Source of the DNA: Trichococcus pasteurii
Lineage (GTDB): Bacteria; Bacillota; Bacilli; Lactobacillales; Aerococcaceae
DNA: 64,000 bases
NCBI RefSeq assembly: GCF_900112935.1
Contig: NZ_FONM01000003.1
Location: 62,001 to 126,000, forward strand
Direction of reading: 5' to 3'
This document shows, one piece after another, positions 1 to 64,000 of the stretch. Positions within the stretch are counted from its first letter, which is position 1. Every line of letters starts with the position of its first letter. Under the pieces are notes generated by a model. It made no database searches, was not told where the DNA came from, and worked only from the letters and a program-made list of their open reading frames with translations. A program made the translations under genes and the position numbers.

Positions 1-1
1 A

Positions 2-103
2 GGCCCTGATAATTATCAGATGATGGGTGCAGGTCAAGACCAATTGACTACACCAGAATTAATGGCTCGCAAAAAACAAGCAGGAAGAGACAGAGCAAAT
101 TAA
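2..103 (+). CDS. C-terminal end of an upstream gene, probably a component of the amino-acid ABC transporter
   Basis: An open frame enters from the left edge and stops with TAA at 101-103, giving about 33 residues rich in Gln, Lys and Arg. The stop lies 22 bases before the ATG of the ABC ATPase gene, and the ATPase ribosome site AGGAGG (111-116) sits between them, so the two genes look co-transcribed. In glutamine/arginine-type operons the permease or a permease/binding-protein fusion usually precedes the ATPase. That identity is inferred from position only, because the tail itself has no motif I recognise. Confidence 0.5.
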
Positions 104-125
104 TTGCCACAGGAGGAATCATTTG

Positions 126-863
126 ATGGAAAAAGTAATTGACGTACAGCATCTGAAGAAGAGCTTCGGTCAACATGAAGTGCTGAAGGACATCGATTTC
201 AGTGTGAACAAGGGAGAAGTTGTGTGCATCATCGGTTCATCGGGATCCGGTAAATCGACGCTGTTGCGCTGCATCAATCTGCTTGAAAAACCAACAGCGG
301 GAGAAATCATCTACAACGGCGAGAACGTCTTGGACTCGAAGCATGATATCTTCAAATACCGCAGTAAATTGGGGATGGTGTTCCAGCAGTTCAATTTGTT
401 CAACAACTTGGATGTGCTGCATAATTGTACGGTAGGGCCTGTGAAGATCCTGAAAAAGTCTCAGCAGGAAGCCGAAAAGATTGCCATGGGCTATCTGGAG
501 CAGGTTGGGATGGGGAAATTCATAAACGCCAAACCGGATCAGTTGTCAGGCGGCCAAAAACAACGCGTCGCTATCGCCCGCGCTTTGACGATGGAGCCGG
601 ATGCGCTGTTGTTCGATGAGCCGACATCGGCTTTGGACCCGGAAATGGTGGGGGAAGTATTGAAGGTCATGAAGGACCTTGCCAACAGCGGCTTGACGAT
701 GATTGTCGTGACGCATGAAATGGAGTTCGCGAGGGAAGTTTCCGATCGCGTCATCTTCATGGATCAAGGCGTTATCCTTGAACAGGGAGCTCCTGAGGAA
801 ATCTTCTATCATCCAAAAGAGGATCGCACGAAGCAATTCCTGGAAAGATATCTTACAAAATAA
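126..863 (+). CDS. glnQ: Polar amino-acid ABC transporter ATP-binding protein (GlnQ/ArtM type)
   Basis: The 245-residue protein is a stand-alone ABC ATPase that powers uptake of a polar amino acid, probably glutamine, arginine or cystine, at the inner face of the membrane. In order it shows a Walker A loop (GSSGSGKST), a Q-loop (MVFQQFNLF), the signature LSGGQ, Walker B with [11 protein letters not shown] and the switch histidine in VVTHEM. Length and motifs fit the GlnQ/HisP/ArtP subfamily; substrate cannot be read from the ATPase. I place the start at ATG 126, nine bases after AGGAGG, rather than at the TTG three bases earlier. A strong hairpin at 868-912 ends the operon and faces the convergent def gene. 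Confidence 0.88.
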
Positions 864-867
864 CAAA

Positions 868-912
868 AGAAGAACGGTTCTGCAGAAACTGCAGGTTCCG
901 TTCTTCTTTTTC
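868..912. terminator. Bidirectional terminator between the ABC transporter operon and def
   Basis: Arms AAGAACGG..CTGCAG and CTGCAG..CCGTTCTT pair almost perfectly, with T-rich sequence on the plus side and A-rich sequence on the other. It can end both convergent transcripts. Confidence 0.85.
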
Positions 913-916
913 ATTT

Positions 917-1477
917 TTATTCGATGATGATGATATCGTCTGCAACTGCAAAGGGTGCTTGTTCATTGATGTGATCGTAGAACATGACGCCATTGAGATG
1001 ATCGATTTCGTGCTGGACTACAATGGCCGTGTAGCCTTTGTAGCGGGCTTTGTGTGTCGCTCCTTCGGCATCTTGATAAGCTACCGTAATGCGGCTATGT
1101 CTGACGACGAATCCTGGTACTTCGCGATCCACTGAAAGGCAACCTTCGCCGCCTTTAAGGCAGGCACTTTCAACCGAGTGGCTGATGATTTTAGGGTTGA
1201 ACATCACTTTAGCCAATTCCGGAGGATCATCTTCATATTCCCCTGGTATCAGCAGCGCAATAATGCGCTTGGATACGTCGATTTGCGGAGCTGCCAAACC
1301 GACACCTGCGCGCAAGTTGAGTTGCTCGGCGATTTTTTCATCCTGACTGTTCGAAAGGAACTCCATCATTTCTGCGGCGATTTTCCGATCCTCCGCGGAT
1401 AAAGGGAAAGTGACCAAGTCAGCCGACCTCCGCAATGTAGGATGACCTTCACGGATGATGTTATCCATAGTGATCAT
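917..1477 (-). CDS. def: Peptide deformylase
   Basis: The 186-residue metalloenzyme removes the N-formyl group from new polypeptides at the ribosome exit. All three deformylase motifs are present: [14 protein letters not shown] (metal-binding Cys) and QHEIDHL (two metal-binding His and the catalytic Glu). Length and the insertion between motifs 1 and 2 fit the Gram-positive type 2 enzymes. The ATG at 1477 follows AAAGGAGGA by about nine bases; an in-frame ATG nine bases further in is less well spaced. It is transcribed opposite to its neighbours and ends at the shared hairpin at 868-912. Confidence 0.95.
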
Positions 1478-1595
1478 GCATGCATTCCTCCTTTTGCTGG
1501 TTTTTATATTGAAATGATTGGGCTAGCAAACTGCAAAACACTTCACGTTACATAGTACACGTTTCGAAAAAAAAAAGCTAGACTCATCTTTTTCC

Positions 1596-1624
1596 TTGTA
1601 ATAAAGAAGAGGTATGTGTAAAAT
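1596..1624 (+). promoter_or_regulatory. Promoter of gdhA
   Basis: TTGTAA (1596-1601), a 17-base spacer and TAAAAT (1619-1624) form a good sigma-A promoter, leaving a leader of roughly 65 bases before gdhA. Confidence 0.6.
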
Positions 1625-1658
1625 AGGAAAATGAAAAAATGATTACACGACGGTGTGA

Positions 1659-3044
<1,386 letters not shown>

Positions 3045-3070
3045 AAAAATTCAGCACAAATTTTTACAAA

Positions 3071-3107
3071 AAAAGGTCATTTCTTAATTGAAATGGCCTT
3101 TTTTCTT
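3071..3107 (+). terminator. gdhA terminator
   Basis: AAAAGGTCATTTC, a six-base loop and GAAATGGCCTTTT form a stem followed by a T run. Confidence 0.88.
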
Positions 3108-3462
3108 TGTTTTTGAGAGGGTTGAGCCTGGGTTTTAATCGTATTTTCATAGTGGCGAGATTGTGATTTCGTGAATGAATGGAACGGCAGGGTATATTCC
3201 GCGAAAAAATAACAAACTGGTTATGAAAAGGTGCAGAAAATGGTTATCCAGAAAGAGGTAGTCATAATAAATAGACTGTTATACTTTTGAAAGCCCATTC
3301 CATCAATGAATCGCATATTTTTTAAAAACAGTTTCCAGGGTTAATTGATACAGTTGTTTTGCGTCTGATTGTGACAATCTGCAAACATACATAATTAAAA
3401 TGAATCAATAAAGAAACATCAAGATAATGATCCTGCTCGTTAAACAGTGAACAAAACCTTTT

Positions 3463-3477
3463 TGTTAAACGCTTACA
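3463..3477. promoter_or_regulatory. Candidate cre (CcpA) site upstream of pdhA
   Basis: The reverse strand reads TGTAAGCGTTTAACA. Its first 14 bases match the lactococcal cre consensus WGWAARCGYTWWMA at 13 positions. It lies about 55 bases upstream of the predicted -35 box, a position where CcpA more often activates than represses. Confidence 0.45.
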
Positions 3478-3530
3478 ATTAAGTAGCAATCGATATTATG
3501 TGCACAAAAAGTGAAAACTGTCCTTTTGTC

Positions 3531-3559
3531 TTGCATATATTTCGGATGCGTGGTAAATT
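3531..3559 (+). promoter_or_regulatory. Candidate pdhABCD promoter
   Basis: TTGCAT (3531-3536), a 17-base spacer and TAAATT (3554-3559). Transcription would begin near 3566, just before the inverted repeat at 3570-3591. Confidence 0.5.
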
Positions 3560-3569
3560 ATTCATGTAA

Positions 3570-3591
3570 CAACTGTGAATTGATACAGTTG
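3570..3591. promoter_or_regulatory. Operator-like inverted repeat at the pdh start site
   Basis: CAACTGT (3570-3576) and ACAGTTG (3585-3591) are a perfect inverted repeat around an eight-base centre. It covers about +4 to +25 of the predicted transcript. The right half belongs to the 14-mer repeated at 3343-3356. Confidence 0.5.
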
Positions 3592-3606
3592 AAATCATCT
3601 GTATAA

Positions 3607-4767
<1,161 letters not shown>

Positions 4768-4769
4768 TC

Positions 4770-5747
4770 ATGGCACAATTAACTATGATCCAAGCCATCA
4801 CTGATGCGCTTGCAATTGAACTTGCAAACGATCCAAACGTTTTGATCTTCGGAGAAGACGTTGGTAAAAACGGCGGTGTATTCCGTGCAACACAAGGACT
4901 TCAAGAAAAATTCGGAGAAGACCGCGTGTTTGATACTCCTTTAGCTGAATCCGGTATCGGTGGTTTGGCATTCGGTTTGGCCTTGGAAGGTTTCCGTCCC
5001 GTTCCGGAAATCCAATTCTTCGGTTTCGTGTTTGAAGTAATGGATACAGTCGTAGCACAAGCTGCCCGTACACGTTACCGCATGGCAGGAACGCGTAATC
5101 TTCCTATCGTTTTCCGCTCACCTTTCGGTGGCGGTGTGCATACACCGGAATTGCACTCGGATAACTTGGAAGGCTTGATGGCTCAATCGCCAGGTTTGAA
5201 AGTGGTTATCCCTTCCAACCCATACGATGCAAAAGGTTTGTTGATCTCCGCTATCCGCGATAACGATCCAGTTGTGTTCTTGGAGCACATGAAATTGTAC
5301 CGTTCATTCCGTGAGGAAGTTCCTGAAGAAGCGTACACTGTTCCTATCGGCAAAGCTGCCATCACAAAAGAAGGATCTGACGTGTCTGTCATCACTTACG
5401 GCGCAATGGTCCGCGAAGCAGTAAAAGCTGCAGAAACACTTGAAAAAGAAGGTATTTCGGTTGAAGTAATCGATTTGCGTACGGTTGCTCCACTTGATGT
5501 TGAAACGATCATTGCCTCTGTACAAAAAACAGGCCGTGTCGTAGTAGTCCAAGAAGCACAGCGTCAAGCTGGTGTGGGTGCAATGGTCATGTCCGAAATT
5601 TCTGAACGTGCCGTTTTATCGTTAGAAGCTCCTATCGGACGTGTAGCCGCTCCGGATACTGTCTTCCCATTTGGTCAAGCAGAAAACATTTGGTTACCGA
5701 ATGCTACTGATATCGAGAATAAAGTAAGAGAAACTTATCATTTCTAA
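4770..5747 (+). CDS. pdhB: Pyruvate dehydrogenase E1 component, beta subunit
   Basis: A 325-residue subunit, the normal family length, that completes the alpha2-beta2 E1 heterotetramer. Recognisable blocks are [18 protein letters not shown] near the N-terminus, the substrate-channel region [34 protein letters not shown], and the C-terminal transketolase domain beginning around [12 protein letters not shown]. It follows pdhA almost without gap and is surely translated from the same message. A perfect 15-bp stem-loop follows the stop codon and separates the E1 genes from the E2-E3 genes. Confidence 0.95.
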
Positions 5748-5760
5748 GAGCTGAAAGCTT

Positions 5761-5801
5761 GAACAAATACAATTCCATACCCTATAGAATTGTATTTGTT
5801 C
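5761..5801 (+). other. Perfect 15-bp stem-loop between pdhB and pdhC
   Basis: GAACAAATACAATTC (5761-5775) pairs without mismatch with GAATTGTATTTGTTC (5787-5801) across an 11-base loop. The downstream sequence GCTTTTGTGCG has only a short T run, so this may be a partial terminator, an RNA-processing site or a stabilising 3' end for the pdhAB message. Confidence 0.8.
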
Positions 5802-5853
5802 GCTTTTGTGCGTCGGAAATCCAAAAATAGACAAATGAAGGGAAGTTAGGAAA

Positions 5854-7497
5854 ATGTCTTTTAAATTCAAGTTGCCTGCTCTAGGTGAAGGTATCATGGA
5901 AGGTGAAATCGTTTCTTGGTCAATAAAAGAAGGCGACACCATCAATGAAGATGACACATTATTGGAAGTACAAAATGATAAATCAGTCGAAGAAATCCCA
6001 TCCCCAGTAACCGGGAAAGTCTTGAAGATCGTTGCTCCAGTAGGTACGGTCGCAGTCATCGGTGATGTGTTGGTAGAAATCGATGCTCCAGGTCATGAAG
6101 AGGAAGGTTCTGCGGCACCTGCAGCAGCGACAGCCTCAGCAGCGTCAACTCCAGCAGCTCCAGCAGCTTCAACTGGCGGACTGTTCCAATTCAAATTGCC
6201 AGCATTGGGCGAAGGTATCATGGAAGGCGAAATCGTTTCTTGGCCTATCAAAGAAGGCGATATGATCAATGAAGATGATACATTGGTTGAAGTGCAGAAC
6301 GACAAATCTGTTGAAGAGATCCCATCTCCTGTGACAGGTAAAGTAGTCCGCATCGTTGCGCCAGTAGGTACAGTAGCGGTCATCGGTGATGTATTGGTGG
6401 AAATCGATGCACCTGGTCAAAATGGTCCGGCGGCAGCAGCTCCAAAAGCAGCACCGGCAGAGGCAGCGGCTTCAAATGCGCCAGCATCAACAGGCGTGGT
6501 TGCGGCAGCAGCGAACCCTAACAAACAAGTCTTGGCTATGCCATCCGTCCGTCAATACGCACGCGAAAAAGGCATCGACATCACTTCTGTTGTACCGACT
6601 GGAAAAGGCGGACGCGTACTGAAGGAAGATATCGATAACTTCAGCGGAGTGGCTCCAGTGGCAGCAAAAGCTGTAGCTCCAGCAGTCCAAGCTCAAGCTT
6701 CAGCACAAGCGGCAGTCCAAGCGGCTCCTGTAGCAGCTGCTCAAGCGACACAAGCGGCAGCGCCAGCGCAACCATTCACTTCCAATATGGGCGAAGCGGA
6801 AACGCGCCAAAAAATGTCTCCGACAAGAAAAGCGATTGCGAAAGCAATGGTCAACAGCAAGCATACAGCGCCTCACGTAACCTTGTTTGATGAAGTAGAA
6901 GTGTCCAAATTATGGGATCACCGCAAAAAATTCAAAGATGTTGCTGCAGCACAAGGAACGAAACTTACGTTCTTGCCATACGTCGTTAAAGCTTTGGCAG
7001 CTACAGTACGCGATTTCCCTATCTTGAACGCATCCATCGACGATGCAGCTCAAGAAATCGTATTGAAAAACTACATCAACATCGGTATCGCTACTGACAC
7101 CGACAATGGTCTATACGTACCGAACGTTAAAGATGCAAATACAAAAGGCATGTTCAAAATTGCCGATGAAATCAACAACATGGCAGCACAAGCCCACGAC
7201 GGCAAATTGGCAGCTGCGGATATGAGAAATGGTTCAGTAACAATCAGCAACATCGGTTCTGTTGGCGGCGGGTTCTTCACTCCGGTCATCAACTACCCTG
7301 AAGTAGCCATCCTTGGTGTTGGGACGATCGCGCAACAAGCTATCGTCAATGCAGAAGGCGAGTTGGCAGTCGGTCGCGTAATGAAACTTTCATTGAGCTT
7401 CGACCACCGTATCGTTGACGGCGCAACTGCTCAAAAAGCAATGAACAACATTAAGAGATTATTGGCTGATCCAGAATTATTATTGATGGAAGGGTGA
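5854..7497 (+). CDS. pdhC: Dihydrolipoamide acetyltransferase (E2) with two lipoyl domains
   Basis: The 547-residue core of the complex passes acetyl groups from E1 to coenzyme A. Residues 1-79 and 111-189 are two lipoyl domains differing at only about seven positions, each with the lipoylated lysine in QNDKSVEE (Lys43 and Lys151). Ala/Pro-rich linkers follow each, then the subunit-binding domain at about 226-263 ([21 protein letters not shown]). The catalytic acyltransferase domain runs from about 318 to the end and carries the active-site block [12 protein letters not shown]. The start follows AGGAAA. Two lipoyl domains are common in lactic acid bacteria. The preceding stem-loop suggests separate control of E2-E3 levels. 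Confidence 0.96.
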
Positions 7498-7506
7498 GAA
7501 TAGACA

Positions 7507-8913
7507 ATGGTAGTAGGCGATTTCGCAGTTGAATTAGATACAGTTGTTGTAGGGGCGGGACCTGGTGGCTATGTAGCTGCCATCCGCGCTGCACAATTAG
7601 GACAAAAAGTAGCAATCATCGAAAGAGAATGGATCGGAGGCGTTTGTTTGAACGTCGGTTGTATCCCTTCAAAAGCCTTGATTTCTGCTGGACATCATTA
7701 TCAAGAAGCTTTGGATTCCTCCGTTTTCGGTATCACAACTGAAAATGTGAAACTGGACTTCTCGAAAACACAAGAATGGAAAGACAACAAAGTCGTCAAA
7801 ACATTGACTTCCGGTGTTGAGTACTTGTTGAAGAAAAACAAAGTTGAAATCATCCGTGGGAATGCATTCTTCAATGACGGAGAAACATTGCGTGTCTTCA
7901 CCGAAGATGCAGCACAAACGTATACTTTCAAAAATGCGATCATCGCTACTGGTAGCCGTCCGATCGAAATCAAAGGTTTCAAATTTGGCGGACGCGTCAT
8001 CGATTCCACTGGCGGATTGAATTTGACCGAAGTTCCTAAGAAATTAGTCATCGTCGGTGGCGGTGTCATCGGTACTGAACTGGGCGGAGCGTATGCTAAC
8101 CTAGGCGCTGAAGTGACTATCCTTGAAGGATCTCCACAAATTTTGCCGACATTCGAAAAAGATATGGTCAAGTTTGTTGAAAAATCGTTCCAAGAAAAAG
8201 GTGTTACAGTCGTCACGAAAGCAATGGCTAAAGAAGCCGTCGACAACGGAGACAGCGTAACAGTCAAATATGAAGCAAACGGTAAAGAAGAAGTTATCGA
8301 AGCTGACTACGTAATGGTTACTGTCGGCCGCCGTCCAAATACGGATGACTTGGGTCTTGAAGTAGTCGGAGTTGAAATGACTGATCGTGGGTTGGTTAAG
8401 GTCGATAATCAAGGCCGCACAAATGTAAAACACATTTTTGCGATTGGCGATATCGTTCCTGGTGCTGCCTTGGCTCATAAAGCCAGCTATGAAGCTAAAA
8501 TTGCTGCTGAAGCTATTGCAGGACATCCTTCTGCAGTTGATTACCGTGCTATGCCAGGGGTTGCCTTTACGGATCCTGAATTAGCGACCATCGGCTTCAC
8601 TGCTGCTGAAGCGAAAGACAAAGGACTGGATGTAAAAGCATCCAAATTCCCATTGTCAGGCAACGGACGCGCATTGTCGTTGAACCAGACAGAAGGCTTT
8701 GTCCGTTTGGTTACGACAAAAGAAGATAACGTGCTGGTCGGCGCACAAGTAGCCGGCGTGAATGCCAGCGAAATCATCGCTGAGCTTGGTTTGGCGATCG
8801 AAGCTGGAATGAACGCTGAAGATATCGCGTTGACGATCCACGGTCATCCATCGTTGTCCGAAACAATCATGGATGCTGCCGAATTGGCTTTGGGCATGCC
8901 GATCCACATCTAA
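7507..8913 (+). CDS. pdhD: Dihydrolipoamide dehydrogenase (E3)
   Basis: A 468-residue flavoprotein that reoxidises the lipoyl groups of E2 with NAD+. An FAD-binding [14 protein letters not shown] is followed by the redox-active disulfide [12 protein letters not shown], the NAD-binding fold [20 protein letters not shown], the second FAD motif FAIGDIVPG and the C-terminal dimer motif [13 protein letters not shown], which holds the His-Glu pair. Full length and intact. It starts nine bases after pdhC and ends the operon at the hairpin 8935-8966. Confidence 0.96.
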
Positions 8914-8934
8914 TTCCAAAATAGTCACATGTAG

Positions 8935-8966
8935 AGAGAATCCGGACCCGGATTCTCTTTATTTTT
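8935..8966 (+). terminator. pdh operon terminator
   Basis: AGAGAATCCGG and CCGGATTCTCT are a perfect 11-bp stem with a two-base centre, followed by a run of T. Confidence 0.92.
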
Positions 8967-9015
8967 TTTGTCATGTATAATATAGTAGAAACAGGAATCA
9001 GATGGAGGTAAGAAT

Positions 9016-9294
9016 ATGCAACATTACGACTATCCGTTCGAAGTGGAGTGGTCCAAAGAGGAAATCGTCAAAGTCATCTCTTTGTGGAATGCTGTCGAGC
9101 GAGCTTACGAAAGTGGAATCAGCAAAGAAGAATTTATGCAGGCTTACCGTGAATTCAAAACGGTGTTGCCTTCTGTCGGCCAGGAAAAGAAATACGGCAA
9201 TCAGTTCGAAAAAGAATCAGGATACTCTTTGTACAAAGTGCTGCAGGAAGTAAAGAAAAGCGAAAAAAACAAAATCTTCCTGGGAAAGCATTAA
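9016..9294 (+). CDS. UPF0223 family protein (YktA-like), function unknown
   Basis: A 92-residue soluble acidic protein that fits the UPF0223 family, known from Bacillus YktA, including the N-terminal Y-P-F/M-x-x-x-W-S/T-x-E-E-I pattern (YPFEVEWSKEEIVKVI) and the middle part FKTVLPSVGQEKKYGNQFEK. No catalytic residues are evident and the family has no established role. The start follows GGAGGTAAGAAT. A TATAAT-like box lies about 25 bases upstream, just after the pdh terminator, so it probably has its own promoter. It lies 48 bases before the inositol-phosphatase-like gene, as often seen in Firmicutes. Confidence 0.8.
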   Translation: MQHYDYPFEVEWSKEEIVKVISLWNAVERAYESGISKEEFMQAYREFKTVLPSVGQEKKYGNQFEKESGYSLYKVLQEVKKSEKNKIFLGKH

Positions 9295-9342
9295 ATGACT
9301 GGATAAGCCGCAGATAGAATTGCGGCAGAAGGGAGGGGCCGA

Positions 9343-10116
9343 TTGGATCAGATCGATAAAAGACACAGCCTGATCAAGTCTTGGTTGCATGAAGCTGCAG
9401 ACTTGCTGCGGGAATCGTTCAACAAGGAACTTGAAATTAAAGAAAAAACATCGCGAACGGATCTGGTGACAAACATGGATCGGGAAATCGAGGTGTTCCT
9501 GTATGAAAAAATCACCGAGCATTTCCCGGATGAGCGCATTTTGGGAGAAGAAAGTGTAGGGCATGATATACGGGATTTGGAAGGGATAGTTTGGATCATC
9601 GATCCGATCGATGGCACCCTCAATTTCATCAAGCAGAGAGCGAATTTTGCCATCATGATCGGTATCTATGAGGATGGTGTCGGCCATTTGGGTTATATTT
9701 ATGATGTCGTCAGGGACGAGCTCTATTTTGCGATCCGGCATAACGGGGCTTTTTGCAATGATCGGAGGCTGCCGCTAGTTGAGGAACTGCCGTTATCGGA
9801 AGGATTGGTCGCAATCAGTAACCGATTGGTTGTCGCAGATGCGGATGAAGCACGCAGAATCGCCAAAAACAGCAGTGGCTTGCGCGTCAATGGCTCGGCC
9901 GGCTTGGAAACAGCTTGGGTTGCATCAGGTAAATTGGTAGCTTATATCGCTCCTTCCCTGGCGCCATGGGACATCGCTGCCGGAATGGTCATAGCTGAAG
10001 AGGTGGGCTTGGTCTATAGACAAGTAACTGGAGAAAAAATAAACCTGCTCCAGAATAATGCGGTGATTGTCGCCAACAGCCATGCTTTTCAGGAGATCCG
10101 GAACGAATGGCGATGA
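9343..10116 (+). CDS. Inositol monophosphatase family protein (SuhB-like)
   Basis: A 257-residue Mg2+-dependent sugar- or inositol-phosphate phosphatase. The metal-site motifs are all visible: GEES near residue 67, DPIDGTLNF, and WDIAAGMVIAEEVG near the C-terminus. The true substrate in Firmicutes is uncertain; inositol-1-phosphate, NADP and fructose-1,6-bisphosphate have been reported for relatives. The start is TTG 9343, preceded by GGGAGGGG (9331-9338) with four bases between; no in-frame ATG fits better. It is followed by a terminator at 10144-10188. Confidence 0.88.
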   Translation: MDQIDKRHSLIKSWLHEAADLLRESFNKELEIKEKTSRTDLVTNMDREIEVFLYEKITEHFPDERILGEESVGHDIRDLEGIVWIIDPIDGTLNFIKQRANFAIMIGIYEDGVGHLGYIYDVVRDELYFAIRHNGAFCNDRRLPLVEELPLSEGLVAISNRLVVADADEARRIAKNSSGLRVNGSAGLETAWVASGKLVAYIAPSLAPWDIAAGMVIAEEVGLVYRQVTGEKINLLQNNAVIVANSHAFQEIRNEWR

Positions 10117-10143
10117 GTGTCAGAACCTCATTAAGATTAAAAT

Positions 10144-10188
10144 AAAGTGGACAAGATACAGAATGATGTATTTTGTTCACTTTTTTTT
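10144..10188 (+). terminator. Terminator after the inositol-phosphatase-like gene
   Basis: AAAGTGGACAAGATACA pairs with TGTATTTTGTTCACTTT (two mismatches), followed by eight T. Confidence 0.88.
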
Positions 10189-10503
10189 GGTTAACGAAAG
10201 ATGTCAGTATTTATGACATGAAAAGGCATGGTTTAAACGATTTTATTCACTTGTGTTGAAAAAAGAAATTACTTTTCTCAGAAAGAGAATTAGATTAAAA
10301 ACAATAAATGTGAGAAAAATTCGAAAAATGATAAAAAAATGAGTATATAAGAGCTTTTTTAATAATGGTTGATGAGGGCGAATCTCATTTTAGGAGCGAT
10401 CGGACGCGGCCTTCTCATTTTTTCTAATGAAAAACCTTACAAATTCATGTAAGGTTTTTCTGATTGTTCTCGCGTGCTTGCGGTATTTTTTTTATTTAAA
10501 ACA
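10189..10503 (+). other. AT-rich gap before acnA with a second terminator
   Basis: No gene is visible. It contains a small inverted repeat ATGTCA-7-TGACAT (10201-10219) and then a complete terminator at 10429-10460, lying upstream of the acnA promoter. A terminator here with no gene before it suggests a short RNA ending near 10460, perhaps starting near a TATATA at about 10344. I could not find a convincing -35 box. Confidence 0.35.
10429..10460 (+). terminator. Orphan terminator upstream of acnA
   Basis: GAAAAACCTTACA and TGTAAGGTTTTTC form a 13-bp stem around a six-base loop; the T run is part of the stem. It lies 44 bases before the acnA -35 box and 240 bases after the previous terminator. 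Confidence 0.7.
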
Positions 10504-10532
10504 TTTACATTTGATTAAATTATGGTTATAAT
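10504..10532 (+). promoter_or_regulatory. Promoter of acnA-citZ-icd
   Basis: TTTACA (10504-10509), exactly 17 bases and a perfect TATAAT (10527-10532). The start site would be near 10539, giving a leader of about 45 bases. Confidence 0.75.
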
Positions 10533-10584
10533 TTTCGTATTCAGTGAGTTGAATGTGAAACAGATGATAAATGGGGGTTATACA

Positions 10585-13296
10585 ATGTCAGATTTTAATC
10601 AAAATGCCATAGCTTCTTTTAGTTTAAATGGTCATCAGTATGAATACTATAAATTAAAAAAATTAGAAAACAATGAAAAAATAAAAATTGCAAAAATGCC
10701 TTACTCGATTCGAGTTCTGCTTGAGTCGTTGTTACGTCAAGTGGGAGAAAGCGGCATCAAGGAAGAACATGTTGTCACTTTATCTAACTGGAGTGCAACT
10801 GAAACGAATGAAGGCGAAATACCTTTCAAACCATCCCGCGTTATTCTGCAGGATTTCACAGGGGTGCCGGCAGTCGTTGACTTGGCTTCCTTAAGAAAGA
10901 CGGTCCATGATTTAGGCGGAGATCCAGCACTCATCAATCCGGAAGTGCCTGTTGACTTGGTCATCGACCACTCCGTACAAGTCGATAACTTCGGATCCCC
11001 GCAAGCCTTGATCGCGAACATGAAGATGGAATTCCTGCGTAACCAGGAACGTTACCAGTTTTTGAGCTGGGCCCAAAAAGCCTTCGACAACTACCGCGCT
11101 GTACCGCCTGCTACTGGGATCGTCCACCAAGTCAACATTGAGTATTTGGCATCCGTCGTCACAGAAAAAGCGATTGATGAAAACAGAAGCTTAGTTTTCC
11201 CTGATACTTTGGTGGGAACGGATTCCCATACGACGATGGCAAATGCACTAGGCGTATTGGGCTGGGGAGTCGGCGGAATCGAAGCGGAAGCGAGCATGCT
11301 TGGCGAACCTTCCTTCTTCCCTGTTCCTGAAGTAGTGGGTGTACGCTTCATCAATTCATTGCAAGAAGCAGCGACAGCAACTGACTTGGCCTTAAAAGTC
11401 ACTCAGAAATTGCGTGAAATGAAAGTAGTCGGTAAATTTGTTGAATTCTTCGGTCCTGGGTTGACTTCCATGACTTTGGCGGACCGTGCGACAATCGCCA
11501 ACATGGCGCCTGAATATGGTGCAACTTGCGGATTCTTCCCAGTTGACGATGAAGTTATTAACTACTTGACGCTGACTGGCAGAGATGAAAAACACGTCGC
11601 GATCGTTGAGCAATACGTCAAAGCCAACGACCTTTACTACAGCGTTGAAGATCCTGAACCGGAATATACGACTGTTGTTGAAATCGATCTGAGCACAATC
11701 GAAGCGAATGTTGCAGGACCGAAACGTCCTCAAGATCTGGTGCCTGTATCAAAATTAAAAGAAGATTTCCAAAGATCCCTGGTTGCGCCAAAAGGCAATG
11801 CCGGATTTGGATTAGCCGAAGATGAAACAGAAAAAGAAGTTTCGCTGATCCTTGATGGAGAAGAAGTGAAGATGAAGACAGGCGACATTGCAATCGCGGC
11901 CATCACTAGCTGTACGAACACATCGAATCCATACGTAATGTTGAGTGCCGGATTATTGGCGAAACGAGCAGTGGAATTGGGACTGAACGTTCCGAAATAT
12001 GTCAAGACTTCGTTGGCACCCGGTTCAAAAGTAGTTACTGCTTATTTGGACAATGCCGGTTTGCTGCCTTATCTGGAAGAACTGGGCTTCAACACTGTCG
12101 GCTATGGCTGTACGACTTGTATCGGGAATTCAGGGCCGCTTTTGCCTGAAGTGGAAGAAGCAATCAAAAACAATGACTTATTGGTTTCAAGCGCACTGAG
12201 CGGAAACCGTAACTTTGAAGGGCGCATCCACGCATTAGTCAAAGCCAACTACTTGGCATCGCCGCCATTGGTAGTCGCTTATGCTTTGGCCGGTACAATG
12301 AACATCGATTTGAAAACCGAGCCGATCGGTAAAGGAAAAGACGGTCAACCCGTCTACTTAGCGGATCTGTGGCCGGAAAGACACGCTGTCGAAGCGATGA
12401 TCCGTGATTTTGTGACTCCGGAGATATTCAAAGAGGAGTATCTGCATGTATTTGACGACAATGCTGAATGGAACGCGATCGAAACGAATGACGATGCTCT
12501 TTACCAGTGGGAAGAGGGATCAACTTACATAGCGAATCCACCGTTCTTCAATAATTTATCGCCGGAACCAAAAGCTATCGAATCTTTGAAGGAATTGGCA
12601 GTATTGGGTAAATTCGGTGATTCGGTAACGACCGACCACATTTCACCGGCAGGAAGCATCGGCGTCAACACACCAGCCGGAGAATATCTGTCTTCTAAAG
12701 GCTTAGGTGTCCGTGATTTCAATTCATACGGCGCAAGACGCGGAAACCATGAAGTGATGATGCGCGGTACGTTGGCGAATATCCGAATCCGCAATCAACT
12801 TGTTCCTGCTAAAGAGGGTGGTGTAACAATCTTCTGGCCGACAGGCACAGAGATGAGCATCTATGATGCATCGGAAAAATACCGTGAAAACGGTACTGGA
12901 TTGATCATTCTTGCGGGGGATGACTATGGAATGGGCTCCTCGCGTGACTGGGCTGCCAAAGGTGTCAAACTACTTGGAGTCGAAGCGGTCATCGCCAAGA
13001 GCTATGAAAGAATCCACCGTTCGAATCTTGTGATGATGGGCGTGTTGCCTTTACAATACCAAGCAGGTCAAGATGCAGAAAGTCTAGGACTGGACGGATC
13101 GGAAAAGATCACAATCGATTTGAACGATAGTGTCGGCATCCATGCCGAAATTCCTGTGACGGCAGTCAAATCAGATGGTCAAGAAATCAAATTCACGACC
13201 ATTGCCCGTTTTGATTCTGAAGTAGATATGACTTATTACCGTAACGGAGGCATCCTGCCGATGGTGATCCGTAAAAAAATGGGGCTTGCTTATTAA
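10585..13296 (+). CDS. acnA: Aconitate hydratase (aconitase A)
   Basis: A 903-residue 4Fe-4S enzyme converting citrate to isocitrate. The three cluster cysteines are in SCTNTSNP and [14 protein letters not shown]. Other family blocks are [19 protein letters not shown] in the N-terminal part and [16 protein letters not shown] in the C-terminal swivelling domain. Length fits the AcnA/IRP-type enzyme. The start ATG 10585 follows GGGGG with seven bases between; the open frame extends upstream but without a ribosome site and across the promoter. It is the first gene of a three-gene operon with citZ (53 bases on) and icd. Confidence 0.95.
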
Positions 13297-13349
13297 GCAG
13301 CAAGCCATCCAATTTGCTGAAGAGAGGTTTTTGAGAGGAGAGAAAAATC

Positions 13350-14498
13350 ATGGAAGTACATAAAGGATTAGCAGATGTTGTCGTATCAGAAACCTCCCTA
13401 AGCGCAATTGTTGAGGGACAATTATCCTTCTCAGGATATAATATCGACGAATTAGTGGAAAAAGATGCATCGTTTGAGGAAATCATCTTTTTGTTGTGGA
13501 ATTCAAGAATGCCTAGCCGGGAAGAATTTGCGCAGTTGCAGCACGATCTTCACACGCATATGGCCTTATCTGAAAGTGTCATTGCTTGCCTGAAAATACA
13601 GTGCCGCCAGAATCTGCACCCTATGAGTGTATTGCGCACGACAGTCTCACTATTGGGTGTGTTCGATCCGTACGCGGAAGAGATGGACGAGCGTTCTGTC
13701 TATATTCAAGCAATCTCGATACAAGCAAAAATTCCGACGATAGTAGCCGCATTCGCCCGATTACGCAAAGGTTTGGATCCGATCGCGCCACGCGAGGACC
13801 TTTCGTTCGGAGCCAATTTCCTGTACATGTTGACAGGTGAAGAGGCGAATCCGGATTTGGTCAGAGCGTATAATCATTGTTTGGTACTCCATGCCGATCA
13901 CGATCTTAACGCATCAACCTTTACTGCACGCGTTGCAGCCTCCACATTGACGGATGTCTATTCTTGTATCACGGGTGCCATCGGAGCTCTCAAGGGTCCT
14001 TTGCACGGCGGAGCAAATGAGCGCGTATTCGATATGCTCTCCGAAATCGCTGAATCGGACACCAGGGATGTTGCCGGCTACTTGAAAACAAAATTGGACA
14101 ATAAAGAAAAAATCATGGGATTCGGTCACCGTGTCTACAAAACGGAAGATCCCCGCAAGAAACACCTGAAACGCATGGCTAAGGAATTGACGCAGGAATT
14201 CGGAAAAGAAGATTTATATGATCTTTCCTGCGAAGTAGAGGACTATCTATTGAAGGAAAAAGGATTGATTCCGAATGTGGATTTCTACTCTGCTACTGTT
14301 TATCACTGCTTCGGGATAGAACACGACCTCTTCACGCTGTTGTTTTCGATGAGCCGTGTTTCCGGGTGGTTAGGGCATGTGTTTGAGCAAAAACGTGAAG
14401 CAACGTTGATCCGTCCGCGTTCAAAATATGTGGGACCCGTTAATCTGACTTACATCCCTTTGTCTGAAAAAGAAACTATTGGAGGTAATGCGCAATGA
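13350..14498 (+). CDS. citZ: Citrate synthase
   Basis: A 382-residue type-II-short (Gram-positive dimeric class) citrate synthase condensing acetyl-CoA and oxaloacetate. The catalytic signature is split over [23 protein letters not shown] (active-site His) and [13 protein letters not shown]; the catalytic Asp lies in the C-terminal part, in a segment around [12 protein letters not shown]. Ribosome site GAGAGGAGAG precedes the ATG. The end overlaps the icd start by four bases, so the two are translationally coupled. Some relatives act as methylcitrate synthases, but linkage to acnA and icd argues for citrate. Confidence 0.93.
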
Positions 14499-15769
14499 CA
14501 CTTGGCGAAAAAATTGTTATGAATGAAACAGGTTTGCATACACCTGATTTTCCGATCATCCCTTTCATCGAAGGGGATGGCATCGGTCCGGAAATTTGGC
14601 AAGCATCCAAAAAAGTATTCGAAGCCGCAGTTGAGAAAGCCTACGGCGATTCCCGTAAAGTAGTCTGGAAAGAAGTGCTTGCAGGAGGAAAAGCTTTTGA
14701 TTTGACCGGTTCTTGGTTGCCTGATGAGACCATGGATGTCATCCGTGAACATTTGGTGGCCATCAAAGGACCGCTGACGACACCGATCGGCGGAGGGATC
14801 CGTTCCTTGAATGTCGCTTTGCGCCAGACATTGGACCTTTTCGTTTGCCTGCGTCCTGTCCGTTATTTCGAAGGCGTTCCGACACCATTGAAAGAACCTG
14901 AAAAAACCGATATGGTCATCTTCCGGGAAAATACCGAAGATTGCTATGCCGGAATCGAATTCGAAGCGCAAAGTGAAGAAGCGAAACGAATCATCGAGAT
15001 TCTGCAGACCCAATTCGGCGTGGACAAAATCCGCTTCCCTGAGACATCGGCAATCGGCGTCAAGCCGGTTTCGATCGAAGGGTCGGAACGCTTGATCCGC
15101 AGCGCTATCCAATATGCATTGGAAAATGGTCGCACTTCCGTGACGTTGGTCCACAAAGGCAACATCATGAAATTCACGGAGGGCGGTTTCAAGAAGTGGG
15201 GCTATGCCTTAGCGGAACGCGAATTTGGCGATAAAGTCTTCACTTGGTCCCAATACGATGCCGTAAAAGCTGCGGACGGCAGAGCGGCAGCGGATAAAGC
15301 TTATGAAGATGCTGTTGCGGCAGGCAAGTTGATCATCAAAGACCGGATCGCGGACATCTTCCTGCAGGAGATTTTGATGAACCCTGAGAACTATGATGTC
15401 ATCGCGACCTTGAACCTGAACGGTGACTACATTTCCGATGCGTTAGCTGCTCAAGTGGGCGGAATCGGGATTGCGCCAGGAGCGAACATCAACCAGAACA
15501 CAGGTCATGCCATTTTTGAAGCAACACACGGTACTGCACCGGAATATGCCGGTTTGGATGAATTGAACCCGTCATCGGTGTTGTTGTCAGGCGCTATGTT
15601 GTTCGATTACATCGGTTGGAATGAAGTCAGCGACTTGATCACCCGTGGAATCGAGAAGACGATCGCGAACAAAACGGTCACACGCGATTTCTATTATCTG
15701 ATGAAGGATGAAGCTGCCCAAAAAGTCAGCTGCTCTGGATTCGCGGAACTGGTCATCGAAAACATGTAG
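14495..15769 (+). CDS. icd: Isocitrate dehydrogenase, NADP type
   Basis: A 424-residue enzyme that oxidises isocitrate to 2-oxoglutarate and CO2. The isocitrate-binding segment [13 protein letters not shown] contains the serine equivalent to the phosphorylated Ser113 of the Escherichia coli enzyme. Further motifs are [27 protein letters not shown] and the metal/cofactor segment [18 protein letters not shown], followed by an NADP-type HGTAPEYAG. The start overlaps citZ (ATGA) and follows GGAGG. No downstream TCA gene follows; the operon ends at a terminator (15781-15822), consistent with a pathway that stops at 2-oxoglutarate. Confidence 0.95.
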
Positions 15770-15780
15770 GAACCAATCAA

Positions 15781-15822
15781 AAAAAGCAGAGGCATAATCA
15801 TTCGGGATTATGTCTCTTTTTG
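15781..15822 (+). terminator. acnA-citZ-icd terminator
   Basis: AAAAAGCAGAGGCATAATC pairs with GATTATGTCTCTTTTT around a short loop and ends in T. Confidence 0.88.
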
Positions 15823-16140
15823 CGGAATTACCCATAATGGAGATCGGGCCCATGAATCCAAGCGGGCCATGGCAGTTGTGGCAGAGGGGCAGCCGAAAGA
15901 AAAAGTTTTTTAAGAAAGCCGTTACATTGAACTTTTTTCTTTCCAAATGGTTCTGGAGGTGATAGACTGGACAAGTTGATAGTTGTCTTCATGAGTTTTC
16001 AGCGGGTTTTCACCTATTCCGCAAACGAAAGCTGATGGGAAGTTCAAATTCAGAATTGTGATCGACTATATAATGGCAGTAGCAGTTGGCATATCAAACA
16101 GCAGTGAAAAACAAGTAAACATTTTGGAGGAAAACAACAA
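15823..16140 (+). other. Gap between icd and typA
   Basis: No supported gene. It contains a 13-bp inverted repeat, GAAAGAAAAAGTT (15895-15907) with AACTTTTTTCTTTC (15930-15943), and a TATAAT (16069-16074) that is probably the typA -10 box although no clear -35 box precedes it. A 41-codon open frame (15837-15962) is present but has no ribosome site. Confidence 0.4.
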
Positions 16141-17979
16141 ATGGAATTTAGAAAAGATATTCGTAATGTTGCAATCATCGCCCACGTTGACCATGGTAAA
16201 ACAACATTAGTAGATGAATTGTTGAAACAATCGGATACATTGAATGCTAGAACCGAGCTTATGGAACGCGCAATGGACTCCAACGATCTTGAAAAAGAAC
16301 GCGGAATCACAATCTTGGCGAAAAATACAGCCGTACAATACAAAGGCACGCGCATCAACATCATGGATACACCAGGGCACGCGGACTTCGGTGGAGAAGT
16401 AGAACGTATCATGCGTATGGTTGATGGTGTAGTGCTTGTTGTCGATGCTTACGAAGGTACGATGCCGCAAACGCGTTTCGTATTGAAAAAAGCTTTGGAG
16501 CAAAAACTGATCCCTATCGTCGTAGTAAACAAAATCGACAAACCGACTGCCAGACCGGCTGAAGTTGTGGATGAAGTCCTGGAATTATTCATCGAATTGG
16601 GCGCTGATGACGAACAATTGGAATTCCCGGTTGTCTATGCCTCTGCAATGCATGGTACTTCAAGCATGTCAGATGATCCAACTGAACAAGAAGACACAAT
16701 GGATAACGTTTTTGATGCTATCATCGAACACATCCCGGCTCCAATCGACAACTCTGCTGAACCATTACAATTCCAAGTAGCTTTACTTGACTACAGTGAC
16801 TTTGTTGGCCGTATCGGTATCGGACGCGTATTCCGTGGCACAATCAAAGTTGGGGACCAAGTATCCTTACTTAAATTGGACGGCACATTCAAGAACTTCC
16901 GTGTATCAAAACTGTTCGGCTACTTTGGTTTGGACCGCATCGAAATCGAAGAAGCAAAAGCGGGCGATTTGATTGCCATTTCCGGTATGGAAGATATCTT
17001 CGTTGGTGAAACAGTGACTCCTGTTGATCATCGTGAAGCTTTGCCGGTTCTGCACATCGACGAGCCTACATTGCAAATGACTTTCCTTACAAACAACTCT
17101 CCTTTCGCAGGCCGTGAAGGTAAATGGGTCACTTCCCGTAAAATCGAAGAGCGTTTGATGAAACAATTGCACACTGACGTATCATTGCGTGTTGATCCTA
17201 CCGACTCTCCTGATGCTTGGATCGTTTCCGGACGTGGCGAATTGCATTTGTCCATCCTGATCGAAAACATGCGTCGTGAAGGCTACGAATTACAAGTATC
17301 CCGTCCAGAAGTTATCATCAGAGAAGTTGATGGCGTAAGATGCGAGCCGTTTGAACGTGTTCAGATCGACACCCCTGAAGAATACATGGGTTCCGTAATC
17401 GAAACAATCAGCCAACGCAAAGCTGAAATGCAGGATATGCAAAACAGCGGTAACGGCCAAGTCCGTATCATCTTCCTTGTTCCGTCACGTGGATTGATCG
17501 GTTACTCTACTGAATTCTTATCCATCACTCGCGGATATGGTATCATGGCGCATACGTTTGAAGCGTACTTACCAGAGTTGCCAGGAAAAATCGGCGGACG
17601 CAGCAAAGGCGCGCTTGTATCAACTGAAACAGGCAAAACAACAACCTACGGCATCATGGGCGTAGAGGATCGTGGAACGATCTTCATCGAACCTGGTGTG
17701 GATATCTACGAAGGTATGATTGTCGGCGAAAACGCCCGCGACAACGATATCGCTGTTAACATAACAAGAGCGAAACAAATGACAAATATCCGTTCTGCAA
17801 ACAAAGATTCCACTAACGTGATCAAACGTCCGCGCACATTGACGCTGGAAGAATCGCTTGAATTCATGGGAGAAGATGAATATTGCGAAGTGACACCTGA
17901 AAGTGTACGTCTGCGTAAACAAATCTTAGACAAAAATGAACGCGAAAAAGCTGCTAAACGCAAGAAAAAAGCAGAATAA
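16141..17979 (+). CDS. typA: Translational GTPase TypA/BipA
   Basis: A 612-residue ribosome-associated GTPase related to EF-G, involved in ribosome assembly and stress or cold adaptation. GTPase motifs are AHVDHGKTTLVDELL (G1), RGITILAK (G2), DTPGHADFGGEVERI (G3) and NKIDKPTARP (G4). An EF-Tu-like domain 2, EF-G-like domains III and V and the BipA-specific C-terminal domain follow; the end is a lysine-rich tail. The start follows TTGGAGGAAAACAACAA. It is monocistronic, with a hairpin terminator at 17996-18037. Confidence 0.96.
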   Translation: MEFRKDIRNVAIIAHVDHGKTTLVDELLKQSDTLNARTELMERAMDSNDLEKERGITILAKNTAVQYKGTRINIMDTPGHADFGGEVERIMRMVDGVVLVVDAYEGTMPQTRFVLKKALEQKLIPIVVVNKIDKPTARPAEVVDEVLELFIELGADDEQLEFPVVYASAMHGTSSMSDDPTEQEDTMDNVFDAIIEHIPAPIDNSAEPLQFQVALLDYSDFVGRIGIGRVFRGTIKVGDQVSLLKLDGTFKNFRVSKLFGYFGLDRIEIEEAKAGDLIAISGMEDIFVGETVTPVDHREALPVLHIDEPTLQMTFLTNNSPFAGREGKWVTSRKIEERLMKQLHTDVSLRVDPTDSPDAWIVSGRGELHLSILIENMRREGYELQVSRPEVIIREVDGVRCEPFERVQIDTPEEYMGSVIETISQRKAEMQDMQNSGNGQVRIIFLVPSRGLIGYSTEFLSITRGYGIMAHTFEAYLPELPGKIGGRSKGALVSTETGKTTTYGIMGVEDRGTIFIEPGVDIYEGMIVGENARDNDIAVNITRAKQMTNIRSANKDSTNVIKRPRTLTLEESLEFMGEDEYCEVTPESVRLRKQILDKNEREKAAKRKKKAE

Positions 17980-17995
17980 TCCGACAGTAAGTTCT

Positions 17996-18037
17996 GGAAA
18001 AGGGTCCTTGGCAACCATTGCCTCGGGCCTTTTTCTC
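17996..18037 (+). terminator. typA terminator
   Basis: GGAAAAGGGTCCTTGGCA pairs with TTGCCTCGGGCCTTTTTC with minor bulges, followed by T-rich sequence. Confidence 0.8.
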
Positions 18038-18235
18038 TTCAATCCGCCAGAAAAACCCGGCCTCAAGGGATGATAGGGGCATGCCCGATAAGCAGGCTGG
18101 CGATGAATGGCTGTAGGCGTCAGCCTATTTGTTTGGTATAATAAGCCAGAAAGACCATACAATTTTTGTATCAACCGCATGGACTGCGGGGTAGTTCAAG
18201 ATATAAGGAATTAACTTTTGAGGGGAGGAATTAAA

Positions 18236-18535
18236 ATGGATAGCATCAACAAAACAACTGCTTTGGAAATCTTGATGCAGGATGCTGAAAAGATCTACAA
18301 ATTAATCAATAGCCAAAAAGAACACCTCTGCTTTGCGAACTGTCCAGCCTTCGAGGATGTGGTGGATACGCAAATGTACGGATTCTCCCGTGAAGTCGAT
18401 TATGCCGTGAAATTGGGAATCATCTCGAAAGAAGAGGGGCACAAGATTTTGAGTGATTTGGAGGCTTCTTTGAACGCCATGTACACGAACTATTTTGATC
18501 AATCGAAAAACGATTCCGCCGACAAAGGGGTTTAG
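18236..18535 (+). CDS. ylaN: UPF0358 family protein YlaN
   Basis: A 99-residue helical protein of the YlaN family. In Bacillus and Staphylococcus, YlaN is an iron-binding partner of the Fur regulator that becomes important when iron is limiting. The family-typical CPAFEDVVDTQMYGFSREVDYAVKLG is visible in the middle, with its Cys and His-bearing preceding segment. The start at ATG 18236 follows AGGGGAGGAA; an in-frame ATG 18 bases earlier overlaps this site. A TATAAT at 18137-18142 may be its -10 box. It lies eight bases before ftsW, the same order as in Bacillus. Confidence 0.88.
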   Translation: MDSINKTTALEILMQDAEKIYKLINSQKEHLCFANCPAFEDVVDTQMYGFSREVDYAVKLGIISKEEGHKILSDLEASLNAMYTNYFDQSKNDSADKGV

Positions 18536-18543
18536 TTGTCTAC

Positions 18544-19713
18544 ATGATTAAAAACGCAATCAAGAAAAAATTCTCCTATATGGATTGGCGCCTGCTGATC
18601 CCATACATCATCCTGTCTGGTTTCGGGATACTGATGGTCTACAGTTCCAGCAGCTATCGTGCCATGACGGATTACAACAATTCGGAACATTTCTTTTACC
18701 GGCAAATTTTATTCGCTGTCCTGGGGCTGTTCGGTGCGCTATTCGTTTCATTTCTCTCGAAGCGTCTGTTCAAAAACGACAAGCTGCTGCATTACGGACT
18801 GATTGTTCTTTTCGGCATTTTGGCTTATCTGCTGCTTTGGCCGGGCACCGCAACGAAGGGGGCACGCGGTTGGATCTATATTGGATCTTTTGGGTTCCAA
18901 CCCGCGGAGTTCATGAAGTTGAATCTGATTCTGTACTTGTCCTGGTTCATTTCCCGCCACCAGAACCACATTAATGATAATTTTTATGAAATGATGAAGA
19001 AACCTCTCGCGATTACGGCTGCCGCAATCCTGATGGTCTTCCTGCAACCCGATCTTGGCGGTGCCGCCATCATTGCTTTCATCTGTCTCGTGTTGTTCCT
19101 TCACAGCGGCATCAAAGTCAAGTATGGGGTAATGACTTTTGGGGCTATCGGAGCGATATACGGATTGATCATCGTCGTGGTGAAAGCATTCGGAAGCAGC
19201 ATCCCTTTCTTCCAGTCCTATCAGATGGAAAGGATCACATCATTCATCGATCCTTTTGCCGACATACAGGATTCCGGGTACCAAGTGGTGAATTCGTACT
19301 ACGCATTGAGCAGGGGTGGCCTTTTCGGTGTCGGCATCGGTGAAAGCATCCAGAAGTCCGGCTATCTGCCGGAACCCCACACCGATTTCATCTTGTCCAT
19401 CGTTGGGGAAGAGTTGGGCCTGATGGGCGTCGCATTCGTTTTGGTGCTGTTTTTCTATATGGTTTACCGCATTTTTAAGAATGCAATCAAAATCAAAGAT
19501 CCGTTTGCCCAACTGGTCTGCATCGGAATCGGCACTATGTTCCTGGTACAGGGAGTCATCAATGTCGGTGGCGCGACCGGCCTGATGCCATTGACCGGAG
19601 TCACTTTTCCGTTCGTCAGCTACGGAGGATCCAGCCTGTTGGTATCGGCCGTTTCAATCGGACTGGTCAACAATATGTACATCAACGATCAGATTTCCAA
19701 ACAACCAAAATAA
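18544..19713 (+). CDS. ftsW: SEDS-family peptidoglycan glycosyltransferase FtsW
   Basis: A 389-residue polytopic membrane protein with about ten hydrophobic segments. SEDS proteins polymerise lipid II together with a class B PBP; FtsW acts in division and RodA in elongation. Family blocks seen are PYIILSGFGILMVYSSSS at the start, QPAEFMKL, LQPDLGGA, the loop with GLFGVGIGES and the C-terminal TFPFVSYGGSSLL. I call FtsW rather than RodA because ylaN-ftsW is the conserved Firmicutes arrangement, but the sequence alone does not exclude RodA. The ribosome site (AAAGGGG) is rather far from the ATG. Ends at a terminator 19719-19748. Confidence 0.88.
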   Translation: MIKNAIKKKFSYMDWRLLIPYIILSGFGILMVYSSSSYRAMTDYNNSEHFFYRQILFAVLGLFGALFVSFLSKRLFKNDKLLHYGLIVLFGILAYLLLWPGTATKGARGWIYIGSFGFQPAEFMKLNLILYLSWFISRHQNHINDNFYEMMKKPLAITAAAILMVFLQPDLGGAAIIAFICLVLFLHSGIKVKYGVMTFGAIGAIYGLIIVVVKAFGSSIPFFQSYQMERITSFIDPFADIQDSGYQVVNSYYALSRGGLFGVGIGESIQKSGYLPEPHTDFILSIVGEELGLMGVAFVLVLFFYMVYRIFKNAIKIKDPFAQLVCIGIGTMFLVQGVINVGGATGLMPLTGVTFPFVSYGGSSLLVSAVSIGLVNNMYINDQISKQPK

Positions 19714-19718
19714 ATGAG

Positions 19719-19748
19719 AAAAAAGAGCCGGGTTTCTGGCTCTTTTTT
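19719..19748 (+). terminator. ylaN-ftsW terminator
   Basis: AAAAAAGAGCC and GGCTCTTTTTT, perfect 11-bp stem with an eight-base loop. Confidence 0.92.
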
Positions 19749-19809
19749 GAATGGATGCTTCGATTCTTCACCCAGCGGTTGCCTCAGTGCATAAGCCGCC
19801 GGAAAGCTA

Positions 19810-19837
19810 TTCGCATCGAGCCAAAATAGGGTATAAT
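19810..19837 (+). promoter_or_regulatory. Candidate promoter of the ylbC-like gene
   Basis: A perfect TATAAT (19832-19837) with a weak TTCGCA 16 bases upstream. Confidence 0.4.
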
Positions 19838-19898
19838 AGTATTTATCGTGGTATCCTTTGCCATATTGAACGATCAGAAGTCACAAGGAGGGATCGGC

Positions 19899-20942
19899 GT
19901 GAAATTTTCCATCAAAGTAGTGTCATTGTTCATTTTGTTCATTTTCATAGCTTATGCACTCCCTCTCTATGTGGACAATGGAGAACGAACCGCGCCGCCT
20001 TCAAGCATCGCGAGGAACGAGCAAGCGTCCATTGATGAAAATGAAGGGTATCCTTTGCCGGTGACCGGCTATGAATCCTACATCGGTCAGCCTATTGAAG
20101 CCTACACAGCCAAGCATGGGGAACCGATTCGCGTCGGTAAAGCCTACGGAGACAGTGAATGGTGGGTATTCGGGACAAATGCCGCGGACTACATCCAAAT
20201 AGGCGTCAAGGAGGATATCATCCGCTCCCTCTATGTTTTGGGAAACAAAATAGAAACAGGCATGTACACAATCGGCATGACGCAGGAGAATGTACTCGAT
20301 GAGGGTTACCTGGCGCGGGATTTTCAACTGACTGTCGGCGATACGCCGTATGAGTTGGTTCTATCGAAGAAACAAAAAGAACGGACGCCGTTGATTCAGT
20401 TCGAGAATGACAGCTTTGTGATTTTGCTGTTTGATGATGTGACGAAAACGGTTTATGGGATGTATTTCCTTTCGAATGAGGCGTTGCTGGATTTGGAATA
20501 TTATTCCGTCGTCTCAGATGAAGACTATGAAAGCGAGCGTGACGACTGGGAACGAAGCGTTGCCGCAGATGAAGAAAATGCCCAACAAATCAAAAGCATA
20601 TTGGGCGTACTGCGGGAACGCAGGGGCTTGGCGATGTTCCAGGAATCCGAAGAGTTGATCATGGCTGCGGGCGACCTTATGCCGAGTGAAGCAGCAATCA
20701 ATGATTTTACGGCAGCATTCACTTTATCGGATCAACGCATCGAGAAAAAATTAGCGGAGGTTGCCCCCGATACGAGAACGGCCTTTGTTTTTGATGATGA
20801 GTGCTATAGTGTCCCTTCGCTCTTCCTGAAGCTGCTGCAAGAAGATAACGTCATTTTTGATGATTATCTGACGCGTTACGCCGTTACCGCCAATGAACAT
20901 TACCAATTGATCCTTTTGAGCGAGCAGCCTATAGGTCCATAA
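19899..20942 (+). CDS. Membrane-anchored CAP-associated domain protein (YlbC-like)
   Basis: A 347-residue protein with an N-terminal hydrophobic anchor or signal (about residues 4-25). Next comes a CAP-associated N-terminal domain, about residues 58-195, with GYESYIGQPIEAYTAKHGEP and paired repeats around G-M-x-x-x-x-V. A C-terminal region occupies the place of the SCP/CAP domain of Bacillus YlbC. That region lacks the usual CAP residues: no N-x-x-R-x-x-x-G start with following His, and no SH. It is probably a degenerate, structural CAP domain. The start GTG 19899 follows AAGGAGG by seven bases. Position just before ylbF-ylbG-rsmD-coaD supports the assignment. Function unknown. Confidence 0.72.
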   Translation: MKFSIKVVSLFILFIFIAYALPLYVDNGERTAPPSSIARNEQASIDENEGYPLPVTGYESYIGQPIEAYTAKHGEPIRVGKAYGDSEWWVFGTNAADYIQIGVKEDIIRSLYVLGNKIETGMYTIGMTQENVLDEGYLARDFQLTVGDTPYELVLSKKQKERTPLIQFENDSFVILLFDDVTKTVYGMYFLSNEALLDLEYYSVVSDEDYESERDDWERSVAADEENAQQIKSILGVLRERRGLAMFQESEELIMAAGDLMPSEAAINDFTAAFTLSDQRIEKKLAEVAPDTRTAFVFDDECYSVPSLFLKLLQEDNVIFDDYLTRYAVTANEHYQLILLSEQPIGP

Positions 20943-20949
20943 AAAACGG

Positions 20950-20978
20950 TTGAGTCGCCCGTCGTTTCAAGCTATACT
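20950..20978 (+). promoter_or_regulatory. Promoter of ylbF-ylbG-rsmD-coaD
   Basis: TTGAGT (20950-20955), 17 bases, TATACT (20973-20978). Confidence 0.6.
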
Positions 20979-21020
20979 AAAAAGTAGACATCATCAACAC
21001 ACACGAGGCAGGGGAATAAG

Positions 21021-21464
21021 ATGATCATCAATGAAGCGTACTTTGCGTTGGAAGACCAAACATTCCGGCTTGTGGAAGCAATCTGCGGCGGAGACACCAT
21101 GTCATCTTATAAGGAAGCAAAGCGTCTTCTGTCACAAAATAAAGAGGCTGACGCCAAGATAAGAGCATTCCATGATGCGAAAGAGGCGTACGAACGGGTC
21201 GAAGCCTATCCTGACTTTGCACCGGATTACGCAGAAATCAAACAACGCGTTTACCAGGCGAAGCGGATCATGGACTTGGATGAATCCGTCTATCGCTTTC
21301 GGACAGCGGAACGTGAATTACAAGTGCTTTTGGACAAGGTTTCCGAGCGATTGGCACATGCCATTTCACCGAATATATTGGTTTCGGCAGGGGACCCATT
21401 TTTTCAATCAGGGGATTCAAACATGCCTGCAGCTTGTCAGATACATATTTCCAGTAGGGGGTAA
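21021..21464 (+). CDS. ylbF: YlbF-family regulator (Y-complex subunit)
   Basis: A 147-residue mostly helical protein of the YlbF/YmcA (Com_YlbF) family. In Bacillus, YlbF with YmcA and YaaT forms a complex that steers RNase Y cleavage and so affects competence, sporulation and biofilm formation. The central family helix pattern appears as EADAKIRAFHDAKEAYERVE and YAEIKQRVYQAKRIMDLDE. The last 25 residues are not conserved-looking. The ribosome site is AGGCAGGGGAA. It is followed after four bases by ylbG, as in Bacillus. Confidence 0.85.
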   Translation: MIINEAYFALEDQTFRLVEAICGGDTMSSYKEAKRLLSQNKEADAKIRAFHDAKEAYERVEAYPDFAPDYAEIKQRVYQAKRIMDLDESVYRFRTAERELQVLLDKVSERLAHAISPNILVSAGDPFFQSGDSNMPAACQIHISSRG

Positions 21465-21468
21465 ACAT

Positions 21469-21789
21469 ATGAGTTTAGAAGTGACCAAAAGGCAGGGCAT
21501 CGTCGTCTGGGTCTATACCTTGAGACAGATCAAAAATTTGAAAAGATACGGTTATATCCATTATGTTTCCAACAGAATGAAGTATGTTTTATTGTACGTC
21601 GACCTAGAAGAGGCACAAGCCACGGCAGAAAAATTAAACAGTCTGCATTTTGTCAGGAAAGTGGAATTGTCGCATCGTCCTGAAATCGACATGACCCTGA
21701 AGAATGCTCTTCCTGGCAGGAAAGATCGCAGTAATCCTGAAGCGGAATACAACGTGTCCGCTTTTGAAACGAAAACTTATTCTTTTTAG
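21469..21789 (+). CDS. ylbG: UPF0298 family protein YlbG
   Basis: A 106-residue small soluble protein of the UPF0298/YlbG family, function unknown. Family traits are the N-terminal RQGIVVWVYTLRQIKNLKRYG, then YIHYVSNRMKYVLLYV and a short motif FVRKVELSHRPEI. Start ATG 21469 follows GTAGGGGG. The gene sits between ylbF and rsmD, the conserved order in Bacilli, and is 44 bases before rsmD. The C-terminal 25 residues are longer than in the Bacillus protein. Confidence 0.85.
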   Translation: MSLEVTKRQGIVVWVYTLRQIKNLKRYGYIHYVSNRMKYVLLYVDLEEAQATAEKLNSLHFVRKVELSHRPEIDMTLKNALPGRKDRSNPEAEYNVSAFETKTYSF

Positions 21790-21833
21790 AATACATACCG
21801 AAATAAAAAATATTTGTTTGTAGGTGAGGACAG

Positions 21834-22400
21834 ATGCGAGTTATCGCAGGAGAATACAAAGGACGCAGATTGAAAAGCGTTCCTGGCAGCAATACACGCC
21901 CAACGACGGACAAGGTCAAAGAGTCCTTGTTCAACATCATCGGTCCGTTCTTTGATGGGGGAATCAGCCTGGATATGTTTGCAGGCAGCGGCGGCTTGTC
22001 GATCGAAGCGGTTTCCCGCGGGATCGACAGAGCGGTGTTGTTCGAAAAGAACCGAAAAGCGCTTGATACGATCAAGGAAAACATCGATATCACGAAGGAA
22101 CCGGAGAAATTCACTGTTTATGCAGGGGATGCGCGAAAAAATCTGCGCGTCTTCGCCTCGGAAAATCCGAAGACGCAATTTTCTTTGGTCTTTCTTGATC
22201 CGCCGTATGCTGAAGAAAAGACGGTGGCTGACATCACTGAAATGATCGCTTTGCAGTTGGTCAACGAAGAAACTATATTTGTCTGCGAAATGGCAAAGGA
22301 GAATACGCTGCCGGAACAGATCGGCCCTTACGGAAAATGGAAGCGTGCCGTTTATGGAACCATCGCTATCGAAATGTTCGACTACTATCAGGAAGGGTGA
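21834..22400 (+). CDS. rsmD: 16S rRNA (guanine-N2) methyltransferase RsmD
   Basis: A 188-residue SAM-dependent methyltransferase that modifies G966 (E. coli numbering) of 16S rRNA. The N-terminal signature RVIAGEYKGRRLKSVPG and RPTTDKVKESLFNII leads into the SAM loop LDMFAGSGGLSIEA, the acidic residue of LFEKNRKAL and the catalytic FLDPPYAEE. Ribosome site GTAGGTGAGGA precedes the ATG. The stop codon is four bases from the coaD start. Confidence 0.95.
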   Translation: MRVIAGEYKGRRLKSVPGSNTRPTTDKVKESLFNIIGPFFDGGISLDMFAGSGGLSIEAVSRGIDRAVLFEKNRKALDTIKENIDITKEPEKFTVYAGDARKNLRVFASENPKTQFSLVFLDPPYAEEKTVADITEMIALQLVNEETIFVCEMAKENTLPEQIGPYGKWKRAVYGTIAIEMFDYYQEG

Positions 22401-22404
22401 TTCC

Positions 22405-22920
22405 ATGGGGAAAACAGCACTATTTGCAGGGAGTTTTGACCCTTTGACAAACGGGCACATCGATACGATCTCCCGTGCAGCCATTGTTTTCGACGAAATC
22501 GTCGTTGCGGTGTCGACCAATACATCCAAGCAATCATTATTTGACGGTGAGCAACGGATTCAGTTGGTTGCCGAAGCTTTGTGTGACTTTCCGAAGGTCC
22601 GGGTCATCCGCCATACCGGTGGGCTTACAATCGAAATGGCAAGGGATGTCGGTGCCTGTGCGCTTTTGCGCGGGGTGCGAAACGTAAAGGACTTCGAGTA
22701 TGAACACAGCATTGCCTCGATGAATAAGCTGCAGGCTCCCGATCTTGAGACGGTGATTCTCTTGTCTTCGGAAAACTATCGTTACCTCAGTTCCAGCCTG
22801 ATCAAGGAAGTTGCGATGTTCGGCGGGGATGTATCTACCTTGGTGCCGGCCAACATCAATGCTGCTATCCTTCAGAAATTCAAGGACAGTGCGTTCAAGG
22901 GAAATAAAATTACGGAATGA
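22405..22920 (+). CDS. coaD: Phosphopantetheine adenylyltransferase
   Basis: A 171-residue nucleotidyltransferase catalysing the fourth step of coenzyme A synthesis. The N-terminal AGSFDPLTNGHIDTI carries the TNGH nucleotide-binding motif; RNVKDFEYE and the C-terminal YRYLSSSLIKE contact pantetheine phosphate and ATP. The start at ATG 22405 is right behind rsmD, whose 3' end supplies GGAAGGG as ribosome site. A hairpin at 22941-22985 ends the operon. Confidence 0.96.
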   Translation: MGKTALFAGSFDPLTNGHIDTISRAAIVFDEIVVAVSTNTSKQSLFDGEQRIQLVAEALCDFPKVRVIRHTGGLTIEMARDVGACALLRGVRNVKDFEYEHSIASMNKLQAPDLETVILLSSENYRYLSSSLIKEVAMFGGDVSTLVPANINAAILQKFKDSAFKGNKITE

Positions 22921-22940
22921 ATCGAACATTTGCATAAGAT

Positions 22941-22985
22941 AAGGTTGGGAGAGGAGCCGCGGGTTCCTTGCCCAACCTTTTTATT
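22941..22985 (+). terminator. ylbF-coaD operon terminator
   Basis: AAGGTTGGG and CCCAACCTT around a loop of about 21 bases, followed by TTTTTATTTT. Confidence 0.82.
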
Positions 22986-23076
22986 TTAATGCCTTTCTGA
23001 GGAAATTATTACGGATGGCTGAATGTTTCTGTGCCTTTTCGCGTATGTTATCAATGGATGCGAAAGGAGGGATAGC

Positions 23077-23769
23077 TTGGATGCTATTCGGGAATGGTTT
23101 GCTTGCCATAAGCGGGAAGCAATCAGATTTGCCGTTTTGTTTTTGTTTCTTGCTGTTAGTCTCTTTGGATTAGGCAGATTGTTATACGGCAATACGGCAG
23201 AAACCAGCCCAGAGGAGTTGTTGTTGGATGAAACCTATCTGGCGGCAAGTTCTGCTGAGTCAAACCTGTCGCCGGAGCAGCCGGAAGAGGAGGAGCCGAT
23301 CCGGGAAATCATCATCGTCGACATCAAAGGCGCCGTAAAAAAGCCGGGAGTATACCGAGCTGAGGCGGATATGCGTGTCATTGACATAATTGATTTGGCG
23401 GGTGGCTTGAGCGAAACGGCTGATGCCGACACAGTGAATCTGTCCCAGCGGGTTGCGGATCAGATGGTGATCTATATTCCTGCAATCGGGGAAGCATCCG
23501 AGCATCTTATTGCGGCGCCGGCAAATACGGTGGCCGAGCAAGAAACCGGCAACGAGGAAGCTGAAACCGATAAAGTGGACATCAATAGGGCAGATGCGGT
23601 GTTGCTGCAGACATTGAATGGGATAGGTGAAAAAAAAGCTGCGCTCATCATCGCGTACCGTGAGGAGAACGGCTCTTTCCAGACGATCGAGGAAATAATG
23701 GCAGTTTCAGGAATCGGTGAAAAAACCTTCGAGGGGTTTAAAGATCTAATCACGGTCGGAGCAAAATAA
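23077..23769 (+). CDS. comEA: Competence protein ComEA (DNA receptor)
   Basis: A 230-residue membrane-anchored protein that binds incoming double-stranded DNA at the cell surface. It has one N-terminal membrane segment (AVLFLFLAVSLFGLGRLLY), an SLBB domain beginning near IIIVDIKGAVKKPGVYR, and a C-terminal helix-hairpin-helix pair (KVDINRADAVLLQTLNGIG, then ETIEEIMAVSGIGEKTFEG-like). The TTG at 23077 follows AAAGGAGG by six bases; an upstream in-frame ATG at 23023 lacks any ribosome site and would place 18 odd residues before the anchor. First gene of comEA-comEB-comEC. Confidence 0.92.
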   Translation: MDAIREWFACHKREAIRFAVLFLFLAVSLFGLGRLLYGNTAETSPEELLLDETYLAASSAESNLSPEQPEEEEPIREIIIVDIKGAVKKPGVYRAEADMRVIDIIDLAGGLSETADADTVNLSQRVADQMVIYIPAIGEASEHLIAAPANTVAEQETGNEEAETDKVDINRADAVLLQTLNGIGEKKAALIIAYREENGSFQTIEEIMAVSGIGEKTFEGFKDLITVGAK

Positions 23770-23832
23770 AATTGAATCAAGGGAGCGGCTCTTGTATACT
23801 TAATTTTATATATGGATGGAGGTAACTACTGC

Positions 23833-24342
23833 ATGGAAAGAATTCCTTGGAATCAATATTTTATGGCACAAAGCGTGCTGCTCTCGCTGCGGAGCACTTG
23901 TAAACGTCTGGAGGTCGGTGCCACAATCGTCAGGGACAAACGCATCATAGCCGGAGGATACAACGGGAGTGTTTCCGGCGATGTCCACTGCATCGATGAG
24001 GGCTGCTATGTCGTGAACGGGCATTGTGTCCGCACCATCCACGCGGAAATGAATGCGATCCTCCAGTGCGCCAAATTCGGCGCCCAGACCGAGGATGCGG
24101 AAATATATGTAACACATTTCCCTTGTCTGCAATGCACGAAAATGATTTTGCAGGCCGGCATCAAGAAAATCTACTATTTGGAAGACTATCATAACGACTC
24201 CTACGCCATCCATCTTTTGGATGCAATGGACATTCCGTATGAACAAGTCCCCCTCGATCCGGATTATTTTTATCAATTGCTGAAACGAAAAGAACAATCA
24301 GATGATGGCTCTGCTGCTTGTTGCGGTCATCATGACGACTGA
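23833..24342 (+). CDS. comEB: ComEB, dCMP deaminase family
   Basis: A 169-residue zinc-dependent deoxycytidylate deaminase-like protein. Zinc and catalytic residues are in TIHAEMNAI and PCLQCTKM. A further Cys/His set (HCIDEGCYVVNGHC) fits the second metal site typical of dCMP deaminases. ComEB in Bacillus is dispensable for DNA uptake, so the operon position may not mean a competence role. I choose ATG 23833 because GGAGGT (23817-23822) precedes it by ten bases. The tail AACCGHHDD-like is Cys/His-rich and unusual. Confidence 0.9.
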   Translation: MERIPWNQYFMAQSVLLSLRSTCKRLEVGATIVRDKRIIAGGYNGSVSGDVHCIDEGCYVVNGHCVRTIHAEMNAILQCAKFGAQTEDAEIYVTHFPCLQCTKMILQAGIKKIYYLEDYHNDSYAIHLLDAMDIPYEQVPLDPDYFYQLLKRKEQSDDGSAACCGHHDD

Positions 24343-24362
24343 CCATTAAAGGCTATCTGCTT

Positions 24363-26678
24363 TTGCCTGCCTTGTTCGTCTTCCCGGTAACCGTTATTGG
24401 GTTTGACAAAAATAATTTCTTTGCATGGGTACTGCTGTTTGCCATTTTTGCGCGCCTATTCTTTATGCAAGCAAAGGTTCTGAATGTCATCGCTGCCGCG
24501 GTAGTGATCGCAACCATAGCGAGCTTGCTGATCCACCAGTGGTCAAATGCATCTGAGTTCACTGATAAGGAAGCGGAGTCGGTCAGAACAGCTGCGCTGC
24601 AGTTGGATCCGAATGATATGAGGATCAACGGCGATTTGCTGACTGGGCAAGCCTTGATGCAATCGGAAGGCAAGGAAGAGCAAGTTTATTTCTACTACAC
24701 GATCGAAACGGAAGAAGAAAAGAGCAACTGGGAACAAAAACGATTTCCGCAGCGTGTCATTGCCACTGTCCAGTTGGAAGAGCCGGAAGCTGAACGGAAT
24801 CTGTACCAATTTGATTTTGAAAATTATCTGAATGCGAAAAGCATCCATTGGGTCGTCACGATCGAAGCGATGCAGTTCCGGAGCGAAGATCGTTCTGTCT
24901 GGTCCTGGCCAAGCAGCATAAGGCGATCCATCATTTTGATGCTGGAAAAATTGCCTGCTGTCCAGACGACCGACTATATTCAAACCATGTTATTCAATCA
25001 ATCGCATGCTATTGCGGGAGATACTTTGGATGCCTATCGCGGGATCGGTTTATTGCACCTTTTTTCCATTTCCGGCATGCATATCCAGTTGTTGCTGTCC
25101 CAGCTGCGCTATATCCTTTTGCGTATGAAAGTTAGCCATGAGACCACGGATAAGCTGCTGGTTGTATTTCTGATCGCTTATGGTGTGCTGACCGGGTGGG
25201 GGATCGGTGTCTTTCGGGCTATCTGTACGCATTTTATCCTTCTGATGGGTAAAATCACCGGCCATCGTGTTGAAGCGAAAGACGCCTTCGCGCTTACGGT
25301 GATGGTTGCTGTTTTATACAATCCGCTGCTGATCTATTCGGCAAGTTTTCAATTGAGCTATCTTTTGGCCGGGGTATTGTATTTCGTTGCGCCGATAAGT
25401 GCGGAATGGAAAATGAATGGGTTGTTGAAGGATATCTGCCTGACGGCGCTGATGACGATGGTTTCTTTTCCCGTTGTCGCTTATCATTTTTTTGAGGTTT
25501 CCTGGCTCGGGATCTTTGTGAATGTAATCTTTTCCTTCTTTTTTTCTTGGTTTCTTTTTCCGCTGTTTTGGATATTGTTCTTTGCAGTGCTCTTTTTCCC
25601 TGAAACCTCGTTGCTGGGATTGCTTTGCGCTGTGTCCGACAAAGTCCTCACCTTATTGGAAACCTTCGCTGGGAAAGCCGCTGATTTGGATTTTGCGTCA
25701 CTCATTACAGGGCGGCCGCCTGCCTTTTATTTTGCGCTGGTCTGGATCGCCTTGCTGTCGCTCTTGCTCAGCGTTGAAAAGAAACGAAGGGATATCCGCG
25801 TGCTCAGTTTCCTGATTATTGCTGTCGGCTTGTTTTCGTTCGCCCACCAGCTGATGCCTTCCGGGAAAGTCGTCATGCTTGATGTGGGTCAGGGCGATGC
25901 CATTCTGTTCATAACGCCCTTTCATCGTCGGGCGGTGCTGATAGACACGGGCGGCATGATCACTTTCGAAAAAGAAGCTTGGCAAGTCCGCGAAACAGCG
26001 ACCACTGCCGGCGAAAAGCTAGTATCTATCATAAAAGCGGAAGGCGTGAAAAAATTGGACATGGTCTTTCTGACGCATGCCGATCAGGATCATGTCGGTT
26101 CATTGCGCGAACTTGCCGAAGGGCTGCCGATCGCTGCAGTATATTTCCCTAAAGGAGCGGAGGGGAATGCGGCGTTCGCAGCAGTGCTGCTTGAACTGCA
26201 GAGTCAGCAACAAGCGTCACTCTATCCTGTGTTAGGGCAAGTCGATGTAAAGATTGATGCTGATTTTGTTTTTCATATCCTGGCACCTTTATCCCCCGGC
26301 GAAGGCGGAAATGAGGATTCATTGGTCATCCAAACAAGCTTAGGCGGCTTTGATTGGCTGTTCACGGGCGATCTCGGAGAAGAAGGGGAAGACTTGCTGA
26401 TGCGCACTTACCCTGATCTGAAGACCGATATTCTGAAAATCGGTCATCATGGGAGCGCAACATCCAGTTCGGAAGGCTTCTTGGATCAGGTCCAACCTAA
26501 ATTAGCCTTGATATCTGCAGGGAAAGAGAACAGGTACGGTCATCCGGATGCGGAAATACTGAAACGACTGAAATTGCGGGATATTTCGATTTTCCGCACG
26601 GATCAACAGGGCGCTATCCACTTCCTGTACGGATCGGAGAAAACAGAATGGCGAACCATTTTGGCGAACAAAAAATAA
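24363..26678 (+). CDS. comEC: ComEC, DNA uptake channel protein
   Basis: An intact 771-residue polytopic membrane protein that carries transforming single-stranded DNA across the membrane. An N-terminal hydrophobic stretch is followed by an OB-like extracytoplasmic part, the competence-domain helices (FSISGMHIQLLLSQ, GVFRAICTHFILLMGK) and a metallo-beta-lactamase-like C-terminal domain with MLDVGQGDAILF, THADQDHVGSL, TGDLGEEGE and KIGHHGSATSS. The start is not certain: TTG 24363 has AAAGG ten bases upstream and no ATG is available nearby. The gene shows no frameshift, unlike many lactic acid bacteria where late competence genes decay. Confidence 0.92.
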   Translation: MPALFVFPVTVIGFDKNNFFAWVLLFAIFARLFFMQAKVLNVIAAAVVIATIASLLIHQWSNASEFTDKEAESVRTAALQLDPNDMRINGDLLTGQALMQSEGKEEQVYFYYTIETEEEKSNWEQKRFPQRVIATVQLEEPEAERNLYQFDFENYLNAKSIHWVVTIEAMQFRSEDRSVWSWPSSIRRSIILMLEKLPAVQTTDYIQTMLFNQSHAIAGDTLDAYRGIGLLHLFSISGMHIQLLLSQLRYILLRMKVSHETTDKLLVVFLIAYGVLTGWGIGVFRAICTHFILLMGKITGHRVEAKDAFALTVMVAVLYNPLLIYSASFQLSYLLAGVLYFVAPISAEWKMNGLLKDICLTALMTMVSFPVVAYHFFEVSWLGIFVNVIFSFFFSWFLFPLFWILFFAVLFFPETSLLGLLCAVSDKVLTLLETFAGKAADLDFASLITGRPPAFYFALVWIALLSLLLSVEKKRRDIRVLSFLIIAVGLFSFAHQLMPSGKVVMLDVGQGDAILFITPFHRRAVLIDTGGMITFEKEAWQVRETATTAGEKLVSIIKAEGVKKLDMVFLTHADQDHVGSLRELAEGLPIAAVYFPKGAEGNAAFAAVLLELQSQQQASLYPVLGQVDVKIDADFVFHILAPLSPGEGGNEDSLVIQTSLGGFDWLFTGDLGEEGEDLLMRTYPDLKTDILKIGHHGSATSSSEGFLDQVQPKLALISAGKENRYGHPDAEILKRLKLRDISIFRTDQQGAIHFLYGSEKTEWRTILANKK

Positions 26679-26701
26679 AAATGATGAATGGTGGTCCAAA
26701 C

Positions 26702-27736
26702 GTGAATTATACAACGGAGATGTCCAAAATAAAAAAGGGTCAGCTGCAGCCGGTCTATTTGTTTTTGGGCAAAGAAGATTTTTTTATAGAAGAAGCGAAG
26801 CAACTGTTGTTGCAAACGGTGGTTGACGAAGCCGACAAGGATTTGAATGTCGGCATATTCAATATGGATGAGACACTGTTGGATCGGGCTCTTGAAGATG
26901 CGGAGTCGCTGCCGTTTTTTGGGGAAAGACGTTTGGTCATCATCGAAAACCCGCTGTTTTTGACGGCAGAAAAACCCAAGAATGGGCTTGAACATGATCT
27001 TGGTTGGCTTGAGAGTTATCTGGAGAACCCTTCGTCCTCAACGATTTTGGCTATTTTTGCACCGTATGAAAAATTGGACAGCAGAAAAAAATTGTCGAAA
27101 CTCCTGACGAAGAAGGCCGTCACTGTGGACGTTTCTCCTTTGGCTGAAAAAGAAGCCCGTAAATTTTTAGGGGACATGATAAAAAATGAAGGCTATCAAA
27201 TGAACCGCGATGCACTGGAATTGTTTTACGAGCGGATCGAAAATCAACTGTCGCGGGGAATGAGGGAGCTGCCTAAGCTGTTTTTGGCCGGATCCGAAGA
27301 AAAAAAAATCACCAAACAGATGGTGATCGACTTGATTCCGCGCAATCTGGAACAGAATATTTTTGAATTGGTTACGCAGGTGCTGAACAAGAACACATAT
27401 CTGGCCATCCAGATTTATCGGGATCTCTTGCTCCAAAAAGAGGAGCCGATAAAAATAAACGCGATCCTTTTGGGGCAATTCCGTCTGTTGCTGCAAGTGA
27501 AGCTGCTTTCAAAAAATGGGTACCAACAAACGGACATCACCAAAGTACTGAAGATCCATCCTTATCGTGTGAAACTTGCTTTCCAACAAGTGAGGAACCT
27601 TTCCGAAAAGGTATTGGCGGATGCTTTTCAGGGATTGGTCGAGACGGAGTATAACATGAAGACAGGGCAGGGGTTGAAGGAGATACAATTTGAATTATTT
27701 CTGATCCGCTACGCAAACGCAATGCCCAAACAGTGA
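26702..27736 (+). CDS. holA: DNA polymerase III, delta subunit
   Basis: A 344-residue clamp-loader subunit that opens the beta clamp. The N-terminal pattern IKKGQLQPVYLFLGKEDFFIEEA is characteristic of HolA, and the rest matches the family in length and in the C-terminal helical collar (YNMKTGQGLKEIQFELFLI). I prefer GTG 26702, preceded by GGTGG; an ATG at 26648 would overlap comEC and add 18 residues without family match. comEC-holA-rpsT is the standard Bacilli order. No terminator follows directly; the next sequence is repeat element copy A. Confidence 0.9.
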   Translation: MNYTTEMSKIKKGQLQPVYLFLGKEDFFIEEAKQLLLQTVVDEADKDLNVGIFNMDETLLDRALEDAESLPFFGERRLVIIENPLFLTAEKPKNGLEHDLGWLESYLENPSSSTILAIFAPYEKLDSRKKLSKLLTKKAVTVDVSPLAEKEARKFLGDMIKNEGYQMNRDALELFYERIENQLSRGMRELPKLFLAGSEEKKITKQMVIDLIPRNLEQNIFELVTQVLNKNTYLAIQIYRDLLLQKEEPIKINAILLGQFRLLLQVKLLSKNGYQQTDITKVLKIHPYRVKLAFQQVRNLSEKVLADAFQGLVETEYNMKTGQGLKEIQFELFLIRYANAMPKQ

Positions 27737-27745
27737 AATCAAAGG

Positions 27746-27981
27746 AGAAAAGCGCAACGGGTTCGTTCAGCCCTGAAAGAAATTTAGGAAATCGTGCCGA
27801 CTGAGCATCGTAGAGCGCAATATGCTGAGAGACTTCCTGCGTCAGCAGGTTAGTCGAATAGTATCCTTGGCTCGTAGAGACAAGGGGTTCCTTTGTCCTT
27901 TCCGAAGGGCTAACCCGTGGAGCTGGACATCATTTTGGATGCATGAAATAAGTTGCAAATCAGTTTAACACCTGTGGTGAT
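27746..27981. repeat. Modular structured repeat or ncRNA candidate, copy A
   Basis: This 236-base element recurs in inverted orientation at 50773-50951. In plus orientation its shared blocks are: an eight-base AGAAAAGC (27746-27753); an identical 38-base block (27756-27793); an identical 20-base block TGAGCATCGTAGAGCGCAAT (27802-27821); a 40-base block with two differences (27899-27938); and AACACCTRTGGTGAT (27967-27981), which can form a small hairpin. ACGGGTT (27757-27763) pairs with AACCCGT (27912-27918), and AGCCCT (27769-27774) with AGGGCT (27906-27911), making a 13-bp closing stem with a five-base bulge. The middle, 27822-27898, is specific to this copy and has its own hairpins, including CCTGC-GTCA-GCAGG. 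I see no ORF. The direction of transcription is unsettled. On the minus strand it would follow the rpsT terminator, behind a TATAAC box at about 28002-28007. Confidence 0.8.
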
Positions 27982-28026
27982 ACGTTTTTAGTTTGATAAG
28001 TTATACAAATTACTTTACATACGAAA

Positions 28027-28070
28027 AAGGCCGAAGACGGACCAGTTGGACTGGTCTGTCTTCGGCCTTG
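28027..28070. terminator. rpsT terminator, possibly bidirectional
   Basis: AAGGCCGAAGAC..GACCAG pairs with CTGGTC..GTCTTCGGCCTT around a five-base loop. On the minus strand it is followed by CCTTTTTCG, suiting rpsT. Confidence 0.85.
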
Positions 28071-28097
28071 CGTTTTGAAGTCTCTTAAATCAAAAAA

Positions 28098-28352
28098 TTA
28101 TTTTGCTAATTTTTTAGTTAAACGAGAAATGTCGCGAGACGCTTTGTTTTGATGAATTAAGTTTTTAGAAGCTGCTGAATCGATAGATTTAACTGCTGCC
28201 TTCAATAATTCTTCGCTATTTTCAGCGCCTTCTGCTACTGCAGCTTCAAATTTCTTGATAGCTGAACGCATAGCACTCTTTTGAGCGTTGTTTTTTAGGT
28301 TAGCTTTTTCGCTAGTGCGAACACGTTTGATTGCTGAATCGATATTTGGCAT
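28098..28352 (-). CDS. rpsT: 30S ribosomal protein S20
   Basis: An 84-residue basic helical protein that binds 16S rRNA early in 30S assembly. The start [20 protein letters not shown] and the pattern [19 protein letters not shown] are typical S20. I place the start at 28352; the open frame continues upstream 18 codons but the ribosome site AGAGGGGTGA lies just before 28352. It is transcribed against holA, as in other Bacilli, and ends at 28027-28070. Confidence 0.96.
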
Positions 28353-28475
28353 TGGGTTCACCCCTCTTTCCTTATTTCTATAACTATTAGGCTGTTTTGC
28401 CAACATGCCATATTATACATAATTTTGGAGGGTTGTGCAATAAAAAATGAAAGAGATTCCCTTTTTAATCATTGC

Positions 28476-28516
28476 GACCCGGAATTTCGAGACATATATT
28501 TTGAAATTTTTGGGTC
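28476..28516. repeat. Imperfect inverted repeat upstream of uvrB
   Basis: GACCCGGAATTTC and GAAATTTTTGGGTC face each other across 14 bases. It lies between rpsT and the uvrB promoter; role unknown. Confidence 0.45.
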
Positions 28517-28554
28517 AAAATCAGGCCATGCCATGGCAAAAGCTCCAAAGTGTA

Positions 28555-28568
28555 CGAAAGTATGTTTG
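28555..28568. promoter_or_regulatory. LexA (DinR) box of uvrB
   Basis: CGAAAGTATGTTTG matches the Gram-positive SOS consensus CGAACRNRYGTTYG at 13 of 14 positions. It sits just before a -10-like TAAAAT (28574-28579), 47 bases upstream of the uvrB start, so LexA would cover the promoter. Confidence 0.72.
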
Positions 28569-28614
28569 GGTGGTAAAATAGTTGTAACAGTGAGTGAAGA
28601 GGTGAATCATCCAT

Positions 28615-30606
28615 ATGAAAGATCAATTTGAATTAATTTCCCCCTACCAGCCCAGCGGTGATCAGCCGGAAGCCATCAAAGAGCTTGTCGGCGGATTGAA
28701 TCTGGGCAGACGGGCGCAAACCTTGTTGGGCGCGACTGGGACCGGAAAGACTTTTACGGTAGCCAACGTCATCCAAGCAGTAAACAAGCCTACGCTCGTC
28801 ATCGCGCACAATAAAACGTTGGCAGGGCAACTGTATGGCGAATTGAAGGAGTTTTTTCCGAACAATGCCGTCGAATATTTTGTGAGCTACTATGACTATT
28901 ACCAACCCGAAGCTTATGTTCCCTCGAGTGACACTTATATAGAAAAAGAATCCAGCGTAAACGATGAAATCGATAAACTGCGTCATTCCGCCACCAGCTC
29001 CTTGCTGGAAAGGCGGGACGTGATTGTGGTCGCTTCTGTATCCTGCATTTATGGCCTGGTGAATCCCTTGGACTATAAAGAGCATACTTTATCGTTAAGG
29101 CAAGGGATGGAGATGGAACGGAATGAACTGCTGCGTAGGTTGGTGGAAATGCAGTTTGAACGCAATGATATCGATTTTCGGCGCGGCACGTTCCGTGTGC
29201 GCGGGGATGTTGTTGAAATTTTTCTGGCATCCCGCGACAACGAGGCCATCCGTGTCGAATTTTTTGGGGATGAAATCGATCGGATCAGGGAAGTGGATGT
29301 GCTCACCGGAGAAATCAAGAATGATGTCGAACATTTTCCTGTTTTCCCAGCCACTCACTTCGTGGCAAATGAAGAAAAGACCTTGCATGCAGTCGACATG
29401 ATCCGGGCAGAATTGAAGGATCGCCTAAAGGTGTTGCGCGATGAAAACAAACTGCTGGAAGCCCAGCGATTGGAACAGCGCACCAACTACGACATGGAAA
29501 TGTTGATGGAAATGGGATACTGCAACGGAATCGAAAACTATTCCAGACATATGGACGGGCGCGCTCCCGGAGAGCCTCCGTACACGTTGCTTGATTTTTT
29601 CCCGGATGATTATTTGACCGTCATCGACGAGTCGCACATCACAATGTCCCAAATACGCGGCATGTACAACGGTGACCGTTCGCGGAAAGAACAGTTGGTG
29701 GCTTACGGCTTCCGTTTGCCGAGCACCTTGGATAATCGCCCGTTGACGTTGAAGGAATTCGAAGAACGGGTCAACCAGATCATTTATATTTCAGCGACCC
29801 CTGGCCCATACGAGTATGAACAAAGCCCGTATGTTGCCCAACAGATCATCCGTCCGACAGGCTTGTTGGATCCGATTGTGGAGGTGCGGCCGATCAAAGG
29901 CCAAATCGATGATCTGATCAGTGAAATCAATTTGCGCGTCGAACGCAATGAGCGGGTATTCATCACGACTTTGACGAAGAAGATGTCCGAAGACTTGACC
30001 GATTATCTGAAGGAAGTCGGCATCAAAGTGAATTATCTGCACAGCGAAATCAAAACGATGGAGCGCGCGGAAATTATCCGGAATCTCCGATTGGGAGAAT
30101 TTGATGTGTTGATCGGCATCAATCTATTGCGGGAAGGGTTGGATGTTCCCGAGGTTTCGCTTGTCGCCATCCTGGATGCCGACAAGGAAGGCTTCCTGCG
30201 GAGCGAGCGCTCGCTTGTCCAGACGATCGGCCGAGCCGCCCGGAACGAGAACGGAAAAGTCATCATGTATGCGGACCGCATAACGGATTCGATGGAGCGG
30301 GCCATAAATGAAACGAACAGGCGTCGTGCGACGCAGGAAGCCTACAACATTGAGCATGGCATCACGCCGAAAACGATCATCAAGGAAGTCCGTGACCGGA
30401 TCAGCATCTCGCATACACCTGAAGATGCCGAAGGGGAAGTCAGCATCTTGAGCATCTATAAGGCGATGACGATGGAACAACGCCGCGAAGCGCTCGATCA
30501 ACTGGATAAGGAAATGAGGGAAGCCGCCAAAGCCCTCAATTTTGAGAAAGCGGCAGAAATCCGTGACATGGTATTGGAGCTGAAAGCCGAATACAAAGGT
30601 TTATGA
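28615..30606 (+). CDS. uvrB: UvrABC system protein B
   Basis: The 663-residue damage-verifying helicase of nucleotide excision repair. Walker A is [14 protein letters not shown]; the beta-hairpin region follows ([20 protein letters not shown]); Walker B is TVIDESHIT; helicase motifs V and VI appear as [13 protein letters not shown] and QTIGRAARN. The C-terminal UVR domain binding UvrC is present ([20 protein letters not shown]). Full length for the family. Ribosome site GAGGTGAA. uvrA does not follow, which differs from the usual uvrBA pair. The LexA box upstream supports DNA-damage induction. Confidence 0.96.
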
Positions 30607-30745
30607 AAAAAGTGATTTTTACTTGCAATCGGTAAGGAATTACGATAAACTGTTTCTTGTATTATATATACGACCTTCAACTTGGTTAAACGAATCACCA
30701 ACGTTTTACTCAGTTAAAGGTAACTTTATGAAAGAGGTGAAAAAA

Positions 30746-31015
30746 ATGGCAATTTCAAAAGAACTTAAAAATGAAATCATCAAAGAATACGCTATTCACG
30801 AAGGAGATACTGGATCCCCTGAAGTGCAAATCGCAGTTCTTACGTATGAAATCAACCACTTGAACGAGCACGCACGCGTTCACAAAAAAGACCACCATTC
30901 TTACCGTGGTTTGATGAAAAAAGTTGGACACCGTCGTAACTTGTTGGCTTACTTGCGTAACAAAGACGTTCCCCGCTACCGTGAACTGATCCAAAGATTA
31001 GGCTTACGTCGTTAA
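30746..31015 (+). CDS. rpsO: 30S ribosomal protein S15
   Basis: An 89-residue primary 16S rRNA-binding protein; the length is exact for S15. Motifs [35 protein letters not shown] and LGLRR are characteristic. The start ATG 30746 follows AAAGAGGTGA; the open frame upstream is not part of the gene. The order rpsO then pnp is conserved across bacteria. Confidence 0.97.
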
Positions 31016-31035
31016 TTTCGTGGCTAAGATATATT

Positions 31036-31070
31036 AAGCGAGATTCCACTGTGAATCTCGCTTATTTTTT
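31036..31070 (+). terminator. rpsO terminator
   Basis: AAGCGAGATTC and GAATCTCGCTT, a perfect 11-bp stem with a six-base loop followed by A and seven T. Confidence 0.93.
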
Positions 31071-31113
31071 GGGATTTTTCGGACAATAAGTGCAAAAATG
31101 CTGGGCAATCAGC

Positions 31114-31119
31114 TATAAT
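31114..31119 (+). promoter_or_regulatory. -10 box of a separate pnp promoter
   Basis: A perfect TATAAT between the rpsO terminator and the pnp leader hairpin; the -35 region (GTGCAA or TGCAAA near 31090) is weak. Confidence 0.4.
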
Positions 31120-31146
31120 GGAATGAGGCTCCCGCTCTACAGATCG

Positions 31147-31200
31147 CTACTATACAAATGTGAGCTTATACGCATCAGTAAGTTGACATTTGTTTAGTAG
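31147..31200 (+). promoter_or_regulatory. Long leader hairpin of pnp
   Basis: CTACTATACAAATGT (31147-31161) pairs with ACATTTGTTTAGTAG (31186-31200) at 14 of 15 positions, and CTTA/TAAG can extend it inside. It lies 38 bases before the pnp start. In E. coli a comparable leader duplex is cut by RNase III and lets PNPase repress its own message. Confidence 0.7.
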
Positions 31201-31238
31201 TTGGTAGATGGGAAGCATCGCAAAAGGAGAATGATAAC

Positions 31239-33347
31239 ATGTCAGAAAAAAAAGTGTTCCAAATGGACTGGGCAGGTCGTTTGCTGCAAGTCGAAATCGG
31301 CCAATTGGCTAAGCAAGCGAACGGTGCGGTATTGGTGAGATACGGAGATACCGTTGTGTTGACGGCTGCTGTAGGTTCAAGAGAACCAAAAGATACCGAT
31401 TTCTTCCCATTGACTGTGAACTATGAAGAAAAAATGTATTCAGTCGGGAAAATACCTGGAGGTTTCATCAAACGTGAAGGCCGCCCAAGCGAAAATGCAA
31501 CATTGACGGCGCGTTTGATCGACCGTCCGATCCGCCCGATGTTCCCTGAAGGATTCCGCAACGAAGTGCAGATCACAAACGTTGTTATGTCCGTCGAACA
31601 GGATTGCGCACCTGAAATGGCCGCTATGTTCGGTTCCTCGTTGGCATTGGCGATTTCCGACATTCCTTTCTATGGGCCGATCGCTGGAGTGAACGTAGGC
31701 CGCGTGGATGGCGAATATGTTTTGAATCCAACCGCTCCACAGAATGAAGCATCCGATATTGAGTTGACCGTTGCCGGTTCGAGAGTTGCCATCAACATGG
31801 TTGAGAGCAGCGCTGCAATGGTTAATGAAGAAGATATGCTTGGAGCATTGATGTTCGGCCACAAAGCGATCCAGGAATTATGCGACTTCCAAGATAAAAT
31901 CGTAGCCGAAGTAGGCAAAGAAAAAATGACCGTCAAGCTTTTGGCTTTAAACCCTGAACTTGTAACCGAAGTGACATCTGCTTACGGCGAAAAAATGACG
32001 GCAGCCATCATGACTGAAGAGAAATTGGCTCGTGAAGCCGCTATTGAAGACGTGAAAGCTGAAGCAATCTTGTTCTTCAACGAAAAGTATCAGGATGACG
32101 CCAACTTTGCACAAATTTCCAAAGAAGTCCGCCAAATCGTGGAAGACATGGAAAAAGACGAAGTGCGCCGTTTGATCACAGTCGATAAAATCCGTCCGGA
32201 CGGCCGTAAAATCGACGAAATTCGCCCATTGGCTTCCGAAGTCGGTTTATTGCCGCGTGTACACGGTTCCGGCTTGTTCACGCGTGGACAGACGCAAGCA
32301 TTGTCCACTTGTACTTTGGCTCCGTTGGGCGAACATCAGATCATCGATGGCCTGGGCATGGTGGACAGCAAACGATTCATCCACCATTACAACTTCCCAC
32401 AATTCTCGGTCGGCAGCACCGGCAGAGCAGGAAGTCCGGGACGCCGCGAAATTGGTCATGGTGCCTTGGGTGAACGCGCATTGAAACAAGTCATCCCGAC
32501 TGAAGCTGATTTCCCTTACACAATCCGTTTGGTTTCGGAAGTATTGGAATCCAACGGTTCCTCTTCACAGGCAAGTATCTGCGCGAGCACACTTGCTTTG
32601 ATGGACGCTGGTGTACCGATCAAAGCACCGGTAGCGGGTATCGCAATGGGCTTAGTGATGGAAGGCGAGAACTACACAGTCTTGACGGATATCCAAGGGC
32701 TTGAAGACCACTTGGGCGACATGGACTTCAAAGTTGCCGGAACAAGCGAAGGCATCACTGCCTTGCAGATGGACATCAAAATCCAAGGGATCACAGAACA
32801 AATCCTGACTGAAGCGTTGATGCAAGCGAAAAAAGCGCGGATGGAAATCCTTGCTGAGCTGACAAGCACGATTGCAGCCCCACGCGAAGAACTGTCACAG
32901 TATGCTCCGAAGATCGAAATGATGCAAATCAAACCAGATAAGATCAAAGTCGTCATCGGCAAGGGCGGAGATACGATCAACAGCATCATTGAAGAAACCG
33001 GCGTTAAGATCGACATCGACCAAGAAGGTAACGTGAGCATCGCTTCAGCTGATACTGCGATGATTGCCCGCGCTAAACAAATCATCGAAGAATTGACGCA
33101 TGAAGTGAAGGTCGGTGAAATCTACGATGGTACAGTAAAACGCATCGAAAAATTCGGCGCATTCGTTGAAATCACAAAAGGCAAAGACGGCATGGTCCAT
33201 ATATCCGAATTGGCTAACGAACGTGTCAAAGAAGTCGAAGACATCCTGGCGATCGGCGACAAAGTCAAAGTTAAAGTCATTGAAATCGATAGACAGGGCA
33301 GAATCAACCTTTCCCGTAAAGCGCTATTGCCTAAGGAAGAAAAATAA
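31239..33347 (+). CDS. pnp: Polynucleotide phosphorylase
   Basis: A 702-residue phosphorolytic 3'-5' exoribonuclease of the RNA degradosome. Two RNase PH-like domains are seen (the first begins near residue 12; the second has [20 protein letters not shown] and [19 protein letters not shown] with the catalytic acidic residues). A KH domain follows near residue 560 ([20 protein letters not shown]) and an S1 domain near 622 ([20 protein letters not shown]). Ribosome site AAAAGGAGA. A long leader hairpin suggests autoregulation. Confidence 0.97.
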
Positions 33348-33372
33348 ACTGCTGATAACAGAATAAGGCTGC

Positions 33373-33418
33373 TCGGAACGGTCTTCAGGAGAAGAACAAT
33401 TTCTGAAGACCGTTCCGA
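33373..33418 (+). terminator. First hairpin after pnp
   Basis: TCGGAACGGTCTTCAG pairs with CTGAAGACCGTTCCGA. It lacks a T run and may instead protect the message end. Confidence 0.7.
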
Positions 33419-33423
33419 AACGA

Positions 33424-33468
33424 AAAAAACAGGCATCACCTCACAAGAGGTATGCCTGTTTTTTTGTT
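33424..33468 (+). terminator. pnp terminator
   Basis: AAAAAACAGGCATCACCTC pairs with GAGGTATGCCTGTTTTTTT around a four-base loop. Confidence 0.92.
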
Positions 33469-33911
33469 GACGGCAGCCTAAGGGCCATGAGCAGAAAGAA
33501 AGCTTGTCACAATTATTCTAATAATCCTGACATATAGAGTAATATTGATTAATTATAGATTTTAATATTAAATCAATGAATTTTTTTCATAAAAGCGTTA
33601 TTATAGGGTAAAGAGAAACATATTTTTACGCCAACATTTTATGGATATATTTTTTACTTATATCGCCCATATAAATGTAAGCGCTTTAAATGTTTTTTTG
33701 TGCATCGTGAGGCTCCCGTGTAAGTTTTAGTTACAAAGGATGGTATCATCATAATTATCGAACAAGCTGTTGCTCAATCGCAAAGAAGCACGAGATCGGA
33801 TACACGGACAACCCGAAGAAGCAGAAAAACCAAACGGAAACAGCAACAAACTGGCTGCTCCGGTTCCGTTTGTCAGAAGGGAACAAAATAAAACAGTAAA
33901 GGATGAGTGCA
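33469..33911 (+). other. Control region of the citX-like gene
   Basis: AT-rich sequence without a supported gene. It contains a perfect cre site (33676-33689), a weak promoter candidate (TTAGTT at 33727-33732 and CATAAT at 33750-33755, 17 bases apart) and a leader hairpin CAAACGGAA/TTCCGTTTG (33831-33872). A 75-codon TTG-started frame at 33770-33997 overlaps the gene and is probably not coding. Confidence 0.5.
33676..33689. promoter_or_regulatory. cre (CcpA) site upstream of the citX-like gene
   Basis: TGTAAGCGCTTTAA matches the cre consensus WGWAARCGYTWWMA at all 14 positions. It lies some 35 bases upstream of the candidate -35 box. Confidence 0.65.
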
Positions 33912-34475
33912 ATGGTGCCAGAATCTATTTTCTCACAAGGTCAAATGCCGACGCTCAAAGAAGTGTTGGCCTCAAGGGAACAACGTGCCTTTTTTGAAGA
34001 GGAAATCAGCAAGACAAATGCAAACCAGACGTTGATTTCCCTTAAATGCAATATTCCTGGACCCGTCAAATATAATGCCATCGTAAGGCAGATTTCTGAA
34101 ATCGGCATCCAAGAAGTCAAAAATGCGATCCAAAAAAATAAATGGAAAGTCACTTATGAAAAATTGATGGATTTGGATACAGGTCCGGAATACTTTGTTG
34201 TCGTCGATACTTATCCGACTGCCGTGAAGCAAGCCGCCATCATGATAGAAGACGGCAGCTTGCTCGGGCAACTGTTCACGATCAGCGTATTCTATCTCGA
34301 AGAAGGCAAGATGATCGAGGTGCAGCGTATGGAAATCGGCTATGAACCGAGAAAGTGCATGATTTGTGGGGACGAAGCATTCGAATGCGAAAACGCGAAT
34401 GTGCACAATAGGGACGAAATCCAGAAAAAAATCGAAGCCATTCTGCAGAAGGATGGAAGAGTGCGCTTGGATTAA
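33912..34475 (+). CDS. citX: CitX-like protein (citrate lyase holo-ACP synthase family), divergent
   Basis: A 187-residue protein resembling CitX, which attaches the phosphoribosyl-dephospho-CoA prosthetic group to the citrate lyase acyl carrier protein. Family features seen are LKEVLASREQRAFFE, IPGPVKYNAIVRQI and the C-terminal PRKCMICGDEAFECE with three cysteines. The block that reads GRLWDIDV in E. coli CitX is GQLFTISV here (residues 119-126), losing the Arg and both Asp. No citCDEF genes are nearby. Start ATG 33912 follows AAAGGA by nine bases. It may be a true but diverged CitX or a relative with another acceptor or no activity. A cre site and own terminator mark it as a catabolite-controlled single gene. 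Confidence 0.68.
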   Translation: MVPESIFSQGQMPTLKEVLASREQRAFFEEEISKTNANQTLISLKCNIPGPVKYNAIVRQISEIGIQEVKNAIQKNKWKVTYEKLMDLDTGPEYFVVVDTYPTAVKQAAIMIEDGSLLGQLFTISVFYLEEGKMIEVQRMEIGYEPRKCMICGDEAFECENANVHNRDEIQKKIEAILQKDGRVRLD

Positions 34476-34556
34476 CAGACCTTATTTGCATCTTGCACAA
34501 GAAAAGGCATAGCTGATGAGTGCCTAATCGGATAAAATAAAATAGTCGACATTTCG

Positions 34557-34604
34557 CATTCCAATCAGAGATCCCGGGCAGGGTTTCTGATTGGAATGTT
34601 TTTT
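34557..34604 (+). terminator. Terminator of the citX-like gene
   Basis: CATTCCAATCAGAGATCCC pairs with GGGTTTCTGATTGGAATG, followed by TTTTTT. Confidence 0.9.
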
Positions 34605-34723
34605 GGGGTAATTAAAAAATAGATTAAAAAATTCTAATAAAGTGTGGTAAAATGCTTAAGTGAAGGATGTCCAAATCCTAAAAAAATAGATAGTACAGAA
34701 AATGAATGAGTGAGGGATCAATG

Positions 34724-35761
34724 ATGAAAGAGTATAATGTTGCCATTGTAGGTGCTACGGGTGCTGTTGGAGAAAAAATGCTGGGCTTGTTGGAGAATGC
34801 TTCTTTTCCGATAAAAAGTTTGAAGTTGTTGGCTTCTAAACGGTCTGTAGGGAAAGTTAAGACTTTCCGAGGACAGGAACTGCAGATTGAAGAAACGACT
34901 GACGACTCATTTGAAGGCATCGACATTGCCTTATTCAGCGCTGGGGGCGGCATCACGAAACAATTCTCCCCTGCAGCCATCAAAGCTGGAGCCATCGTCA
35001 TCGACAACACGAGCGCTTTTCGTATGGATCCGGAAACGCCGTTGGTTGTTCCAGAAGTGAATCCGGAAGACTTGCGCAAACACAAAGGATTGATTGCTAA
35101 TCCAAACTGTTCCACTATTCAGATGGTTGTAGCTTTGCAACCGATCCGCGAAAAATTTGGTTTGGATCGCGTCATCGTTTCCACGTACCAAGCAGTAAGC
35201 GGTGCTGGTCTGCATGCCTTGGAAGAATTGAAAGCTCAAACCCAAGCTGTCCTGAACGGTGAAGAGCCTGTTGCGAAGATCTTGCCTTGTGGTGGCGATA
35301 AGAAGCATTTCCCGATTGCATTCAACGCTTTACCGCAAATCGATGTGTTCAGCGAAGGCGGCTACACGTATGAAGAGTGGAAAATGATCAATGAAACCAA
35401 AAAAATCATGGGTGACCAGGATATCAAGGTTTCAGCAACCTGTGTGCGTATCCCTGTGATGTCCGGACACTCGGAATCTGTCTATTTTGAAGTAGACGAC
35501 AAAAACGTTTCTGTCGCTGACATCTGGGAAGTGCTGAAAGACGCGCCAGGAGTCGTGCTTCAGGATGACACAGCTAATCAAGTTTATCCTACCGCCCGAG
35601 AATCCGTCGGAAAAAATGATACATTTGTCGGACGTATCCGTAAGGATGTGGATGTCGATAATGGTTTCCATATGTGGGTTGTTTCGGATAACCTGTTGAA
35701 GGGCGCTGCTTGGAATTCTGTGCAGATCGCTGAAAAAATGATCGAAATGGGCCTGCTGTAG
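34724..35761 (+). CDS. asd: Aspartate-semialdehyde dehydrogenase
   Basis: A 345-residue NADP enzyme making aspartate semialdehyde for lysine/diaminopimelate, threonine and methionine. The NADP loop [12 protein letters not shown] starts the protein; the active-site Cys129 is in NPNCSTIQM; the acceptor-site HSESVYFEV-like segment is near residue 245. Three possible ATGs exist (34706, 34721, 34724). The ribosome site GAGGG (34712-34716) excludes the first, and the family N-terminus favours the last. In Bacillus asd is followed by dapG, dapA and rnjB; here dapG and dapA are absent and the RNase J2-like gene comes next. Confidence 0.94.
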
Positions 35762-35831
35762 AATTTTTTTGTACGAATGGTCCAGGCCGCATCAACTGAA
35801 GAATTGAATATGACAGGACCTGTCAAAGGAT

Positions 35832-35880
35832 GGACCGGGAAGGGTGTTTGGTTAAACATCGTTCCCGGTCCGTTCCTTTT
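35832..35880 (+). terminator. asd terminator
   Basis: GGACCGGGAA and TTCCCGGTCC enclose a loop that can itself pair (GTGTTTG/AAACATC); a short T run follows. Confidence 0.75.
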
Positions 35881-35956
35881 GTGAGGTCTTTTTTTTGACT
35901 TTCAGAAAACCGGAACAGAAACTGAAGCAAATGCTACAATTTTGCCGATAATCATG

Positions 35957-36142
35957 TATAATATAACAGAGAGGATATCGGTCACGTTTAGCCGGATGCG
36001 AAGAAAACGCATCCGCTTGTAGAATCTGAAGGCAGCTCGGCAAAGCAGCAGTGCTGATTTTCAGGGACGAAAATACGGAGAAAGGCATTCAAACGATTAA
36101 TATAGATAACAGCATAGAAAGCTGAAAATAAGAGGTGGTACA
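35957..36142 (+). promoter_or_regulatory. Promoter -10 box and structured leader of rnjB
   Basis: A perfect TATAAT at 35957-35962 (no good -35 box) is followed by a leader of about 170 bases. It holds a strong hairpin, CGGATGCG/CGCATCCG (about 35992-36014), not followed by a T run. RNase J genes are often under RNA-level control, so this may be a regulatory structure. Confidence 0.45.
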
Positions 36143-37822
36143 ATGAGTAAAGTAAGAATAATTTCTCTCGGAGGTGTGAGAGAAAGCGGTAAAAACATGT
36201 ATTTAGTGGAAGTGGACGATTTAATTTTTGTATTGGATTGCGGTCTGCTCTATCCTGAAAACGAATTGTTGGGAATTGATGTTGTCATTCCTGATTTCAC
36301 GTATCTGGAGGAAAACAAAAATAAGATAGCGGGTATTTTCCTGACGCATGGCCATGCGGATGCTGTAGGAGCATTGCCTTATTTATTGCAGAATATCGAT
36401 GCACCCGTGTTCGGTACAGGTTTGACGATCGCGTTGGCTAAACTGGCGGTTGATTCAACCGGATTGGCTACAGGCTTTGAGGATTACCACGTCATCGATG
36501 AGAACACTGAAATTGAATTCGAAAACACCAGCGTCCGGTTCTTCAGAACAACGCATACCATCCCTGACTCTGTAGGGATCTGTGTGAAGACGGAAGAAGG
36601 CAGTGTCGTCTATACAGGCGACTTCAAGTTTGATCAAAGCGCATCCCCGATGTATCGGACCGATTACGGCAAAATTACGGATATCGGCGAAGGAAAAGTA
36701 TTGGCGCTGTTGAGCGATTCCGGTGATGCCGAATCGACTACGGAAAATGTCAGCGACCGCAAGATTGAGGAAGAAATGCTGGATACCTTCATCAATGCTG
36801 AAGGACGCATCATCGTGTCCTGTGTTGCAAGCAACATTTTGCGCATTCAGCAAGTTTTTGATGTCGCTCTCCAAGCTAACCGTAAAATCTTTTTGACAGG
36901 TCCGACTTTGGTTGAAACAGTCGATGTCGCCATGAAACTAGGAAAACTAGTCCTGCCGACCCCAGATCTGCTTGTGAATGTAAAAAACATCAATGATTAC
37001 CGTGATGGTCAAGTCTTGGTGCTGGAAACCGGCAATAGCGGGGAACCGTTGGAAGCATTGCAACGTATGTCCAAAGGCAGACACAAGCAAGTGAACCTTA
37101 AAGAGGGTGATTTGGTTTACATCACGACTACGCCTTCCACAGCGATGGAAACAACAGTCGCAAAAACCAAAAATTTGATTTACCGCGCCGGTGCGTCCGT
37201 GCGGGAAATATCGGGAACCTACAAAGCATCCGGACATGCTTCGCCGAACGATCTGAAATTGATGATCAACCTGCTAAGACCTACGTATTTCGTGCCTGTC
37301 CAAGGCGAGTACCGGATGCAGGCTGCACATGCCCAGTTGGCGAATGAAGTCGGCATTCCGTTCAAGAACATATTCATCCCCGGAAAAGGCGACGTCATCG
37401 AATATGCCAAAGGCCGTATGCATATGACGGGACAAGTCCCAGCCGGGAACGTACTGATCGATGGGATCGGCGTCGGCGATATCGGCAATATTGTCTTGCG
37501 CGACCGCAAACTGTTGTCGGAAGATGGCATCTTCGTTGTCGTTGTGACGATCTCGAGAAGATTGAACAAAATTTTATCGGGTCCGGAAATCGTTTCGCGT
37601 GGTTTCGTCTACATGAAAGCTAGCGAAGAGCTTGTCAAGGAAAGTTCGAATATCGTCCGGGAAGTAGTGGAAGAAAATCTGCATACGAAAGACTTTGATT
37701 GGGCCAAATTAAAACAAGAGATACGTGATTCGTTGAGCCGTTATCTTTTTGAAAAGACGAAGCGCAAACCGGTCATTTTACCGATCATCATGGAAGCATC
37801 AAATTATCAGAAGAAAAGCTGA
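36143..37822 (+). CDS. rnjB: RNase J2-like protein with degenerate metal site
   Basis: A 559-residue metallo-beta-lactamase/beta-CASP protein. Domain order is beta-lactamase, beta-CASP insert (about 200-350), beta-lactamase return and a C-terminal dimer domain. The catalytic HxHxDH motif reads HGHADA (69-74), so the last His is Ala, and the PVHGEY of RNase J1 reads PVQGEY (Gln387). His138 (THTIPDS) and Asp160 (TGDFKFD) are kept. Loss of two metal ligands is typical of the J2 partner, which has weak or no activity and works in a J1-J2 complex. Position after asd matches Bacillus rnjB. Ribosome site AAGAGGTGGT. Confidence 0.88.
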   Translation: MSKVRIISLGGVRESGKNMYLVEVDDLIFVLDCGLLYPENELLGIDVVIPDFTYLEENKNKIAGIFLTHGHADAVGALPYLLQNIDAPVFGTGLTIALAKLAVDSTGLATGFEDYHVIDENTEIEFENTSVRFFRTTHTIPDSVGICVKTEEGSVVYTGDFKFDQSASPMYRTDYGKITDIGEGKVLALLSDSGDAESTTENVSDRKIEEEMLDTFINAEGRIIVSCVASNILRIQQVFDVALQANRKIFLTGPTLVETVDVAMKLGKLVLPTPDLLVNVKNINDYRDGQVLVLETGNSGEPLEALQRMSKGRHKQVNLKEGDLVYITTTPSTAMETTVAKTKNLIYRAGASVREISGTYKASGHASPNDLKLMINLLRPTYFVPVQGEYRMQAAHAQLANEVGIPFKNIFIPGKGDVIEYAKGRMHMTGQVPAGNVLIDGIGVGDIGNIVLRDRKLLSEDGIFVVVVTISRRLNKILSGPEIVSRGFVYMKASEELVKESSNIVREVVEENLHTKDFDWAKLKQEIRDSLSRYLFEKTKRKPVILPIIMEASNYQKKS

Positions 37823-37882
37823 TGCCCGTTTGCCGGATAGGCAATGAAACGGATCGTTGTTGAAAAGGAGAGATTCATCTTT

Positions 37883-38485
37883 ATGGGTTCTAATAGTACG
37901 AAGGCTTGGGCCGAGACAGCTCTGTTTGCTGTTCTCGCGATTGCCTTGGCATATGTGACGATGCCAGTTGGAGAATACAATCTTGTGTTTGCTTTGCTGC
38001 CGTTGCTTTTCATTTCCCTCCGCAGAGGCATGTTGCTCGGGCTGGTTTCAGGAACACTGACCGGTCTTGCTTTATTTGCACTCAAAGGAGAAGGAACGGA
38101 TGTTGCCGGCGATATCCTCACCCAAGCGGCACCATTTATTTTCGTGGGCATCGCCGGATTTTTCGCGAAATTCACGCAACGCACATTGAACAATAAACGT
38201 TTTCCGAATGCAGCCTTGAATATACTGACGGCATCCTTTTTCGGAACGCTTGTCTATTTTGTTTGGTCGTTGATTTCGGACATATTCCTCAGCGAGGAAG
38301 CAGTCCCTGCCGGTGTTTCTGCCTTTGCGCACTTTCTTCCGGGACAAGCGCTGTCTTTTGCGGCAACTTTTGCCGTCAGCGCGGCCATTCTGCTGTTGCT
38401 TGCGAAAGTTGCGCCTAAAGCATTCATCCCAAAGGACAGCCGTTTCCTGAGCAGAAAAGAAAAATCGAAACTATTGAATGATTAA
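37883..38485 (+). CDS. ThiT-family ECF transporter S-component
   Basis: A 200-residue membrane protein with about six hydrophobic segments. The pattern LLPLLFISLRRGMLLGLVSGTL and IFVGIAGFFAK resembles ThiT, the thiamine-binding S-component that works with a shared ECF energising module. Residues that bind thiamine in Lactococcus ThiT (Glu84, His125, Trp133 region) have no obvious counterparts here, by alignment in my head. No TPP riboswitch is visible upstream. So the substrate may not be thiamine. The start ATG 37883 lies 12 bases after AAAAGGAG, a long spacing. A terminator follows at 38486-38539. It may be co-transcribed with rnjB, 60 bases upstream. Confidence 0.7.
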   Translation: MGSNSTKAWAETALFAVLAIALAYVTMPVGEYNLVFALLPLLFISLRRGMLLGLVSGTLTGLALFALKGEGTDVAGDILTQAAPFIFVGIAGFFAKFTQRTLNNKRFPNAALNILTASFFGTLVYFVWSLISDIFLSEEAVPAGVSAFAHFLPGQALSFAATFAVSAAILLLLAKVAPKAFIPKDSRFLSRKEKSKLLND

Positions 38486-38539
38486 TAAACAGAAGGCGAG
38501 GCACGGATTTCAATTATCCGGACTTCGCCTTTCTGTTTT
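38486..38539 (+). terminator. Terminator after the ThiT-family gene
   Basis: AAACAGAAGGCGA..CGGAT pairs with ATCCG..TCGCCTTTCTGTTTT. Confidence 0.85.
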
Positions 38540-38605
38540 TGTGGGCTCGTGTGCTATGATTAGTGGGTAACATGTTTTGTCATTATGTTGATTTGGAGTG
38601 GTCAT

Positions 38606-40054
38606 ATGGGTATTTGGTCAATGATATTTACGGCAGTCATCATTTTAAATACAATCGGTGCAATCATTACCGTTTTTAAAGAAAAAAGAGATGTCGCAGC
38701 CACTTGGGCATGGTTGTTGACATTAAACTTGCTGCCGGTAGCGGGTTTCATCATCTATCTCTTTATCGGCAAAAAGATCTCAAAGGAAAACATCTATGAT
38801 ATGCGGACACAAAAAAGCTTGGGGATGTCCCAGTTGGCGAAGGTACAGATTGAGATGCTGGAGGATGAAGATCTGGCGCAAGGTTTGGTCGAAACCGACT
38901 ATGCAAAAAAAACAGCTATCCTTTTTCTGGAGAGTGACGAATCCATCCTGACCAAGGGGAATAAAATTGAAATATTCAAGACCGGTGAAGGTGTTTTTGA
39001 TGCGCTTATTCAGGACATCTACAAAGCGGAAGATCATGTGCATATGCTCTACTACACTTTTCGATCAGACGATCTGGGCAAACGCATTCTTGCTGCATTG
39101 GAAGACAGGGCAGCGGCTGGTGTGGAGGTTCTGGTCGTTTATGACGCAATGGGCTGCAGAGGGAACGATCCGAAATTTTTCAACAACCTTGAAAAATTAG
39201 GCGGAAAGACGGAAGTTTTTTTTGGGTCAAAAATACCTTTCGTCAATTTACGGATGAACTATCGTAATCACCGCAAAATAATGGTGGTGGACGCCAAAGT
39301 TGCTTACCTTGGCGGGTTCAATATCGGCGATGAATATCTGGGGAAAGGGGAACTCGGCGAATGGCGGGACACGCATATGAAGATAGAAGGCAATGCGGTC
39401 CTGACGCTTCAAAGCCGTTTCTTCATGGATTGGAATGCTGTTGCCAAGCCAAAGAATCGGAAAGATTATGCAGAGGCCTATTTCCCGATTGCCGATAAAA
39501 AAGGCGATACAGCCATGCAGATTGTAGCGAGCGGTCCGGATGACGAAGATCAGACCATCAAGATGGGCTTCCTGAAGATGATCAGCCAAGCGAAAGAATC
39601 GATCTACATACAGACGCCTTATTTTATACCTGACGAAAGTTTGCACGAAATGCTCAAAATCGCGGCCTTATCCGGTGTAAGAGTCAAAATCATGATCCCT
39701 TCGAAGCCGGATCACCCGTTCGTCTATCGGGCAACGGAATACTTCGCCAAAGACATCATAGAGTATGGAGCCGAAGTCTATATGTATCAGAACGGTTTTC
39801 TGCATTCAAAAGTGATCGTGGTCGACGATGAAATTGTATCGATAGGCACGGCAAATATGGATGTACGAAGCTTCAGGCTGAATTTTGAGATCAATGCCTT
39901 TATTTATGATCGTGAAGTGGCCGAAGAATTGATTGCTAACTTTGAAGAAGATCAGGAAATGTGCATCCGCGCAACCCATGATTATTTCGCAAAACAATCG
40001 AAAGGCCGGAAATTTAAGCAAGCTTTTTCCAGGTTGCTTTCGCCGATACTTTAA
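38606..40054 (+). CDS. cls: Cardiolipin synthase
   Basis: A 482-residue membrane phospholipase-D-family enzyme that condenses two phosphatidylglycerol molecules into cardiolipin. Two N-terminal membrane segments (about residues 5-25 and 35-55) precede two HKD domains: NYRNHRKIMVVD and FLHSKVIVVD. The second is followed by GTANMDVRSFRLNFE, typical of ClsA. The length of 482 equals that of many Firmicutes enzymes when ATG 38606 is used; it is preceded by GGAG at seven bases, while the ATG at 38585 is not. It ends at a bidirectional terminator facing an unknown minus-strand gene. Confidence 0.94.
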   Translation: MGIWSMIFTAVIILNTIGAIITVFKEKRDVAATWAWLLTLNLLPVAGFIIYLFIGKKISKENIYDMRTQKSLGMSQLAKVQIEMLEDEDLAQGLVETDYAKKTAILFLESDESILTKGNKIEIFKTGEGVFDALIQDIYKAEDHVHMLYYTFRSDDLGKRILAALEDRAAAGVEVLVVYDAMGCRGNDPKFFNNLEKLGGKTEVFFGSKIPFVNLRMNYRNHRKIMVVDAKVAYLGGFNIGDEYLGKGELGEWRDTHMKIEGNAVLTLQSRFFMDWNAVAKPKNRKDYAEAYFPIADKKGDTAMQIVASGPDDEDQTIKMGFLKMISQAKESIYIQTPYFIPDESLHEMLKIAALSGVRVKIMIPSKPDHPFVYRATEYFAKDIIEYGAEVYMYQNGFLHSKVIVVDDEIVSIGTANMDVRSFRLNFEINAFIYDREVAEELIANFEEDQEMCIRATHDYFAKQSKGRKFKQAFSRLLSPIL

Positions 40055-40075
40055 GCAACAAAAGTGATTGAAATA

Positions 40076-40137
40076 AACAAAGGAGTACCAGCCGATTCCG
40101 TCTGTGACGGGATCGGTTGGTACTCCTTTTTGTTTTA
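40076..40137. terminator. Bidirectional terminator between cls and the SOS-type gene
   Basis: AAACAAAGGAGTACCAGCCGAT pairs with ATCGGTTGGTACTCCTTTTTGTTT with few mismatches; T-rich ends on both strands. Confidence 0.9.
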
Positions 40138-40162
40138 TGGACAGTCTCATGGCTGCCTGAGA

Positions 40163-40507
40163 TTAACCCAGTTGAATCGCCAAGATTTGACTGATGTTCA
40201 GCAGGTAAGTCACTTTTTTATCGGCAGTTGTGAACATGATCTGTCTTTTCGGAGTTACGCGGGAATTGAAGGAACCCCAAACAAGCGTTCTTGTGTATGA
40301 TTTCGGTCCATGTTTTTCTTCAATCACAACATACACAGGGGTGTGATTTTCAAAAGCTTGGTTAGCGAAACGGACAACTTGATGAATCGGCATCACTTTG
40401 TCCAGGATGGCCTCGTTGATGGATTGGACGGATGAAAGTGGGCGCAGGTATGATTTATTTGAAGTATTTTCATTATGATTGGATACCGGATAGATGTAGT
40501 TTTGCAT
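40163..40507 (-). CDS. Small protein of unknown function under an SOS-type promoter
   Basis: A 114-residue soluble protein that I do not recognise. The first 30 residues are polar (Asn/Ser-rich); next comes a helical part (SINEAILDKVMPIHQVVRFA), and then a beta-rich C-terminal half with PVYVVIEEK, RTLVWGSFNSRVTPKRQIMF and YLLNISQILAIQLG. That layout of helix followed by a small barrel, ending in a hydrophobic IxxIxL strand, recalls YolD-like proteins that accompany Y-family polymerases in SOS loci; this is only a suggestion. The start 40507 follows GGAGG. The promoter contains a LexA-type palindrome, so induction by DNA damage is expected. Confidence 0.75.
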   Translation of the reverse strand: MQNYIYPVSNHNENTSNKSYLRPLSSVQSINEAILDKVMPIHQVVRFANQAFENHTPVYVVIEEKHGPKSYTRTLVWGSFNSRVTPKRQIMFTTADKKVTYLLNISQILAIQLG

Positions 40508-40544
40508 GTTGGTTCCTCCGAACGTGTGTTTGTCTTGTATCTTT

Positions 40545-40573
40545 ATTATAGGAACATCTGTTCTTTTTTGCAA
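40545..40573 (-). promoter_or_regulatory. Promoter with embedded LexA box for the minus-strand small gene
   Basis: On the minus strand: TTGCAA (40573-40568), 17 bases, perfect TATAAT (40550-40545). The spacer is filled by AGAACAGATGTTCC, containing the perfect palindrome GAACAGATGTTC and matching CGAACRNRYGTTYG at 12 of 14 positions. Confidence 0.78.
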
Positions 40574-40789
40574 GCAATTTATTTTGCGCTCAACAAAATT
40601 TAAGGACTGCTGGTTTGCAACTCAGCCCGCAGTTTTGCCGTTTCGGCCGAAAATGCTCCTGTTTCTCGGGTTTTCGGGTAAAGTAATAGTATGGAAAGAA
40701 CATGTTGGCCGCACCTTAATTTTGAAGGAGGGAAAAAAAGTTGCATACATTATCTGGAGGAATCACCGAAAAAATAGGCCACAAAATAG

Positions 40790-40840
40790 ACTCCCCGAGG
40801 AGGGTTTGCATCGATGCATGCTTCTTGGGGAGTTTTGTTC
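40790..40840 (+). terminator. Orphan terminator upstream of the ntp operon
   Basis: ACTCCCCGAGGAG pairs with CTTCTTGGGGAGT (13 bp including two G-U), then TTTTGTTC. Confidence 0.7.
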
Positions 40841-40867
40841 ACAAAATGTTCATTAAACATTTTGAAA

Positions 40868-40882
40868 AAATTTCAGAAAGTT
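40868..40882. promoter_or_regulatory. CodY-like box upstream of ntpF
   Basis: AAATTTCAGAAAGTT matches the CodY consensus AATTTTCWGAAAATT at 13 of 15 positions. It lies 62 bases upstream of the -35 box. Confidence 0.4.
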
Positions 40883-40943
40883 TCTTCCTATTAATGAAAC
40901 TGCAGTGATTGTTGAAAGCGCTGAAAATCGCATACAAATAGAT

Positions 40944-40972
40944 TTGAACGGCCTTTGCATTAAATGTATAAT
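40944..40972 (+). promoter_or_regulatory. Promoter of the ntp V-ATPase operon
   Basis: TTGAAC (40944-40949), exactly 17 bases, perfect TATAAT (40967-40972). The leader is about 62 bases. Confidence 0.78.
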
Positions 40973-41015
40973 GAAAATACTGATTGGAAAAAATTTTTTT
41001 CCTAAGGAGAATCAA

Positions 41016-41054
41016 ATGAGGGACGGAGGTGGAATGAAAGATGCAAATATTTGA
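41016..41054 (+). CDS. 12-codon upstream ORF overlapping the ntpF start
   Basis: ATG 41016 follows AAGGAG (41004-41009) by six bases and encodes MRDGGGMKDANI before TGA at 41052-41054, in the +1 frame relative to ntpF. The ntpF ribosome site lies inside it. It could couple or throttle ntpF translation. Expression is unproven. Confidence 0.35.
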   Translation: MRDGGGMKDANI

Positions 41055-41347
41055 TGAAGTAAAAAAGATTGAGCAGGAAGCAACTGACCTGGAATTGGAT
41101 TATCAGAACAAACTGCGCAAACTGGAACAGAACACGCAAGATAAAATTGGCGAAATGAAAAGGAATATCGAAAAGGAATTAGCTACTTTTCAATCCGAGG
41201 AACTTGCGAAAAAATCAGAGCAACTGGCAATTCTCAAGAACGCTTCCGCAGAAAGTGAAAAGTCGGAAATCGAGAAGTTGCAGACCCGTTTTGCAGCGAA
41301 AGAAGAAGAGCTTGTGAATGCCGTAATTGAGGAGGTGATGAGGAAAT

Positions 41348-41361
<14 letters not shown>
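41041..41361 (+). CDS. ntpF: V-type ATPase subunit G/H (peripheral stalk)
   Basis: A 106-residue, almost fully helical, charged protein (heptad-like KLRKLEQNTQDKIGEMKRNI) matching NtpF, which pairs with NtpE in the stator stalk of the Enterococcus hirae V-ATPase. First gene of the operon; order F-I-K-E-C-G-A-B-D equals E. hirae. The ribosome site GGAGGT lies ten bases upstream and within a small upstream ORF. Its end overlaps ntpI by 14 bases. Sequence in this family is weakly conserved, so the identity rests largely on position and coiled-coil character. Confidence 0.85.
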
Positions 41362-43817
<2,456 letters not shown>

Positions 43818-43867
43818 TTCTCAAAAGCTCCAGAAGAATGAAAGAAAAAGTAAGGAGATGAGAAAGC

Positions 43868-44458
43868 GTGAAAGATCTACAATCCTTGTCTGAACAGATC
43901 CTGAATAAGACAAAAGCAAAAGGACAAAGCAAACTGGAGGATGCTGAAAAAATTTCTGTCGCAAAGATAGAAGAGAGCAGACTGACTCTGGTTGAGCAAC
44001 AAAAGGCGCGCAAAGCTGCCATTTTAAAGAAAGTTGCCAATGATTTTGATCGTGAGCAACAAACATTGAAGAATAAAGAGCGCAATGCGGTTTTGAGAGA
44101 GAAACAGGTCATCCTGAAGTCGGTATTCCAGCAGGCTCTAGAAAAAATGAACACTTGGGATGAAAGTCATTTTGCGCAATTCCTGAACGGGGTGCTTGCT
44201 CAAACTGATGCATCGAAAGCCTACAGCATTGTTCCGGGCGCAAAATCGATTTCTCATTTCAAGGGGAAAGAGCTGCAGCAGTTGTTGGCCAAATACCCGG
44301 CCGTCAAAATTTCTGAGGAGTCCATTCCGAATAAAGCCGGATTCATCCTTCAGGAAGGCGGAGTCGACTACAACTATTGCTTTGATGAACTGATCGAAGA
44401 TGTAAAGAATGACTTCGCAGCAGAGCTGGCGACTTTAGCATTCCAAGACGAAAAGTAA
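43868..44458 (+). CDS. ntpE: V-type ATPase subunit E (peripheral stalk)
   Basis: A 196-residue stator subunit. The N-terminal 100 residues are a charged coiled coil (LEDAEKISVAKIEESRLTLV, ANDFDREQQTLKNKERNAVL); the C-terminal half is globular and ends with the typical segment GVDYNYCFDELIEDVKNDFA. Start GTG 43868 follows AAGGAGATGAGAAAGC. The family match and the position between ntpK and ntpC agree. Confidence 0.9.
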   Translation: MKDLQSLSEQILNKTKAKGQSKLEDAEKISVAKIEESRLTLVEQQKARKAAILKKVANDFDREQQTLKNKERNAVLREKQVILKSVFQQALEKMNTWDESHFAQFLNGVLAQTDASKAYSIVPGAKSISHFKGKELQQLLAKYPAVKISEESIPNKAGFILQEGGVDYNYCFDELIEDVKNDFAAELATLAFQDEK

Positions 44459-44470
44459 AGGAGGGGCACT

Positions 44471-45478
44471 ATGCAAGAGATTGATTACAAAGGCGTCAAT
44501 ACGGTACTTCGTACCTATGAATTAAAGTTATTGACGGAAGCGGATTACGATCGGATGCTGAAAGCCTCTTCTTTAAAAGATGCCTTGGAAGTTCTGAAAG
44601 GTACCGGTTATGAGTTTGATGAGAAAGAAACACTGGTGAACAAAAATTTCGAAGGTTTTCTCATGAAACATTTGGCTGAGGTCTACCAGGAATTGTTCAG
44701 CATCACGCCGGTTTCTGAGATTGTGGAATTATTCGCGCTGCGCTATACCTATCACAACCTCAAAGTGTTATTGAAACAACGTTTTTCGGGCGAAGATCTG
44801 GAGCAGCTGTTGATACCCATCGGCAAATATTCCGTAAGCAGCCTAAAGAAATTGGTCGAAACCGGCGACGGCAACGACGAACATCCGATAGTGGTGGAGG
44901 GCGTTCAGGAAGCGATCCGCGATTTCGATGAGGGCCATCGCATCGAAGCGGCCACTATCTTTATGGACACCTATTATTTCAGGCATTTGCGCTCCATCAG
45001 CGACAAAATCCAACATCCAAGCATCACGAAAATGGTGGACGGCATAATCGACCTTTACAATCTTTCGACTTTGATCCGAAGCCTGAAACAAAGTAAGCCC
45101 CGCGGTTTTCTCTATACGGTCTTATCCAGTTCAGGTTCGATTTCGAAACGCGATCTGATTGAAGAATCGATCAACGGGCCAAGCGCGGTCATGCGCAAGT
45201 ATTATTTCAGCAAAGCATACGGCACGCGCTTATCCAACATGATTTCCGAGACAACAAATGAAGTGGACACACAAAAGCTGGATAAACTGGTGGATGAACT
45301 GACCTATGAATTGGTTGCGGAAGGCTTGTATCAACCGTTTGGTCCGATTCCCTTGTTGGGTTATCTGTTTGCCAAAGAGAAGGAAGTCACAAATATCCGC
45401 TTGATTTTGGTGGGTAAGGATAATCAGATAGATGAACAAATATTGAGAGAGAGGATGCGACCTGTATATGGCTCATAA
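44471..45478 (+). CDS. ntpC: V-type ATPase subunit C (d subunit)
   Basis: A 335-residue helical, funnel-shaped subunit that links the central shaft to the K ring. Family-typical segments are NTVLRTYELKLLTEADYDRML near the start and YTYHNLKVLLKQRF, with the C-terminal LGYLFAKEKEVTNIRLILVGK. Ribosome site AAAGGAGGGG. The gene overlaps ntpG by 11 bases, suggesting coupled translation. Confidence 0.92.
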   Translation: MQEIDYKGVNTVLRTYELKLLTEADYDRMLKASSLKDALEVLKGTGYEFDEKETLVNKNFEGFLMKHLAEVYQELFSITPVSEIVELFALRYTYHNLKVLLKQRFSGEDLEQLLIPIGKYSVSSLKKLVETGDGNDEHPIVVEGVQEAIRDFDEGHRIEAATIFMDTYYFRHLRSISDKIQHPSITKMVDGIIDLYNLSTLIRSLKQSKPRGFLYTVLSSSGSISKRDLIEESINGPSAVMRKYYFSKAYGTRLSNMISETTNEVDTQKLDKLVDELTYELVAEGLYQPFGPIPLLGYLFAKEKEVTNIRLILVGKDNQIDEQILRERMRPVYGS

Positions 45479-45779
45479 TATAGCAGTTGTGGGAGACAAA
45501 GATTCCATCCTTCCTTTTAAGATTTTAGGCTTCGCAGTGTTCGCGTGCCATAATGCCCAAACTGCCCGTGAAACGGTAGATCGTCTAGCGGCACAGAATT
45601 ATGGGATCATTTATCTGACGGAAGAAATGGCAAAAGAAATACCTGATACAGTACGCAGGTATGACAGCAGTGTCCAACCAGCCATCATCCTGATTCCTAA
45701 CCATAAAGGCACATTGAATATCGGGAAAAACCGCATTCAGGAGAATGTGGAAAAAGCAGTTGGACAGAATATCTTATAA
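45468..45779 (+). CDS. ntpG: V-type ATPase subunit G (F subunit in other nomenclatures)
   Basis: A 103-residue Rossmann-like shaft protein that binds subunit D. The N-terminal [18 protein letters not shown] and the strand [14 protein letters not shown] are diagnostic of AtpF/NtpG. The start lies within the end of ntpC. It is followed by AGGAGGGG and the TTG start of ntpA. Confidence 0.92.
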
Positions 45780-45795
45780 TCAGGAGGGGACTTTT

Positions 45796-47580
45796 TTGAA
45801 AAATGGAAATATAATAAAAGTTTCCGGACCTTTAGTTATGGCGGAAGGAATGGAAGAAGCGAACATCCAAGATATTTGCCGCGTCGGCGAATTAGGATTG
45901 ATCGGCGAAATCATCGAGATGCGCAATGATGTCGCATCCATTCAAGTTTACGAGGAAACTTCCGGTATTGGTCCTGGAGAACCGGTAATCACAACAGGGG
46001 AGGCTTTATCTGTCGAATTGGGACCTGGTATCCTGTCGCAGATGTTTGACGGCATTCAGCGCCCTTTGGATACGTTCCGTGAGATCACCCAAAGCAATTA
46101 TTTGGTGCGTGGGACGGATATCCCGTCACTGAAGAGAGAGAACGTCTGGGAATTCAAAGCCACGAAGAAAGTCGGCGATTATGTCGTAGCCGGTGATATT
46201 GTCGGTACCGTGCAGGAGACGAAAGTAATCGAGCACCGGATCATGGTTCCTTATGGCGTCTCCGGGAAGCTGACTGCCATTCAGGACGGCAGCTACACTT
46301 TGGATGAAACGGCTTATGTCGTCGAAACCGAAAATGGCCCGAAAGAATTGACTATGCTGCAAAGATGGCCAGTAAGACGCGGTCGTCCATTCAAGAAAAA
46401 AATGAATCCGCACACTCCGATGGTTACCGGACAACGGGTAATCGACACTTTCTTCCCGATCACAAAAGGTGGAGCAGCTGCTGTTCCAGGACCTTTCGGA
46501 GCAGGAAAAACCGTCGTACAGCACCAAATCGCAAAATACAGTGATGTGGACATCGTTATTTATGTCGGTTGCGGCGAACGCGGTAATGAAATGACGGACG
46601 TATTGAATGAATTTCCGGAATTGATCGATCCGAACACCGGTGAGTCATTGATGGAGCGTACGATTCTTATCGCCAACACCTCCAACATGCCGGTTGCGGC
46701 GCGTGAAGCCTCCATTTATACAGGCATCACGATCGCGGAATATTTCCGTGACATGGGCTACAGTGTAGCGATCATGGCTGACTCGACATCCCGTTGGGCG
46801 GAGGCCTTGCGTGAAATGTCGGGCCGCCTGGAAGAGATGCCTGGTGACGAAGGTTATCCAGCCTACCTAGGAAGCCGTGTAGCAGAGTATTATGAACGTG
46901 CAGGGCGAGTGTTGGCTTTAGGGTCGGAAGATCGTGAAGGAAGCATTACGGCCATTGGAGCGGTATCTCCTCCTGGAGGTGACATCTCTGAACCAGTAAC
47001 GCAAAATACATTGCGCGTCGTTAAAGTTTTCTGGGCGCTTGATGCCACTTTGGCACAAAAAAGACATTTCCCATCCATGAACTGGTTGACTTCCTATTCT
47101 CTATACAATACCGAAGTAGGGGAATATCTGAATAATGCCTTACAGACAAGATGGTCAGAGATGGTTCAGCATGCGATGAACCTCCTGCAGGAAGAATCGG
47201 AATTGGAAGAGATCGTCCGCTTGGTCGGTATCGAATCCTTGTCCGAGAAAGACCGCATGACGATGGCAATCGCGGAATCGCTGCGTGAGGATTATCTCCA
47301 GCAGAACGCTTTCGATGATGTCGACACGTATACTTCCCGCGACAAACAATTGGCAATGTTGGATATGATTCTGAGCTTCGAAACTGAAGCACGTGAAGCG
47401 ATGCGTTTAGGCGCTTACTTCAATGAAATCATTGAAGGCACAGTCGAATTGCGCGACCGGATCGCAAGAAGTAAATACATCAAGGAAGAAGACCTTGCCG
47501 AAATGGAAAACATCAAGGCAGACATGAAGAAAAGATTGCATGAAATCGTTGCGGAAGGAGGGATGACGCGCCATGCTTAA
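45796..47580 (+). CDS. ntpA: V-type ATPase catalytic subunit A
   Basis: A 594-residue catalytic subunit, one residue from the E. hirae length. The P-loop GPFGAGKT lies at residues 232-239; the catalytic-glutamate region GCGERGNEM and the arginine-bearing [20 protein letters not shown] follow, plus the A-subunit-specific bulge at about 115-190. Start TTG 45796 follows AGGAGGGG by six bases; the frame extends upstream into ntpG without any ribosome site. Its end overlaps ntpB by eight bases. Confidence 0.96.
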
Positions 47581-48949
47581 GGAATATAAAACAGTAACTG
47601 AAGTTGTAGGGCCGTTGATGGTCGTAGAGCAGATCGAGGGAGTCAAATTCGACGAATTGGTTGAAATCCAAATGCAGAACGGCGAAATCCGCCATGGTCA
47701 AGTTTTGGAAGTCAGCAAAGATAAAGCGATGGTGCAGATCTTTGAAGGCCCAAGCGGGATCAACATCAAGGACACCAAAGTTCGCTTCCGGGGGAAACCT
47801 CTTTCCATAGCTGTTTCGGAGGATATGGTAGGCCGTGTCTTCGATGGGATGGGAAATCCGATTGATGGCGGTCCGGAAATCATTCCGGAAATGAACTTGG
47901 ATGTTAACGGACAGGCGATCAACCCTGTAGCGCGTGACTATCCGGATGAATTCATCCAGACGGGTATTTCCGCGATCGACCATCTGAACACACTGGTAAG
48001 GGGACAGAAACTTCCTGTGTTCTCCGGTTCAGGGTTGCCGCATAAAGAATTGGCTGCCCAAATCGCCCGTCAAGCGACGGTTTTGAACAGCGATGAAAAA
48101 TTTGCGGTTGTATTCGCAGCCATGGGGATCACTTTTGAAGAAAAAGAATATTTCATGGAAGATTTCCGTAAGACCGGCGCGATCGATCGCTCCGTCATGT
48201 TCATCAACTTGGCGAACGATCCGGCAATCGAACGTATTGCCACACCAAAAATGGCTTTGACGGTCGCTGAATATTTGGCTTACGAAAAGGATATGCACGT
48301 GTTGGTCATCATGACTGACATGACCAACTACTGTGAGGCTTTGCGTGAAATTTCGGCAGCCCGTCGTGAGGTGCCGGGTCGTCGTGGCTATCCAGGGTAT
48401 TTGTATACGAACCTTTCCACCTTGTATGAGCGTGCAGGCCGTATCATCGGCAAAAAAGGTTCAGTGACTCAAATCCCGATCCTTTCCATGCCGGAAGATG
48501 ACATTACGCATCCGATTCCGGATTTGACCGGCTACATCACGGAAGGCCAGATCATCCTTTCGCGTGAGTTGAACAACTCAGGCATCAAGCCGCCGATCAA
48601 CGTGTTGCCTTCCCTATCCCGTCTGAAAGACAAAGGTACCGGTGAAGGCAAGACAAGAAAAGACCATGCTCCAACCATGAACCAGTTGTTTGCGGCTTAC
48701 GCAAAAGGCAAACAGGCAAAAGAATTGGCTGTCATCCTAGGGGAATCCGCCTTATCCAAGACGGACAAACTGTATGTGCAGTTCACAAAGCGTTTCGAAG
48801 AAGAATACATCAGTCAAGGATTCTATACGAACCGCACAATCGAAGAGACTTTGGCTTTGGGTTGGGAACTGTTGTCCATCCTGCCGGTAACGGAACTTAA
48901 GAGAATCAAGAGCGAAATGATCGATGAGTTTATGCCGAAGGGAGAGTGA
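47573..48949 (+). CDS. ntpB: V-type ATPase non-catalytic subunit B
   Basis: A 458-residue subunit, the same length as in E. hirae, alternating with A in the A3B3 head. It lacks a P-loop ([15 protein letters not shown] replaces it), as expected for B subunits, and keeps the arginine-finger area [18 protein letters not shown] and [20 protein letters not shown]. Ribosome site GGAAGGAGGGATGA. It is followed after six bases by ntpD. Confidence 0.96.
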
Positions 48950-48955
48950 TCGTCC

Positions 48956-49591
48956 ATGGCTAGATTGAATGTGAAGCCTACCCGGATGGAACTGTCCAAT
49001 TTGAAATCACGTCTGGTGCTTTCCACCCGCGGCCATAAACTGCTGAAGGACAAACAAGATGAACTGATGCGTCAGTTCATCAATCTGATCCGCGAAAACA
49101 ACCTCCTGAGGGATGAAGTCGAAAAAGAGTTGACCGCCTCCATGCGTTCATTCGTGGTCGCGAAGTCGCTTCTGAATGAGGCTTTCATTGAGGAATTGTT
49201 CGCTGTACCCGGTACGGCGGTGGAATTGGACATCCAGGAAAAAAACATCATGAGTGTCGTTGTTCCCCAAATGAATTTTTCGATAGTCGACCAAGACGAA
49301 AAATCCACGGATTTGCAGTACGGCTACGTGAACTCAAACGGCGAACTGGATGATGCGATCAAAAAGATCGAAGACATCCTTCCGAAATTGCTTAAATTAT
49401 CGGAAATCGAAAAAACATGCCAACTTCTTGCCGATGAGATCGAAAAGACAAGAAGGCGCGTAAATGCATTGGAATACAAAATGATTCCGCAGTTGCAGGA
49501 GACGATCCGTTACATCCAAATGAAGCTCGAGGAGAACGAGCGATCCAGCATCGTCCGCATGATGAAAGTCAAAGACATGGGCGTTTCATGA
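48956..49591 (+). CDS. ntpD: V-type ATPase subunit D (central shaft)
   Basis: A 211-residue subunit forming the long antiparallel coiled coil in the middle of the A3B3 head. The N-terminal [19 protein letters not shown] and [15 protein letters not shown] and the C-terminal [19 protein letters not shown] are family signatures. Last gene of the operon; the ntpH and ntpJ genes that follow in E. hirae (ntpJ is a K+ transporter) are absent. Ribosome site AAGGGAGAGTGA. Ends at the terminator 49597-49634. Confidence 0.95.
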
Positions 49592-49596
49592 TGCCG

Positions 49597-49634
49597 CAAG
49601 AACAAGACAAGGGTATCCTTGTCTTGTTCTTTTT
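49597..49634 (+). terminator. ntp operon terminator
   Basis: AAGAACAAGACAAGG and CCTTGTCTTGTTCTT, a perfect 15-bp stem with four-base loop, then TTTG. Confidence 0.93.
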
Positions 49635-49834
49635 GTCTTTCCGGCGCTTTTGAGCGGCAAACGCATTCCGTTCAGGAGTTCAGCTGCTGAAAACGGTAAC
49701 TAATAAAATGTTGGCGGAAGACTCCGGTAAAGGTTTTAACCTTGATGAAATTGTGTTAAACTATGAAATAATAAACAGAACGCCGCATTAGGCTGTACGA
49801 TGCTGTAAAAATATAATTGGATGGTGGGCATTAA

Positions 49835-50446
49835 ATGACAGAAAAAGGATTGTTGATTGTCTTATCCGGACCTTCGGGAGTAGGCAAAGGGACTGTGAGA
49901 CAAGCAATTTTTTCTCGTGGTGAACGGGAGTTCATATATTCAATTTCCGCTACGACCCGCAAAGCGCGCGAAGGGGAAGTGGATGGCAAAGATTATTTCT
50001 TCAAGGAAAGAGAAGAATTCGAGAGAATGATCGCCGATAATGAACTGTTGGAATATACCGAGTATGTGGGGAATTACTATGGGACGCCAATCGACTATGT
50101 AAGAAGAACATTGGACACGGGAAAAGATATTTTTCTGGAGATCGAAGTTCAAGGTGCCATGCAAGTGAAGGAACGGATGCCTGAAGGGATATTCATCTTC
50201 TTGACGCCTCCTGATATGACGGAATTGGAATCACGGATCGTAAATCGCGGTACGGACGAGTCGCCGATCATCAAACAAAGAATGGAAAAGGCTATTGAAG
50301 AGCTCAGTTTGATGCGGTATTATGATTATGCGGTAGAAAACGACACAGTAGAGAATGCGGTACAGAAAGTGCTTGGCATCATCCAAAGCGAACACTTGAA
50401 AGTCTCACGGATTCTGGATACCATCTGTGCGGATGAAAGGGAGTAA
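49835..50446 (+). CDS. gmk: Guanylate kinase
   Basis: A 203-residue enzyme converting GMP to GDP with ATP. The P-loop is GPSGVGKGT; the GMP-binding segment is [19 protein letters not shown]; the lid and [14 protein letters not shown]-type segment follows. Ribosome site GGTGGG. It is linked to rpoZ six bases downstream, the universal Firmicutes order gmk-rpoZ-(coaBC)-priA; coaBC is missing here. Confidence 0.96.
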
Positions 50447-50452
50447 AATAAT

Positions 50453-50668
50453 ATGATGTTATATCCTTCGATCGATAAATTGTTGGAGCAAGTGGATTCA
50501 AAATATTCAATGGTCATTCTTTCAAGCAAAAGAGCGCATCAATTGCATGATCGCTCTGAGCCTTTATTGGATACTTACCAGTCATTTAAGAATGTAGGAC
50601 GTGCGCTGGAAGAAGTAGTTGCCGGCGAATTGGAAATCGATCCGAATTCCATCATCCCTGAAAGATAA
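50453..50668 (+). CDS. rpoZ: RNA polymerase omega subunit
   Basis: A 71-residue omega subunit that helps assemble RNA polymerase. The pattern MLYPSIDKLLEQVDSKYSMV, AHQL and the C-terminal NVGRALEEVVAGELEI are typical of Gram-positive omega. Two adjacent ATGs are possible starts (50453 and 50456), with GGGAG seven to ten bases upstream. A terminator at 50687-50730 follows, which separates it from priA. Confidence 0.94.
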   Translation: MMLYPSIDKLLEQVDSKYSMVILSSKRAHQLHDRSEPLLDTYQSFKNVGRALEEVVAGELEIDPNSIIPER

Positions 50669-50686
50669 CAGAATAGGAATGAAAAA

Positions 50687-50730
50687 AGACTACTGTTTTT
50701 GAACTTCAAAATCAGTAGTTTTATTTTTTT
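50687..50730 (+). terminator. gmk-rpoZ terminator
   Basis: ACTACTGTTTTTGAA pairs with TTCAAAATCAGTAGT (one mismatch), followed by a T-rich tail. Confidence 0.88.
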
Positions 50731-50772
50731 GATGCCTAAGCAAATTATAAAACATTTTTAAACCAAAAGTGC

Positions 50773-50951
50773 ATCACCATAGGTGTTTCACAGGTTCACA
50801 AAATGTTCCGTGCTTCCCAAAATAATGTCCAGCTTCACGGGTTAGCCCTTCGGAAATTAGATAAATCTGACCCATTGCGCTCTACGATGCTCATTCAGGG
50901 CCAGATTTCCTAAATTTCTTTCAGGGCTGAACGAACCCGTTCAGCTTTTCT
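50773..50951. repeat. Modular structured repeat or ncRNA candidate, copy B
   Basis: This 179-base inverted copy of the element at 27746-27981 carries all outer and inner conserved blocks. In plus-strand order: ATCACCATAGGTGTT (50773-50787), a 40-base block (50817-50856), ATTGCGCTCTACGATGCTCA (50874-50893), the 38-base block (50904-50941) and GCTTTTCT (50944-50951). Only 17 bases replace the 77-base middle of copy A, yet these extend the stem: AAATCTGACCC-side bases pair with GGGCCAGATTT, forming an inner helix. On the plus strand it follows the rpoZ terminator behind a TATAAA (50746-50751), and the T run after the closing stem could act as a terminator. No ORF is evident. Confidence 0.8.
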
Positions 50952-51031
50952 GATGCCGAAAAACTCTGGGAAGACTTTATCGGCGTAATTTAGTAATATA
51001 GTTGTTAGAAAAAAGAATGGGAGGGCTATAC

Positions 51032-53437
51032 TTGCAAATTGCAAAAGTGATTGTGGATATACCTGCAATGCAGACCAATCGTCCCTTTGATTATGCGATC
51101 CCTCCTGCTATGGAACAAAAGTTAGGAAAAGGGATGCGAGTTGAAGTGCCTTTCAACAATCGCATCATTCAAGGGTTCATAACGGAAATTTCTGATCATA
51201 CCGATTTTGAGGGGGAACTGAAAGAAATCATCCAACCCTTGGATATCGAGCCGGCACTTACCGAAGAGCTGCTGCTGTTGGGCGAGGAAATGGCGGAAAC
51301 CGTTTATGCCTATCGGATCCATTGTTACCAAACGATGCTGCCGACTATGATGAAGGCGAAGTATGAAAAAGAGATAGAGGTTGTCGATGAGCTGGATGAG
51401 GAGACCTTCTACGGACTTTTTCAAGGGAAAAGCAAAATGAGTTGGGAAAATGCCGTCGATCGCGGCATTTTGCCGCAACTGATCGAATTGAAGCGAGCCG
51501 GGAAGATTGAAGTCAATTACATCCTGAAAAACCAGGCGAAGGCAAAAACGGTGCAGGTCTATTATTCCGATCTGGAAACGGACAGCCTGGAAGACGAATA
51601 CCGCAGCTTGAAAAAATCAGCCAAGCAACAGCAGGCCTTGTTGGCGGCAATCATGTCCATGAACGGAACCCCGCTGACAGCGAAGGAGTACAAGGAACAA
51701 TTCGATATCGGTCCAAGCGCGATCCGGACCGGAGTGGAAAAGGGTTGGCTCAAATCAGCGGACCGGGAAGTTCTCCGGGATCCCTTTAAAGATAGACAGT
51801 TCAAACAAACCGAAGCGTTGCCCCTTTCGGATGAGCAAACGGCAGCTTTTCAGACGATGGGTGCCAGCATCAGGGACGAACGACACGAGGTTTTTCTGCT
51901 GCAAGGCGTTACGGGAAGCGGCAAGACCGAAGTCTATCTTCAGTTGATCGCTGAAGTGATCAAGCAAGGTAAAACGGCCTTGATGCTAGTACCCGAAATC
52001 GCTTTGACTCCGCAAATGGTCAACCACTTCAAGAGCCGCTTCGGAAACCGCGTGGCAGTGATGCACAGTGCGTTGTCATCAGGGGAGAAATACGACGAAT
52101 GGCGCAAAATCCACCGCGGCGACGCCGATGTCGTAGTTGGCGCACGGTCTTCCATTTTTGCTCCAGTAGAGAATCTCGGCATCATCATTATGGACGAGGA
52201 ACACGAGAGCACATACAAACAGGACGAAAATCCGAAGTATCATGCCCGGAACATAGCAATTTGGCGCGGGCAGCATCACCATTGTCCGGTTGTCCTGGGA
52301 AGCGCGACGCCTTCGCTGGAGTCGCGGGCCAGGGCCCAAAAGAAGGTTTACACATTGGTCGAATTGAAAGGGCGATTCAATCAACGCGCACTGCCCCAAG
52401 TCGAAATTGTCGACATGCGGGATGAGTTCAAAGCAAACAACCGCAGCAGTTTTTCCGTGCTGCTGCAGGAAAAGATTACTGATCGGCTGCAGAAAAAACA
52501 GCAGATTGTGCTGATGCTGAACAAAAGAGGCTATTCCTCTTTCATCATGTGCCGGGATTGCGGCTTTGTCCTCGAGTGCCCGAATTGTGACATCAGTCTG
52601 ACTTTGCATATGGACAGCAAAACGATGAAGTGCCATTACTGCGGCCATGAAGAAGAAATTCCCAACACCTGTCCGAAATGCAAGGGCCACAATTTCCGTT
52701 ATTATGGTACAGGAACCCAAAAAATAGAGGAAGAACTGCAGGCGCTCTTCCCGGATGCACGCATTTTGCGCATGGACGTGGATACCACCCGCAAGAAAGG
52801 CGGCCATGAGGCTATCCTCTCAGCTTTCGGAAGAGGGGAGGCCGACATCTTGCTGGGCACGCAGATGATCGCAAAAGGATTGGACTTTCCGAACATCACG
52901 TTGGTCGGCGTCATCAATGCGGATACTTCATTGGGGTTGCCTGATTTCCGGTCTTCGGAAAGGACGTTCCAGCTGCTGACCCAAGTCAGCGGTCGCGCGG
53001 GTCGCGCCGAGTTGTCCGGTGAAGTGGTCGTGCAATCCTATAATCCTGATCATTACGCCATCCTGTTTGCCCAACAGCACAACTACGAGGGCTTTTACCG
53101 TACCGAGATGTCGCTCCGGCATAAAGCGGGTTATCCACCGTATTTTTATACGGCGCTCATAACCGTCAGCAACCCTGACGAAAAGAAGGCGCAGAAGAAA
53201 ATTTATGAAATCCATGAGATCCTTCAAAAAAAACTCGAGCCCGACACGATCATGCTCGGGCCATCAAAGGGATCCATCGCGAGAGTGAACAACCGCTATT
53301 ATTTTCAGATATTAGTGAAATACAAACAGGAAACCAAACTACATCCGGCATTGAAACAGATTTTGGATGAGTCACAAAAAGAAAATGCACGCGGGCTCTA
53401 TATTTCAATCGATTCAGAGCCGGTCAATTTCTTCTAG
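51032..53437 (+). CDS. priA: Primosomal replication helicase PriA
   Basis: An 801-residue replication-restart helicase. The N-terminal DNA-binding domain opens with [20 protein letters not shown]. Helicase motifs are [33 protein letters not shown], and a zinc-binding insert with four Cys pairs (MCRDCG, CPNC, CHYCG, CPKC); later come [13 protein letters not shown] and SGRAGR. The TTG at 51032 follows GGGAGGG by six bases; an upstream TTG at 51002 has no ribosome site. It starts a run of closely packed genes down to prkC. Confidence 0.95.
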
Positions 53438-53448
53438 GAGGTATACAG

Positions 53449-54402
53449 ATGAAAAAAATCATTTTTATGGGCACCCCTGAATTTTCAGTGCCCATTTTAG
53501 AGGCTCTATTGCAGCATGACTATGATGTGATTGCAGTTGTCACGCAACCGGACCGCCCGGTAGGCAGGAAGAAAATATTGACGCCTTCTCCGGTGAAGGA
53601 AGCCGCGCTGAAGCATGGTCTGCCGGTCTATCAGCCGGAAAAAATATCCGGTTCACCAGAAATGGATGAACTGATTGCGTTAAATCCGGATCTGATCGTT
53701 ACAGCGGCATATGGGCAATTTCTGCCGGTCAAGCTGCTGAATGCTCCCCGTTTCCGCTCCATCAATGTGCACGCCTCTTTGTTACCGAAATATCGCGGCG
53801 GCGCACCGGTCCATTATGCCATCATCAACGGGGAAAAAGAGACCGGTGTCTCGATCATGTACATGGAGAAAAGGATGGATGCCGGAGCTGTTTTGGCGCA
53901 GAGAGCCATACCCATCACCGACGAAGATGATGTCGGAACGATGTTTTTGAAGTTGAGCGAACTGGGCAAGAATCTGTTGATCGAAACGTTGCCTGCATTT
54001 TTCCAAGGGAATCTCGTGGCGGAAGAACAGGATGAATCCAAAGCCACCTTCTCACCGAACATCAAGCGCGAAGAGGAACGCATCGATTGGTCCAAAACGG
54101 CTGCACAAGTGTCCTGCCAAGTCCGAGGCATGCGACCATGGCCAGTGGCGCATACGCTTTTGGAAGGACAACGGATCAAAGTATGGGCAGGACAAGCTGT
54201 CGAACTGACCACTGCCGATGAGCCCGGAACAGTGATCGCAACCGACAAGGAAGCCCTGTATGTAGCCTGCGGCGGGGGCACCGTCCTCAAAATGACGGAA
54301 CTTCAGCCAGCCGGTAAAAAACGCATGTCAGCGGCGGATTACTTGCGGGGCGGCGCCTGCGAAATTCATGAAGGCACAAGGTTTGAAACGGATGGACAAT
54401 AA
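53449..54402 (+). CDS. fmt: Methionyl-tRNA formyltransferase
   Basis: A 317-residue enzyme that formylates initiator Met-tRNA. The folate-binding part has the active-site block [20 protein letters not shown] (catalytic Asn and His) and a later MDAGAVLAQ; a C-terminal OB-like domain binds tRNA. Ribosome site TAGGAGGT. It acts in the same pathway as def at 917-1477, which removes the formyl group. It overlaps the rsmB start by 11 bases. Confidence 0.96.
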
Positions 54403-55756
54403 ACTAAAAAACAAAATCAAGCACACAGTCCGTTACCTGGCTGTCGATATATTGGAAAGCGTAGAGAATGAAGGCGCGTATTCCAATCTATTGCTGAACA
54501 AAGTCATTCAATCCGAAAAGTTGTCGCCGAAAGATGCCGGGCTGTTGACTGAGATTGTCTATGGCGTCATCCAGCGGAAAATGACCTTGGATTATGGGCT
54601 TTCGGCATACATCAAAGATCCAAAAAAGCAACTCTCTTGGGTCACTAATTTACTGCGTGTCTCCGCCTATCAGATGGTCTATTTGACGAAGGTTCCGGAT
54701 CATGCCGTCCTTTTCGATGCGGTTGAGATTGCGAAAGCTAAGGGACATGCGGGCGTCGCCAGTTATGTGAACGGCGTGCTGCGCAATGTGCAACGGAATG
54801 GGCTGCGTGACTGGAAAACGATCAGCAACGCCAAGAAACGCATCAGCGTAGGTGCCAGCTTGCCGAAATGGCTCGTCGCTTATTTCATCGAAAAGATCGG
54901 TATCGAGGAGACCGAAAAAATGGCGTTTTCCCTATTGGAAGATCCATTCGTATCGGTCCGGCTGCAATCAAATGCACTGTCCCGGGAAGAAGCTCTTGAG
55001 CTGTTGCGATCAGACGGTTATGATGTGGTCCCAAGTCCAATTTCACCTTCAGGTATCCGCATCAATGGCGGGAAAATCGTTGACTCCCCGCTGTTCAAGG
55101 ATGGCATCCTTACGATTCAGGACGAATCGAGCCAGTTGGTCGCACCGGTCGGAGAACTGGAAAAGGATTTTCTGGTTTTGGACAGCTGTGCCGCACCGGG
55201 TGGGAAGACGACGCACATGGCCAGTTATCTCTCGGCTTCGGAAAACGGCAAAGTCATCGCTTTGGATATGTATGAGCATAAGATTAGCTTGATCAACCAG
55301 AATGCTGAGCGTCTGCATGTGTCCGATCGCATCGAAACCCGGGTGATGGATGCGAAAGAAGCAGGCGAGTCGTTCGCACCCGAATCCTTTGATGTCATCT
55401 ACGTCGATGCGCCCTGTTCGGGGCTGGGGTTGATGCGCAGGAAGCCGGAAATCAAATATGTGAAAAATGCACAGGACTTTTTGGACTTGCATCAAGAACA
55501 ACTTCTGATCCTGGACTCGGTCAGTTCGTTGTTAAAAAAAGGTGGACGTTTGGTGTACAGTACATGTACACTAACTAAAGAAGAGAATCAAATGACTGTC
55601 CAGACATTCATTGGAAATCATGCCGAATTTGCAATCGTCCCGATACACGCCGATTATTTGGATAAAAAATCCTTCACACCTGAAGGATTCGTGCAGATCT
55701 ATCCGCATGATTATGGAACTGATGGATTTTTCATCAGCTGTATGGTAAAAAGGTAA
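54392..55756 (+). CDS. rsmB: 16S rRNA (cytosine-C5) methyltransferase RsmB
   Basis: A 454-residue enzyme that methylates C967 of 16S rRNA. An N-terminal NusB-like domain (about 8-150) is followed by the catalytic Rossmann fold with the SAM loop [14 protein letters not shown], the catalytic pair of cysteines in [16 protein letters not shown] and [12 protein letters not shown] prefer ATG 54392 (AAGGT ten bases upstream) to ATG 54368, which overlaps fmt more and lacks a ribosome site. Position between fmt and prpC is standard in Firmicutes. Confidence 0.94.
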
Positions 55757-55783
55757 ATGATAAGAAAGAATTGAGGGGAAAGA

Positions 55784-56551
55784 ATGCAGATAGCCTTCAA
55801 AAGTGATAGAGGCCAAAATAGAGCAATCAATCAAGATTATGTGAGTTATTTCGTGAATGAGGCCCAGCAGCCGCTCATGATCGTATGTGATGGCATGGGT
55901 GGCCATAAGGCTGGTGACGTCGCCAGTGAAATGGGGGTATCCCATCTGGGAGCAGCCTGGAAAGGATCCCGTTTCACGAACAGCGAAGAATTGTCACGAT
56001 GGCTGATCGCCAACATCCAGCGCGTCAATGATCTGGTTTTTCAAAAATCATTGGATTACAGCGATCTGGATGGAATGGGTACGACTTTGGTGGCGGCGGC
56101 CATCGTAGGCAAGGAAATCGTTTTTGCCAATATCGGCGATAGCCGGGCTTATGTCTACAGAAATTATAAACTCCGTCAAATCACAGAAGACCATTCCTTG
56201 GTGAATGAATTCATCAAATCAGGTGAAATAACCCCGGAAGAAGCGCAGCATCATCCAAGAAAGAACATTTTGACACGCTCCTTGGGCGTTTCCAGGAAAC
56301 TGGATATCGATATCATAGCCATGCCGCTCGTGCAGGGTGACCTGTTGTTGCTTTGCTCAGATGGCTTAACCAACATGATGGATGATGAAGAGATTGCCCA
56401 AATGCTGAAGGAATGGCTTCCTCTTGAAGAAAAAGTCCTTTCCTTGGTCGATAAAGCGAATGCTGCTGGAGGGCTGGACAACATCACAGTCCTTTTGGCT
56501 GATTTTACGGATAGAGAGGGGGAACCACTGTGGAGGCAGGAAAGAAATTAG
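55784..56551 (+). CDS. prpC: PP2C-type serine/threonine phosphatase
   Basis: A 255-residue metal-dependent phosphatase (Stp/PrpC) that reverses PrkC phosphorylation. Metal-binding aspartates lie in KSDRGQNRAINQD, CDGMGGHKAGDVAS, SDGLTNMM and GGLDNITVLL; GDSRAYVYR is also typical. Ribosome site GAGGGGAAAGA. It overlaps the kinase gene by 22 bases, so both are made together. Confidence 0.95.
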   Translation: MQIAFKSDRGQNRAINQDYVSYFVNEAQQPLMIVCDGMGGHKAGDVASEMGVSHLGAAWKGSRFTNSEELSRWLIANIQRVNDLVFQKSLDYSDLDGMGTTLVAAAIVGKEIVFANIGDSRAYVYRNYKLRQITEDHSLVNEFIKSGEITPEEAQHHPRKNILTRSLGVSRKLDIDIIAMPLVQGDLLLLCSDGLTNMMDDEEIAQMLKEWLPLEEKVLSLVDKANAAGGLDNITVLLADFTDREGEPLWRQERN

Positions 56552-58557
56552 GCGGCCGCTACAAAATCGTGCGGCATATCGGAAGCGGCGGGATGGCGAA
56601 CGTTTATCTGGGCCATGATCTGATTTTGGATCGCCCGGTCGCCATCAAAGTATTGCGCTTTGATTTCCGTAACAACAAGGATGCCCTGCGCCGTTTCCAG
56701 CGTGAAGCCCTCTCAGCTACGCAATTGATCCATCCCAATATCGTGGGTGTATATGATGTGGATGAAGAAGATGAATTGCAATACATCGTGATGGAATTCA
56801 TCGATGGCACGGACCTGAAAAAATACATCGACATTCAAGGAAGGGTTTCGCCGGAGAAGTCGATCCATATCATGCACCAAGTTTTGTCGGCTGTGGCATT
56901 GGCCCACAAAAACCGGATCATCCATAGGGACATCAAACCACAAAATATTCTGATCGATAATCAGGATCGCATCAAAATCACCGACTTCGGTATTGCGGTT
57001 GCGCTGTCGGAAACATCGATCACACAGACGAATACGCTGTTGGGCTCCGTTCATTACTTGTCTCCGGAGCAAGCCAGAGGCAGCATGGCCACTTCAAAAT
57101 CAGACATCTACGCTTTGGGCGTAGTCTTGTATGAATTGCTCAGCGGATCAGTTCCCTTCGATGGAGAGTCGGCTGTCAGTGTCGCCCTGAAGCATTTTCA
57201 GGAACCGATGCCTTCCATCAGGGAAAGCCACCCGGAAATACCGCAGAGCCTTGAAAATGTCATTCTGAAGGCCACTGCGAAAGAACCGCTCGATCGTTAC
57301 GCTACCTGTGAAGAAATGATGGAGGACCTCGATACCTGTTTGAGCGAGGAGCGCAGGCATGAAGCACCGTTTATGCCAGTGTCGCTGTTGCAGGAAACTA
57401 AAGTACTCGCGCCTTTATCCGCTGAAGTGGTGGCCAAAGCGGATCTCGATAAAACGCTTGTTTCACCTCCACCAAGCGTGAAGGCTGAACCGATCCAGGA
57501 ATACGAGTCAGGGCGAGAGGCAGCTGTAGGCAAGAAAAAACGAAAGAAATGGACATTAGTTCTTTTCTTATTGTTGCTGTTGGGCCTGATTGCCAGCTTT
57601 TTCTTTTTCTTTTACAATAACCAGGATGCGGATGCGGTGACTGTGCCGGATGTGTCCAATATGGATCAAGCCAGCGCACGCCTTGCATTGGAAGATGCGG
57701 GATTGGTATTAGGGGATATAACGGAAGAATACAGTGATGAAGTCGAAGAAGATTTTGTCATTGAAACCTCACCAAAAATCGGTTCATCCGTTGAAGCCGG
57801 TGATGAAATCGACCTCATCATCAGTCTGGGCGAGGAATTGTTCATGCTTCTCGACTATGAGGGTCAAGCATATGAAAGTGTATTGGAAGACTTGCGTAAA
57901 GAAGGTTTCACGATCGAAAGGACGCATGAATTCAGCAGCGAAGTCGCAGAAGGCAATATCATCAGCCAAAGCATAGAGCCTGGCGCGGAAGTCAAACCAA
58001 GCGAAACTACGCTGTCGTTTCTGGTGAGCGACGGAAATGAATCCTATACGATGCGCGATCTATCGGGATATACGAGAAAAAGCGTCGAGGATTATGCGGG
58101 GCAATACGGGCTCTCATTGACGGTCACTGAAGCTTATTCGGATACGGTTGCAGCAGGTCTGGTCGTAAGCCAAAGTCTTGCCGGCGGAACCGCTTTTGTA
58201 TCCGGGGATGCCTTGAGTGTGGTGATTTCAATAGGTCCTGAAGAGCCGCAAGTGGTTTCCTTCAGCCGTACCATTACGATTCCCTATCTCGCGGCAGCTG
58301 TATCGGAACCCGCTTCTGAGAGCAGCAACAGTCAAGGCAATGAAAATGCCGACAGCAGTTCCTCCAACGAGCCGAACCATATCGTCATTTATATGCAGGA
58401 TGAAGATCATGTCATCAGTGACGTATTCCGTGAGTTCGATATTTCAGCAGATGAAGTTGTGACATTAAACTTCCGTATTCTGGAAGGAAGCTCCGCTTCC
58501 TACCGAATCGAAAGGGATGGAGAAGTCATCAGCGAAGCTTCTGAACTGACACAATAG
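56530..58557 (+). CDS. prkC: PASTA-domain serine/threonine protein kinase
   Basis: A 675-residue membrane kinase that senses muropeptides or lipid II and controls cell-wall growth. The kinase domain (about 10-270) has IGSGGMANVYLG, the ATP-binding Lys40, the catalytic HRDIKPQNIL (Asp134), DFGIA (Asp152) and activation-loop threonines near 163-169. One membrane helix (341-362) follows. Outside are three PASTA repeats (about 368-570), a Ser/Asn-rich linker and a C-terminal small beta domain. Start GTG 56530 is inside prpC, after GAGAGGGGGA. Three PASTA units is the usual number for Bacillus-type PrkC. Confidence 0.95.
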   Translation: MEAGKKLGGRYKIVRHIGSGGMANVYLGHDLILDRPVAIKVLRFDFRNNKDALRRFQREALSATQLIHPNIVGVYDVDEEDELQYIVMEFIDGTDLKKYIDIQGRVSPEKSIHIMHQVLSAVALAHKNRIIHRDIKPQNILIDNQDRIKITDFGIAVALSETSITQTNTLLGSVHYLSPEQARGSMATSKSDIYALGVVLYELLSGSVPFDGESAVSVALKHFQEPMPSIRESHPEIPQSLENVILKATAKEPLDRYATCEEMMEDLDTCLSEERRHEAPFMPVSLLQETKVLAPLSAEVVAKADLDKTLVSPPPSVKAEPIQEYESGREAAVGKKKRKKWTLVLFLLLLLGLIASFFFFFYNNQDADAVTVPDVSNMDQASARLALEDAGLVLGDITEEYSDEVEEDFVIETSPKIGSSVEAGDEIDLIISLGEELFMLLDYEGQAYESVLEDLRKEGFTIERTHEFSSEVAEGNIISQSIEPGAEVKPSETTLSFLVSDGNESYTMRDLSGYTRKSVEDYAGQYGLSLTVTEAYSDTVAAGLVVSQSLAGGTAFVSGDALSVVISIGPEEPQVVSFSRTITIPYLAAAVSEPASESSNSQGNENADSSSSNEPNHIVIYMQDEDHVISDVFREFDISADEVVTLNFRILEGSSASYRIERDGEVISEASELTQ

Positions 58558-58571
58558 AAATGTATAGGCTA

Positions 58572-58610
58572 CAAAAAATGACAAACATTAAAATGGTTTG
58601 TCATTTTTTT
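58572..58610 (+). terminator. priA-prkC operon terminator
   Basis: AAAAAATGACAAAC and GTTTGTCATTTTTTT, a perfect stem of 14 bp. Confidence 0.9.
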
Positions 58611-58662
58611 GTATAACAGTGTAGAATAGAGAGAAAGAATCAAACTAGGAGGCGTTGTCGAT

Positions 58663-59565
58663 TTGCAAAAAGGACAAGTCAGGAAAGCAATAAGCGGATT
58701 TTATTATGTGTATGTGGATGGTCAAACGTATCAGACGAGAGGGAGAGGAAACTTCCGTGTGAAAAACATGGCTCCGCTTATTGGGGATTTTGTCGATTTC
58801 GAGAGTGACAACTTAACGGAGGGCGTTCTGTTGGACATCTACCCCAGGAAAAATGAATTGGTTCGTCCGACGGTGGCAAATGTCGATTGCGGCGTCATTG
58901 TGATGTCGGCGATCGAACCCGATTTTTCTTCCTATTTGGTGGATCGCTTCTTGGTTTATCTGGAAGCAAACAACATCAGCCCCATCATCTATGTTACAAA
59001 AATTGATCTGCTGGACGAAACGGCTAAGGCGGACATGCTTGAGTACAAAACTTATTATGAATCGATCGGCTACAAGATGATTTTATCGGATTATCCCGCT
59101 GGCGCCTCTTCTTTGGAGGCGTTGGTTACGAACATAGGCAAAGGGATGGCGGTATTTATGGGCCAATCCGGCGCCGGCAAATCCACTTTGTTGAATCAAC
59201 TGATGCCCGAATTGGATTTGCAGACAGGTGAAATCTCGACTTCATTGGGCAGGGGCCGCCACACGACACGACACGTCGAGCTGCATCCAGTAGGGGATGC
59301 TCTGATTGCGGATACCCCTGGTTTCAGTACAATCGACTTGATCGACATTGAAGCGGTGGATCTGCCTTCATTTTTCCCGGATTTTGAAGCGTTGCGCGAC
59401 CAATGCCGATTCGGCGGCTGCATGCACATCAACGAGCCGAATTGCCGGGTGAAAGAGGCTGTTGCATCCGGAGAAGTTGCCCCATACAGATACGAACACT
59501 ATCTTCAGTTCCATGAGGAAATTGTCGGCCGCAAACCGATGTACATAAAAAAAAATAAGAGATAA
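58663..59565 (+). CDS. rsgA: Ribosome small-subunit GTPase RsgA
   Basis: A 300-residue circularly permuted GTPase acting late in 30S maturation. After an N-terminal OB fold, the motifs run in permuted order: TKIDLL (G4), then GQSGAGKSTLLN (G1), RHTTRHVE (G2) and DTPGFSTIDL (G3). The C-terminal zinc finger is CRFGGCMHINEPNC. Start TTG 58663 follows AGGAGG by ten bases. It is separated from prkC by a terminator, so it probably begins a new unit with rpe and thiN. Confidence 0.95.
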   Translation: MQKGQVRKAISGFYYVYVDGQTYQTRGRGNFRVKNMAPLIGDFVDFESDNLTEGVLLDIYPRKNELVRPTVANVDCGVIVMSAIEPDFSSYLVDRFLVYLEANNISPIIYVTKIDLLDETAKADMLEYKTYYESIGYKMILSDYPAGASSLEALVTNIGKGMAVFMGQSGAGKSTLLNQLMPELDLQTGEISTSLGRGRHTTRHVELHPVGDALIADTPGFSTIDLIDIEAVDLPSFFPDFEALRDQCRFGGCMHINEPNCRVKEAVASGEVAPYRYEHYLQFHEEIVGRKPMYIKKNKR

Positions 59566-59578
59566 GGTGCGTGTGAAA

Positions 59579-60238
59579 ATGAAAATTGCTCCATCCATAT
59601 TAAGTGCTGATTTCGCGAATTTAGAAAGGGACGTCAAGTTAGTCGAACAAGCCGGTGCCGATTATATCCACATCGATGCCATGGACGGCCAATTTGTTGC
59701 CAATTTGACTTTGGGCCCGAATGTTGTGCAGGCAATCCGGCCGCACACCAAGTTACCGTTGGATTGTCATTTGATGGTGAATACACCTGAAAAATTGATT
59801 CCGGCATTCGCCAGGGCTGGCGCCGATATCATCACGATCCATGCAGAAGCCACTGCCCATATCCATGGCGCGATCCAGATGATCAAAAATGAAAATATAT
59901 CAGCCGGTGTCGTCATCAACCCAGGCACAAGCGTAGACGTCATCAAACCCGTGTTGGGTGATGTCGATATGGTGCTTGTCATGACTGTCAACCCGGGCTT
60001 CGGTGGCCAGGGCTTCATCGAAAGCACCTTGGGAAAAATCCAAGAGCTGGCTTCTTTGCGCGAAAAACATGGCTATCATTACGAAATCGAAGTCGACGGC
60101 GGCATTACTCATGAAACGATCATCAAGTGCATTCAGGCGGGTGCGGATGTGTTCGTAGCCGGCTCCTACATTTACGACGACGAAAATCCGGCAGCTGCCA
60201 TCTGCAGACTGAAGGATGCTTGCCATAATGCAGTCTGA
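59579..60238 (+). CDS. rpe: Ribulose-phosphate 3-epimerase
   Basis: A 219-residue TIM-barrel enzyme of the pentose phosphate pathway. Motifs are APSILSADFANLERD, HIDAMDGQFVANLTLGP (metal and catalytic Asp), MTVNPGFGGQGFI and EVDGGITHET. I choose ATG 59579, nine bases after AAGGTG; two in-frame GTG codons upstream would cover that site. It overlaps thiN by 11 bases. The same rsgA-rpe-thiN order is found in Bacillus. Confidence 0.95.
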   Translation: MKIAPSILSADFANLERDVKLVEQAGADYIHIDAMDGQFVANLTLGPNVVQAIRPHTKLPLDCHLMVNTPEKLIPAFARAGADIITIHAEATAHIHGAIQMIKNENISAGVVINPGTSVDVIKPVLGDVDMVLVMTVNPGFGGQGFIESTLGKIQELASLREKHGYHYEIEVDGGITHETIIKCIQAGADVFVAGSYIYDDENPAAAICRLKDACHNAV

Positions 60239-60890
60239 AAAAGTGTTGATTGTGGTCGGCGGCGACCAGACAGACGTCGCCGACTTGGTCCACCGTTATT
60301 CGGTAAGCCATCGCTTGATCGGTGCTGACCGCGGAGCGTTGAAGCTTGCAGAGCTGCTCACAAATTTCGATGCGGCCATCGGTGATTTTGATTCCGTCAC
60401 CCCGACAGAAATGGAAGACATCAAAAAGAAAAGCCGCGTCTGCCGTGTACTCCCAGCGCAAAAAGATGAGACGGATACTGAGGCGGCTATTGCCTATGCG
60501 ATCGAAGCGTTCCATCCGGAAGAAATCATTCTTTTGGGTGCTTTCGGAGGGCGTTTGGACCATCTGATGAGCAATTTGTGGTTGGCGTTCCATCCGCTCG
60601 TGAAAGGGATGGCAGGCAAAATCAGCCTGATTGATTTGCACAATACCTTGCGGTTTTATATGCCAGGCAGTTACGCTCTGGAAAAAGAAAGTGATAAAAA
60701 ATATTTGTCATTCATAGGCTTGACACCCATCAAAAAATTGACATTGACGGAAGTTGTTTATCCTTTGCACGGAAAGGATTACGAATACCCGATAGCTTTG
60801 GTGAGCAACGAGTTTGAAGGGACCGAAATGCATTTTTCTTTTGAGTCGGGGCTGCTGGCAGTCATCCAAAGTTCCGACAAGCGCAAATAA
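60228..60890 (+). CDS. thiN: Thiamine pyrophosphokinase
   Basis: A 220-residue enzyme that makes thiamine diphosphate from thiamine and ATP, the cofactor used by the PDH E1 encoded at 3.6-5.7 kb. Conserved blocks are IGADRGALKL, AIGDFDSVTPTE, KDETDTEAAIAYA and GAFGGRLDHLMSNL. The start ATG 60228 follows AAGGATG; an ATG at 60216 is possible but without ribosome site. It ends at a strong hairpin shared with rpmB. Confidence 0.94.
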   Translation: MQSEKVLIVVGGDQTDVADLVHRYSVSHRLIGADRGALKLAELLTNFDAAIGDFDSVTPTEMEDIKKKSRVCRVLPAQKDETDTEAAIAYAIEAFHPEEIILLGAFGGRLDHLMSNLWLAFHPLVKGMAGKISLIDLHNTLRFYMPGSYALEKESDKKYLSFIGLTPIKKLTLTEVVYPLHGKDYEYPIALVSNEFEGTEMHFSFESGLLAVIQSSDKRK

Positions 60891-60931
60891 GGAAAGAGGC
60901 CGCGCTTTTGGCGCGGCCTCTTTCCTTATTT
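60889..60931. terminator. Terminator after thiN, possibly shared with rpmB
   Basis: AAGGAAAGAGGCCGCGC and GCGCGGCCTCTTTCCTT form a perfect 17-bp stem with a five-base loop. The plus side continues ATTTTGG. Confidence 0.9.
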
Positions 60932-60989
60932 TGGACGAAAAAAAAGATGAGCTGGAATCATGGCATGGTCCCTGGGCTCATCTATATTT

Positions 60990-61178
60990 TTATACTCTTT
61001 CAACTTTACCAGATTTCAAAGCTCGAGCTGAAACCCATACTTTTTTAGGTTTTCCATCGACTAAGATACGAACTTTTTGTAAGTTTGGTTTGAAAGTACG
61101 TTTTGTGTAGTTCATAGCGTGGGAACGGTTATTACCTGAACGGCTTTTACGTCCTGTTACGAAACATTCTTTTGACAT
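60990..61178 (-). CDS. rpmB: 50S ribosomal protein L28
   Basis: A 62-residue basic ribosomal protein. [32 protein letters not shown] and the C-terminal [13 protein letters not shown] are typical. Only one cysteine is present, so this is the zinc-free form. The start 61178 follows AAAGGAGGAAAGAAA on the minus strand. It is transcribed divergently from yloU, the conserved arrangement. Confidence 0.97.
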
Positions 61179-61518
61179 TTTCTTTCCTCCTTTGCTGTTA
61201 CAGAAGCAAAGCTTCTTTCCAATTCATACACTTGATTAATTTATCATAATTCAAAAGTGAATGCAACTGTTTTAAAGGAAAAATACTTGACAGCTGTTTT
61301 TTTTATCCTGCCCTCATCAAATATCCGTATTTGGCTGTCGCCAAAAAGGAGGGAGCGGGGATGAGAAAACGCTGGGAAATATTTCGAAAACAGACAGAAA
61401 TGCTGTAAATCGACCGGAAATGAGAAATTTAAACGTAAAATGTTATTTCTTTCGTATAAAATATGCTATCATAATTTATAATTACGATTGTGTGCATACA
61501 TTAAGGAGGCTATTATAA
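61179..61518 (+). other. Divergent intergenic region between rpmB and yloU
   Basis: AT-rich region carrying control sites for both genes. A TATAAT lies at 61477-61482 for yloU, without a clear -35 box. A tiny frame of 15 codons, 61361-61408 (MRKRWEIFRKQTEML), has a very good ribosome site, AAGGAGGG, eight bases upstream; it may be a small basic peptide or chance. A TTGACA at 61287-61292 has no matching -10 box. Confidence 0.4.
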
Positions 61519-61881
61519 ATGGCAGTTAAAATCCAAACACAATATGGGATGGTTGACTTATCGAACGACGTGATCGCTACGGTAGTGGGCGGCGCCGCAA
61601 CGGACAATTATGGCGTTGTCGGCATGGCCAGCAAAAATCAAATCAGAGATAATATCAGTGAAATATTGAAAAAAGAGAACTATTCACGCGGTGCCGTGAT
61701 TCGCCAGGAAGAGAATGGAGTAGCTGTCGATGTCTATATCATTGTACTCTACGGAACAAAAATTTCTGAAATTTGCCGGAATGTTCAAACCCAAGTCAAA
61801 TATAATCTTGAAATGATGTTGGGTTTTTCCGCAAATACAGTGAATGTGTTCGTCCAAGGCGTTAGAGTATTAAAGGACTAA
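61519..61881 (+). CDS. yloU: Asp23/Gls24 family envelope stress protein (YloU)
   Basis: A 120-residue protein of the Asp23 family. It shows the alternating beta pattern with VDLSNDVIATVVGGAATDNYGVVGM, AVDVYIIVLYGTKISEI and TVNVFVQGVRV. Relatives act at the membrane in alkaline or cell-wall stress, but the exact role is unknown. The order rpmB (divergent), yloU, yloV, recG is standard in Bacilli. Ribosome site AAGGAGGC. Confidence 0.92.
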   Translation: MAVKIQTQYGMVDLSNDVIATVVGGAATDNYGVVGMASKNQIRDNISEILKKENYSRGAVIRQEENGVAVDVYIIVLYGTKISEICRNVQTQVKYNLEMMLGFSANTVNVFVQGVRVLKD

Positions 61882-61924
61882 AGATTACAGATCACCATGC
61901 TTTTTGGTGAAGGAGGATTATAAG

Positions 61925-63595
61925 GTGAAGAAAACTGAATTAACAGCGGAAGACTTTAAAGCGATGGTCGCAGTCGGCGCCGAACGCCTTAGTGAGAATG
62001 CAGAATATGTGAATTCTTTGAATGTGTTCCCTGTTCCGGATGGAGACACGGGCACGAACATGAATCTATCATTCACATCCGGAGCTGAACGCGTCAGGCT
62101 GTCGAATGCTGCAACAATTGATCAATTAGGATCGGACTTGGCTAAAGGCTTATTGATGGGTGCGAGAGGGAACTCAGGCGTCATCTTATCCCAACTGTTC
62201 CGCGGCTTTTCGAAGGCGATCGAAGGCAAAACAACTTTGAATACAGCTGATTTTGCTGAGGCTTTTTCCCACGGCGTCGAGACAGCCTATAAAGCGGTCA
62301 TGAAACCTGTGGAAGGCACCATTCTGACGGTTGCGCGCGAATCCGCCAAAGCCGGTGTGAAAAAAGCCGAACATACGGATGACATCATCGAATTGATGGG
62401 AACAGTCCTTAAAGTCGCGCAGATCGCGTTGGATAAGACACCGGATCTGTTGCCGGTATTGAAAGAGGTAGGCGTCGTCGACAGCGGCGGACAAGGCCTT
62501 GTATACATTTACGAAGGTTTCATGGAATCCTTGACCGGAGAGAAAGTGCCGTCAGCCGAAAAGGTCGTCTCACAAGCGGATGTGACCGAAATCGCTCACC
62601 AAGAAAATTATCATAACGTTTCGCACTCGATTGCGTCAGAAGATATTGAATTCGGTTATTGCACAGAAATCATGGTTAAACTGGGCGAAGGCGAAACAGT
62701 GACGGACACCTTTGATTATGACACATTCCGTAATCATCTGAACGAACTCGGAGATTCACTGTTGGTCGTCGCAGACGACGAAATCGTGAAGGTCCATGTG
62801 CATACCGAGTATCCAGGGGAAGTCATGAACTACGGCCAAAAATTCGGCTCCCTGATGAAAATAAAAGTGGACAATATGCGCATGCAGCATGATGCTGTTC
62901 TGGAAAAAGCGGATGCGCCCGCCAAGAAACCTGAAAAAGTACCCTATGGCGTGATAGCTGTAGCTGCCGGCGAGGGTGTACATGCCCTGTTCAAGAGCAT
63001 GGGGGTCTCCACTATCATCAATGGCGGACAAACGATGAATCCTAGCACGGAGGACATCCTTAAGGCTATCGAAAACACAAATGCGGAGAAAACAATCATT
63101 TTGCCGAACAACAAAAATATTTTCATGGCTGCAGAGCAGGCCGCTGAAGTATCTGATGCGGATGTGGTTGTAGTGGCTTCAAAAACGATCTCACAAGGCC
63201 TGACAGCCATGCTTGCCTTCAATGATTCGGTGGACTTGGAAACGAATAAAGCCAACATGACTGCTGAACTGGAAAATGTTGTCAGCGGGCAAATCACGAA
63301 TGCGGTGCGCGACACAGTCATCGACGGATTGGCGATCAGCAAAGACGACTTCATGGGAATCGTCGACGGAAAAATCCTGACGGCCGACAAGGACAGAAAA
63401 GCCGCAACAATAGAAACCTTGAAAAAAATGATCACGGATGACAGCGAAATCGTCACCATCATCTTCGGGGAAGACAGCGATGAGAACGAAAGCAAAGAGA
63501 TTGCAGCGGCCATCGAATCGGAGTATGACTTCTTGGAAGTCGAAGTGCAAGAAGGAAATCAACCAGTATACAGTTATCTTCTTTCTGTAGAATAA
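61925..63595 (+). CDS. yloV: DAK2/FakA-type fatty acid kinase-like protein (YloV)
   Basis: A 556-residue protein. The N-terminal DhaL/DAK2 domain (about 5-200) has the nucleotide/Mg motif NVFPVPDGDTGTNM and MGARGNSGVILSQ. A middle domain follows, and the C-terminal DegV-like part lies near 330-556. FakA phosphorylates exogenous fatty acids bound to FakB so that they enter phospholipids. Start GTG 61925 lies eight bases after AGGAGG. No fakB gene is in the window. Confidence 0.92.
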   Translation: MKKTELTAEDFKAMVAVGAERLSENAEYVNSLNVFPVPDGDTGTNMNLSFTSGAERVRLSNAATIDQLGSDLAKGLLMGARGNSGVILSQLFRGFSKAIEGKTTLNTADFAEAFSHGVETAYKAVMKPVEGTILTVARESAKAGVKKAEHTDDIIELMGTVLKVAQIALDKTPDLLPVLKEVGVVDSGGQGLVYIYEGFMESLTGEKVPSAEKVVSQADVTEIAHQENYHNVSHSIASEDIEFGYCTEIMVKLGEGETVTDTFDYDTFRNHLNELGDSLLVVADDEIVKVHVHTEYPGEVMNYGQKFGSLMKIKVDNMRMQHDAVLEKADAPAKKPEKVPYGVIAVAAGEGVHALFKSMGVSTIINGGQTMNPSTEDILKAIENTNAEKTIILPNNKNIFMAAEQAAEVSDADVVVVASKTISQGLTAMLAFNDSVDLETNKANMTAELENVVSGQITNAVRDTVIDGLAISKDDFMGIVDGKILTADKDRKAATIETLKKMITDDSEIVTIIFGEDSDENESKEIAAAIESEYDFLEVEVQEGNQPVYSYLLSVE

Positions 63596-63600
63596 TCTGA

Positions 63601-63645
63601 AAAAGCTGAACGAGTTTCTCTGTTCGGCTTTTCTTTTTCAAAAAC
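63601..63645 (+). terminator. yloU-yloV terminator
   Basis: AAAAGCTGAAC and GTTCGGCTTTT, followed by CTTTTTC. Confidence 0.85.
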
Positions 63646-63724
63646 GGCCCGGAGCGTCCGGAATGTTTTTGGAAGTGGTTGGTCGGAGAAACTGTCCTGC
63701 TCCCATAAGAAAGGAGGCGAAAGG

Positions 63725-64000
63725 ATGGGAACCGAAATCAACAAGCAATTGGATATTTACGATCCAGTCGGGGAATTGCCCCATGTAGGACCGAAGAGGG
63801 TTGAGGCGCTGCATTCGCTGGGCATTGATACGATCTACGATCTGATCACACATTTTCCTTTCCGTTATGAGGACATAAAAGTCAAAACATTGGACGAAAT
63901 CGAGGATTCGGACAAAGTGACGCTGAAAGGACAAGTCGTGACGGCTCCGGTCGTTCATCATTACGGTTTTAAAAAAAGCAGGCTATCATTCAAGCTAGCC
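63725..64000 (+). CDS. recG: ATP-dependent DNA helicase RecG, N-terminal part
   Basis: The frame from ATG 63725 runs off the right edge after 92 codons. AAGGAGG (63711-63717) lies seven bases upstream. The N-terminus shows the RecG wedge-domain beginning: a helix-hairpin-like LPHVGPKRVEALHSLGI, then IYDLITHFPFRYED and the start of an OB fold (VTLKGQVVTAPVV). RecG remodels stalled replication forks. Its place after yloU-yloV is conserved in Firmicutes. Confidence 0.93.
   Translation, partial: MGTEINKQLDIYDPVGELPHVGPKRVEALHSLGIDTIYDLITHFPFRYEDIKVKTLDEIEDSDKVTLKGQVVTAPVVHHYGFKKSRLSFKLA

Follow-up and report, generated by a model that had tools for sequence, protein, structure and literature searches.

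The boxA-boxB-boxC (BOX) elements of S. pneumoniae and the BOX-type repeats of S. suis are described as short, intergenic, modular repeats with optional inner modules, predicted to form a hairpin upon transcription, over-represented between convergent genes, thought to be parasitic, and reported to have terminal inverted repeats and target duplications (PMC3049150). RUP is presented as a non-autonomous, intergenic, hairpin-forming, multi-copy repeat (PMC3049150), and Efa-1 of Enterococcus faecalis as an intergenic repeat of 163 nt with 65 members and a predicted adjacent stem-loop pair (PMC2267715). BOX-type repeats are an old puzzle, in that both their mode of movement and the relevance of their fold are unsettled. 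ERIC and MITE-like bacterial repeats are also non-autonomous, intergenic, hairpin-forming and multi-copy, with MITE-like repeats carrying inverted termini and duplications, and group IIC introns insert beside terminator hairpins in a fixed orientation. Efar is another Enterococcus repeat.

Our literature search found no apparent description of the repeat that we report here from Trichococcus. The window, a 64-kb stretch of the Trichococcus pasteurii genome (G000; its congeners are G001-G012, and loci are labelled L plus a number), contains copies A and B, which the original prediction had described as sharing conserved blocks and pairing arms around a swapped centre. The two identical blocks are present and exact (38 bases, AACGGGTT...GGAAATC, and 20 bases, TGAGCATCGTAGAGCGCAAT), as is the 40-base block with two changes between copies A and B (TTTCCGAAGGGCTAACCCGTG...TTTTGG). 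Copy A lies on the + strand and copy B on the - strand, in opposite orientation as proposed; both pairing arms are retained in both copies, and the centre (GCGCAAT to TTTCCG) is indeed unrelated, with 77 bases in copy A versus 17 in copy B. The predicted location was right and the predicted extent too narrow, the real ends, read by eye from filled and empty sites, being wider (A, ~27746-28016; B, ~50738-50951). Both copies are intergenic, copy A between holA and the convergent rpsT and copy B between a gmk/rpoZ-like pair and priA (ORF 50453-50668, beside gmk, we ourselves read as rpoZ-like). The claim that copy A has no ORF stands insofar as the ORFs listed inside it are all short, at up to 48 aa. 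The features of the window are as follows.

27746..28016, + strand: copy A, whole element, delimited by eye from filled and empty sites; right end uncertain by ~10 bp
27747..27821, + strand: 5' half of the copy A core, with the GAAAAGC... outer stem, the AAATTTAGG strand and the conserved TGAGCATCGNAGAGCGCAAT hairpin
27822..27898, + strand: optional domain M3 of copy A, two hairpins predicted; replaces the inner-stem 3' strand of copy B
27899..27931, + strand: 3' half of the copy A core, TTTCCGAAGGGCTAACCCGTGGAGCTGGACATC
27932..28016, + strand: 3' tail of copy A
28027..28068, no strand assigned: terminator-like hairpin adjoining copy A at its 3' end, read from the sequence; the genes on either side, holA and rpsT, are convergent
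50824..50950, - strand: copy B core, short form with no optional domain; inner stem AATCTGGCCC / GGGTCAGATT
50738..50823, - strand: 3' tail of copy B
50951..50958, - strand: left flank of copy B, CGGCATCA; the unoccupied site of 10 congeners has this stretch a single time (G000 and G002 carry the element)
50730..50737, - strand: right flank of copy B, AGGCATCA (CGGCATCA in G002); apparent 7-8 bp target repeat
50689..50720, no strand assigned: terminator-like hairpin adjoining copy B at its 3' end, read from the sequence; located downstream of gmk and the rpoZ-like ORF

The element is two-copy, as had been proposed, only inside the 64-kb window. Across the T. pasteurii genome, blastn with copy A as query returned 69 pieces at E <= 1 (1e-144 for copy A itself, 2e-79 for the next), covariance model R1 returned 33 matches, and merging at 450 bp left 42 places, 32 with an R1 match and 40 with a blastn match, several of which are fragments. 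The likeness is well outside what chance would give. The same blastn query found matches at E <= 1 in 48 of the 60 genomes searched (the own genome counted) and matched all 12 congeners, each with many copies, at 6.5e-50 or better, and its best matches beyond the genus were at 9e-21 (G058), 2e-8 (G023) and 3e-8 (G036). Among the matches listed from a pattern scan, most were from Trichococcus; four hits (L149, L160, L177 and L185) we took to be chance because the remaining parts of the element are absent there. Separately, MUZD contigs labelled Sedimentibacter sp. SX930 (L152, L156 and others) carry the Trichococcus repeat, and the name of that record looks wrong.

Comparison of filled and empty orthologous sites shows that the copies are insertions. 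Site A is filled in G000, G002, G004, G005 and G006, truncated or rearranged in G008, and empty in G001, G003, G007, G009 and G011 (G010 and G012 unread), whereas at site B G000 and G002 have the element, ten congeners lack it and G010 is too diverged for reading. The L013 site has the element in four genomes and lacks it in eight, its ends being too old to read; the L020 site was excluded, its right flank not being orthologous. A recent duplication and nothing more, which the original prediction had named as what might be left, would fit the presence of two similar stretches in one window. However, the element occupies 42 genomic places, has relatives across the order and covaries, and since sites A and B are filled or empty in other species, the pair is not a simple recent duplication. 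Copy number and empty sites already refute this explanation, the probability of which we regard as practically nil.

Younger insertions were examined in G001, for which eight sites were prepared, five compared and four read (L286, L288, L301 and L302; L287 was left out). Of the fetched genomes, 8 are empty at the L288 site and two have a 3' tail remnant there (L440 in G008 and L441 in G011), and the L301, L302 and L286 sites are empty in 11, 2 and 3 fetched loci, respectively. The L288 site is possibly occupied in G004 as well, and the L286 site in G002 and G003, so these insertions are not necessarily unique to G001. At the four sites, joining the two flanks as read by eye reconstitutes the empty site to within 0-2 bp, and a test for target duplication in 47 young copies gave no signal (233 of 500 permutations reached the observed score). 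The young G001 sites show that an 8-bp duplication, as might be read at sites A and B, is not general; site B is an exception, with 7-8 bases repeated at its flanks. No terminal inverted repeat was evident by eye at the ends of the element. In the left flank, ATAA is favoured (A 61%, T 68%, A 74% and A 89% at positions -4 to -1) over 121 sites, which were derived from 165 copies by likeness of the left flank, assuming one copy per genome per group. Remnants with only the 5' part also occur (L066 and L068); L066, in G000, is the 5' terminal hairpin alone, and at the same site in G006 (L333) there is an apparently fuller element. At about position 1500 of L013, L025 and L094 (in G000, G011 and G006), a gene presumably for a cation P-type ATPase, as judged from its frame, has a copy at its 3' end, and its last codons and stop apparently fall within the element.

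The inserted unit consists of a core hairpin of ~125 nt and a 3' tail of ~85 nt, and takes up to three optional domains, M1, M2 and M3, each at a set position; of these, copy A carries M3 and copy B none. Conserved ends with an exchangeable centre, noted originally for two copies, thus extend as optional inner domains across 165 copies, which were collected by searches and are not a random sample: 98 have no domain, 20 have M3, 15 M2, 12 M2+M3, 8 M1+M2, 7 all three, 3 M1+M3 and 2 M1. Each of the three is predicted to be a hairpin domain, and compensatory pairs number 0 of 24 in M1 (10 sequences), 3 of 11 in M2 (28 sequences) and 2 of 23 in M3 (19 sequences). At L055 an M1-like domain is nested within M3, and an M1-like stretch was seen by eye in another genus (L035). 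The domain set varies at a given site: between holA and rpsT, the element carries M3 in G000, all three domains in G002, a shortened M2 in G004, M2 in G006 and none in G005. Of the 27 sites from which at least two distinct copies were sampled, 17 have differing sets.

The helices of the core covary. In an alignment of 39 sequences (37 from Trichococcus, one from an E. faecium plasmid and one from G023) with 36 consensus pairs, 13 pairs have changed on both sides, against 3.2 in shuffled alignments and 4 at every slide; paired cells make up 97.2% versus 94.1% when shuffled, and the covariation score is 0.103 versus 0.056. None of 500 shuffles reached any of five covariation measures, in a test where relatedness alone can beat shuffles and where the structure, coming from the same alignment, is favoured over slides. 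Examples from the inner stem are AATCTGTCC/GGACAGATT, AATCGGTCC/GGACCGATT and AATCAGTCC/GGACTGATT, and a further one is AAATTTAG/CTAATTT versus AATTTTAG/CTAAATT. The covariation that the original prediction had proposed to look for is therefore present, and its alternative, a structured RNA carrying an optional arm, is supported by these helices and the optional domains. The window contains no Rfam match at gathering score; six element loci searched against Rfam 15 at E <= 5 gave ten matches, all under the gathering score, the best (E 0.0036, 33.7 bits versus 55.8 required) in the host-terminator region of L007.

Mismatches in the paired columns bear on which strand folds. Alignment A2 has 99 G-U, 8 A-C and 32 other mismatched pair cells, and alignment A3 has 94, 17 and 68; per mismatch type, G-U is well above background and A-C is at background in both, as expected if the strand read here folds, with the G-U excess confined to few columns (pairs with any G-U versus any A-C, 10/6 in A2 and 15/13 in A3). 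These counts support, but do not prove, that the read strand is the folding strand, and RNA and single-stranded DNA would both fit. A 5' terminal hairpin could form instead of the outer stem (mean -9.2 versus -5.4 shuffled in A2; -6.5 versus -4.0 in A3), and a 3'-terminal hairpin folds better than shuffled sequence in A3 (-4.9 versus -3.4) but not in A2 (-4.4 versus -4.9).

Where its tail is intact, the 3' end of the element abuts a strong hairpin. We examined the right flank at the 47 of 121 sites with a recognizable right end, which were picked by likeness to one young tail and are not a random sample (the other 74 were left out here and from the duplication test). The right flank begins rich in A (on average 7.1 of 12 bases), the hairpin then follows, and its mean fold at the 47 sites is -19.1 kcal/mol, compared with -8.4 for the left flank and -9.9 for random stretches (Mann-Whitney P 3e-11 versus random; Wilcoxon P 9e-8 versus left). 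Folds at or below -10 were found in 41 of 47 right flanks, 11 of 47 left flanks and 46 of 104 random stretches. By a strict terminator rule, right flanks qualified at 43 of 121 sites, left flanks at 12 of 121 and random windows in 31 of 253, so most of the 121 sites fail that rule.

Such a position raises the question of whether the element serves the messages in which it lies. According to a simple ORF rule, 36 of the 121 sites are between convergent genes (+-), 33 are antisense to both genes (--), 32 are sense to both (++), 15 are between divergent genes (-+) and 5 are incomplete, all as raw counts; by the same rule, an upstream gene is on the same strand at 70 sites, 32 of which lie 0-10 bp past its stop codon. 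Proximity to stop codons, the covarying fold and the adjoining terminator-like hairpins would all suit a cis-acting RNA element retained for its use in 3' untranslated regions, as a stabilizer, processing site or terminator helper. Against such a role, however, copies are antisense to both neighbours as often as sense to both, and sites are not conserved, copy B being present in 1, absent from 10 and unread in 1 of the 12 congeners. The equal frequency of sense and antisense copies suggests that the fold is selected for the benefit of the element and not of host messages, and we consider a cis-acting function quite improbable.

We think it likely, instead, that the repeat is a non-autonomous, selfish, BOX-type mobile interspersed repeat, with selection acting on its folded strand. 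Copies would be made in trans by an enzyme that recognizes the folded sense strand as single-stranded DNA or RNA and sets their 3' ends against the A-rich foot of intrinsic terminators, which may be harmless landing places. Once settled, copies would have their interiors remodelled, either through recombination with sister copies or through the loss of entire hairpins, and effects on host mRNA, such as 3'-end stability or termination, would be by-products.

One candidate for the enzyme is an IS200/IS605-type (Y1) transposase, moving the element as single-stranded DNA. Little or no target duplication at the young sites, folding on one strand, the ATAA-preferring left flank and a 5' terminal hairpin able to replace the outer stem would all be in keeping with such a transposase, and IS200-type (Y1) transposases are present in 12 of 13 genomes (47 matches). 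Yet a search covering IS200-type transposases found no mobilizing enzyme: by blastn, none of the 20 of 47 Y1 loci that were fetched shares ends with the core, tail or M3, and at L390 (G001:C1:1611884), where an IS200-type transposase gene is immediately beside a copy, it merely neighbours that copy. The 3' hairpin, no better than shuffled in A2 (though better in A3), and the balanced orientation relative to genes also speak against this mechanism, which we judge unlikely. Alternatively, a folded sense RNA could serve as template for a reverse transcriptase that uses the T-tract strand of a terminator as primer, with the 3' end of the RNA joined to the A-tract in a SINE-like or group IIC-like mode of targeting. 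Such a retro-mobile RNA would account for the fixed position of the folded strand relative to the A-rich tract, for G-U rather than A-C mismatches, for the near absence of target duplication and for the 3'-end-only remnant that L440 and L441, from two genomes, have at a single site; remnants of the 5' part alone also occur, however, and there is no match to an Rfam intron family, and we give this route only a slim chance. In this family, orthologous sites that are filled, empty or re-modelled, covariation on one strand and a likely target at the terminator foot together make the question of mobilization testable.

Related elements extend beyond Trichococcus. At E <= 1e-3, R1 matched 75 of 295 genomes of the order, in 20 of 74 genera (the own genome and four congeners included); the scan applied strict filters and scored 11 candidates in each genome, such that its copy numbers are lower bounds. 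In genus g38, related units of ~120-123 bp form tandem arrays; several of the units at L353-L363, mostly from g38 genomes, were seen by eye to adjoin an apparent ribosome-binding site of a gene on the opposite strand. Sixteen g24 genomes, chosen for an earlier match in the order scan, all rematched R1 at E <= 0.01, G211 doing so 31 times (best 2.8e-6), and most of the 16 fetched g24 sequences retain the TAGGAAA...TTTATCT strand pair. Among plasmids, a 54-base piece was found in 11 E. faecium records; an E. faecium-type element, identical to the G213 copy, is whole in 11 of the 13 matching records, and the remaining two (one E. faecalis, one E. casseliflavus) have a 58-base 3' piece. Neither a g38 element nor domains M1-M2 had a match in plasmid records or in phage records, three of which gave trivial matches to the element (E 0.7). 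In viral_contigs the element pattern was without a match, and the hit L409 is a chance match. These observations suggest a common fold for repeats in Trichococcus, in Enterococcus plasmids and in further genera of the order. That they form an order-wide superfamily of SINE-like, modular folded RNAs or single strands, copying themselves to the A/T-tracts of intrinsic terminators and swapping domains in place, seems to us rather unlikely.

How, then, does the Trichococcus repeat compare with known systems? Like group IIC introns, it lies beside terminator-like hairpins in a fixed orientation; unlike them, it has no Rfam intron match and no long reading frame, and the opposite strand folds. It differs from MITE-like repeats in having optional inner domains and no general duplication. 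Efa-1 is similarly an intergenic repeat, with predicted stem-loops, in a Lactobacillales genome. We located BOX loci by primer pattern in 10 of 147 g24 genomes, the genus to which G211, with its 31 repeat matches, belongs. With filters off, the best R1 match in 12 BOX-bearing loci (16.3 bits, E 0.022) was away from BOX, and nhmmer searches in both directions against BOX loci indicated no kinship (best E 0.14 and 0.78). The BOX-likeness originally proposed therefore stands as to a multi-copy, inserted repeat with optional domains, though no sequence homology with pneumococcal-type BOX was detected. In organization, both have conserved outer parts and optional inner modules, and the excess of convergent over divergent sites (36 versus 15 of 121, as raw counts) is in the same direction as in BOX. 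Unlike BOX, the Trichococcus repeat is without general terminal inverted repeats or target duplications, and instead of repeated boxB copies its optional parts are three different domains at three positions. The Trichococcus repeat resembles BOX in how it appears to work, without detectable sequence kinship, and its covarying one-strand fold, optional domains that differ between copies of one site and preference for the terminator foot would make it a BOX-type repeat with new features.
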